Under the pieces are notes generated by a model. That model saw only the letters and a program-made list of their open reading frames with translations, had not been told where the DNA came from and made no database searches. A DNA stretch of 38,545 nt. Source: Singulisphaera sp. GP187 (GTDB taxonomy: Bacteria; Planctomycetota; GCA-002687715). This document shows positions 1 through 38,545 of the stretch, one piece after another (positions within the stretch are counted from its first letter, which is position 1; each line of letters begins with the position of its first letter). Made by a program: the position numbers and the translations under genes. The stretch covers positions 1 through 38,545 of the forward strand of contig CAMDTN010000023.1 in NCBI GenBank assembly GCA_945907755.1, read 5' to 3'.

Positions 1-228
1 TTCGACTTTGCGGTCGAAATCGTGGGCGAACAGGACGCGGTTCAGGCGCTCGAAGAATGGGTGGCCTGGTCCGCGAAGACTCTGCGACTCCACCCAGAAT
101 GCACCTTGCTGCTGCTTTGTGCGACCCATGGACATCAGCATTTCCCTCCGTGCAACACGCGCCTCTTACAACGCGCGGCAACGGAGATTTGTTCACTCAT
201 GAGCGCTACTTTCTCAACGGGCTGCTAG
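1..228 (+). CDS. possible C-terminal fragment of an unidentified protein, cut by the left edge
   Basis: Frame 1 is open from the first base to a TAG at 226-228, giving about 75 residues. The first part (FDFAVEIVGEQDAVQALEEW, then a Leu-rich stretch) looks protein-like. The second half, with His, Pro and Cys clusters, looks less so. No start codon is needed because the frame enters from outside the window. I do not recognise a family. A neighbouring + frame (57-437) is also open, so this may simply be non-coding. The call rests only on frame openness and the composition of the first 50 residues. Confidence 0.25.
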   Translation, partial: FDFAVEIVGEQDAVQALEEWVAWSAKTLRLHPECTLLLLCATHGHQHFPPCNTRLLQRAATEICSLMSATFSTGC

Positions 229-508
229 GGTCAAGACCAAAGACGGACTCGTGCTGTGAAGCATGGCGCACTCCTCAAGTGTTGGCACTTGCGTGGTCCA
301 CGCTGAGCCTCGTTGGCACCCGTGACCACGCATGCACCAATTACAAGCAAATGGCGTGCCAAACAGGCCCACTTTTGCCCAATGATGAGGCGTTCATGCC
401 AGTGGGATTCGCCGTAATCCCTTACCGCGTCATGTGATGAGGCTAATTATCTATTCTATGCGGCCAGCACAACGGGCCGTGGTGAGGCCCTATTTCAAGT
501 TGGAACAT

Positions 509-543
509 GTTACCGAAACGCGCACTTGTTACCAAACGGTAAC
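509..543. promoter_or_regulatory. operator-like GTTACC repeats
   Basis: GTTACCGAAACG at 509-520 is followed by the perfect inverted repeat GTTACC-AAAC-GGTAAC at 528-543. So there are two direct GTTACC half-sites 19 bp apart and one inverted half-site. This is a plausible binding site for a dimeric repressor. No gene start lies directly downstream, so a target cannot be named. Confidence 0.25.
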
Positions 544-583
544 GTTTCCCGTAATCGCGGGAGTCGGTGCGCTCACTGAAAAT

Positions 584-609
584 GGGGGACTTCACGCTTT
601 CGTTTGGGT
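584..609 (+). repeat. dispersed 24-bp repeat, copy A (divergent)
   Basis: This matches the consensus CTTCACGCNTTYGTGTGGGT preceded by GGGG. It has one inserted A after the G-run and TTT instead of GTG in the second half. It faces copy B (768-791, opposite strand) about 160 bp away, so the two look like imperfect terminal inverted repeats of a roughly 208-bp non-coding element (584-791). Copies C and D lie at 19619 and 19671. Confidence 0.5.
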
Positions 610-767
610 TTCTTGGGTGTCCCGAGCTACTTCGGGAGGCCCGCTGGAGGACGGCCGAGCTCGGCATGCGGGACTCTGATCTGTCTGTCCGTGTCCTTGG
701 GCATTCAGACTTCTTGGAAGGTCGTCATTGTCGAGCTGGACACTCTCACCCAGCCCCAGCCGCTTTC

Positions 768-791
768 ACCCACACAAAGGCGTGAAGCCCC
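768..791 (-). repeat. dispersed 24-bp repeat, copy B
   Basis: Read on the minus strand this is GGGG followed by CTTCACGCCTTTGTGTGGGT. It differs from copy D (19671-19694) at only 2 of 24 positions although the two are about 19 kb apart. It is inverted relative to copy A. Confidence 0.6.
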
Positions 792-824
792 AATCACAAC
801 GACTTGCACCGCGTCGCCGAGGCG

Positions 825-843
825 CGCGCGCAAGATGCGCGCG
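825..843 (-). terminator. GC hairpin downstream of the flavin reductase gene
   Basis: CGCGCGC and GCGCGCG form a perfect 7-bp stem around a 5-nt loop, 12 nt beyond the stop codon of the minus-strand gene ending at 856. There is no T-run after it on the minus strand, so it is at best an atypical terminator. Confidence 0.35.
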
Positions 844-855
844 TCATGGCAACCC

Positions 856-1341
856 TCAGTAACTGAAGCCGTTGCGGCGCACATGCACCCACGGCTCGCC
901 ACCATCGGCGTGCACGCGGCCTGCAACCACTTCGGCCATAACCAACACATGATCGCCCGCGGCGCTGCGCGACAGCACGCACGCGTCGATGGACGCTAGC
1001 GCCCCGCTAAGGACTTCGGCCCCGCTGTGAGGGCCTTCGATGGCCACGCCGACATAAGGGTCTGCATCCGGCGCGACACCTTTGGCAAACGGTTTCATCA
1101 AAGCACTGTCGCCCGTGCGCAGAATGTTGACACTCAACAGCGCACCCGCTTGAAGCAGCGTGTCTGCAGGGCGGCCGCATTTCACACCAATGCTGAGCAT
1201 TGGAGGATTGAATGAGCACTGTTGCACCCACGAGGCCAAGAAGGCTGTGCGCGCCGCGCCGCTGCGCGCCGTGACGATGAAAAGGCCACTGGGGATGCGG
1301 CCAAGTGCTGCCGCGAGCTCCGGATGTGTGCTGCTGTCCAT
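856..1341 (-). CDS. flavin reductase-like FMN-binding split-barrel protein
   Basis: The 161-residue protein matches the flavin reductase-like domain in length and in its opening HPELAAALGRIPSGLFIVTA, which resembles the family's 'lg.lpsGv.vVTa' start. It then has an SFNPPMLSIGV segment (the usual 'sfnPPlv.v.v' strand) and a SVNIL strand at 70-74. Members bind FMN or FAD and reduce it with NAD(P)H, or act as related oxidoreductases. The substrate cannot be told. The ATG at 1339-1341 is preferred because it directly precedes the domain; the longer open frame upstream runs into the antisense of the next gene. It lies downstream of the glycosyltransferase at 1544 on the same strand (202-bp gap), so it may be the last gene of that cluster. 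A role in glycan synthesis is not evident. Confidence 0.75.
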   Translation of the reverse strand: MDSSTHPELAAALGRIPSGLFIVTARSGAARTAFLASWVQQCSFNPPMLSIGVKCGRPADTLLQAGALLSVNILRTGDSALMKPFAKGVAPDADPYVGVAIEGPHSGAEVLSGALASIDACVLSRSAAGDHVLVMAEVVAGRVHADGGEPWVHVRRNGFSY

Positions 1342-1543
1342 GCGCGCGGACTGTATCAGCGGCACTCCGCTTCTGAGGCGCCCGTCCGCCCGCGCGACCA
1401 CATGCCCATGCCCAACGTTCAGTCCACAGCAACGGTTGCAGCGTTGGCACAAGCGGAGCGCTGGCTTGGTGAGGCGGAGCGGTCCGTTGGAGTGCATCCG
1501 ACCGGTCGGCAGAGCGACCATTGGCCGTGCGCAGCCCGGGATG

Positions 1544-2671
1544 TCAGCGTGAAGCTCGGGGCGGCGTGAGAGCGAGCTGCGCATAAAGCTGCTCGTGGCG
1601 CTGCGCGCAGAGCGATTGCGACCACTCCGCTTGCGCACGCAACTGCGCCGCGTGTCCAAGGCGCGCAGCCAGCGCTGGGTCGCGCAGCGCAGCCAGCAAT
1701 GCTTGCGCCAGTGCAGGCGGATTGGCCGCAGGCACCAGCAAACCACTCACATTGTGTTCGATCATTTCGGGAATGCCGCCGATTTGAGTGGCCACCACGC
1801 AGCGGCCCGCAGCCATGGCTTCGATGACTGTGAGTGGCAAGTTGTCGCCCCGGCTGGGCACGCAAACCACGCTCGCTTGGGCCATCAATTCCACGAGCTG
1901 CGCGCGCGGCAAATCTCCAGCGGAATCCACCGTTGCGGGCAGTAATCCTGCGGCAATAATGCCCGCCACCACGAGGCGCGCTTGCGGCAACGCTGCACGC
2001 ACTTCGCTCCACGCTTGCAAAAGATCTGGCAAACCTTTGCGGTGATCTTGCGCGCTGTACATGTTGCCCGCGAATAGGACCGTTGGCGCAAGTGCGGCGC
2101 TCGCCGCTGCGGCAGCGGCCTCGGTGTTCGCGACCCCAGCAAGACCAGCGCAATCCATGCCGTAAGGAATGTGCGTCCATGGCAACGCCGCAAGTTCCGT
2201 GCGCGCAATGCGCCGGCGCATCCACTGAGAAGGCAGCACGAGGTGCGCGCGCAGTTTCTTGTTCACGCGCCGCCGTGCCAAGCGTGCGAGCACGCGATAA
2301 TTGGGGCGCCAACGCCGCACCGCGCCCAGCGCCGGACAACCCAAGCACCACGCATTGCGAAAACATTCCCAACATTCGGGGCCGAATTGATTCACCGGCA
2401 GCGTGTCATGCAGAGTCCACAGCAGTGGCCAACGCTGTGCCACTTCGAGGATGTCTTCGTAGGCGAGCGCGTTGTAAAAACAATGCGCGTGCACCACGCT
2501 GGGATTGAAGGCATCGATGCGCGCCATCACGGCGCTCAGCGCTTCGCCTTCCGCTGGAGTCACCACACACACTTCGTGCCCCAACGCACTCAGGCCCGCG
2601 CACAGTTCTGCCAGCGCCACCGTGGCGCCGCCACCTTCGCGCTGGTGCAACATGGCCACGCGCAGCGGCAT
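1544..2671 (-). CDS. GT4-family glycosyltransferase
   Basis: This 375-residue GT-B enzyme is expected to transfer a sugar from a nucleotide-sugar donor to a growing glycan on the cytoplasmic face of the membrane. The N-terminal Rossmann half opens with PLRVAMLHQREGGGATVAL (glycine-rich acceptor loop). A four-cysteine cluster (C100, C103, C109, C112) follows WTLHD at 85-89. The C-terminal donor half has FAGNMY near 200 and the D276-x7-E284 form of the family's E-x7-E motif (DNLPLTVIE), followed by VIEAMAAGRCVVATQIGG. The start is ATG at 2669-2671, sharing one base with the stop of the upstream GT2 gene (TGATG), which implies coupled translation. The longer frame to 2839 is the antisense-like overlap with that gene. 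Confidence 0.9.
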   Translation of the reverse strand: MPLRVAMLHQREGGGATVALAELCAGLSALGHEVCVVTPAEGEALSAVMARIDAFNPSVVHAHCFYNALAYEDILEVAQRWPLLWTLHDTLPVNQFGPECWECFRNAWCLGCPALGAVRRWRPNYRVLARLARRRVNKKLRAHLVLPSQWMRRRIARTELAALPWTHIPYGMDCAGLAGVANTEAAAAAASAALAPTVLFAGNMYSAQDHRKGLPDLLQAWSEVRAALPQARLVVAGIIAAGLLPATVDSAGDLPRAQLVELMAQASVVCVPSRGDNLPLTVIEAMAAGRCVVATQIGGIPEMIEHNVSGLLVPAANPPALAQALLAALRDPALAARLGHAAQLRAQAEWSQSLCAQRHEQLYAQLALTPPRASR

Positions 2672-3663
2672 CAGACGCCCTTCCCCATCAGGCGGTCCCA
2701 CCATTTCCAAAACCCGCGGCGCCCTTGCACATTCGACAGCGGCCCCAAGTACTGCCCCAAGTTTTGCGTGAACGCGAAAGGCAGCACTTTGGCCAGCCAG
2801 AACATGCGTTCGATGGGGTCCAGCGTTTCGTCCATCCAAACCACGCGGAATAAGCGACGCGATTCCGCCACGGTGTACTCGAACACATTGCGCAGCCGCG
2901 GCGCGAGGCGCGAGCCCACAAGATCATTCACATTCTGATGGTCTAAATAGGCGCGTTTGAATTCGTACCAAATCGACAGCGGGTGGCTGTGGATCACCGC
3001 CACGCGCGGTTCATAAACAATCTTGAACCCAGCAAGAATGGCGCCCTTGGCCCAAGTGACATCTTCGCCAAAGCGACGGCGCGGGAACGGATGCGCCAAG
3101 GCCGTGCTGCGGCGCACCGCGCTGGCCACATTGTCGAACTTGATGATGTTCCAACGCTCGTTGGGGTGCACAACATTCCAGAAGTGGTCCAAGTCTTTCA
3201 CCTGCGACACCGACGGCGTGCCGCCACCTTGCACCCAACGCGCAAGGCGTTCGCGCAAGAACGGCGAGCAATCGGGGCGCGGCACTTGGTCGCAATACAC
3301 ACCACCGACTTCGCTGTCTTGGAAGTGCGACACCATGGTCATTAGCCAGCCGGGCCCGGCCGGCGTGGCGTCTTGCACTGTCAGCACCACCACGGCACCG
3401 CGCGCTTCCTGCACGGCGCGATTGCGCGTAGCACCGTGATCGAACTCATGATTCGGAATGCAGATCAAGCGCACGCGGTGGCGCGCCAAGATTGCCAGCG
3501 TGTCGTCGCTGGAGCCAGAGTCGATGACCAACACTTCAAAGGGCCACGGCGTTTGCTGCTGTTCCAAGGCCACAAGCAGCGCTTCCAAGTAACGCGCGCC
3601 GTTGAAAGTGGGGATGAACACCGTCACATGAGGTGCCGCGCCGCCGGCCACCAGAGGGCTCAT
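2671..3663 (-). CDS. GT2-family glycosyltransferase, rhamnosyltransferase-like
   Basis: This 330-residue GT-A enzyme begins with VTVFIPTFNGARYLEALL and has EVLVIDSGSSDDT (D48, D53, D54) for nucleotide binding. FDHGATRNRAVQEARG then LTVQDATP (Q97-D98) is the pattern of RfbN/WbbL-type rhamnosyltransferases, where 'QDALP' is the usual DXD-site variant. FGEDVTWAKGAILAG supplies the ED motif for acceptor activation, and YEPRVAVIHSH follows. No membrane segment is obvious, so it should act at the cytoplasmic membrane face. It is translationally coupled to the GT4 gene downstream (TGATG) and lies 43 bp after the GT4 gene at 3707. Rhamnose as the donor sugar is inferred from motif resemblance only. 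Confidence 0.88.
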   Translation of the reverse strand: MSPLVAGGAAPHVTVFIPTFNGARYLEALLVALEQQQTPWPFEVLVIDSGSSDDTLAILARHRVRLICIPNHEFDHGATRNRAVQEARGAVVVLTVQDATPAGPGWLMTMVSHFQDSEVGGVYCDQVPRPDCSPFLRERLARWVQGGGTPSVSQVKDLDHFWNVVHPNERWNIIKFDNVASAVRRSTALAHPFPRRRFGEDVTWAKGAILAGFKIVYEPRVAVIHSHPLSIWYEFKRAYLDHQNVNDLVGSRLAPRLRNVFEYTVAESRRLFRVVWMDETLDPIERMFWLAKVLPFAFTQNLGQYLGPLSNVQGRRGFWKWWDRLMGKGV

Positions 3664-3706
3664 GTGCGCGGCTCCGATACCAATTCAAGCGCAGAGCGAA
3701 GCAGAT

Positions 3707-5488
3707 TCACGAGCCGCCGCCGCGCGTTCGACGCTGGATGCGGACGCGGCGCACGGGCTGCCCGGTACGCTTCAGCACTTCGCGGCGCACGCCCGGCTTG
3801 GCTGGTGCGGCGCTGGGCTTGACTGCGGGACCAACTGGCTTGGCAGCGGAAGCTGTTGGGTTTGGCGCGTCAGTGGGCGCTGTGCTGCTCGTCGGCGCAG
3901 GCGCTGGCGGCGGCACCAACGGCGCCATCTCTACCCCGCGGCTAGCGCGCATCGCAATGGCACCAAGATCGATCCGCAGCTTCACCTGTCCGATGGGGCG
4001 ATCGCCTTCGCGCAGATCCAGATGCAGCAACACCTCAGGCTTCAGTTCGCTGGCCACACCAGACTGCAGATTCACCGACACAGTGCCTTGCTGCTCCATG
4101 GCCACACCGATCTTCTCCCATGGCAGGCTGAGCGATTGGCCGTGCTGCATGGCGTGAGATGGGAACGACGGCGGCGCCACCACGATGGACTTGCGGCGCT
4201 TGCGCGAAGTGCGCATAGCGTGAGCGTAAACAGCTTCCAGCTCTTCGCAGTAAACCTCAAGCGACTTCACCGTGCCACCCCGGTTGTAGTAGCGCTCGCG
4301 GAAAAGGTCGTCGCTCAGGACGCGTTCCAGCTTCTCGCGCAGGTCGTCGGCGTCGCCCACCCTGAACAAAATGCCATCGCGTTCGCCGTCCAAGGCTTCG
4401 CGCATCGCACCAATGTCCGAAGCCAGCACCGGAATGCCCGCAAGTAAGCCTTCGCGAATGGTGAGGCAAAAAGATTCCCACCAGAGCGACGGCACCACCA
4501 ACACATCCACCTTGTCCAAAATGCGGCCCACTTGATCGGGCTCATAAGCGCCATGGAAATGGATATTGGGCATGCCGGCACAACTGGCCTTCAAGCGCGC
4601 GGCGTAATCCGCATCGTCATGATGCGGGCGAATCTCTCCGTAGATTTCCAGCGAGCAATCGTCGCGGCCGAGTTGGCGGAAGGCTTCCACCAACACATGC
4701 ACGCCCTTGATAGGGATGACCGTGCCGATGTAACCAATGCGCTTGGGCTTCGAATTCGCGCGCACGCGCCCGTCGTATGGCGCGTGGTCCAGACCGTGCG
4801 GCAGCGCTATCAACCGCTCCGCATCGAGACAAAAATCCAGCATGCGCTCGCGATGGAACTCGCTCGGCGCGATCATCACATCGCACAGATTGAGCGCATA
4901 ACTGACATAGCGTTCCCAGTCGGCCAGCACCTGCGGAGCCAAGTGCCCGCGTTGGTCGATCACCGTGCGCTCGCGCGTGCGGTCATCGAACATGTGCGGC
5001 CACAGACCACCGAGGCAGCGATAGCACTTCTCGCGGTCTACGGTTTCGCACAATTCCAGATCCTTGGTCATGCGCTGCCCGCGTGGGCACACCGTCCAGA
5101 AATCGTGGAAGGTCATCACCAGCGGCAACGCGCGTAGCTTCACTTCTTCGAGCAGCGTCATTGAGAGCCCGGTCAAGTGGTGCACATGCACGAGGTCGGG
5201 CTTGAACGAATCCAGTTCGCGCGCGAAGGCTGCGTGTACCTCGCGGTTGCGGTAGATCCATTCGAAGTTGGGGGCCTCACGCCAACAGTTGTTGATGCGC
5301 GTGATGCTGATGGGCCCTTCCCACTCGGTGACCACCTCGTACTCGGGCCGGGCGGGCCGCCCCGTGCGGGTGAACACGCCCACTTGGTGACCTTTGCGCG
5401 ATAGGGAGCGCGCTAGCGCCCGAGCATGTTGCTCGGTGCCCCCTTTGCCTTCAGGGTTCCAAGTATGGAGGACAAAGAGGATTCTCAT
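3707..5488 (-). CDS. GT4-family glycosyltransferase with C-terminal extension
   Basis: The 593-residue protein has a full GT-B fold in residues 1-425: MRILFVLHTWNPEGKGGTEQ at the start, FHDFW at 127-131, cysteines 134, 147, 155 and 158 (C-x12-C-x7-C-x2-C), GYIGTVIPIKGVHVL at 252-266, and E338-x7-E346 (ESFCLTIRE). After it come a beta-rich segment (about 435-515), a Pro/Ala/Lys-rich linker (about 525-567), and a basic tail ending IQRRTRGGGS. The extension is not part of a normal GT4 enzyme. The tail resembles the end of the divergent GT at 5688-7205. The ATG at 5486-5488 is chosen because MRILFVLHT is the canonical GT4 start; the open frame continues to 5548. It is first in the minus-strand GT run. 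Confidence 0.9.
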   Translation of the reverse strand: MRILFVLHTWNPEGKGGTEQHARALARSLSRKGHQVGVFTRTGRPARPEYEVVTEWEGPISITRINNCWREAPNFEWIYRNREVHAAFARELDSFKPDLVHVHHLTGLSMTLLEEVKLRALPLVMTFHDFWTVCPRGQRMTKDLELCETVDREKCYRCLGGLWPHMFDDRTRERTVIDQRGHLAPQVLADWERYVSYALNLCDVMIAPSEFHRERMLDFCLDAERLIALPHGLDHAPYDGRVRANSKPKRIGYIGTVIPIKGVHVLVEAFRQLGRDDCSLEIYGEIRPHHDDADYAARLKASCAGMPNIHFHGAYEPDQVGRILDKVDVLVVPSLWWESFCLTIREGLLAGIPVLASDIGAMREALDGERDGILFRVGDADDLREKLERVLSDDLFRERYYNRGGTVKSLEVYCEELEAVYAHAMRTSRKRRKSIVVAPPSFPSHAMQHGQSLSLPWEKIGVAMEQQGTVSVNLQSGVASELKPEVLLHLDLREGDRPIGQVKLRIDLGAIAMRASRGVEMAPLVPPPAPAPTSSTAPTDAPNPTASAAKPVGPAVKPSAAPAKPGVRREVLKRTGQPVRRVRIQRRTRGGGS

Positions 5489-5559
5489 GGCGGCGCCTAG
5501 CGCGTAGCGCCCTTTGTTGGGCGCCTTTGTGCCACGGCTGAAAAACAAAATACCCTCAC

Positions 5560-5591
5560 AAGCGCCGCTGCGCTACGCAGGATTCGCGCTT
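5560..5591. promoter_or_regulatory. nested hairpin in the divergent GT promoter region
   Basis: Between the divergent genes starting at 5488 and 5688, AAGCGC (5560-5565) pairs with GCGCTT (5586-5591). Inside it CTGCG-CTA-CGCAG (5568-5580) forms a perfect 5-bp stem with a 3-nt loop. This could be a protein site or an RNA leader structure. TTGACC at 5590 resembles a -35 box but lacks a good -10 partner. Confidence 0.25.
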
Positions 5592-5687
5592 GACCTTTGG
5601 CAGCAACCGGAGTTAGGTTCAGCCAGACGCCCAGCCGATGCGAGGCCTTGTGGCGGCGTCGGGCAGTCCGCCGACTGTTAGTGCCCT

Positions 5688-7205
5688 ATGAGAATCCTCC
5701 AAGTCACACACGAACTCCCTCCTCACGAACTCGCTGGAACCGCGATTTACACCTTCAACATTGCGAAGGCCCAAGCGGAGCGGCACGAAGTTTTCGTGTT
5801 TTCGCGGCTGCAGGACCCGAAGGTCGCCCCCTGGCGCACGCACACCGAGAACCGTGACGGCCTGACGATCCGCTTCATGAACCGCGCGGACTTGGACTGG
5901 GTGCCCTTCGATCGTTCTTACAGCGACCCCAAGGGCGCCGCCATCTTTCGCAGCTTCGTGGCGGAAGTCCGCCCCGACATCATCCATTTCGAACATGTGG
6001 TGGGCTTGGGCGTTGAAGTGCTGGATGTGCCCCTTGAGCTGGGCATTCCAGCGGTCTATACGCTGCACGATTTTTGGCCCATGTGCCCCATGGGCCAACG
6101 CATGTGCTACACGGACGGCCAAATCTGCGACCCCATCGATTTCGGGAAATGCGGGAAATGCGTCTACGGCGACGGCTGGCATGAGCTGTCCGCTCGCGAT
6201 GACATGAAGGCGCGCGCCGACGACCGTCAGGGCCAAGCAACCGTTGTCGCTGGCAGCCTGCGCGATCGTTGGAACCGCCATTTCATCTCGCGGGTGAACG
6301 AAACCCCGGGCCGTTTCGCGCGCCGCCCCCGGGCTGCATTGATCGCCGCACGCCGCACTCTGAGCGACATGGGTTCAGCAGAAGCCGTCCCATTGCCGGC
6401 CTATAGCCCCTTCGAAGTGCGCAGCAGCCTGCTGCGCGAAAAGCTCATGCGCATGGATTTGCTGATCACGCCATCAGCGTTCCTGCGCGATCAGTTCATG
6501 CAACATTGGCAGGTGCCGGCCACAAAAATCATCCATTCCGCCAACGGCATGGATTTTTCTTATGTGAAAGCCCTGCCCAAGACACCTTCGTCCAAGCTGC
6601 GTTTCGGCTTCATGGGCAGCATTATTCGCACCAAGGGCGTTGAGGTTCTGGTGGATGCGTTCTTAGACGCGGCGGCAGACCACCAAGACATCGAACTGCT
6701 TGTGTTCGGCGCGCCTAATCGCTGGAGCGGCGATTATCTCGAAGGCATGAAGCGCAAAGCCGCGGCCCATCCGGCTGCAGACCGCGTGCGCTTCATGGGC
6801 CGCTACAGCAATCGTGATGTCAGCGAAGTGCTGGCACAGATGGATGTGCTGGTGTTGCCCAGCATTTGGTTTGAAAACGCACCGCTCACTTTGAACGAAG
6901 CCGCCATGACCGGCACGCCCATCTTGGTCTCTGATCGCGGTGGCATGTTGGAGTTCGTGGCAACGAATGGCTATGGCCGCACCTTCGAATTGGGCAACCC
7001 CAAGAGCCTCGCGGCGGTGATGCGCGAACTGGCGTCCGACCGCTCGAAAGCCGCGGCGATGGTGGGTAGCAAACCGCCCATCAAACCGGTGCGCGACAAT
7101 GCCGAAGAACTCGTGGGCATTTACAAGGCCATTCTGAACCGGAGCTATGAAGCACCTGCGCTGGACGTTCAGAAGCGCACGCGCGGTGGCTGTTTGCCTG
7201 TCTGA
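5688..7205 (+). CDS. GT4-family glycosyltransferase
   Basis: This 505-residue GT-B enzyme starts MRILQVTHELPPHELAGTAI and has the RPDIIHFEH strand at 95-103. LHDFW at 126-130 is followed by a cysteine cluster (C133, C140, C147, C155, C158). FGFMGSIIRTKGVEVL at 306-321 opens the donor half, and E396-x7-E404 (ENAPLTLNE) is the catalytic/donor motif, followed by TPILVSDRGG. Residues about 160-255 form an insertion longer than in its neighbours, with basic segments such as RFARRPRAALIAARR. The last residues, VQKRTRGGCLPV, echo the tail of the divergent GT at 3707-5488. The start ATG lies 200 bp from the divergent start at 5488, leaving a shared promoter region. It is the first plus-strand gene of the polysaccharide region. 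Donor and acceptor sugars are unknown. Confidence 0.9.
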   Translation: MRILQVTHELPPHELAGTAIYTFNIAKAQAERHEVFVFSRLQDPKVAPWRTHTENRDGLTIRFMNRADLDWVPFDRSYSDPKGAAIFRSFVAEVRPDIIHFEHVVGLGVEVLDVPLELGIPAVYTLHDFWPMCPMGQRMCYTDGQICDPIDFGKCGKCVYGDGWHELSARDDMKARADDRQGQATVVAGSLRDRWNRHFISRVNETPGRFARRPRAALIAARRTLSDMGSAEAVPLPAYSPFEVRSSLLREKLMRMDLLITPSAFLRDQFMQHWQVPATKIIHSANGMDFSYVKALPKTPSSKLRFGFMGSIIRTKGVEVLVDAFLDAAADHQDIELLVFGAPNRWSGDYLEGMKRKAAAHPAADRVRFMGRYSNRDVSEVLAQMDVLVLPSIWFENAPLTLNEAAMTGTPILVSDRGGMLEFVATNGYGRTFELGNPKSLAAVMRELASDRSKAAAMVGSKPPIKPVRDNAEELVGIYKAILNRSYEAPALDVQKRTRGGCLPV

Positions 7206-7378
7206 AAAAACAACTGTCGCCACGGGGCAACCCTTGGTGGCATGATTCGCATGTGTGAGCTGTTGTGTGGGTCTCGATGTGCGTTGGGTGTTCGTCTGGG
7301 CTAGCGCTCGGACTGCCGCCGGCGCGCGCCGCGGACCAGTGGTTTGCGGAGGTAACTCCGGAGCCCGAAAGGTCGAGC

Positions 7379-10300
7379 ATGAAAATCCTGAAAGTCGTGC
7401 ACGGCTTCTTGCCGGAATGCAACGGCGGGACCGAACGCCATGTGCTGCGCCTCGCGCGTGAGCTGGTCGCTCAGGGGCACGAAGTGCACATCTTGTGCGG
7501 CTCGCAGCAAGGCGCCGGCCCGGTGGCCGCGGATGCCAATGTGGTCCACGGCACTTACGAAGGCCTGCCAGTACACCGCCTGCACCGCCCCGGCTTGTTC
7601 CTCGACAACTGGGAAAAATCTCTGGCCCCTGAAGTCGAGCCGCTGTTCGACTGGCTGATGCGCGACATCCGCCCCGACATCATTCATGTGCATCACTGGA
7701 TTCGCCTGACACGCAACATAGTGGAACTCGCCCATGACCGCGGCGTGCCTGCAGTGGCCACGCTGCACGACCTGTGGACCAGTTGCCCCAAAGCCTTCCG
7801 CATTCGCGAAGGCACATTCTGCCAGCTCGAAATGGGGCCTGTGAATTGCCTCGGCTGCGCGCCCGCGGGCGAGAGCATGAGCGATGAAGAGCAGCGCCGC
7901 GAACTGGCGCTGTTCCGCGACGATGTGCGCAACGAACTGGAACTTGCGCGGCGCCTCATCGTGCCTTCCGTGGCCCATCGCGAGGTGCTGCTGAAGCACA
8001 TGCCACACTTGGCCGGGCGCTTCCGCGTGCTGCCTCACGGGAACATTTCAGAAGTGCGGCGGCGCAAGCCCACGCGCTCGTCGTTCCCTTCGGGTCCGTT
8101 GCGCATCGGCCATTGGGGGCACTTGTCGCACCTGAAGGGTTTCGACCTGCTGCTCAGCGCTGTGCGCGATTCGCGCCACCGCTCTGACATCGAGTTGCAC
8201 ATCTTCGGCGAAATGGTCTACCCCTCAGAGCGTCAGCACTTTGAAGAGTTGGCCGAAGGGCTCGCCATCACTTGGCACGGGCCGTACACGCCCGCAGACC
8301 TCGCCAAGGTTCCGTTGGATTTGGCGGTGATCACTTCGCGTTGCAGCGAATCGTGGTCGTTCGTGCTGGACGAAGCCTTCCAATTGGGATTGCCGGCCGT
8401 CGTGCCAGACCGCGGCGCGCTCACGGAGCGCATCGGCGGCGCGGGCACCACTTTCCTCGCGGAAAGCGCGCCAGACCTCACCGCAGTCTTCGGCGAAGTT
8501 TTCAAACAACCCAAGTTGCTGGAACTGTGGCGTTCGCGCATCCCGGAACTTCCAGGTTTGCACGACCACGCGCGGCGCATGTTGTCGGTTTATCGCGAAG
8601 TCTTGAGCAGCGAAGCCCCGCTGCCGGTGACGCGCCAAGCACTGCGCACCCGACGCTTGTTGCAACGCTCGTGGCAATTGGAAACCCGCAACCGCCGCCT
8701 CGAAATGGAGCAGGGCGATTTGCGCAATGCGAAAGACGATCTCGCCCGCGCCAGCAAGACCATGGACGACATGCAGTTTTTTCATGTCGAGAAGGACAAA
8801 GAGCTGGCGCGCTTGTCCAAGGAAGTGAATGAGCTGCGGACTGCAAGCGTGCAAGAGCGCGATGACGCCAGCAAACAGGCTGCGAGCGAACTGGGCAAGC
8901 GTGTGCATGATCTGGAGAAAAAAGAGCGTAAAAAGCAACGGCGCGTCGAACGCTTGCGCGAACAGGCCGAAGACAGTGCTGCGCAAGCCACGCGCCTCAG
9001 CGCAGAACTCGCCGCAGCAGACGAGCACGCCAGCGAGCTCACCCTCAGCTTGGCCGCTGCCGAATTGCGCGCGGAACGCCATGAAACGGACGCGAGCATG
9101 ATGCGCATCGCCTTGACCCACAAAGAAGAGGCTGTGCTGGCGCTGCACGCAACCGCCACGCAGACGCTGACGCAACTGCATAAGGTGCAGGACGAACGCT
9201 CTATGGCGGTTGAGGCGCTGGCTCTCAGCACAACGGAATCCATCACCCGTGACGAGCTGGATTTGGCCGACGCAACAGGGGCCATCGCGTTGCCTCCACT
9301 GCTGCAACGCTTGAAAGACCTGATTAGCTCGCTGGGTCAACGCGAAAGCGAAGACAGCGCTGAACTCCGCACTACCAACATCGAGTTGCGTGCGCGCACG
9401 GCAGCCCTTGAGGCCCATTGCGAGCACGCCCAAGCACAACTTGGCACTGCCGCTGACACCAATGCCTCACTACGGGTCGAAGTGGAACAAGCCACGAATG
9501 CCCTTGACGAAGCCCGTGCCAATGCGAAATCACTGCACCAAAGCGTGCAGATTGCGCGCAGCAGCGACGCATCTGGCATGTTGCAGTTGGAAGCGCTGCG
9601 CGCTGAGCTGGCCGCACGCGAGGGCCGCGTTGCCGAGCAGGCAGCGGCACTGGCTCGCGCGTTGGCGGAGAGCGAGGCGCTACAGGCCGAGCGCTCTCAG
9701 TTGGCCGAACAAGTGCATCAGCTAAGTTCCGCACACCATGAAGCCCTCTCGCAGGCTTCAACGGAACTGGGGCACACGCGCAACGCATTGGCGCAGACCG
9801 AGTCCGCGGCCAACGAGCTGAACGCGCGACTGGCCGACGAGCGGGCGCGCATGCAGGTGTTGGAAACCCGTGCGCATATGCTGGACGATCGCATGCGCGG
9901 ACTGGGCTTACGCCTGCTGCAACATGTGCCCGATGGGCCGGCACCAGAGGGCACCGATGCCGCGCATCTCGTCGAACAGATGATCGAAACGCTGCTGCAA
10001 CGCCAAGCCTACGCACAAGAACTGCTGGGCGAACGCGACCTGCTGATCGCGCGCTTCGCCGGAGCGCTGGACAACTTGATGACGATGATGGACGCCGATA
10101 TGCGCCGCCGCAACGCGGCCACGGCCCCGCCGGTCGCCAAACCTGGCAAGCGCCTGAAGATCCTGATGGTGGTGCACCAATTCTTGCCGCGCCATGTTGC
10201 GGGCACAGAGCTGTACACCGCGGCGTTGGCGCGCGAACTTTCCAAGCGCCACGAAGTGGTCTTGCTGAGCGCCGAATCCGACCACTCGCGCCAACGCTTC

Positions 10301-11506
10301 GAGCGCAGCGTCACTGAAGTGCAAGGTCTGAAGGTGCACCAGTTCATCCACAACTACACCTGGGAGGGGTTCCGCGACACCTACGACTGCCCTGAAGCCG
10401 ACGATATCTTCCGCGAAGTGCTGCGTGTGGAACAACCCGACATCGTGCATGTGCAGCATCTGCACTACCACTCGGCGAACTACATAACGATTGCTCGCGC
10501 CCGCGGCCTGCCGGTGGTTTACACCCTGCACGACTACATGCTGATGTGCCCGCGCGATGGGCAACTGCGCCGCGCCGACGGCGAAGTCTGCGCGCAACCC
10601 GTGCCAGCAAAGTGCCGCGACTGCATTGCGCACCACACCTTGGAGGCGCGCTCGACGCCGCTGATCCCACGCGCGTTGCGCCCGGGCTCGGACGGATTAG
10701 TGCCCGATGACATTGCGTTGATCGTGCGCCGCACGCGCCTGCAGGTGACATCAGATGACTTGCACGAACTGGCTGCCGCCGAAAGATTGGACTATCTGAA
10801 GCGCGTGATGAGCGATGTCAGCTTGGCGTTGTCGCCCAGCAAGTTCCTGCGCGACAGCGTGGTGCAGGCGGGGCTGTTGCCGGCAGACCGCATCGTTGTC
10901 AGCGACAACGGTTTCGACACCGCCGCATGGAAGGGTGCAAAGCGCGTGCCGGGCAACGGCCTGCGCATCAGCTTCATCGGCACCATCGCGGAACACAAAG
11001 GCGTGCACACGCTCATCGCGGCCATGAACGCGGTGCCCGACGAGGGCATTTCCTGCCGCATCTTTGGCGATCTTTCCGCCTTCGTCGAATACTCAGAACA
11101 GTTGCGGCAGCAGCTCACTAACCCGCGCACTTTGTTGATGGGCCCGCTGCCCCATGAACGCGTGCGCGATGTGTTGTCGCAAACCGACTTGCTGGTGATC
11201 CCGTCGCTGTGGCCAGAGAACAGCCCGCTGACCGTGCACGAAGCGGCGCTCGCCGGCGTGCCTGTGCTGGTTTCGGACATCGGCGGCTTGGCGGAGTATG
11301 TGCAAGAGGGCGTCACCGGCATGCGCTTCCGCACCGGCGATGCCAACGCGCTGCGAGCGCGCATCCACGAATTTGCCGCACAGGGGCTGCCGGGCTTCAA
11401 CCCGCAAGCGCTGACAGTGAAAACCATCGGCGACGACGCGGCACAAATGGAGCAGCGCTACCGCGAGCTCTTGGCCCGCGAAGCCGCCTCGCGCGCGCAC
11501 GACTGA
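7379..11506 (+). CDS. double glycosyltransferase: GT4 - long coiled coil - GT4
   Basis: This 1375-residue protein carries two complete GT4 units. The first (about 1-425) starts MKILKVVHGFLPECNGGTER and has LHDLW at 129-133, C136/C148/C157/C160, GHWGHLSHLKGFDLL, and E324-x7-E332. Residues about 430-915 are Glu/Gln/Ala/Arg-rich with heptad-like spacing and almost no Pro or Gly, that is, a very long coiled coil. The second unit (about 926-1375) starts KILMVVHQFLPRHVAGTE and has LHDYM, a four-Cys cluster beginning at C1057, ISFIGTIAEHKGVHTL, and E1280-x7-E1288 (ENSPLTVHE). Both active sites look intact. The ATG at 7379 is chosen over the open frame from 7265 because MKILKV is the canonical GT4 start. 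The stop abuts the stop of the convergent gene. The architecture suggests two linkages made by one rod-shaped enzyme, or a rod that sets polymer length; both are inference. Confidence 0.9.
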   Translation: MKILKVVHGFLPECNGGTERHVLRLARELVAQGHEVHILCGSQQGAGPVAADANVVHGTYEGLPVHRLHRPGLFLDNWEKSLAPEVEPLFDWLMRDIRPDIIHVHHWIRLTRNIVELAHDRGVPAVATLHDLWTSCPKAFRIREGTFCQLEMGPVNCLGCAPAGESMSDEEQRRELALFRDDVRNELELARRLIVPSVAHREVLLKHMPHLAGRFRVLPHGNISEVRRRKPTRSSFPSGPLRIGHWGHLSHLKGFDLLLSAVRDSRHRSDIELHIFGEMVYPSERQHFEELAEGLAITWHGPYTPADLAKVPLDLAVITSRCSESWSFVLDEAFQLGLPAVVPDRGALTERIGGAGTTFLAESAPDLTAVFGEVFKQPKLLELWRSRIPELPGLHDHARRMLSVYREVLSSEAPLPVTRQALRTRRLLQRSWQLETRNRRLEMEQGDLRNAKDDLARASKTMDDMQFFHVEKDKELARLSKEVNELRTASVQERDDASKQAASELGKRVHDLEKKERKKQRRVERLREQAEDSAAQATRLSAELAAADEHASELTLSLAAAELRAERHETDASMMRIALTHKEEAVLALHATATQTLTQLHKVQDERSMAVEALALSTTESITRDELDLADATGAIALPPLLQRLKDLISSLGQRESEDSAELRTTNIELRARTAALEAHCEHAQAQLGTAADTNASLRVEVEQATNALDEARANAKSLHQSVQIARSSDASGMLQLEALRAELAAREGRVAEQAAALARALAESEALQAERSQLAEQVHQLSSAHHEALSQASTELGHTRNALAQTESAANELNARLADERARMQVLETRAHMLDDRMRGLGLRLLQHVPDGPAPEGTDAAHLVEQMIETLLQRQAYAQELLGERDLLIARFAGALDNLMTMMDADMRRRNAATAPPVAKPGKRLKILMVVHQFLPRHVAGTELYTAALARELSKRHEVVLLSAESDHSRQRFERSVTEVQGLKVHQFIHNYTWEGFRDTYDCPEADDIFREVLRVEQPDIVHVQHLHYHSANYITIARARGLPVVYTLHDYMLMCPRDGQLRRADGEVCAQPVPAKCRDCIAHHTLEARSTPLIPRALRPGSDGLVPDDIALIVRRTRLQVTSDDLHELAAAERLDYLKRVMSDVSLALSPSKFLRDSVVQAGLLPADRIVVSDNGFDTAAWKGAKRVPGNGLRISFIGTIAEHKGVHTLIAAMNAVPDEGISCRIFGDLSAFVEYSEQLRQQLTNPRTLLMGPLPHERVRDVLSQTDLLVIPSLWPENSPLTVHEAALAGVPVLVSDIGGLAEYVQEGVTGMRFRTGDANALRARIHEFAAQGLPGFNPQALTVKTIGDDAAQMEQRYRELLAREAASRAHD

Positions 11507-12943
11507 TCAGAGGGTCCAGTGCAAGACGCCGGGGTGCGGCGTCCTGTGCGCGTGCGCGTCCAGCCAGGCGCACAGTTCGCGATGTGCCGGGGCCGTGGTT
11601 AGAAGCATGAACATGTGCACCCGCCCACTGCGCACCCGCTGCTGCACCAAGAGCAACTGCTGCGGCGTGTTGATGTTTTCGTACACGCGAGTGCGGGTGT
11701 AGAACAGCGCGGGCCCGAACGGATCTGGCGTCAACACCACATCGCCGGGTTGCGCGAAGCGATCCACCAACGCGGCCACATCTTGGTACCAGCCTTTGGG
11801 CATGCCCAAGTGCCGCTCGCCAGCGCGAGAATCCAGCGCCAGCGAACCCAGCAACAAGGCACAGGCCAACGCTCCCAGCAATGCGCGCACATGCAGCAGC
11901 TTCACTAACAGCCAGCCACCGGCGAGTGCGAAGAACGCACTTGCGGGCATCCACCAAAAAGCGTGGTCTAACGCGGGCCCGCGAAAGCACAGCACGCTGA
12001 GAAGCGCCGGCAGCGCCAGCGCAACCGCCGCGCGGCTGCGTTCGCCGGAAGCGCGGCCAGTGAGCACCAACCCCAGCAACAGCGCTCCGGCCAGCAGCAA
12101 GCCCACACCCATGCAGTGCACAAGCGAGCGCCCTTGGGCCGTGATGAACGCCAAGAAGCCGGTGCCCCTGCCGCCCAGCGTGCGCTGCATGGTGCTCGCA
12201 AGCTCCGTGCCCAGAAACTCAATCGAACCAGTGCCCCAAGTGAAATGTGCCAGTGTCAGCAACAGTGCCGCGAGGCAGCACCACAGCGCCAGCAACGCTT
12301 CACGCCAACGGCGCTGCGCTGCTGGACGCAACGCTTCGCCCAACAACAAGGTCGGCGCCAAGAAGAACACTTGCCAGTCAACCAACATGCCGCAGAAGGC
12401 CACCGCGAAAAAAACCAGTTTCCGCGCGCGCGTAGGGTTTTCGCGGATGCGTTCGTGCAGCAGCCAGCCCGCCAGCAAGAAGCACAGCACCAAGGATTCC
12501 GGATTGGGCATGTCGCCGTAGCGGAAAACACCGGGACTAAGCAAGAAACAACACCCCGCCAAGAAAGCACCGATGGCTCCCAGCACCCGCAAGCCCACGG
12601 CGGTGACAAGCAGTGCGGCAATCACTAGGCCGACGAAGGGCAGCAATCTAAAGACCCATTCGTGCCAACCGAAAGTGCAGCGCAGCGCGTAAGCGATCCA
12701 GTACGACAGCACGGGATGATGCAAGTACGGCGCGCGCTCCGCGACGCCGCCGCTGGGTTGGCCCACGCAAGGCACGCCGCGCAGCTCTGCAAACCCCGCT
12801 TCGTCCCAATTGCGCGCAAACAGAATCTGATAAGTGGCCGCGGCCGAAGCGATGTCTGGAGCGAAAGGCCGGTTCAGGCGCGGCGCATGCAGCAGCAGCG
12901 CCGCCGCAAAGACACTCACGAACAGCAACCAGTGTTGCTTCAC
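11507..12943 (-). CDS. GT-C integral-membrane glycosyltransferase, GT39/ArnT-like
   Basis: The 478-residue protein is strongly hydrophobic with about ten membrane segments, beginning with LLFVSVFAAALLLHAP at 6-21. Asp30 and the WDEAGF segment lie in the first periplasmic loop. YLHHPVLSYWIAYAL at 73-87 resembles the 'HPPL.YWl' signature of ArnT and PMT enzymes, which move a sugar from a polyprenyl-phosphate donor on the outer face of the membrane. YGDMPNPESLVLCFLLAGWLL follows. The acceptor (lipid A, protein or glycan) cannot be told. The start is GTG (12941-12943), overlapping the rsmB stop as GTGA, so it is the last gene of a coupled operon. A polymer enzyme translated with two translation-related genes is unusual. 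Its stop at 11507-11509 directly abuts the convergent GT stop. Confidence 0.8.
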   Translation of the reverse strand: MKQHWLLFVSVFAAALLLHAPRLNRPFAPDIASAAATYQILFARNWDEAGFAELRGVPCVGQPSGGVAERAPYLHHPVLSYWIAYALRCTFGWHEWVFRLLPFVGLVIAALLVTAVGLRVLGAIGAFLAGCCFLLSPGVFRYGDMPNPESLVLCFLLAGWLLHERIRENPTRARKLVFFAVAFCGMLVDWQVFFLAPTLLLGEALRPAAQRRWREALLALWCCLAALLLTLAHFTWGTGSIEFLGTELASTMQRTLGGRGTGFLAFITAQGRSLVHCMGVGLLLAGALLLGLVLTGRASGERSRAAVALALPALLSVLCFRGPALDHAFWWMPASAFFALAGGWLLVKLLHVRALLGALACALLLGSLALDSRAGERHLGMPKGWYQDVAALVDRFAQPGDVVLTPDPFGPALFYTRTRVYENINTPQQLLLVQQRVRSGRVHMFMLLTTAPAHRELCAWLDAHAHRTPHPGVLHWTL

Positions 12944-14313
12944 ACCAGCTTCAGCAGGCGCGCGGCGTAGCCACCGTCGCGTCCTGTGCGCTGCGGGTAG
13001 CGCAGCAATTCCGCGTCCAGTTTGAAGCCTGCCTCTGCGGCCAAGAACGCCTGCACCACCGCATCATTCTCTTGCGGCAAGATGGAACAGGTGGAGTAAA
13101 CCAAGCGGCCACCGGGGCGCACCAATGCCGCCACCGAGCGCAACAACTGCAACTGCATCTCGGCCAAGCGCGTGACTACCACGGCTTCTAATCGAAAGCG
13201 CGCTTCGACGCGCTTCGCCAGCACGCCGCTGTTGCTGCACGGCGCATCGACCAGCACGGCGTCGTAGGGCCCTGCGGGCACTCGCGCTGCGTTCATGCCA
13301 AGGTCCTTGGGCGTGATGCATTCCCAAGCACCACGCTTGATGTTTTGCAGCAGCATGGCTGCGGCAGGCCCCGCGCGGTGGCACGCCATGATCTGGCCCT
13401 TGCCGCCCATCAACTCGGCCATGTGGATGGTTTTTCCGCCCGGCGCAGCACACAAATCCAGCACCCGCTCGCCGGGCTGCGGTGCCAGCAGGGGCGCCAC
13501 TTCGGCGGCAGTGGCATCTTGCACCACGCACGAGCCGTCTTGGAAAGCTGCGATGTCTTCCACTGGGCCTTGCGGCGCGAGTTCCACCACCGGGCCCATC
13601 ATGCGCACGCCGGTGCAGCCATCGGCTTGCAGGCGCTGCATCAGCGAATTCACATCGCAACGGCCGTAGACCGGGCGCAACGCCACAGGCTGGCGTTCGC
13701 AGCACGCACGCGCTGCTGCGGCAGCTTCCAAAGGCAGCAAGCGCAAGAGTTCGGAGCAGAACCACTCAGTCAAAGTGAAACGGCGCGCAAGATGCTGCGC
13801 TGGATTCACCGCGAAGTCCGGCAAGAAAGGTTCGGGCAAACGCAGCGCACGGCGCGGAGACACTTCCACCGTGACGCGATCCAACGGGATCTCGTGCAGC
13901 GCCAATTCCACGGGCTCAAGGCTGTCGGCAATACGGCGCAACACTGCGTTGATGAAACCACGCGCTCGCTTCTGCGGGCCGCACAGTTCCACACTTTCAT
14001 CCACCACCAACGGGCGTGGCAGTCTCTCGCGGAAAAGCAGATCGTGCACACCCAAGCGCAAGATCTCGCGCAGATGTGGTTCCACCGAAGACAATTTGTC
14101 CGGCACATGACGCGCCAAAATTGCGTCCAGCAGAAACTGGTGGCGGCGCACACCCAAAACCAGTTCTTGCAGCACAGCGCGCGTCGGCCCCGCGGCGCCA
14201 CGGAACTCGGCGCGGTCTAACGCAGCGCGTCCTTGACGCCGCCCGCTCAACACACGCAGAGCAAGGCCGCGCGCGGCGAAAGCGTCTTTCATCGGTGACT
14301 GAGTAGCGCTCAT
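12940..14313 (-). CDS. rsmB: 16S rRNA m5C967 methyltransferase RsmB
   Basis: The 457-residue protein has the RsmB layout. An N-terminal NusB-like helical RNA-binding domain (about 8-140) includes LQELVLGVRRHQFLLD, LGVHDLLF and GFINAVLRRI. A SAM-dependent methyltransferase domain follows, with LDLCAAPGGKT at 285-295 as motif I, DAPCS with C359 in motif IV, and YSTCSI with C409 as the catalytic Cys of motif VI. It should methylate C967 of 16S rRNA using SAM. The usual 'SGTG' and 'RRHPD' after DAPC are here NSGVLAKRVEARF, a divergent version. The ATG at 14311-14313 overlaps the fmt stop (ATGA), and its own stop overlaps the GT-C start (GTGA). Pairing with fmt is common in bacteria, though def is absent here. 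Confidence 0.93.
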   Translation of the reverse strand: MSATQSPMKDAFAARGLALRVLSGRRQGRAALDRAEFRGAAGPTRAVLQELVLGVRRHQFLLDAILARHVPDKLSSVEPHLREILRLGVHDLLFRERLPRPLVVDESVELCGPQKRARGFINAVLRRIADSLEPVELALHEIPLDRVTVEVSPRRALRLPEPFLPDFAVNPAQHLARRFTLTEWFCSELLRLLPLEAAAAARACCERQPVALRPVYGRCDVNSLMQRLQADGCTGVRMMGPVVELAPQGPVEDIAAFQDGSCVVQDATAAEVAPLLAPQPGERVLDLCAAPGGKTIHMAELMGGKGQIMACHRAGPAAAMLLQNIKRGAWECITPKDLGMNAARVPAGPYDAVLVDAPCSNSGVLAKRVEARFRLEAVVVTRLAEMQLQLLRSVAALVRPGGRLVYSTCSILPQENDAVVQAFLAAEAGFKLDAELLRYPQRTGRDGGYAARLLKLV

Positions 14314-15266
14314 GGTTCCAGTTTCGATTGCGACAGCAGGACGCAGCCGCGGGGCAAAGCATAGCCGCGCAGCCATGCGGCTGCAGGCATCACTTTCTTT
14401 CCCGCGGGTCGCACCTGTTCAATCAGCAGCGCGCCTACGCCGCAGGCCACAACCAACCCGGCATCATCGACACGCAGCACCGTGCCGGGGGCGCCATTGC
14501 CCGTCGTCGGGCGCGCCCGCGCCACACCCAAACGCAACGGGCCGCGCTCTTCAGGCACATAGCTCCAAGCACCAGGCCACGGGGTGAAGGCACGGATGCG
14601 GCGGTCCAGCACCGCGGCATCAAGTGCCCAATCAAGCTGGCCTTCACGCTTGTCGATCAAGCCGCAGTGCGTCGCGAGCGCCGCATCTTGGGGTGTTGCT
14701 TGCAGTGAGCCTGCGCCTAACCATTGCAACGCGGGCAGCAGCAGTTCCGCGCCCAACTGGGCCAAGCGGTCGTGTAACTCGCCGGCGGTTTCGTGCTCGC
14801 CAATGGGCGTCGAGCGCGCGCTCAGAACCGCACCGGTGTCCAAGCCTTCATCCATCAACATGACAGTGGTGCCGCTGAGCGCATCTCCCGCCAGCAACGC
14901 GCCTTGCACCGGACTGGCCCCGCGGTGCCGCGGCAGCAACGACCCATGCAAGTTGATGCAACCAAGGGGCGGCAGGTCCAGCAGCGCCTTTTTCAGTATC
15001 TGCCCGTAGGCCGCAACGATCATCACATCGCAGTGTTCGCTAGCGAGGCGTTCCAACGCTTCGGGCCGGTTCACGCGCTCGGGCTGATACAGCGGCAAGC
15101 CTAGTTCTGCGGCGGCGGCAGCGAAGGGCGGCGGTGACGGAGTGCCGTGACGGCCTTGAGGCCGATCAGGCTGCGACACCACTAGCGACGGTGCCAAGCC
15201 CGCCGCCACCAGCGCACGGAGTGCCGGAATGCCAAAGGCCCCGGTGCCACAGAAAACCAATTTCAT
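14310..15266 (-). CDS. fmt: methionyl-tRNA formyltransferase
   Basis: The 318-residue length is typical. It formylates Met-tRNA(fMet) with 10-formyl-THF for translation initiation. The Rossmann start is MKLVFCGTGAFGIPALRAL. The catalytic residues are in place: N105 and H107 in CINLHGSLLPRHRGASPVQ and D143 in MDEGLDTGA, matching E. coli N106, H108 and D144. The C-terminal domain includes AFTPWPGAWSY for tRNA binding. The Gly after His in LHGSLLP replaces the common Ala. The ATG at 15264-15266 overlaps the stop of the thioredoxin-like gene (ATGA), and the stop overlaps the rsmB start (ATGA). Confidence 0.96.
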   Translation of the reverse strand: MKLVFCGTGAFGIPALRALVAAGLAPSLVVSQPDRPQGRHGTPSPPPFAAAAAELGLPLYQPERVNRPEALERLASEHCDVMIVAAYGQILKKALLDLPPLGCINLHGSLLPRHRGASPVQGALLAGDALSGTTVMLMDEGLDTGAVLSARSTPIGEHETAGELHDRLAQLGAELLLPALQWLGAGSLQATPQDAALATHCGLIDKREGQLDWALDAAVLDRRIRAFTPWPGAWSYVPEERGPLRLGVARARPTTGNGAPGTVLRVDDAGLVVACGVGALLIEQVRPAGKKVMPAAAWLRGYALPRGCVLLSQSKLEP

Positions 15267-16465
15267 CCACCAGTCGCCAGCAGTTTCTTGGCGCGCGCTG
15301 CCGCTTGGGTTGCGGGCCACTGCCGCACGATTTCGCCAAGAGCGGCGCGGCCTTCAACGGCCTTGCCCGCGGCGATCATCGCATGCGCGCTCTGATATGC
15401 CAGCTCTGCGCTGTGCTCGACTAACGCGGCAGCACACAACGGGGCAATATCTTTGTCGGCTTCGAAGGCAGCGAGCTTCGCGCTGGCTTGCTGCGCCAGT
15501 GGTGTGCGCGGAGCCGCTTGCACCACACGCAAGTATTCAGCCGCCGCTTTGCCAAACTCGCGCTTCGCTTCCAAAGCAACGCCCTTGTCATAGACCGGCT
15601 TCACGCGTTCTTCGGCTTCGATGGCCTTGCGCGCTGCGCGTCCCTCCTTCGATTTCAGTAGCTCGGTATCGAAAGCACGCCACGCGCTCAGTTCAGGCAT
15701 CCCTGATAGTGCTTGACGCATTTTGTCGCTGGCGCGCAAGGCGGCCTCGCATTGCTGCGTGCTCACGAGTTCGCGGCAGCGCACTAATTCGGCGTCCAAG
15801 GCCGCAGCGATCCCTTGCTTCAACGCGGCGGATTGCGCCGCCATGGGCGTGCCCACCACTTCTTTGTCGAAGGTGCGCAGCGCTTGGAGCGCGGCTGCGA
15901 GGTCTGAAGCAGTGAGCGCCGCTTGCCCCGCCTTCAGTGCCGTGCGCGCGGTCAGCAATTGATCCCGCGTCAGCCCCAGCCCGATTTTCTTGCGCACCAC
16001 ATTCAGGCCGCCTTCAATTTCGCCGGCGCTCACCATGTCGATCATGCGCGCGCCTTCGGTGCCGTCGGGGTGCAGCACCACATGACTGGGCGTTGACACT
16101 GGGCGTTCGCCCCAGCAAACCTCCCGCGCTTTGGTTTCGAGGCGCCGATGTTGCGCACAGGTGACAGCAGGGAAACGGCTGCAGCGCGCCACGCCACCGA
16201 TTTTCACTGGCGGATGTTCATGGATGCTGGCGATCACCGGCACGCAACGCAGCATCAATTTGATGAATGTGGCGTCGGCATACAGCCCCTGAATCAGCGA
16301 CTCATTGCTCTCTTCTTCGTCTTGGTTGAAGGCCACCAGCAAAGGCACATTGCGCTCGCGCGCCTCGGTCAAGGCTTCCTCAAAGGTGCCTTCGAACCAG
16401 CCCACATTCTTTGCTTGCGCCGCCAACGGCAACGCCACGAGAAACACCAAGGCGATCCAGCGCAT
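15263..16465 (-). CDS. exported thioredoxin-fold protein with helical C-terminal region, active-site Cys absent
   Basis: The 400-residue protein has a signal peptide (MRWIALVFLVALPLAAQA) and then a thioredoxin-like domain. FEEALTEARERNVPLLVAF at 28-46 corresponds to the first helix and central strand, and STPSHVVLHPDG at 124-135 carries the cis-Pro (P126). Where a CxxC motif should follow the strand, it has NQDEEESNE, so the classical redox site is missing. Cysteines 74, 95, 103 and 117 lie elsewhere. Residues about 165-400 are Ala-rich helices with TPR-like spacing (e.g. EFGKAAAEYLRVVQAAP). It shares its layout and the NVPL(L/V)V motif with the Sec-containing protein at 35754-36668. It is first in the ATGA-coupled operon with fmt, rsmB and GT-C. 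Likely periplasmic; function unknown. Confidence 0.8.
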   Translation of the reverse strand: MRWIALVFLVALPLAAQAKNVGWFEGTFEEALTEARERNVPLLVAFNQDEEESNESLIQGLYADATFIKLMLRCVPVIASIHEHPPVKIGGVARCSRFPAVTCAQHRRLETKAREVCWGERPVSTPSHVVLHPDGTEGARMIDMVSAGEIEGGLNVVRKKIGLGLTRDQLLTARTALKAGQAALTASDLAAALQALRTFDKEVVGTPMAAQSAALKQGIAAALDAELVRCRELVSTQQCEAALRASDKMRQALSGMPELSAWRAFDTELLKSKEGRAARKAIEAEERVKPVYDKGVALEAKREFGKAAAEYLRVVQAAPRTPLAQQASAKLAAFEADKDIAPLCAAALVEHSAELAYQSAHAMIAAGKAVEGRAALGEIVRQWPATQAAARAKKLLATGG

Positions 16466-16613
16466 GGAGAACCCTCCGTGACATCAAACCACAGGCATGA
16501 TAGGGCATGTCTCGATCGCAATGTGGCCGATAGCCCCCATGGCAAGTAGCACTCTGAGATTCCTCCTTGCACTTCAGCTCCGGACGACCCTATGCTGGCC
16601 ACTGATCGAAGGT

Positions 16614-16639
16614 GCGGATCCGGAAAAATCCGGCTCCGC
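16614..16639. promoter_or_regulatory. hairpin in the leader of the first lipoprotein gene
   Basis: GCGGA (16614-16618) and CCGGA (16620-16624) pair with TCCGG (16629-16633) and TCCGC (16635-16639) around an AAAA loop, with one T/C mismatch. No T-run follows. It lies 42 bp before the ATG at 16681 and could be a leader structure or a weak terminator. Confidence 0.35.
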
Positions 16640-16680
16640 TGCCCCGGTGTGCAGAAATCCATTGGCACAAGGAGAACCAT

Positions 16681-17184
16681 ATGATGATTGTTGCATCAGC
16701 ACGGGATTCGGCCGCCACAATTACGGCGGGTGGCTGGCGGTGTCTTATCGCTGCTGCCCTACTGCTCCTCGGCGGCTGCGGCCATGGCGAGATTGAAACA
16801 TGGCCACCAGGCAGCGAGCCCATTCGTGGGATCTTTCCCAAGGTCGCCGAAGGCGATTGGGGCCGCTACGTTGCGCTTGACCGCTATATGTGGGTACATA
16901 ATTACTCGACCGAACCCATAAGACTAGCGCGGGTTATGCACTTCGATGCCCAAGGAATGCGCATCCTCTTCCCAGCAAGTAAACACTTTCCTTGGGATAG
17001 TATGCTCCCAATGGATATCGAGCTTAGGCATGGGGAAGAGACCGCTTTCTTAATTCCTAGGTCCTCCGCCTTGGGACTTGTGCACTTCAAGAGGATATCG
17101 GACTGGGGTGTGGCAGCGCCCGGTGTCGAGGAGGTTCGCATACAGCTTCCAAAGGGCAGGAAGGTGTTTGGTGCCATTCACTAG
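16681..17184 (+). CDS. small lipoprotein, paralogue of the next gene
   Basis: The 167-residue protein has an N-terminal hydrophobic stretch (CLIAAALLLLGG) ending in the lipobox LGGC, with Cys33 as the expected lipidated residue. AAGGAG at 16669-16674, 6 nt before ATG 16681, fixes the start over the open frame from 16612. The mature part is beta-rich and unrecognised. Its end (GLVHFKRI...EEVRIQLPKGR) aligns with the end of the 17280 gene (GILHFHRV...EEVRLRFSGR), so the two are tandem paralogues. Base composition is visibly lower in GC than the flanking operons, suggesting acquisition. Confidence 0.75.
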   Translation: MMIVASARDSAATITAGGWRCLIAAALLLLGGCGHGEIETWPPGSEPIRGIFPKVAEGDWGRYVALDRYMWVHNYSTEPIRLARVMHFDAQGMRILFPASKHFPWDSMLPMDIELRHGEETAFLIPRSSALGLVHFKRISDWGVAAPGVEEVRIQLPKGRKVFGAIH

Positions 17185-17190
17185 CGAACC

Positions 17191-17210
17191 GCCCTTCCAC
17201 ATCGGAGGGC
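17191..17210 (+). terminator. short hairpin after the first lipoprotein gene
   Basis: GCCCT (17191-17195) and AGGGC (17206-17210) form a 5-bp stem with a 10-nt loop, 6 nt after the stop at 17184. It is followed by TTCT only. A weak terminator is possible. Confidence 0.3.
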
Positions 17211-17233
17211 TTCTGCAAGATCGCGCTTCACGC

Positions 17234-17257
17234 GACAACTACCTCGATTCTTACCGG
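17234..17257 (+). repeat. solo arm of the accessory-island hairpin repeat
   Basis: These 24 bases match the right arm of the inverted repeat at 17817-17840 except at 2 positions. There is no matching left arm here. It is preceded directly by GCGCTTCACGC (17223-17233), which equals the first half of repeat copy C at 19619. It lies just before the 17280 lipoprotein gene. Confidence 0.55.
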
Positions 17258-17279
17258 TCATGCTCATAGAAAGCGCTAC

Positions 17280-17765
17280 ATGACAAACAAGTCAGCCTCA
17301 CTGATGTTGGTATTGGCCGCCGCTGGGCTGGTCGTCTTGAGCGGCTGCGCACATCGCGTCGATGATTTTTGGCAACTTGGAGGTGAGCCCAATGTGGCGG
17401 CCACAATTCCCCCATTCGACAATATGTACATAGACCAGCTAGGCCTGCGGGTGCACAACGGTACCGGTGGGCACATACTCGTTGTGGGCTGCACTGTGTT
17501 TGACGAGCTGGGGAAGCAATTGGTGCGTTACCCATCGGTCCAGCTTCCCAGACATGTACCAAGCATTTATGACGCACCGTTCTTTACGACAACAACGCCA
17601 CGGCTTGCACCCGAAGCAACCGTATGGATATCGGTGCCCAATAATGCCGCATTCGGCATTTTGCATTTCCACCGTGTTTGCGGGCTTTATCAAGCGTCGA
17701 TGCAATATGCCGAAGAGGTTCGCTTGCGATTCTCCGGGAGGCGGCCATCTTGGACTGTTCGATGA
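17280..17765 (+). CDS. small lipoprotein, paralogue of the preceding gene
   Basis: The 161-residue protein has a signal sequence ending VVLSGC, with Cys23 as the lipobox cysteine. The mature part starts AHRVDDFWQLGGEPNVAATIP. The C-terminal third (FGILHFHRV...EEVRLRFSGR) and the early GGEP...IP segment parallel the 16681 gene (GSEPIRGIFP). I do not recognise the family. The ATG follows a weak AGAAAG-type Shine-Dalgarno. Hairpin-repeat sequence lies on both sides, 23 bp before the start and 2 bp after the stop, so the gene may have been duplicated or moved with it. Confidence 0.7.
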   Translation: MTNKSASLMLVLAAAGLVVLSGCAHRVDDFWQLGGEPNVAATIPPFDNMYIDQLGLRVHNGTGGHILVVGCTVFDELGKQLVRYPSVQLPRHVPSIYDAPFFTTTTPRLAPEATVWISVPNNAAFGILHFHRVCGLYQASMQYAEEVRLRFSGRRPSWTVR

Positions 17766-17766
17766 A

Positions 17767-17840
17767 GCGGTAGGAATCAAGGTGGTTGTCAGGTGCAATG
17801 TGATCATGCGTAACCCGACAACTACCTTGATTCTTACCGC
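17767..17840. repeat. 24-bp inverted repeat (hairpin element)
   Basis: The left arm (17767-17790, beginning GCGGTAGGAATCAAGG) and right arm (17817-17840, ending TTGATTCTTACCGC) are complementary across all 24 positions if two G-T wobbles are allowed, around a 26-nt loop. Both differences from perfect complementarity keep RNA pairing. A related solo arm sits at 17234-17257. It could be a REP/MITE-type element or the terminator of the lipoprotein gene that stops at 17765. Confidence 0.7.
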
Positions 17841-17842
17841 CG

Positions 17843-17992
17843 GTGCTGGCAGGATCGAGCACGGGGCCCGAAGAGGTGCACACTTCCAAGACGGTGGCTG
17901 ACTTTGGTTTCCTGCGAGTGAGAGCGACGGTCGGCGCCGGAGGCTCCGGAACAGCCAAGGTGGATGCTCACCTGTCGTTTTCTGACACATGA
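17843..17992 (+). pseudogene. possible remnant of a gene tail
   Basis: Directly after the hairpin, a frame open from 17831 reads VLAGSSTGPEEV, then ADFGFLRVRATVGAGGSGT, then KVDAHLSFSDT and a TGA at 17990-17992. The composition is protein-like and the frame is closed by a TGA upstream at 17828. It may be the surviving C-terminus of a gene whose front was replaced by the repeat element. A GTG at 17843 could also start a 49-residue peptide. No family is recognised. Confidence 0.3.
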
Positions 17993-18161
17993 GAAATAGG
18001 AACTTCACAGATTCTTGTAGGCAAATGCGTGTGAGCTTGCCGCGCATGCCAACGTACTGCGAAAGGACCCGCGTTTATGCTCCTCGAAGCTGTGGAGACG
18101 CATTTGGTGCGCAAGACGCAAGTGCGGACCCGGATGGAATTGCAGGCACGAAAGGTGGGCC
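17993..18161. other. short intergenic stretch with no clear gene
   Basis: Two overlapping short frames (starting at 18025 and 18076) run toward the next gene, but neither has a good ribosome-binding site or a recognisable sequence. The last bases (AAAGGTGG at 18151-18158) serve as the ribosome-binding site for ATG 18162. Confidence 0.4.
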
Positions 18162-19049
18162 ATGAGTATGGAAGGCGATTGCCCCTCATGTAAGACAGGC
18201 AGCGCTGCTGGAAAGCAGGCGCGTGTGATGCCTGGTCAGCCGCATCAGATCAGCATCCAATTGCCAGAACCGATACGCATCCCCACTGGCACAGCAACGC
18301 CCTTGGCTATGCGGGCAGGCGCGGATGATTTCATGCTTGCTCTTCGCGACACGGTCGCGGCCATTGAAGCCGCACAGTATTTACCGTCAAGCCTTCTCAA
18401 CGGACAGTCGAGCTCTTGGTCTACTGTAGGCATTCCAGAGAAGTGGTGTGGACCTGACATTGAAGCAGAATTCATGGCACGCCTTCAGAACGCCGTGGAC
18501 AAGCTGAATGCAATAAACGAGAGCTTCATTCAAGAAGCACGAGGCGCATCGAGAAGGCTCGGAGAACGAGGTGACATGGCGATACTTCGCGCACTCGGGC
18601 ACCGCGAAGGTGCGATAGATAGACTCCTGATCGATAATTGCAACGATAATGGTTTGATGGATTTTTCTGTTCCTCCTTGGACGACTTCGGTTGATCGCAG
18701 TCTCGCCGACGGGACGGTCGTGAAGTGTCCAACGAACTGTGACAAGGAACGAACCGTGTCCATGTGCGGGATCTGCATGGGTGCGGACACTCCAGGCAAT
18801 CTGGCCTATGGATTTCTGTCCCAGTTAGCTGGCCAAGCCGGCAGGAGCATAATTGTATCCTTCATTGATGCTTACGGATTCGATGACGACCAAGACACTT
18901 TGGCAGTCGGGCACGCGGCTGCTATTGCTTTTGCTCGGTCAGACAGCAGCCAGACCGCAATGGCGGCCGCGGTATGCGCAGCCGTGCGCAAACTCAAAGA
19001 GCAGGGCTCAAAACACATCAAGAATTGTAAACTATGTCCCCCCAAGTGA
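18162..19049 (+). CDS. Cys-rich protein, possible polymorphic-toxin-type effector
   Basis: The 295-residue protein has no signal peptide or membrane segment. It has four cysteine pairs: C7/C10 (CPSC), C189/C193 (CPTNC), C202/C205 (CGIC) and C289/C292 (CKLC), which suggests metal binding. Residues 211-257 (PGNLAYGFLSQLAG, then DDDQDTLAVGHAAAIAF) loosely recall the 'GN..YG ... L..gag.A' end of polymorphic toxin type 44 domains. That is a resemblance by eye, not a proven match. AAAGGTGG at 18151-18158 supports ATG 18162, although the ATG at 18168 is possible. The downstream membrane-protein gene overlaps it by 16 bp, as expected for a toxin-immunity pair. Lower GC and flanking repeats suggest transfer. 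It could instead be an unrelated metal-binding hypothetical protein. Confidence 0.65.
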   Translation: MSMEGDCPSCKTGSAAGKQARVMPGQPHQISIQLPEPIRIPTGTATPLAMRAGADDFMLALRDTVAAIEAAQYLPSSLLNGQSSSWSTVGIPEKWCGPDIEAEFMARLQNAVDKLNAINESFIQEARGASRRLGERGDMAILRALGHREGAIDRLLIDNCNDNGLMDFSVPPWTTSVDRSLADGTVVKCPTNCDKERTVSMCGICMGADTPGNLAYGFLSQLAGQAGRSIIVSFIDAYGFDDDQDTLAVGHAAAIAFARSDSSQTAMAAAVCAAVRKLKEQGSKHIKNCKLCPPK

Positions 19050-19618
19050 CACCTGAATCCGAGAAAACCTCTCCAGGTTACATGGCCGTCGCACTGAGCA
19101 TCGTGTGCCCGCTCGGAGTGCTATTCAGATACGATTTTGGTGCCACATCCCTTGGCCTCTGGCGACTAACAGTGCTGCTGTGGTTGCTGCTGCTGTGCTT
19201 ATTCATCAGAGCTGTGATCCGCCGATGGATAAGGGGAGTCTGGGGATACTCCAGGAGGACAGTGCTCCTGATGGCTCTGTTCGGCCCTGGACTCGTTGTG
19301 CTGTTCGCACCGCTGGATTGGATTGCAGCAACTCACAAACTGCTCAGGAACGAGTCGGAATACACACTGCTAGTCGAAAGGGCTCTGGCGGGTGAACTCG
19401 TCGTGCCCGGTGTGTACATGGTGGAGGAGGAACCCCCAAGGTGGGTTCTCATCACACTGTCACATAGTTGGATGATGGGGATGTATGGCGTGGTGTACTT
19501 CGAATCAGACGAGACTGAAGCTGAGCCAGTGCTCGAAGCGGCCTACAAGCCTGGAGACTTGTTCGACGGTTGCTTTCCAATCTACGGCCGGTGGTATCTG
19601 CTGAAGATCAAGTGGTAA
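19034..19618 (+). CDS. small membrane protein, candidate immunity partner
   Basis: The 194-residue protein has three hydrophobic segments: about 17-31, about 40-60 (LTVLLWLLLLCLFIRAVI), and about 77-95 (VLLMALFGPGLVVLFAPL). A soluble C-terminal region of about 95 residues follows, rich in Glu and aromatics (e.g. VVYFESDETEAEP). No family is recognised. Its start lies inside the preceding gene (16-bp overlap), so the two are translated together. Membrane proteins of this size often act as immunity proteins beside toxins, which is the only basis for the suggestion. The TAA stop at 19616-19618 is followed at once by repeat copy C. Confidence 0.6.
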   Translation: MSPQVTPESEKTSPGYMAVALSIVCPLGVLFRYDFGATSLGLWRLTVLLWLLLLCLFIRAVIRRWIRGVWGYSRRTVLLMALFGPGLVVLFAPLDWIAATHKLLRNESEYTLLVERALAGELVVPGVYMVEEEPPRWVLITLSHSWMMGMYGVVYFESDETEAEPVLEAAYKPGDLFDGCFPIYGRWYLLKIKW

Positions 19619-19642
19619 GGCGCTTCACGCTTTCGTGTGGGT
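19619..19642 (+). repeat. dispersed 24-bp repeat, copy C
   Basis: GGCG followed by CTTCACGCTTTCGTGTGGGT starts at the first base after the stop codon of the 19034 gene. It is in the same orientation as copy D, which begins 52 bp further on. Confidence 0.65.
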
Positions 19643-19670
19643 AGTGACGGCTGAAGCGGGGTAAAGGTAG

Positions 19671-19694
19671 GGGGCTTCACGCATTCGTGTGGGT
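19671..19694 (+). repeat. dispersed 24-bp repeat, copy D
   Basis: GGGG followed by CTTCACGCATTCGTGTGGGT. It differs from copy B (768-791) at 2 of 24 positions and from copy C at 2 positions. It forms a direct pair with copy C at the right border of the lower-GC island. Confidence 0.65.
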
Positions 19695-19756
19695 ATGACC
19701 TGCCCCCATTCTTTGGTCCAGTCCTTATGAGAGTCGGACAGGATTCAGGGACCTTC

Positions 19757-19805
19757 GGGCGTTCCCCCGGAGGCGGAGCGAAGCGGAGCCGCAGGGGGAA
19801 CGCCC
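19757..19805. repeat. perfect 12-bp inverted repeat with GC-rich loop
   Basis: GGGCGTTCCCCC (19757-19768) and GGGGGAACGCCC (19794-19805) pair perfectly around a 25-nt purine-rich loop that contains two GCGGAG units. There is no T-run. It is REP-like or a transcription barrier before the TPR gene at 19908. Confidence 0.6.
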
Positions 19806-19907
19806 ACGCGCGAACTCACCACTCACCCCCGATGGCAACGGATGCGTGGAGCCAATCAATCGCACAGCAACTCTGGGGGCTGCGCAATTCGTATGATCGG
19901 CGCACTT

Positions 19908-21005
19908 ATGCCGCTTGCGATTTTGGACACCACCAACACTTTGTTGCGCGAACGCCGTGAACGCGCCCGCGCTTTGGGCAACGACCTCGTTTCGCAGGGC
20001 GTCTTCAGCCTGCATTGCTCTTGCGGCAATTGCGGCGAAGACCCGCTGACCGCGGCCTTCCCCGACCTTGCGACGCAAGATGCGGCGGCGCTGCTGGCCT
20101 TCGCAACCGCGCAATGTGCCGGCGATGTGCGGCGGCGCTGCCAGTCCTGCGGCAAAGCTGCCCCGGTGGATGGCCTGCGCCTGCATCTGTGGTCGCAACA
20201 GCGCAACGGTGATGGCGTGCTGGAACTGGTCAGCGGCGTTGCGCGCTGGCTGTTCTGCGCGGATGCCGCAGCGCCGCAAGTGCTGGCCGCAGGCGACGCG
20301 CTGATCACGACAGTGCTGTGCGATCAGTTGCTGCGTGCGGGTTCTTTCCTGAATGGACTGGAAGGGCGCGAGGCGGAAGCCTTGGCCTTGTGGCACCGCG
20401 CCGCAGCGCTGCTGCCGCAAGCCCCCATGCCTTCCATCGCGCTGGGCCGCGCCGCGTTGTTGGCCGGCGACGAATCCGCTGCGCTGGAGCATTTGCGCAA
20501 CGCTGCCGCGTGCAGCGACGGCCATGCACCAGCCTGTCGCCAGCTCGGTGCGCTTTTGGGCGAGCTGGCTTTGCGGCATCGCGATGGCGAACTGCTGAAC
20601 CGCGCTTTGGACTGGCTGGATCAAGCGCTGGATTTGGAGCCCAACAACCCCGTCACTGCATTCGCGCTGGGGCGGATCTTTGTCAGCAGCGGCAGTATGC
20701 AGGAGAGTTTAGAGCACCTCGCTGTGGCCGCCACACATCCGCCTCTGGCAGACGAAGCGGAGCACTTGCGCGGCGTTGCCTTGTTGCAGTTGGGCCGTGC
20801 GGACGAAGCGCATCAAACCTTTGAGCGCCTCGCGCAACGCCACCCTGAAGATGCCGACACTTTGCGCATGCGCGCTTGGGCGCGCGCCCGCTCTGGCGAC
20901 CGCGCCGGCGCCTTGCAAGAATTAGAAGCCCTGCTGGTCGCGCACCCCGATGACGAAGAAACGCGCAACTTCCGCGATCTCGTCGCTGGCGACGAAGGCG
21001 GCTAA
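19908..21005 (+). CDS. zinc-ribbon plus TPR-repeat protein
   Basis: The 365-residue protein has no signal peptide. The cysteines C37, C39 and C42 (HCSCGNCG) with C78 and C81 (CQSCGK) suggest a zinc ribbon in the first 85 residues. From about 165 to 360 there are TPR-like helical pairs, e.g. EALALWHRAAALLPQAP, LNRALDWLDQALDLEPNNP, and EAHQTFERLAQRHPEDADTL. Such proteins are usually scaffolds; no partner is indicated. The ATG at 19908 gives MPLAILDTTNTLLRER; the frame is open upstream to 19842 but runs into sequence next to the palindrome. It converges on murC with a 25-bp gap. Confidence 0.75.
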   Translation: MPLAILDTTNTLLRERRERARALGNDLVSQGVFSLHCSCGNCGEDPLTAAFPDLATQDAAALLAFATAQCAGDVRRRCQSCGKAAPVDGLRLHLWSQQRNGDGVLELVSGVARWLFCADAAAPQVLAAGDALITTVLCDQLLRAGSFLNGLEGREAEALALWHRAAALLPQAPMPSIALGRAALLAGDESAALEHLRNAAACSDGHAPACRQLGALLGELALRHRDGELLNRALDWLDQALDLEPNNPVTAFALGRIFVSSGSMQESLEHLAVAATHPPLADEAEHLRGVALLQLGRADEAHQTFERLAQRHPEDADTLRMRAWARARSGDRAGALQELEALLVAHPDDEETRNFRDLVAGDEGG

Positions 21006-21030
21006 GCGCCACCGAGCGCGGCGCAGCCGC

Positions 21031-22371
21031 TCATGAGATTAAAAACGCAGGGCCGATGCGGTTCACATCGCCAGCGCCAAGGCACAGCACTAAATCCCCC
21101 GGCTGCGCGCGTTGCAGCAACAAGCGCGTGGCCTCGTCGCGCGTGGCGCAACATTCCACGCTGCGCGTTTTGCCGATGCGTTGGGCCAAAGTTTCTGAAG
21201 TGATGCCCGGCAAGGGCGTATCCCCTGCGGCATAAATTGGCAGCAGCAACAATGTGTCGGTGGCGCCGAAAGCGGTGGCAAATTCGGCCAGCAAATCGCG
21301 CGTGCGCGTGAAGCGATGCGGTTGGAACACCGTGTGGATGCGCCCGATAGTGCACTGCCGCGCCGCCGCCAGCGTGGCGCGAATTTCTACCGGATGATGC
21401 CCGTAGTCATCCACCACCGTGATGCCGTTGCGTTCGCCTAACACAGTGAAGCGGCGCTCAACGCCTGCGAAGCTGGCCAACGCGTGCAACGCGCGCGCGG
21501 GATCTGCGCCCAAAGTGCTCGCTGCCGCCACCGCAGCAATTGCGTTCTGCACATAGTGCAGCCCGGGCATGGGCACACGCCCAGATCCGATGATGCGCCC
21601 CATGTGCGCCAGAGTGAACGCCATGCCGCGGCCATCTGCACGCACTTCTGTGGCGCGCCATTGCGCCGTCGCGGCGAATCCATAGCTGTGCGCGTGCTTG
21701 CAGTGAGCAGCCAAATCCATGGCCCCAGCATCGTCGGCGCAAAGCACCGCGCCTTCGCGAGCGCTGGCCACAAAGTGCGCGAAGGCCTGCTGCAACGCTT
21801 CCCACGAGCCGTAATGTTCCAAGTGCTCACGATCGACATTGGTCACAACGACCAACGCCGGGTCTATCTCCAAGAACGATCCATCAGATTCATCCGATTC
21901 CGCCAGCAAAATGTTGCTGTGGCCGATGCGCGCGCCGCTGCCGCTGGCGGGCAGCGTGCCGCCTACAACCACCGTTGGGTCCAGCCCGCAGCGTTCCAGA
22001 ACATGGCCGAGCAATGCGGTGGTCGATGTCTTGCCGTGAGCCCCCGCCACCGCCACCCCGCGCGCGTCGCGCATCAAGCGCGCCAACAAGGTGCCACGGC
22101 GCATGCCGGTGATGCCGCGCTCCGCGGCCGCACGGCGTTCCACATGATCGGCGTGAATGGCGCTGGACCAAACCACCAACTGCGCATCTTGCAGCGCCGC
22201 CGCGTCGTGCCCCACGCGCACCGTGGCACCAGCGCGCGCCAAGCGTTGCAGCAACGCCGAATCTTCTGCATCCGTGCCGCTCACTTGGTGCCCGCGTGCC
22301 AACAGCACTTCCGCCAGAGCGCTCATACCAGCACCACCGATGCCCACCATGTGCACGCGCTGCGGGATCAT
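21031..22371 (-). CDS. murC: UDP-N-acetylmuramate--L-alanine ligase
   Basis: The 446-residue length is typical of MurC, which adds L-Ala to UDP-MurNAc using ATP in the cytoplasm. The N-terminal glycine-rich motif is VHMVGIGGAGMSALAE, the ATP loop is GAHGKTST at 110-117, and further motifs are NVDREHLEHYGS, HYVQNAIAAVAA, and DDYGHHPVEIRATL with VFQPHRFTRT. The ATG at 22369-22371 overlaps the stop of the murE-murD fusion (ATGA). The longer open frame to 22851 is antisense-like. In typical dcw clusters murC follows murG; here it follows murD directly. Confidence 0.97.
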   Translation of the reverse strand: MIPQRVHMVGIGGAGMSALAEVLLARGHQVSGTDAEDSALLQRLARAGATVRVGHDAAALQDAQLVVWSSAIHADHVERRAAAERGITGMRRGTLLARLMRDARGVAVAGAHGKTSTTALLGHVLERCGLDPTVVVGGTLPASGSGARIGHSNILLAESDESDGSFLEIDPALVVVTNVDREHLEHYGSWEALQQAFAHFVASAREGAVLCADDAGAMDLAAHCKHAHSYGFAATAQWRATEVRADGRGMAFTLAHMGRIIGSGRVPMPGLHYVQNAIAAVAAASTLGADPARALHALASFAGVERRFTVLGERNGITVVDDYGHHPVEIRATLAAARQCTIGRIHTVFQPHRFTRTRDLLAEFATAFGATDTLLLLPIYAAGDTPLPGITSETLAQRIGKTRSVECCATRDEATRLLLQRAQPGDLVLCLGAGDVNRIGPAFLIS

Positions 22372-25259
22372 CGCGCCGCCACCCAAGTGCGCACGCAATC
22401 TTGGAACTCTTCGCCTCGATGCGCGTAGTTGCGGAACATGTCGAAGCTGGCGCAGGCTGGCGACAGCACCACCGCGTCGCCGCGCTGCGCCATAGCCAAC
22501 GCCGCGTCCACTGCTTGCTGCATGCTGTCCGCGAGCACAATGGGCAACACTCCAGCGCACGCTGCCGCGATGCGCGCCGCGTCTTCGCCGATAAGAACCA
22601 ACCCGCGGCCCGAAGCAGCCAACACTTGCGCGAGCGGCGCATAGTCGCCACCTTTGCCGCGCCCTCCGGCGACAAGCACCACTTTGCGCGGGAAGCCATC
22701 CAAGCCGCGCACCACGGAATCGACATTGGTGGCTTTGCTGTCGTCGTAGAAAGCGATGCCGCGAGCTTCGGCCACCAGTTCCATGCGATGCGCCAGCGGG
22801 CGGAAAGTGCGTAGCGCGCGGCGCGCCGCAGCGGCCGGAACTCCTACGCAACGCACTAACAGCAGCGCCGCCAACGCATTGGCCACATTGTGCGTGCCCA
22901 CCAAGTGCATTTCAGCGATGGCGTAACGCTCTTCAGCGCCGAAGCCGCGCAGCACCATGTCGCTGCCATCGCGGAACGCGCCTTGCGCCAACACTTGATG
23001 CAACGAGAAAGGCCACGATTGCGCGGGCAATCCTTGCACCAATTCGCTCACCAGTGCGTCGTCGGCATTCCAAATAGCGTGGTCTGCTGCGCTCTGATTC
23101 AAAAAGATGCGCTGCTTGGCTGCCGCGTAACCCTGCAAACCGCCGTGGCGTTCCAGATGATCTTCGGTGATGTTCAGCAGCGCTGCGGCGCGCGCATGAA
23201 ACTGCTTCACCGCGTCCAACTGAAAGCTGCTCACTTCGGCCACACAGAAACCACTCTGCGCCGCAGCGCTGCCCGCGGCTTCACACAACGGCGTGCCCAA
23301 ATTGCCACCGGTGAAAGTTGCTTGGCCCGTGGCCGCGCACAAAGCGCCCGTCAACGCCGTGGTGGTGGACTTTCCATTAGTGCCCGTGATGGCGATCAGA
23401 GTGGAGCGCACTTGGCGCGCGCCCAATTCCAGTTCGCCGATGACTTCTGCGCCAGCAGCTTGCGCAGCGGCAACGCCCACCAACGCGGGCACCCCAGGGC
23501 TGAGCACCACCATGTCGCGCCGCTGGAACGCGATTGCGGCGTGCCCACCGAGGTGGAGTTCCACCGGTGCGCCGAGCGCTGCGAGGTGCGCGCGCAGTTC
23601 TTCTTCGCCACGCACATCGGTGATGGCCACCTGCGCGCCTTGCTGCAGTGCCAATCGCGCCGCCGCCTGGCCGCTGCGCCCGAAGCCCACGATGAGCACG
23701 CGTTTACCGGTCAAGGCATTGGTGGGCGTCGTCGCGATGCGAAGCCCCTGCTGCGCCGCTGCGGCCACGAGTTCCTCGCGGTCGTCGAAGTGGCGGCGTG
23801 TGTCGCCTTCCAACTGATAATCCTCGTGACCTTTGCCAGTCAACAACAACGCATCCCCAGCAACGGCCATGTCTAACGCGATGCGGATAGCGCGACGCCG
23901 GTCCGGTTCGATGGTCACGCGCCCGCGCAGTTCCGGCGGCACACCTGCGGCAATTTCGTTCAAGATTGTTTGCGCATCTTCGTGGCGCGGGTTGTCGTTG
24001 GTCAGCACCACCGCATCGGCGTTGCGTGCAGCGATGGCTCCCATGATGGGCCGCTTCAGTGCATCGCGATTACCGCCGCATCCAAACACGACGATCACGC
24101 GCCCGCGGCATTCGCTGCGCAGCAGATCCAACATGCGTTGCAAGGCGTCGGGTGTGTGGGCGTAATCCACAAACGCGGCCACACCGCGCCCTACCTCGAC
24201 GCGCTCCAATCTCCCGGGCGGACAAACTTGCGCGGCCAAACCCGCTGCCGCTTGCTCCAGCGACAAGCCGCAGGCCATTCCGAGGCCCGCCGCCAGCAGC
24301 AAATTTTCAATGTTGTGCCGCCCGACCAAAGCGCTGCGTAGGTGTGCGCGCTGCGCAATACGGCCGTCCGATTTGTTCACGCGCAGGCGCAAGCGCAGGC
24401 CCTTGAGTCCAGAGTCGAGAATTTGCGCGTGCAACTGCGCGGCGTCGGGAAGGACGCGGGCATCACCTGCGGACAACGCATCATCCCCTGCACTCACGCC
24501 AAAGCACTGAACTTGCGCGGCGGCGGCCAACATCAGCGGCGCGCCCGCACCATCAAGATTGATCACCGCGGTGCCTTCAGCGCCCATGTGCTCGCTGAAT
24601 AAACGCGCTTTGGCCGCAGCGTAAGCCTCCATACTGCCGTGCAAGTCCAAATGATCTTGCGTCAGGTTGGTGAAGCCCGCCGCATGGAAGTGCAAGCCAT
24701 GCACCCGCTGTTGTGCCAGCGCATGAGAGCTGACTTCCATGACCACATCGGTGCAACCCGCCGCCAACGCGCGTGCGAAGAATGCGTGAAGTTCCAGCGG
24801 CGCCGGAGTTGTCAGCCGCGCGCTTTCGGCGACGCCGTCGATGCGATTGGCCACCGTGCCAAGCAGCGCCACGCGCCGCCCCGCAGCACGCAACATGCCT
24901 TCGGTGAGCCATGCAACGGTGGTCTTGCCATTAGTGCCCGTGATGCCGATCAAGCGCAGTTTCGCCGCGGGCCGCCCCGCAGCGTTGGCTGCCAGCACTG
25001 CCAGCGCCTGACGCGCATCCGCCACGACAATGCTGGCGCAAGGCACACTGACCGCGTGCTCGACCACAACTGCCGCCGCCCCTGCCGCCACTGCAGCGGG
25101 CACATGTTGGTGCGCGTCTTGAAGCGTGCCGCGAATGGCCACAAAAACATCGCCGGGCTGCACCAAGCGCGAATCGTCGCGCACCGCGGCAACAGGTGCA
25201 GACAAGTCTCCCTGCACTTGCGAAGTGGCGACAGATTGCAGCAGTTCTCCGAGGCGCAC
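22368..25259 (-). CDS. MurE-MurD fusion: UDP-MurNAc-tripeptide ligase and UDP-MurNAc-L-Ala--D-Glu ligase
   Basis: One uninterrupted 963-residue frame encodes two full Mur ligases. Residues 1-505 are MurE: GITGTNGKTT at 105-114, NLTQDHLDLHGS, DYAHTPDAL at 365-373, and DNPRHED at 422-428. DNPR is the signature for adding meso-diaminopimelate rather than lysine. Residues about 517-963 are MurD: GKRVLIVGFGRSGQAAA, AITGTNGKSTT, NITEDHLERHG, DDSKATN at 839-845, and SPACASFDMF at 933-942. The linker is short (about 505-517). MurD acts before MurE in the pathway, yet its domain is second. The start is GTG at 25257-25259, with GAGGAG 5 nt upstream; the frame extends to 25415 without a better start. 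It is coupled to murC and divergent from the flippase gene. Confidence 0.95.
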   Translation of the reverse strand: MRLGELLQSVATSQVQGDLSAPVAAVRDDSRLVQPGDVFVAIRGTLQDAHQHVPAAVAAGAAAVVVEHAVSVPCASIVVADARQALAVLAANAAGRPAAKLRLIGITGTNGKTTVAWLTEGMLRAAGRRVALLGTVANRIDGVAESARLTTPAPLELHAFFARALAAGCTDVVMEVSSHALAQQRVHGLHFHAAGFTNLTQDHLDLHGSMEAYAAAKARLFSEHMGAEGTAVINLDGAGAPLMLAAAAQVQCFGVSAGDDALSAGDARVLPDAAQLHAQILDSGLKGLRLRLRVNKSDGRIAQRAHLRSALVGRHNIENLLLAAGLGMACGLSLEQAAAGLAAQVCPPGRLERVEVGRGVAAFVDYAHTPDALQRMLDLLRSECRGRVIVVFGCGGNRDALKRPIMGAIAARNADAVVLTNDNPRHEDAQTILNEIAAGVPPELRGRVTIEPDRRRAIRIALDMAVAGDALLLTGKGHEDYQLEGDTRRHFDDREELVAAAAQQGLRIATTPTNALTGKRVLIVGFGRSGQAAARLALQQGAQVAITDVRGEEELRAHLAALGAPVELHLGGHAAIAFQRRDMVVLSPGVPALVGVAAAQAAGAEVIGELELGARQVRSTLIAITGTNGKSTTTALTGALCAATGQATFTGGNLGTPLCEAAGSAAAQSGFCVAEVSSFQLDAVKQFHARAAALLNITEDHLERHGGLQGYAAAKQRIFLNQSAADHAIWNADDALVSELVQGLPAQSWPFSLHQVLAQGAFRDGSDMVLRGFGAEERYAIAEMHLVGTHNVANALAALLLVRCVGVPAAAARRALRTFRPLAHRMELVAEARGIAFYDDSKATNVDSVVRGLDGFPRKVVLVAGGRGKGGDYAPLAQVLAASGRGLVLIGEDAARIAAACAGVLPIVLADSMQQAVDAALAMAQRGDAVVLSPACASFDMFRNYAHRGEEFQDCVRTWVAAR

Positions 25260-25353
25260 CGGTTCTCCTCGCGCAGCAACAGCCGCGCGGGCCGGATCGT
25301 AACGCGCACCAGTTCCGCACGGGCGATAGACTCTCGCCTCAAGAAGGGCCCGC

Positions 25354-26853
25354 GTGTTCAAAAGCGTCAGCAGCAACTGGATCCGTATGTTCGTCAGCAT
25401 CGGCGTGGTGTTCATGCTGACGCCGTTCCTTTTTCGCCGTTTAGGCGACGAAGGCTACGGCCAGTGGAGCCTGATCAATGCGTTCGTGGGCAACTTGTCG
25501 CTGTTGATCATGGGCGTGCCCATGGCTTCGGTCCATTTCATGACCGGCGCTGTGGGCCGCAACGACGCCACCGCACTGAACCGCGCCATCGCCACTTGCC
25601 TCGGGGTTTATCTAGGCCTCGGGCTGTTGGCCATCCTCACCGGCGGCGCGCTGTTCGCTTGGTACATCTGGGGCTACCCGGTGCCGGAATCCATGCAGGA
25701 TGGCGCGCGCATGGCCTTCTTGGTGATGGTCGTGGGCTCTGGCATAGGCTTCGCGCTGCAACTGCCCTACGGCATCATCGTCGCGCACCACGATTTCGGC
25801 CTCTACAACAAGATCTTGATCATCGGGATAGTGATGCGTTTCGGCCTCACCTTGGCCCTGATGTCGCTGACCGATTCGCTGCCGCTGTTAGCGGTGATCC
25901 CCGTGTTCACCACGCTATTCGAGGCCGGTGTCGCCGTCATGGTCATCCGAAAGCGTTATCCCGAAGTGCGCCTGAACATGCAGGCCTTCGACCGCACCAC
26001 GGTGAAAACCATCTTCGGATTCAGCGTTTTCGTGCTGCTGATCAACCTCGGTTCGCGCCTTGCTTTCCAGATCGACGGCATGGTCATCGGCGCCTACCGC
26101 CCAGCGGAAGATGTGGGCATCTACAACTTCGGCAACCAGTTCATGGTCTACCTGATGGAGATCATCCTTGGCATTGCCAATGTGGTGATGCCGCTGGCGT
26201 CGCGGTTGCACGCGCAGAACCGCGAGCACGAATTGCGCGGCGTGTTTCTACGCTGGAGCAAAGCTGCCCTCACCATTGTGCTGGGTGTGGGGCTGTACCT
26301 GTTGGTGTTAGGCCCCGAGTTTCTCGGTTGGTGGGTGGGCGAAGCCGTGCAGGAACGCGCTGGCGAAGTGCTGCAAATATTGACCATCTCGTTCATCATC
26401 TATTTGCCGCTACGCGGCGTGGCCATGCCGGCGCTGTCGGGATTGGGTCAAATCAAATCGTCGGCCCTGCTGCTCTTGGGCATGGGCGCACTGAACTTGC
26501 TGCTCAGTTTGATCTTGGTGCAGCCCTACGGATTGCGCGGCGTGGCGTTGGGCACCGCCATCCCCAATGTGCTCTTCGCGGTCGTCATGTTGCTGATCGC
26601 GTGCAAGCGCTTGAAGGTCGGTGTTGGCGAATGGCTGGCCTATGTTGCTTGGAAACCACTGCTATCCGCCGTGCCCATGCTAGGACTGTTGCTGTGGATG
26701 AAACTCGGCATCGGCATTCACGGCATCGTGGCTTTGGTGCTGGCGGGCATCGCGCACTGCGTGCTCTTCGGCCTATTAGAAGTGTTCTGGGTGTACCGCA
26801 AAGATCCATACTTCGACCCCTGGAAGCGTTTCAGGAGTAAGCCTGAGCCGTGA
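25354..26853 (+). CDS. Wzx-like polysaccharide flippase
   Basis: The 499-residue protein is hydrophobic throughout, with about 12-14 membrane segments typical of the MOP/PST exporter family. Such proteins move undecaprenyl-linked glycans across the inner membrane. The start resembles the family pattern: FKSVSSNWIRMFVSIGVVFMLTPFLFRRLGDEGYGQWSLI, quoted here in shortened form as the SNW, RRLGDEGYG and SLI segments. The short hydrophilic tail ends WKRFRSKPEP. The start is GTG at 25354 with AAGAAGG 9 nt upstream. Its stop overlaps the next start as GTGA. Together with the glycosyltransferases it supports a surface-polysaccharide pathway, although no Wzy polymerase was recognised. Confidence 0.85.
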   Translation: MFKSVSSNWIRMFVSIGVVFMLTPFLFRRLGDEGYGQWSLINAFVGNLSLLIMGVPMASVHFMTGAVGRNDATALNRAIATCLGVYLGLGLLAILTGGALFAWYIWGYPVPESMQDGARMAFLVMVVGSGIGFALQLPYGIIVAHHDFGLYNKILIIGIVMRFGLTLALMSLTDSLPLLAVIPVFTTLFEAGVAVMVIRKRYPEVRLNMQAFDRTTVKTIFGFSVFVLLINLGSRLAFQIDGMVIGAYRPAEDVGIYNFGNQFMVYLMEIILGIANVVMPLASRLHAQNREHELRGVFLRWSKAALTIVLGVGLYLLVLGPEFLGWWVGEAVQERAGEVLQILTISFIIYLPLRGVAMPALSGLGQIKSSALLLLGMGALNLLLSLILVQPYGLRGVALGTAIPNVLFAVVMLLIACKRLKVGVGEWLAYVAWKPLLSAVPMLGLLLWMKLGIGIHGIVALVLAGIAHCVLFGLLEVFWVYRKDPYFDPWKRFRSKPEP

Positions 26854-27983
26854 TCTGGTTGCAGTTTGCATTGTTGTTCCTGACCTTGCTGATAGCGGCT
26901 GAAGCCGCCACACGACTGCTCTTCCGCCGCAGCAAGCACCATGTGTGGTGCCCTCATACGCGTTTGGACTTGCACATAGATCGCCAAGCGCTGCCCGACA
27001 TGAATGCCGTTGTGCGCATCCGCATCAACAGCCGCGGCGAACGCAGCAGCGAGCCGCCGCCGGATTCGGTGAAATGCTGCACCGTGCTGGTGGCGGGCGG
27101 CAGTGTGCCAGAGTGCTACTACTTGGATCAAGACCAACAGTGGAGCGCGCTGCTGCAAGCCGCGCTGAATCAGCCCGCTGCGCTGCGCCAGCTCCGCAGC
27201 GACGCCGTGCATGTGGGCAACATTGGACGCTCTTACACCTGCAGCGCGACGCTGGACCACATCCTTGCGCACATCTTGCCGGAGCGCACGGCACCGAACA
27301 TCGCTGTGCTGATGGTGGGCGGGAACGACATCGCTTTCTGGCTCATGGAAGGCGCGCCGCGCGAGCGCCCGGCCTTCGGGGACCCTGATGACCGCATGTT
27401 TGGGCAACATCCGCGCCAGCGCTTTGGTTTGGCACCAAAACGCACTGCGCTCGCGGAAGCTGTGCGCAGATGGCTGCGGCGCAAATCGCACACAGCGCAT
27501 GCGGTGCGCAATGCCGGAGCGCGCTTGACGCGCGTGCGACTCCAGCGCGCAGCGGCCTTGCGCCTACTGACCACACTGCCTGACACCACTGGCTTGGTGC
27601 AACGCTTTGAACGCAACCTGCGCCTGTCTGTGATGCGCTGCAAGAGCCGCGGCGTGCGCGTGATCGTTGGGATTCAGCCCTGCTGTGACAAGCCGCAGTG
27701 GAGCCCCGAAGAACTCGCCGCATTCTGGGGTTATTGCGACGGCGACCCAGAATCGCCACTGGTGAGAATCTTCTACGACATCCACCTGATTGCGGAACTT
27801 TTCCGCTTGCTTGGGCAAACCTGCGCAAGAGTTGCGAAGGAGCTGGATGTGGAATGCGTTGACATGGCTCCGGTGCTGGCACCAGACCTGAAGCACTACT
27901 ACGACTTCGCACATGTGACACCACTGGGCGCTGAAGTGATCGCCAAGCGTCTCGCGCAACAAGTGCTGCAAGGCCGCGCATGA
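26850..27983 (+). CDS. SGNH/GDSL-like hydrolase with N-terminal membrane anchor
   Basis: The 377-residue protein begins with a membrane segment (LQFALLFLTLLIAAEAAT), so the catalytic part is probably periplasmic. The SGNH blocks are visible: nucleophile S85 in VAGGSVPE, G126 in GNIGRS, N159 in GGND at 157-160, and D352 with H355 in DFAHVT. Such enzymes cleave or transfer acyl groups, for example O-acetyl groups on polysaccharide. Coupling to a flippase gene (GTGA) favours a role in modifying the exported glycan, which is inference. A basic segment at about 190-225 (AVRRWLRRKSHTAHAVR) is unusual. The stop overlaps the next start (ATGA). Confidence 0.78.
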   Translation: MIWLQFALLFLTLLIAAEAATRLLFRRSKHHVWCPHTRLDLHIDRQALPDMNAVVRIRINSRGERSSEPPPDSVKCCTVLVAGGSVPECYYLDQDQQWSALLQAALNQPAALRQLRSDAVHVGNIGRSYTCSATLDHILAHILPERTAPNIAVLMVGGNDIAFWLMEGAPRERPAFGDPDDRMFGQHPRQRFGLAPKRTALAEAVRRWLRRKSHTAHAVRNAGARLTRVRLQRAAALRLLTTLPDTTGLVQRFERNLRLSVMRCKSRGVRVIVGIQPCCDKPQWSPEELAAFWGYCDGDPESPLVRIFYDIHLIAELFRLLGQTCARVAKELDVECVDMAPVLAPDLKHYYDFAHVTPLGAEVIAKRLAQQVLQGRA

Positions 27984-28672
27984 GTTCAATGCCCCGGGCA
28001 TGTCTGCTGCTGCTTCTGGCATTGGGGGCGCTGGCTTGCAGCCGTAGCGCGGAAGAAGATGCGGCGCTGGTGCGGACCAATCGATTGAGCATCTTTGCAA
28101 CAGAGAACGCGAACATCGCGCCCGGCGCGGTGGTTTTCTTGGGCGGTTCAACCGTGGAGCGCTGGGATCTCGCGGCGAGTTTCGCAACCATCGCAGCCGC
28201 GAGGGGCGGAGCCAAGCCTGATATGCGCTGCGTCAACCGCGGCGTCGCCGATGAAACTGTTCTCGAGCTGGCCGACCGCATCGCCACGGCACTGCCTCCG
28301 GAGCCCGCCACGGTCGTGCTGCACGCGGGCGCCTTCGACCTCTTCGCGCTCAATGCCAGCGCGGCAAGCACCGCCGAACAATTGCTGCGTATTCTGCGCG
28401 GCGTACGAGTGCATTCGGCGCACTCCCGCATCATTTTCTTGCCTCCACTGCCCAGCGCAGACATCTCGGATTCACGCCTCGAAGCGTGGAAAGAAACACT
28501 GCGCCTCGTGCGCGCCCAACAGTTTGAACTTGCCTTCGAAGTGCGCGACCTCGACAGCGACTACCTCCTGACAACGCTGTCCCGCCTGCACGCCGCCTAT
28601 TCCTCCGACGGCACTCACCCCAACGCCGCCGGCTATGCGGTGCTGGCAAAGCTCCTCGGGCAGTTGCCTTAG
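27980..28672 (+). CDS. SGNH/GDSL-like lipoprotein
   Basis: The 230-residue protein has a lipoprotein signal (LLLLLALGALAC, Cys20). SGNH blocks: S57 in VVFLGGSTVE, NRGVADE at 86-92 (the Gly block), and D210 with H213 in SDGTHPNAAGY. The third block is AGAFD at 116-120 where G-x-N-D is expected, so the oxyanion-hole Asn is missing. It may have altered activity or serve in binding. It is coupled by ATGA to the larger SGNH hydrolase and should act in the periplasm or outer membrane on the same substrate. Confidence 0.78.
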   Translation: MSSMPRACLLLLLALGALACSRSAEEDAALVRTNRLSIFATENANIAPGAVVFLGGSTVERWDLAASFATIAAARGGAKPDMRCVNRGVADETVLELADRIATALPPEPATVVLHAGAFDLFALNASAASTAEQLLRILRGVRVHSAHSRIIFLPPLPSADISDSRLEAWKETLRLVRAQQFELAFEVRDLDSDYLLTTLSRLHAAYSSDGTHPNAAGYAVLAKLLGQLP

Positions 28673-28768
28673 CGCGAAAGCGTTTCGGTCGCAGCGCGTT
28701 CTGCGCCGATGACTACGGCGTAAGCTTTGGTCAACGCCGGATCTGCACACCGCCCACCCCACTCACCC

Positions 28769-30613
28769 ATGCGTTGCCACATCTCCATCGCACTCATGCT
28801 GCTGTACTGCGCACTGCTGGCCGGTCAGAGCTTTGAAAGCGATGCTGATGTGCGCTGGCAGCGCGCGCCCGGCCTGCAGCCCGCTCCGACGCTTCCGGCC
28901 GCCATGGTTGCCGTCGGCGCGCGCATTTTCCTCGCCCACGATGCCAGCCTTGACGAGTATCTGCCTGAGTCGAAAGAGTGGAAACGCGAGATTGTCCGGC
29001 TGCCACAGCCCGTAGGCAGCGGCGTCGCCCTCTGCGCTGTACAAGGCGACACACTTGCCATCTTGCGCGGCGGTCGAACCAAAGAAATTTGGATTGTTGA
29101 TCTCCGCACAGGCGGCCTAACGCCGCTGCCTCCATTGCCACGCGTCGCAGGGCGCGGAGCGGCTCTTACTTTGGATCCCGATCAGAACAAGCTCTATGTC
29201 ATTCGTGGCGACATGAGCCTCGACTGCCATCGTTACGACTTTGCGAAGCGAACTTGGGAGCTGCTCCAACGTGTGGGCGGAGGCACAGCTCTCGCGGCCA
29301 TCGGTCAGAGCACCGGAGCCGTTCAATATTCCAACGGCGCGCTGTATGTCTGGCCGGATCACCACATCCAGCGTTACGACATTGCCAGCAGCGCTTGGTT
29401 GCCCCGAGTGCACATGTCCTACGGACAGCGGCCCTGGTGGGATGGATCCGCGTGGGCACATGAGCAGGGCACCTCGCGCTGGATCGTCTTGCAAGGGGGC
29501 GGCTCGCGCACGCTCAGCGCATTTGATCCCGAAGCCCGCTCTTTCGCGTTCCTACGCCCGCGCTTACCGGTGCTCCTCAGCGGCGAAGGCAGCCGTGCCT
29601 GCATTGTCGCTGTGCAGGGAGTGCGCACGCTGTTCATCTATGCCATTACCGGAGTGAACAGCATGCTGTCCATTCCGCTGGAGCAACTGGAGTTGATCAC
29701 CGCTGAGTCGCCCCTCGCTGATATTGCTAGCGGCTGGCGCGTGATGCACGAGAGCGCCGGGAGCAGTCTCGTGCGCCGCAATGCGCCTAAGCCCGTACTC
29801 GGATTGATGGGATCCATCGGCAAGGGCTGGTGGTATTTTGGCCGCCTGAAAAACATGCGCGTGCTGGACCCTGCGCACAATGCATGGACTGAATACCCAG
29901 GTGCAGAGCTCGGCAAAGCCTATGCCTTGGGCCTTTGCGCGGCGGCCGATGGAGTAGGCGGGCTTTACATCGCCACAGGCGGCGTGGGCGGGCACTTCGT
30001 CATGATGGACGGCAAGACACGCCACATCACGCGCCTCGCTGATTGCGATACCACCGTCGGGCCTGGCTCCGCAGCAGCATTTCACCGTGGCCGCGTGCTG
30101 GTGCTCGTGGGCGCCGGACAGCGCACCGTGCGCAGCTATGACCCCGCGGCAAAAGCGTGGGGTGTGGGTCCGAACCTTCCTGCCGAAGCCGCGGCGCCCG
30201 GCGAGTACGGCGGCGCGCTCTGCGTCACAGAAGGCCGACTACTCGCGGTGTGCGGCACGCAAGTACTCCGCTTGGATGACGCCACGCAAACTTGGGCCCG
30301 TGTGGCAACACTGCCCTTCGCCTTGTCGGCCGACGGAGGCATGGCCGCAGCAGACCCCGCGAGCCCGCGCCTCGTGTGTATCGAGGGAGGCGGCTCACGA
30401 CGCTCGGTGGCCCTACATCTCACCGCTCCCGATCGCGTCCAACAACACCTCCTCCCCGACGCGGTGAGTGTGCCGGGCGCGCGGGCGCTGATCGAGACGC
30501 TGCATGGCCTCACCATGTTTGCGATCCATCGCGGACACGACACCCACGAAATCTGGTACCGCCCCTTGGATGAATTGGTGACGCTCGACAAACTCCCGGA
30601 AAAGAGCAAGTGA
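28769..30613 (+). CDS. exported Kelch-like beta-propeller protein
   Basis: The 614-residue protein has a signal peptide (ISIALMLLYCALLAGQSF). The rest is made of repeated blades with the pattern 'YD...WE' or 'FDPEARSFAFL', e.g. HRYDFAKRTWELLQ, QRYDIASSAWLP, RSYDPAAKAWGVGPNLP, and LRLDDATQTWARVATLP. Glycine pairs before them are typical of Kelch blades. Beta-propellers bind proteins or sugars; galactose oxidase-type catalytic residues were not recognised. The ATG at 28769 is chosen because the signal peptide starts there; no Shine-Dalgarno is seen. CACTCACCC directly precedes the ATG, as at 30669. Confidence 0.7.
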   Translation: MRCHISIALMLLYCALLAGQSFESDADVRWQRAPGLQPAPTLPAAMVAVGARIFLAHDASLDEYLPESKEWKREIVRLPQPVGSGVALCAVQGDTLAILRGGRTKEIWIVDLRTGGLTPLPPLPRVAGRGAALTLDPDQNKLYVIRGDMSLDCHRYDFAKRTWELLQRVGGGTALAAIGQSTGAVQYSNGALYVWPDHHIQRYDIASSAWLPRVHMSYGQRPWWDGSAWAHEQGTSRWIVLQGGGSRTLSAFDPEARSFAFLRPRLPVLLSGEGSRACIVAVQGVRTLFIYAITGVNSMLSIPLEQLELITAESPLADIASGWRVMHESAGSSLVRRNAPKPVLGLMGSIGKGWWYFGRLKNMRVLDPAHNAWTEYPGAELGKAYALGLCAAADGVGGLYIATGGVGGHFVMMDGKTRHITRLADCDTTVGPGSAAAFHRGRVLVLVGAGQRTVRSYDPAAKAWGVGPNLPAEAAAPGEYGGALCVTEGRLLAVCGTQVLRLDDATQTWARVATLPFALSADGGMAAADPASPRLVCIEGGGSRRSVALHLTAPDRVQQHLLPDAVSVPGARALIETLHGLTMFAIHRGHDTHEIWYRPLDELVTLDKLPEKSK

Positions 30614-30668
30614 TCGGCGCATTGCCGTTTTCCTGGTAACCGGCGACACTGCACTCCACACTCACCCC

Positions 30669-33600
30669 ATGCACTTTTTCACCTGTGCACTCGTCGGAGC
30701 GTTGCTCACTGGCGCCGCTTCAGCCGTCTTTGGCCTCACCTCGGGAACCGTGGAACTCAGCCTCGCGGAAAGCTGCGGCATGTTGGTCTACGGAGCCGGC
30801 CGCGCCGTGCCTGCGGGCCTTGTGTTCGGCATTCTCTGCGCACTGATCGCGCGTAGCACTCGTCGTGAGCGCCGCGGCGATGTCGGATTCCTCCTCGCTT
30901 GGGCCTTCCTCAGCGCCGGATTGCTGTACTGCACCTGGGACCTCTTCGATGGTGCACGCATCTCGCAACACCCGCGGGTCGGCCAGATGAAACTCGGGCT
31001 GCGTTACGGGTTGCCTCTGATCGCAGGCGTCGGCTTGTGGCTTGCACGACGCTGGCTGCTGCGGCACTGCGCAGTCGGGATCACCAGCAAACGCGTGTTC
31101 CTCGCGGGGCTCGCTGCTGTCGGCGCTGCGCTCTTCCTCGTGCGCAGCGATGTGTATTTGTTCCCGGGTCTGTATCCGGGCCTGCACGCGCTCATGGCCG
31201 GACTCGCGCTGACCCTTGCAACGCTTGGCTTCTGTCTCCTGCGCTCGCGCGGCAATGTGCAGGTGCAACAGTGCGGCAGAGCAGACATTCTCTTGCTCCT
31301 TGGCACCGTCGTCATTCTCGTCGGTGCGCTGCTACTGCAACGTTCCGGAGCATTTGAGGGTGCGCGCGCCAGTGCGACGGGGTTCACACGCGCCTCCGCG
31401 GCCTACCGCTTGATCACTGAGCCGCTCTTTGGGCTTTTCACCACCCAACGCAGCGCCAGCAGCGCCGATGTCAGTGCGCTACTGGAAGCGCAACGTCAAA
31501 GCGGATCGCAGAATTTTGGTGCCGCACTCGACGCTCTGCTCCCGCGACGCCGCTCCATGAATGTGCTGCTCGTGGCTATGGACACCGTGCGCTTCGACCA
31601 TACCGGCATGGGTGGCTACAGCCGCGCAACGACGCCCAATCTCGATCGCTTCGCACAGAGCGCCTATGTGTTTCCGCGGGCCTACACGCCCTACCCCACG
31701 AGCAATTACGCCTACAACGCTTTGCTTACGGGGCTTGCGGCTGGCGCATCGCCCTTGCACGGTCACCGCAGTCAGTTCGATTGGCAGTGGCCTGAAGAGA
31801 TCTACTACCCCAAGCTACTTTCGAAGCACGGCGTGAAATCCACCGGCATCGCAGCCTTTGAAAAGAAGGATCGCGTCAACGAGCGCTTCTTCGGGTATGT
31901 CGAGAAAGGCTTCGATGTTTTCAACGCCGAGCAGACCTTTGACCGCCCGATGACCGGTGAAGAGATTCGTGACAGCGCACTGCGCGCTATCGCGCAACAC
32001 GGGGGCAAGCCATTCTTCATGTTCGTGCACTGGCTAGATCCGCACGACCCATATGAGGCGCGCGCCGGCTTTGATTTCGGAACTGCAACAACGGATCGCT
32101 ACGACAGCGAAATCGCGTGGACGGACGCGCAGTTCGGCAAGTTGCTTGAAGCGCTGGAACGCGAAGGCCTCGCAGACAACACCATCGTCGCGGCGTTCTC
32201 CGATCATGGCGAAGCCCTGGGAGATCACGGGCTAACGACCCACAACAGCAGCTTGTTCGAATGCGAAGTGCATGTTCCGCTGGTGCTGCGTGTCCCTGGG
32301 CTCCCGGGAGGCCGCGTGGATTCCACCGTGTCCTTGGTTGATGTGATGCCCACCGTGCTCGCGTTGCGGGGCACTACCGACACGCAGCCGCGGATGGGCA
32401 CCAGCCTCGTGCCGTGGCTCTTGGAACCTGGGAAGCACCCTGAGCGCATGGCTTTCAGCGAGCAGTTCACGGTGCGCCAAGGCGACGACTACCTCGAATC
32501 GCGCTGCATCGTGCACGACTACTGGAAGTTAATCGAAGCCGTGGAACGCCCCGAAAGCACTTTCCGGCTTTTTGATCTGCGCGCAGACCCTGCGGAAGCC
32601 CGCAACCTATTCACGGATCCGGCGGCGGCGGAGAAGCGCGCCACCATGCTGGGCTTGCTCAAAGCCGCTGTCGAAGCGCGCAACAACTACAAGGGCGATG
32701 CCAAGGCCAATGATCCTGCCGCCGCCCTGGCCACGGAGACGCGTCAGCAACTGGCTGAGCTGCGTTCGGCGGATTCCGTGGTTTCGCGCGCCGCAGGCAA
32801 CGCCTTGCGCAACGCCATGAAGAGTCGCTACAGCGATCTGTCGGAGCGGCATGCTCGCCTCGACAAGACGCTGCTCACCGAGATTCGTGAGACTGCCGAG
32901 GCGGCGCTGCGCTCAGACCTCGCCCGCCCGCGCACCGAATTGATCGAAGTTCTCCAGGTCTTGCAGGACACCGCGTCGACACCGCTTTGGCTGGAACTGC
33001 TCGCGGGAGCCAATCCGCGTCTCAAGGCTGAAGCTGCCATGGCGCTAGCGCAACTCGGAAATCCTGTGGGCCGCGATGTGCTGCGTGCGACGGTGGCGGC
33101 TCTGAATGATCCGATCTTGGCGTTCCCCGCCGTGCTCGCGCTTGCAAACATTGGGGATCAGCCGCCCATCGAAAACTACGCTCCTATCTTGCGCGGCGAT
33201 TCCACGCCCGAGTCCGCGCCGCTCTTGCTGGCGCTCACCGCAGCACGCAATGGCGTAGGGCTCAAGATCCTGTACGAACGCCTGCTGCTGAATTCGCTGC
33301 ACGACTTCAAACTGAAGTCTCGTGCCGTGGACTACGCGCTGGCCGCAGGCGGCCCGTGGGCGGCTCCTGTATTGGCTTGGCTCGTGGATGACGCAGACTC
33401 AGGCCTGCGTGCAAAAGCACTCACCGCGCTGAAAACTGTGAAGGGCGACAGTGCCGCTGCGTATCTCGCACGCACCCGCCTCGAACGCGAGGCCTTGGCC
33501 GCTCAACTCAACGGCAAGGCGACCCTCGCCGAAAAGCAATACGCCGACTACATCGCGCGCTACGCCGACGCGGAAGCGCGCATCTACCTCGGGCTTGCAC

Positions 33601-34154
33601 GGGCCAAACTCGAGACCGGCGATCGCGCGGGTTTGCGCAGCGCTCTGGAAGCGATGCAACGCTGCGGGGACGCCGAGGAGCAGACCGCGGCAGGCCGCAT
33701 GCTGGCGCACATTGATGAACTGAAGTGGTTCTTCCAACCCGCAGCGGGCGAATGGGATGCCGAGATCACTCCGCTTGAAGTGCCCGCCCAACTCACGCGG
33801 AACCGCAGCTACTGGCTGCGTGCCAAACTGACCAATCGCAGCAAGGTGTATTGGCCCGGTGGATGCTGGGTGTTCGCTCCGGAACTGCGCACCGACATTG
33901 TGGATGCCTCAGGCGCACTATTTCGCGTGGACAGCCGCGGCGCTGGCATTAGCCGCCGTGAGATCAGCAACTTTCTGCCCCTCACCGGCGTTGAGCCCGG
34001 TGAGAGCATCGAAGTGTTGCTGACGGGCCATGTGCCTTCCGGAATGTGGGACAACGGACGTCTGGTGGTTGGATTCCACCAGCACGGCACAACACATATT
34101 CCGCAATCTGGGCGCTGGATTTGGACAAGCCCCGATCCCGTGAAACCACGCTAG
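30669..34154 (+). CDS. membrane-anchored sulfatase-fold enzyme with HEAT-like repeats, no formylglycine motif
   Basis: The 1161-residue protein has about six or seven membrane segments in residues 1-230. An alkaline-phosphatase/sulfatase-superfamily domain follows (about 297-640): NVLLVAMDTVRFDHTG with metal ligand D305, and FSDHGEALGDHG with D512 and H513. At the nucleophile site it reads Y-P-T344-S345-N-Y before ALLTGL, instead of C-x-P-S-R. It therefore cannot form formylglycine and probably uses Thr344 or Ser345, as LtaS and EptA-type phosphotransferases use Thr. Residues about 770-940 are HEAT-like helical pairs, then TPR-like helices to about 1015, then a beta-rich end. It could transfer phospho-groups to a glycan or lipid, or hydrolyse them. 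It follows the Kelch gene by 55 bp and converges on the true sulfatase. Confidence 0.8.
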   Translation: MHFFTCALVGALLTGAASAVFGLTSGTVELSLAESCGMLVYGAGRAVPAGLVFGILCALIARSTRRERRGDVGFLLAWAFLSAGLLYCTWDLFDGARISQHPRVGQMKLGLRYGLPLIAGVGLWLARRWLLRHCAVGITSKRVFLAGLAAVGAALFLVRSDVYLFPGLYPGLHALMAGLALTLATLGFCLLRSRGNVQVQQCGRADILLLLGTVVILVGALLLQRSGAFEGARASATGFTRASAAYRLITEPLFGLFTTQRSASSADVSALLEAQRQSGSQNFGAALDALLPRRRSMNVLLVAMDTVRFDHTGMGGYSRATTPNLDRFAQSAYVFPRAYTPYPTSNYAYNALLTGLAAGASPLHGHRSQFDWQWPEEIYYPKLLSKHGVKSTGIAAFEKKDRVNERFFGYVEKGFDVFNAEQTFDRPMTGEEIRDSALRAIAQHGGKPFFMFVHWLDPHDPYEARAGFDFGTATTDRYDSEIAWTDAQFGKLLEALEREGLADNTIVAAFSDHGEALGDHGLTTHNSSLFECEVHVPLVLRVPGLPGGRVDSTVSLVDVMPTVLALRGTTDTQPRMGTSLVPWLLEPGKHPERMAFSEQFTVRQGDDYLESRCIVHDYWKLIEAVERPESTFRLFDLRADPAEARNLFTDPAAAEKRATMLGLLKAAVEARNNYKGDAKANDPAAALATETRQQLAELRSADSVVSRAAGNALRNAMKSRYSDLSERHARLDKTLLTEIRETAEAALRSDLARPRTELIEVLQVLQDTASTPLWLELLAGANPRLKAEAAMALAQLGNPVGRDVLRATVAALNDPILAFPAVLALANIGDQPPIENYAPILRGDSTPESAPLLLALTAARNGVGLKILYERLLLNSLHDFKLKSRAVDYALAAGGPWAAPVLAWLVDDADSGLRAKALTALKTVKGDSAAAYLARTRLEREALAAQLNGKATLAEKQYADYIARYADAEARIYLGLARAKLETGDRAGLRSALEAMQRCGDAEEQTAAGRMLAHIDELKWFFQPAAGEWDAEITPLEVPAQLTRNRSYWLRAKLTNRSKVYWPGGCWVFAPELRTDIVDASGALFRVDSRGAGISRREISNFLPLTGVEPGESIEVLLTGHVPSGMWDNGRLVVGFHQHGTTHIPQSGRWIWTSPDPVKPR

Positions 34155-34215
34155 GCGTCGCCCAGAGCCAGACCCGCGCAGCGCTGGCGCCCCACACCGA
34201 CGGTTTGTTACGCCC

Positions 34216-35757
34216 TCACCGGGGCGGGAGCAGGTCTGTACAACCGTGCTCGCGGCGCAACTCGGTCAGACGCTGGCGCAATTGCTGCAACACCTTGGCC
34301 ATGGACGGGATGCGCGACAGATCGCGCAGTTCATCAGGGTCGGCTTCGAGGTCGTACAGCTCCCACGCGTCGCTGCCGCTGAGAGTGTGGAAATTGATCA
34401 GCTTCAAGCGTTCCAGGCGCAGACCGTCATGGGCCGGCACATTGTGCGGCGGGCCCTCTTCGTAGTAGCGGTAATAAATTGCATCGCGCCAAGCAGCGAA
34501 CGCGTCGGTGAACAGCGGCGCAAGATCGCGCCCTTCCATGCGTTCCGGAATGGGCACGCCAGCCGCCGCCAACAGCGTAGGTGCGAGGTCGATGTTCTGG
34601 CACAGCGCTGCGCTTGTGGAACCAGGCTTCACCTGCCCAGGCCAACGAATGAGAAACGGCGTGCGCAGGCTTTCCTCGTACATCCAGCGCTTGTCGTACC
34701 AACCGTGTTCGCCCAAGAACCAGCCTTGATCGGAGCTATAGATCACGATGGTGTTCTCGCTGAGGCCCAAGCGATCCAGCTCGCCCAAGACGCGCTGCAC
34801 CGATTCATCCACCGCCGCCACGCAACGCAAATAGTCCTTGGCGTAAGTCTGGAATGCGAAACGCCGCCAGGCTTCAGGGCCTGCATCGCGCGCGGTTTGC
34901 GCCGCAGCCACGCGCCCTGCATGAGCCGCAGTCCACGCTGCCAACTGCGCGGTGGTCAGGCCCTTGGGCGGCACCAATTTCAAGTCTTGCGGCGTCAAGT
35001 CCTCGGCCACGCTCATGCTTTGCAGCTTCGAAGCACCGCCGCGCTTAGCAAAGGTGTCGAACAGCGTGGCAGGTTCGGGCAAGTCGTCGTTGGCAAACAT
35101 CCAGTAGTGCCGCGGTGCTGGCTGCCAACTGCGATGCGGCGCTTTGTGATGCACCACCAAGGCGAAAGGCTTCTGCGTTTTTGCCTGCGCACTCAAAAAA
35201 TCAACCGCGCGCTCCGTGATGATGTCCGTGCAATAGCCCTCGCGTTGCACAGTGCCCGTAGGCGTCACAAAGCGCGGGTTCCAGTACTCCCCTTGATCAA
35301 TCAGCACTTCCCAATCATCGAAGCCAACGGGCTGACTCTTCAAATGCCATTTGCCTTTGATGGCCGTGGTGTAACCACGCGCGCGCAGCAGCGCAGGCCA
35401 AGTGGGCTGCGTGGCATCAAAGCTCTTGCTGTTGTCCACCACGCCGTGGCGGGCTGACATGCAACCGGTGAGGAACGCCGCGCGGCTTGGGGCACATATG
35501 GCGTTCTCGACGCAGAAGCGATCGAAGCGCATGCCTTCGCGCGCCAGCCTGTCGATGCCGGGCGTGCGCAGCGGAGAGCGCTGCGGTGGGCTGTCATACG
35601 CGCTGAGCGCTTGGGCGCCGTGGTCATCGGCCAAGATGAACACGATGTTGGGATACGAAGGCGGCCGCACCTCGTGGGCGCAGCCGCAAAGAAACGCGAG
35701 GAAGATGCCGAGGCCAGCGAGCCCGGCGCGGCACCTGTTCCAGCGCAGCGAAATCAC
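34216..35757 (-). CDS. sulfatase with formylglycine signature, lipoprotein
   Basis: The 513-residue protein has a signal sequence ending in FLCGC (Cys26, possible lipidation). Sulfatase motifs: NIVFILADDHG with D44 and D45 as calcium ligands, C88-A-P-S-R92 then AAFLTG (the C-x-P-S-R signature whose Cys is converted to formylglycine), KGKWHL for the Lys/His pair, and SDQGWFLGEHG. It should hydrolyse sulfate esters, probably of polysaccharides, outside the cytoplasm. Its maturase is not in the window. The start is GTG at 35755-35757, overlapping the stop of the Sec thioredoxin-like gene (GTGA). The two genes are thus co-translated. It converges with the sulfatase-fold gene ending at 34154. Confidence 0.93.
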   Translation of the reverse strand: MISLRWNRCRAGLAGLGIFLAFLCGCAHEVRPPSYPNIVFILADDHGAQALSAYDSPPQRSPLRTPGIDRLAREGMRFDRFCVENAICAPSRAAFLTGCMSARHGVVDNSKSFDATQPTWPALLRARGYTTAIKGKWHLKSQPVGFDDWEVLIDQGEYWNPRFVTPTGTVQREGYCTDIITERAVDFLSAQAKTQKPFALVVHHKAPHRSWQPAPRHYWMFANDDLPEPATLFDTFAKRGGASKLQSMSVAEDLTPQDLKLVPPKGLTTAQLAAWTAAHAGRVAAAQTARDAGPEAWRRFAFQTYAKDYLRCVAAVDESVQRVLGELDRLGLSENTIVIYSSDQGWFLGEHGWYDKRWMYEESLRTPFLIRWPGQVKPGSTSAALCQNIDLAPTLLAAAGVPIPERMEGRDLAPLFTDAFAAWRDAIYYRYYEEGPPHNVPAHDGLRLERLKLINFHTLSGSDAWELYDLEADPDELRDLSRIPSMAKVLQQLRQRLTELRREHGCTDLLPPR

Positions 35758-36668
35758 AGCTTCAGCAACAATTCCTTAGCCTTGGTTTCAAGGCCTGTGC
35801 CGCGCAGGCGATCGCTGAGCGCGAGCAAGTCCTTCTTGGCTTTGACGGGGTCGGTGGCGCTTTCAATGGCCGCGAGGGCGGCTTCGGCGGCGCTGATCAC
35901 TGCAGCCCGCGCATCGCTGATCTTGGTTGTCAGCAGTTCGGCCGCGCCTTTGGTTTGCGTATCCAGCTTGTTCAGCGCTTCGATGGCTTTGGCGAAATCG
36001 CCAGCAGTCGCGAAGGCCTGCGCCTTGGCGGTGGCCTCATTCACGCGAGCAAGGTCCTTGCGCGCGACGCCTTTGCCGTGGTCTTTGCGCAGTGCGACAA
36101 GCGCCGTTTCCACATCCTCCTGGATGCCCTTGGCGCTGCCGCCGTTGTAGCCCTTGATCTCTTTCTCGGTCCACGGGTCGACCACTGATGTGTAGGGGAT
36201 CTTGCCTGTTTTGTTGAAGCTGCCGGCCTTGCTGCGGCTGAGGTCTTCAATCTCTTCAAGCGTCAGGTTGGGCCAGTTCAGCATCAACAACTGCTCTTCG
36301 CCGTTCGCACCTTTGACTTTGTAAGCCACGGCGCGTGGGTCTTTCTTCTGCACACCTTCAGCGAGACGCTGCAGCGCGAGGACTTCAACTGTGTTCTGTT
36401 TGGCGAACTCGAGGTATTTCTTGTTCTGCATCACGGCAGAATGCATACCCCAGCAAGGGCCTCAATAGAACCCGTGGCTGTGCACCACTAAGGGCACATT
36501 CAGCAGCTTGGCTTCGGCGACAGCGGCTTCCCAAGTCTTGGCGAATTCCACCGTTGGCTTGGGTTTGTCATCGGTGATTTCTGGCTTGGCGTCTTGCGCC
36601 GCGCCGCGCCCCGCGCAGAGCGCGAAAGCGAAGCCCAGCACGGCCATCAATTTCAGGGCAGCAGACAT
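35754..36668 (-). CDS. thioredoxin-fold selenoprotein candidate (UGPC active site, TGA-encoded Sec)
   Basis: Two ORFs on the same frame (36668-36462 and 36446-35754) are separated only by a single in-frame TGA at 36462-36464. Read through, they give a 304-residue exported protein. It has a signal peptide (about 1-25), then TWEAAVAEAKLLNVPLVVHS, then F67-Y68-U69-G70-P71-C72-W73. The TGA sits exactly at the first Cys of the thioredoxin C-G-P-C motif. The cis-Pro loop IPYTSVVDP (P158) follows, and residues about 180-304 are Ala/Lys-rich helices. The coding character continues unbroken for 230 residues past the TGA, so decay is unlikely. The layout matches the 15263-16465 protein, which lacks the redox pair. 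The stop overlaps the sulfatase start (GTGA). Alternatives are a sequencing error for TGC or a recent nonsense mutation. SelA, SelB, SelC and SelD must exist elsewhere in the genome. Confidence 0.82.
36424..36464 (-). promoter_or_regulatory. candidate bacterial SECIS element
   Basis: After the TGA (36464-36462, minus strand), TTCTGC (36441-36436) and GCAGAA (36429-36424) form a perfect 6-bp stem around the 6-nt loop CGTGAT. The loop begins 26 nt after the TGA and has G as its second base. Bacterial SECIS elements lie within the coding region just after the UGA, with a small apical loop carrying an early G for SelB. An alternative TGCAT/ATGCA stem overlaps it. Confidence 0.6.
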
Positions 36669-36974
36669 GGTTGGTGACTCCAGCGTTCGAGGTGCCTCGC
36701 GGAGTTCCCGGCCGCAGAGCTTCGACGGCACGAATATACCCGCCAAGCGCTGTCGCAATCCACGACATGCTCGCGCAAGGATTTTGCAAAAGCCTGATGG
36801 TTGCCTCGTAAAGCGTGATGAATGCGCTCACTGCGCGCAGAGCGCTCAAGCCATGCATGTTTGGCATCCGATTCTGCGGTGAGGCCTCTTTGGCGCAGAG
36901 GAAAGGCTATGCCCCGTTCTGACGGGCAGACCTTCACTGTGCGCCGCAAGAGGCGAGATGGAGATGATCGAAAA
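36669..36974. promoter_or_regulatory. divergent intergenic region between the Sec gene and the Ig-repeat lipoprotein
   Basis: These 306 bases must hold promoters for both directions. Visible elements are CCTCT/AGAGG at 36884-36900 and TGCCC/GGGCA at 36910-36928, two small inverted repeats, and GGAG at 36960-36963 as a possible ribosome-binding site 11 nt before ATG 36975. No clear -35/-10 pair was found and no gene is apparent. Confidence 0.4.
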
Positions 36975-38545
36975 ATGACTGCCACTACCGCCACATTGCT
37001 CACGCGCTGGACAACCTTCGTGGTTGCCTTCGCGCTCGCAACCACCTTTGTTGCATGCGGAGGCTCTGGCCCCGCGGCTGACGCACCTCCTTCGGCACCA
37101 CTGAGTGTCGATCTGCCGGCTTCGGGCATGGGCCCGGGCAACACTGTGAACACCGCTAACGCGATGGCAGTGATGGTCGCAGTTCAGTTCGGTGCGTCGT
37201 CAAGCGCAGAGGACACCGTGACGGTGGAACTGCGCGACGGCACCGACGGCACCGACGGCACCACTGTGGTCAGCGCATCGGCACCTGCCAGCGCTGGTGT
37301 GGGCAGCGTCATGGTTGGACCCATGAACGCCACCGCGCTCGCTGATGGCGGCATCAGCGTGCATGTGCAGGTGAGCAATGCCAACGGCGCAAGCGCGTGG
37401 GCAGCCCTGGCCTCGTTTGTGAAAGATACTGAAGCACCTTTGGCTCCCGTGGCGGTGAGCGTGGTGTCTGCGGTTCCTGTCACCAGCGGTCCAGCGATCA
37501 TCAACTCCCTCACTGCTCCCAGTTGCGTCGTCAGCGTTGAGTTTGATGCCGGTGCGCGCAACAGCGACAGCGACAGCGCCACGCTGCACTTCAGCGATGG
37601 CATTACGGCCGTTTCTTCGCCCGCATTCTTCGCTCCCGAAAACGGCGGGCGTATGGAAGCCGACGGCATCGACATCACGAGCTTCGCTGACGGCAATGTT
37701 GGCCTGAGCATTCTGATCATCGACGCCGCTGGCAACAGCGCCACCTACCCCGGCTTGGGCGGATTCAAGGACACCATTGTGGCCGCACCCAAACTCGCCT
37801 TCGTGGCGCAGGGTGCCAACAACGGCAGCAATCAAATCACTGCCACATCGTCCATTGGCACCGTAGTCAGCATCAACTTCGACGACGAGCACAGCGAGTT
37901 GGACACTTTCAGCGCGCGCCTGCTTTCAGGCCCGCAAGTGTTGCAAACCGGCAGCATGAGCAGCGCTCGTGGTGCGGCGCAAGTTCTCACAACCCCGATG
38001 GATTGCTCCAGCTTCGCAGACGGCCCCGTGGCCGTGCAGGTGGTGGTCAGTGACCCCAACGGCAACACCATCACTTGGAACGGCACTAATGCCTCCAAGG
38101 ACACGAGCGTTGGTTCGGCGCTCGCGGCCACTGTGCCGCAAGGCGCGAACAACCCCGCTGACACCATCAACACGGCCTCGCAGAACGCAGTCATGGTGGA
38201 GGTGCTCTTCGCCACCAGCGTGAACGCGGGCGATGCAGTGGTCATCGCATTGGATGCACTGGCCAGTAGCGTCAGCTTCAACGGCATTGCCAGCGGACTG
38301 ATGCAACAGACCTTCGGGCCATTCAACGCCGCTGCACTCGCAGACGGTGCAGTGAATATCAGCGTCGCGGTCACTGACGGCTTCGGCAACAGCGGCACCA
38401 GCATGGTGGGCGCTTGCGGCAAAGACACCATTGCTCCTGCAGCGCCGGCGCTTGTCGTTGTTGCGGCCGGCCCTGCTAACCCCGTCGGCTTCGTGAATCA
38501 GTCCAGCGTCGGCAGCGCCACGCTGGAAGCGATGGCGGGCGCACA
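36975..38545 (+). CDS. lipoprotein with tandem Ig-like repeats, cut by the right edge
   Basis: The frame is open from ATG 36975 to the window end, giving 523 residues without a stop. The signal sequence ends ATTFVAC, with Cys28 in a lipobox and GGSG after it. The mature part has about four repeats of roughly 100-120 residues. Each ends with a block like (F/L)ADG, a run of alternating Val, D-x-x-GN, and then KD (e.g. SFADGPVAVQVVVSDPNGN, ALADGAVNISVAVTDGFGN), typical of bacterial Ig-like domains. A 9-bp unit, GACGGCACC, is repeated three times at 37236-37262 (TDG repeats). It is probably a surface adhesin or structural lipoprotein. Long ORFs on the opposite strand here are shadows. Confidence 0.8.
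   Translation, partial: MTATTATLLTRWTTFVVAFALATTFVACGGSGPAADAPPSAPLSVDLPASGMGPGNTVNTANAMAVMVAVQFGASSSAEDTVTVELRDGTDGTDGTTVVSASAPASAGVGSVMVGPMNATALADGGISVHVQVSNANGASAWAALASFVKDTEAPLAPVAVSVVSAVPVTSGPAIINSLTAPSCVVSVEFDAGARNSDSDSATLHFSDGITAVSSPAFFAPENGGRMEADGIDITSFADGNVGLSILIIDAAGNSATYPGLGGFKDTIVAAPKLAFVAQGANNGSNQITATSSIGTVVSINFDDEHSELDTFSARLLSGPQVLQTGSMSSARGAAQVLTTPMDCSSFADGPVAVQVVVSDPNGNTITWNGTNASKDTSVGSALAATVPQGANNPADTINTASQNAVMVEVLFATSVNAGDAVVIALDALASSVSFNGIASGLMQQTFGPFNAAALADGAVNISVAVTDGFGNSGTSMVGACGKDTIAPAAPALVVVAAGPANPVGFVNQSSVGSATLEAMAGA

Follow-up and report, generated by a model that had tools for sequence, protein, structure and literature searches.

A 2026 inventory of prokaryotic selenoproteins lists 119 families and subfamilies (PMC13188914), and many of the known families whose members contain selenocysteine (Sec, U) handle peroxides or metals (PMC13188914). 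Several inventory entries with a U-x-x-C pair are filed under Pfam or CDD domains and not under models of their own, for example PF13098, PF08534 and cd02966 (PMC13188914). One described selenoprotein that joins a U-x-x-C pair to a thioredoxin-like fold is GOS_C, an Omp28-like protein first found in ocean metagenomes (PMC2398784). For the Planctomycetota, the literature that we searched held one dedicated selenoprotein study (PMC4807772). Here we describe a gene in a 38,545-nucleotide stretch of planctomycete DNA (contig CAMDTN010000023.1; hereafter the window) whose product is very probably one exported 304-residue selenoprotein, a thiol-disulfide oxidoreductase with a DsbD-gamma/DsbH-like fold and a Sec69-Gly-Pro-Cys72 redox pair.

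The reading frame and the state of codon 69

On the minus strand of the window, an open reading frame at 35754-36668 specifies 304 residues and a TGA stop, beginning MSAALK and closing KELLLKL-TGA. Its sole internal in-frame TGA is codon 69, which lies in the context VVHSHGFY-TGA-GPCWGMHSAV, and a mechanical list of open reading frames splits the gene in two there, the second frame opening at an internal ATG. A preliminary description of this DNA had reported one in-frame TGA parting two same-frame open reading frames, and our translation reproduces exactly the coordinates, the F-Y-[TGA]-G-P-C-W motif and the 304-residue length that it gave. The features of the gene are as follows.

35754..36668, minus strand: selenoprotein gene, from its translation, 41 distinct relatives and an AlphaFold2 model with a mean pLDDT of 88.6
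36594..36668, minus strand: probable signal peptide, about residues 1-25, a hydrophobic stretch and then GRGAAQ-DAK with an A-x-A-like site
36474..36476, minus strand: His65, four residues N-terminal of the Sec, His in 41/41 relatives
36462..36464, minus strand: in-frame TGA at codon 69, with strong support for reading as selenocysteine; 35 TGA and 6 TGC/TGT among 41 relatives
36453..36455, minus strand: Cys72, which forms the U-x-x-C pair with Sec69, Cys in 41/41 relatives
36195..36197, minus strand: Pro158, the cis-Pro loop position of the thioredoxin fold by sequence, invariant in 13 aligned members
35757..36134, minus strand: C-terminal helical extension, residues 179-304, six predicted helices with pLDDT mostly 82-97

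Relatives were sought in 392 Planctomycetota genomes, and the family was present in 33 of them (about 8%), usually in the Sec form and sometimes as tandem copies. After duplicates were removed, 41 distinct sequences remained. The preliminary description had proposed that homologues with U or C at position 69 would support Sec, and these are the two states that we found: the codon is TGA in 35 sequences and TGC or TGT in six, with no third residue and no termination in any of the 41. The lowest identity among 13 aligned relatives is 38%, and TGA is kept at this codon even between species that are less than 45% identical. The Cys three residues after and the His four residues before codon 69 are invariant in all 41 sequences, and His76 is conserved throughout the members of the main subfamily. 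On the tree of the family at least three Sec/Cys changes are forced on well-supported branches (five by parsimony), and the two states cluster no more than they do when labels are shuffled, which easy switching between them would lead one to expect. Scanning 84,980 species genomes returned 12 loci, and every named host was a planctomycete; the scan used short peptide patterns, which distant relatives in other groups may escape. The viral contigs searched held no relative.

Within the family, a distant subfamily has the motif H-K-D-x-U-x-x-C, also with TGA (loci L075, L084, L085, L072, L074, L076 and L086); its hairpin loops are mostly GGUC or GUUC, and in three genomes (L075, L084, L085) it occurs in tandem pairs. 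Tandem copies with a TGA each were also seen at L042, L044 and L041 (genomes G136, G051 and G071, of planctomycete family f15), where one copy per pair is more divergent.

If codon 69 were a true stop, the locus would hold two short proteins, or a pseudogene arising from a nonsense mutation or from an error in assembly. Standard gene calling does yield two open reading frames, and UGA is a normal stop in this genome, at the end of this gene included. We nevertheless consider this reading extremely improbable, since the TGA recurs at codon 69 in 35 distinct relatives, with Cys in the rest and never an end, and since no further internal stop interrupts the frame in the window. Termination at codon 69 would also cost the protein its active-site pair. 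The part downstream of the TGA is under purifying selection like the part upstream (dN/dS of 0.07 and 0.10, respectively, against the nearest relative), which agrees with the earlier proposal that translation passes the TGA. The presence of TGA or a Cys codon at the same place in all 41 distinct relatives excludes a chance in-frame TGA, and the recurrence of the TGA in independent assemblies of other species means that it is not a read error. A pseudogene and a read error were therefore both rejected, on the conserved TGA/Cys codon, the purifying selection downstream and this recurrence. That both halves form one thioredoxin-fold protein is strongly supported by the sequence comparisons.

Selenocysteine machinery and the hairpins downstream of the UGA

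The assembly (2.68 Mb in 94 contigs, 97% complete), whose relatives are Planctomycetota, contains a tRNA-Sec with a TCA anticodon that scores 78.2 bits, above the Rfam cut-off; about 100 bases from it, on the same contig, is selA (422 bits). The selB gene (325 bits, above its cut-off) is on contig C75, where the N-terminal part of the profile is covered, and the C-terminal wing of SelB is at the end of contig C54. The selD gene reaches the end of contig C26 (L015, G000:C26:33664-34227) and continues from the start of contig C71 (L016). Thus selA, tRNA-Sec, selB and selD, for which the preliminary description had suggested checking the genome, are present, with selB and selD each split at contig ends; both genes are probably intact across the breaks. 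In addition, selD encodes a selenoprotein: a Sec TGA lies within SPGGG-U-ASKIGP. Among the Planctomycetota genomes, SelA is found in 33 of the 33 that are positive for the family and in 211 of the 359 others (Fisher p 6.6e-8, a value inflated by species relatedness).

Readthrough by suppression or under a changed code, with tryptophan or some other standard amino acid inserted at UGA, would likewise give a full-length protein. This explanation is scarcely credible, because relatives have Cys and never Trp at codon 69, the gene's own terminator is TGA, the genome holds a whole Sec system together with a Sec-encoding selD, and SelA is found in every sampled genome positive for the family. A changed genetic code was rejected on the gene's own TGA stop, the Cys relatives and the presence of the Sec system. 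Sec decoding at UGA codon 69 is strongly supported by comparison of sequences: the machinery, the U and C homologues and the lack of any homologue ending there all favour the redox selenoprotein, cut in two by automated calling, that the preliminary description had envisaged. In the mechanism that we propose, the organism's own SelA/SelB/SelC/SelD system would insert selenocysteine at codon 69, and an mRNA hairpin just downstream of the UGA may aid the decoding.

Published rules for bacterial SECIS elements (bSECIS) call for a small loop with a G in its first two places, 16-37 nt past the UGA, and a minimum free energy of -7.5 kcal/mol or lower (PMC13188914). The window holds a hairpin that agrees with these rules in spacing, loop G and energy.

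36424..36441, minus strand: putative SECIS apical hairpin UUCUGC-CGUGAU-GCAGAA, from the predicted fold, frozen codons in 11 species and the published bSECIS rules

It has a 6-bp stem and a 6-nt loop, CGUGAU, with G in second place; the loop starts 26 nt past the UGA, and the predicted energy is -16.1 kcal/mol over 60 nt. The window hairpin is no stabler than its own synonymous-codon shuffles (z -0.25), and by the same measure the Sec set has a mean z of -1.61 versus -0.70 for the Cys set (p 0.004). The lack of extra stability in the window is where the SECIS case is least secure, and we accordingly give stability no leading place in the argument. The same hairpin is found in 11 species of the window's lineage, in which the codons CAT TCT GCC GTG are frozen; TCT accounts for 14 of the 183 Ser codons elsewhere in the genes of this lineage. 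Synonymous difference in the lineage, taken against the two nearest relatives, is 0.13 over codons +1 to +14 and 0.61 elsewhere.

This hairpin differs in register from a covarying one shared by 23 Sec members, which has a stem of 5 bp and a GGUC-like loop and starts about 17 bases past the TGA. The GGUC-like loop resembles the SECIS loop of E. coli fdhF. Across the 23 members, 93% of the cells of the GGUC-type hairpin are paired, and its covariation score is 0.421 versus 0.145 for shuffled data, with none of 500 shuffles as high. When the hairpin was slid to other positions the covariation was at most 0.228, although this control leans in favour of the chosen register, which was picked by eye on sequences placed ungapped. 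Changes on both sides of the stem comprise C-G, G-C and U-A at one pair and C-G, A-U and G-C at another; the covariation is clearest at a Ser third base, where TCT, TCG and TCC are matched by a pairing A, C and G. Synonymous conservation pooled over all Sec members gave no signal, which we attribute to the mixing of two hairpin registers. Scanned against Rfam, the window and the selB contig produced no match at the gathering score.

Fold, chemistry and gene neighbourhood

The AlphaFold2 model (mean pLDDT 88.6) opens with a signal-like N-terminus of low confidence, followed by a thioredoxin domain at about residues 41-175 and six helices over residues 179-303. Its order of strands and helices fits the thioredoxin fold, with the redox pair opening the helix at 70-80. 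Both the position of the cis-Pro loop and the long helical tail noted in the preliminary description can be recognised, the former as Pro158, invariant in the 13 aligned members, and the latter as the helices that the model places from 179 to 303. Foldseek matched the predicted model to thioredoxin-fold proteins with a probability of 1.00, and among solved structures those of a DsbD-like C-terminal domain, DsbH and DsbD-gamma come nearest; a sequence search of solved structures found no convincing relative. The N-termini of relatives are hydrophobic like that of the window protein, and the sequence suggests that the protein is exported.

Thiol-disulfide exchange by Sec69 and Cys72 is the most likely activity. 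In such a reaction Sec69 would most likely be the attacking selenolate in thiol-disulfide (or selenenylsulfide) exchange, and Cys72 would most likely resolve the Sec69 intermediate; for the redox direction and the substrate we rely on inference. The gene on the downstream side of the selenoprotein gene is the following.

34216..35757, minus strand: downstream sulfatase gene, PF00884 at 1.5e-51

Its GTG start and the selenoprotein stop share a few bases. The sulfatase named as a partner in the preliminary description is real and adjoining, but the partnership itself is weak, since of the compared loci only the one in the closest sister genome retains the gene. No gene neighbours are conserved beyond close sisters, and the other loci have unrelated neighbours, so that the neighbourhood says little about the substrate.

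Further genes of the window were noted as well. The sulfatase gene at 34216-35757 and a larger sulfatase-domain gene at 30669-34154, which also has HEAT repeats, are on opposite strands and converge beside the selenoprotein gene. An open reading frame of 1015 residues at 22368-25415 has two sets of Mur ligase domains, an apparent fusion of two Mur ligases, and is followed by a further Mur ligase frame at 21031-22851. A frame of 1413 residues with two glycosyltransferase modules (7265-11506) lies within a glycosyltransferase cluster, and a long open frame at 36975-38545, with a lipoprotein-like start (FVACGGSG), seemingly repeated sequence and no Pfam match, runs off the contig.

The protein could also be a real selenoprotein whose main job is not disulfide exchange, acting instead as a peroxidase-type enzyme, or in the binding or reduction of a metal or metalloid through the many His residues around the U-x-x-C pair. 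Classical thioredoxin has Asp26 and Trp28 at the places of His63 and His65. The occupation of both places by His here, the conservation of His65 in 41/41 members and of His76 in all main-subfamily members, and the frequency of peroxide or metal handling among known Sec families speak for such a role. We think it unlikely: the structures closest in fold belong to thiol-disulfide proteins, every member retains a complete U-x-x-C pair, and among the neighbours examined none beside the selenoprotein gene is a metal, arsenic or mercury gene. The invariant His at the Trp28 place does leave room for other chemistry. A joint proposal, in which Sec-Gly-Pro-Cys and this His make up a distinct exported selenol redox centre, directed for example at peroxides or metal(loid)s, and in which the SECIS hairpin at this one site takes either of two registers, depending on the lineage, seems to us doubtful as a whole. 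Thiol-disulfide exchange remains the reading that we prefer.

Comparison with described families

The family stays below the cut-off of every Pfam and NCBIfam model. Weak similarity to Thioredoxin_7 (PF13899) was seen in 12 of 13 members, and the window protein scores 18.7 bits (E 0.0019), below the curated cut-off of 27 bits; we therefore file it as thioredoxin-fold-like and not as a PF13899 member. The DsbH model (NF043050) matched two of the 13 members weakly (best E 0.00088), the window protein not being one of them, and the score for TsoB (NF045694) was 13.2 bits versus a curated cut-off of 805 bits. GOS_C was rejected as the identity of the gene: its model (NF045500) has no match to it, and the weak matches in these genomes are to other, longer genes without a TGA. 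None of the 119 inventory entries could be recognised by name as this family (PMC13188914), although the filing of entries under generic domains makes an earlier unnamed sighting possible. The evidence supports a new selenoprotein family, observed to date in Planctomycetota only, absent from curated databases and not recognised by name in the inventory, in line with the suggestion of the preliminary description that the family may be undescribed. Because gene finders split genes of this sort at the TGA, ordinary annotation misses the family. The planctomycete selenoproteome thus gains a family, and the natural series of Sec and Cys members with differing SECIS features offers a test bed for the benefit of Sec and for SECIS evolution.

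Of the NCBIfam families, the window protein most resembles TsoB, a rhodanese/DsbD fusion-like selenoprotein, and does so in the thioredoxin-like part only; it is without the rhodanese part, and the Sec pattern of TsoB is UxxxxU (PMC13188914). GOS_C has a thioredoxin-like fold and a U-x-x-C pair as well. The Sec-containing bacterial thioredoxins (PF00085, for example in Geobacter; PMC13188914, PMC1794560) have in common with the window protein a U-x-x-C pair, here U-G-P-C, on a thioredoxin fold; in contrast to them, the window protein has no PF00085 match, is about three times longer, is probably exported and has other active-site surroundings. The best structural matches come from the class of DsbH and the DsbD gamma domain (PDB 2ju5, 1uc7 and 3f9u; PF13899), with which the window protein shares the thioredoxin fold, an x-x-C pair after the first central strand and a likely exported location; its sequence identity to the nearest structures is about 11-19%. 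Unlike these proteins, it carries Sec where the first Cys would be and an invariant His four residues before the Sec, and it adds a helical C-terminal domain of about 125 residues while lacking the DsbD membrane domain.
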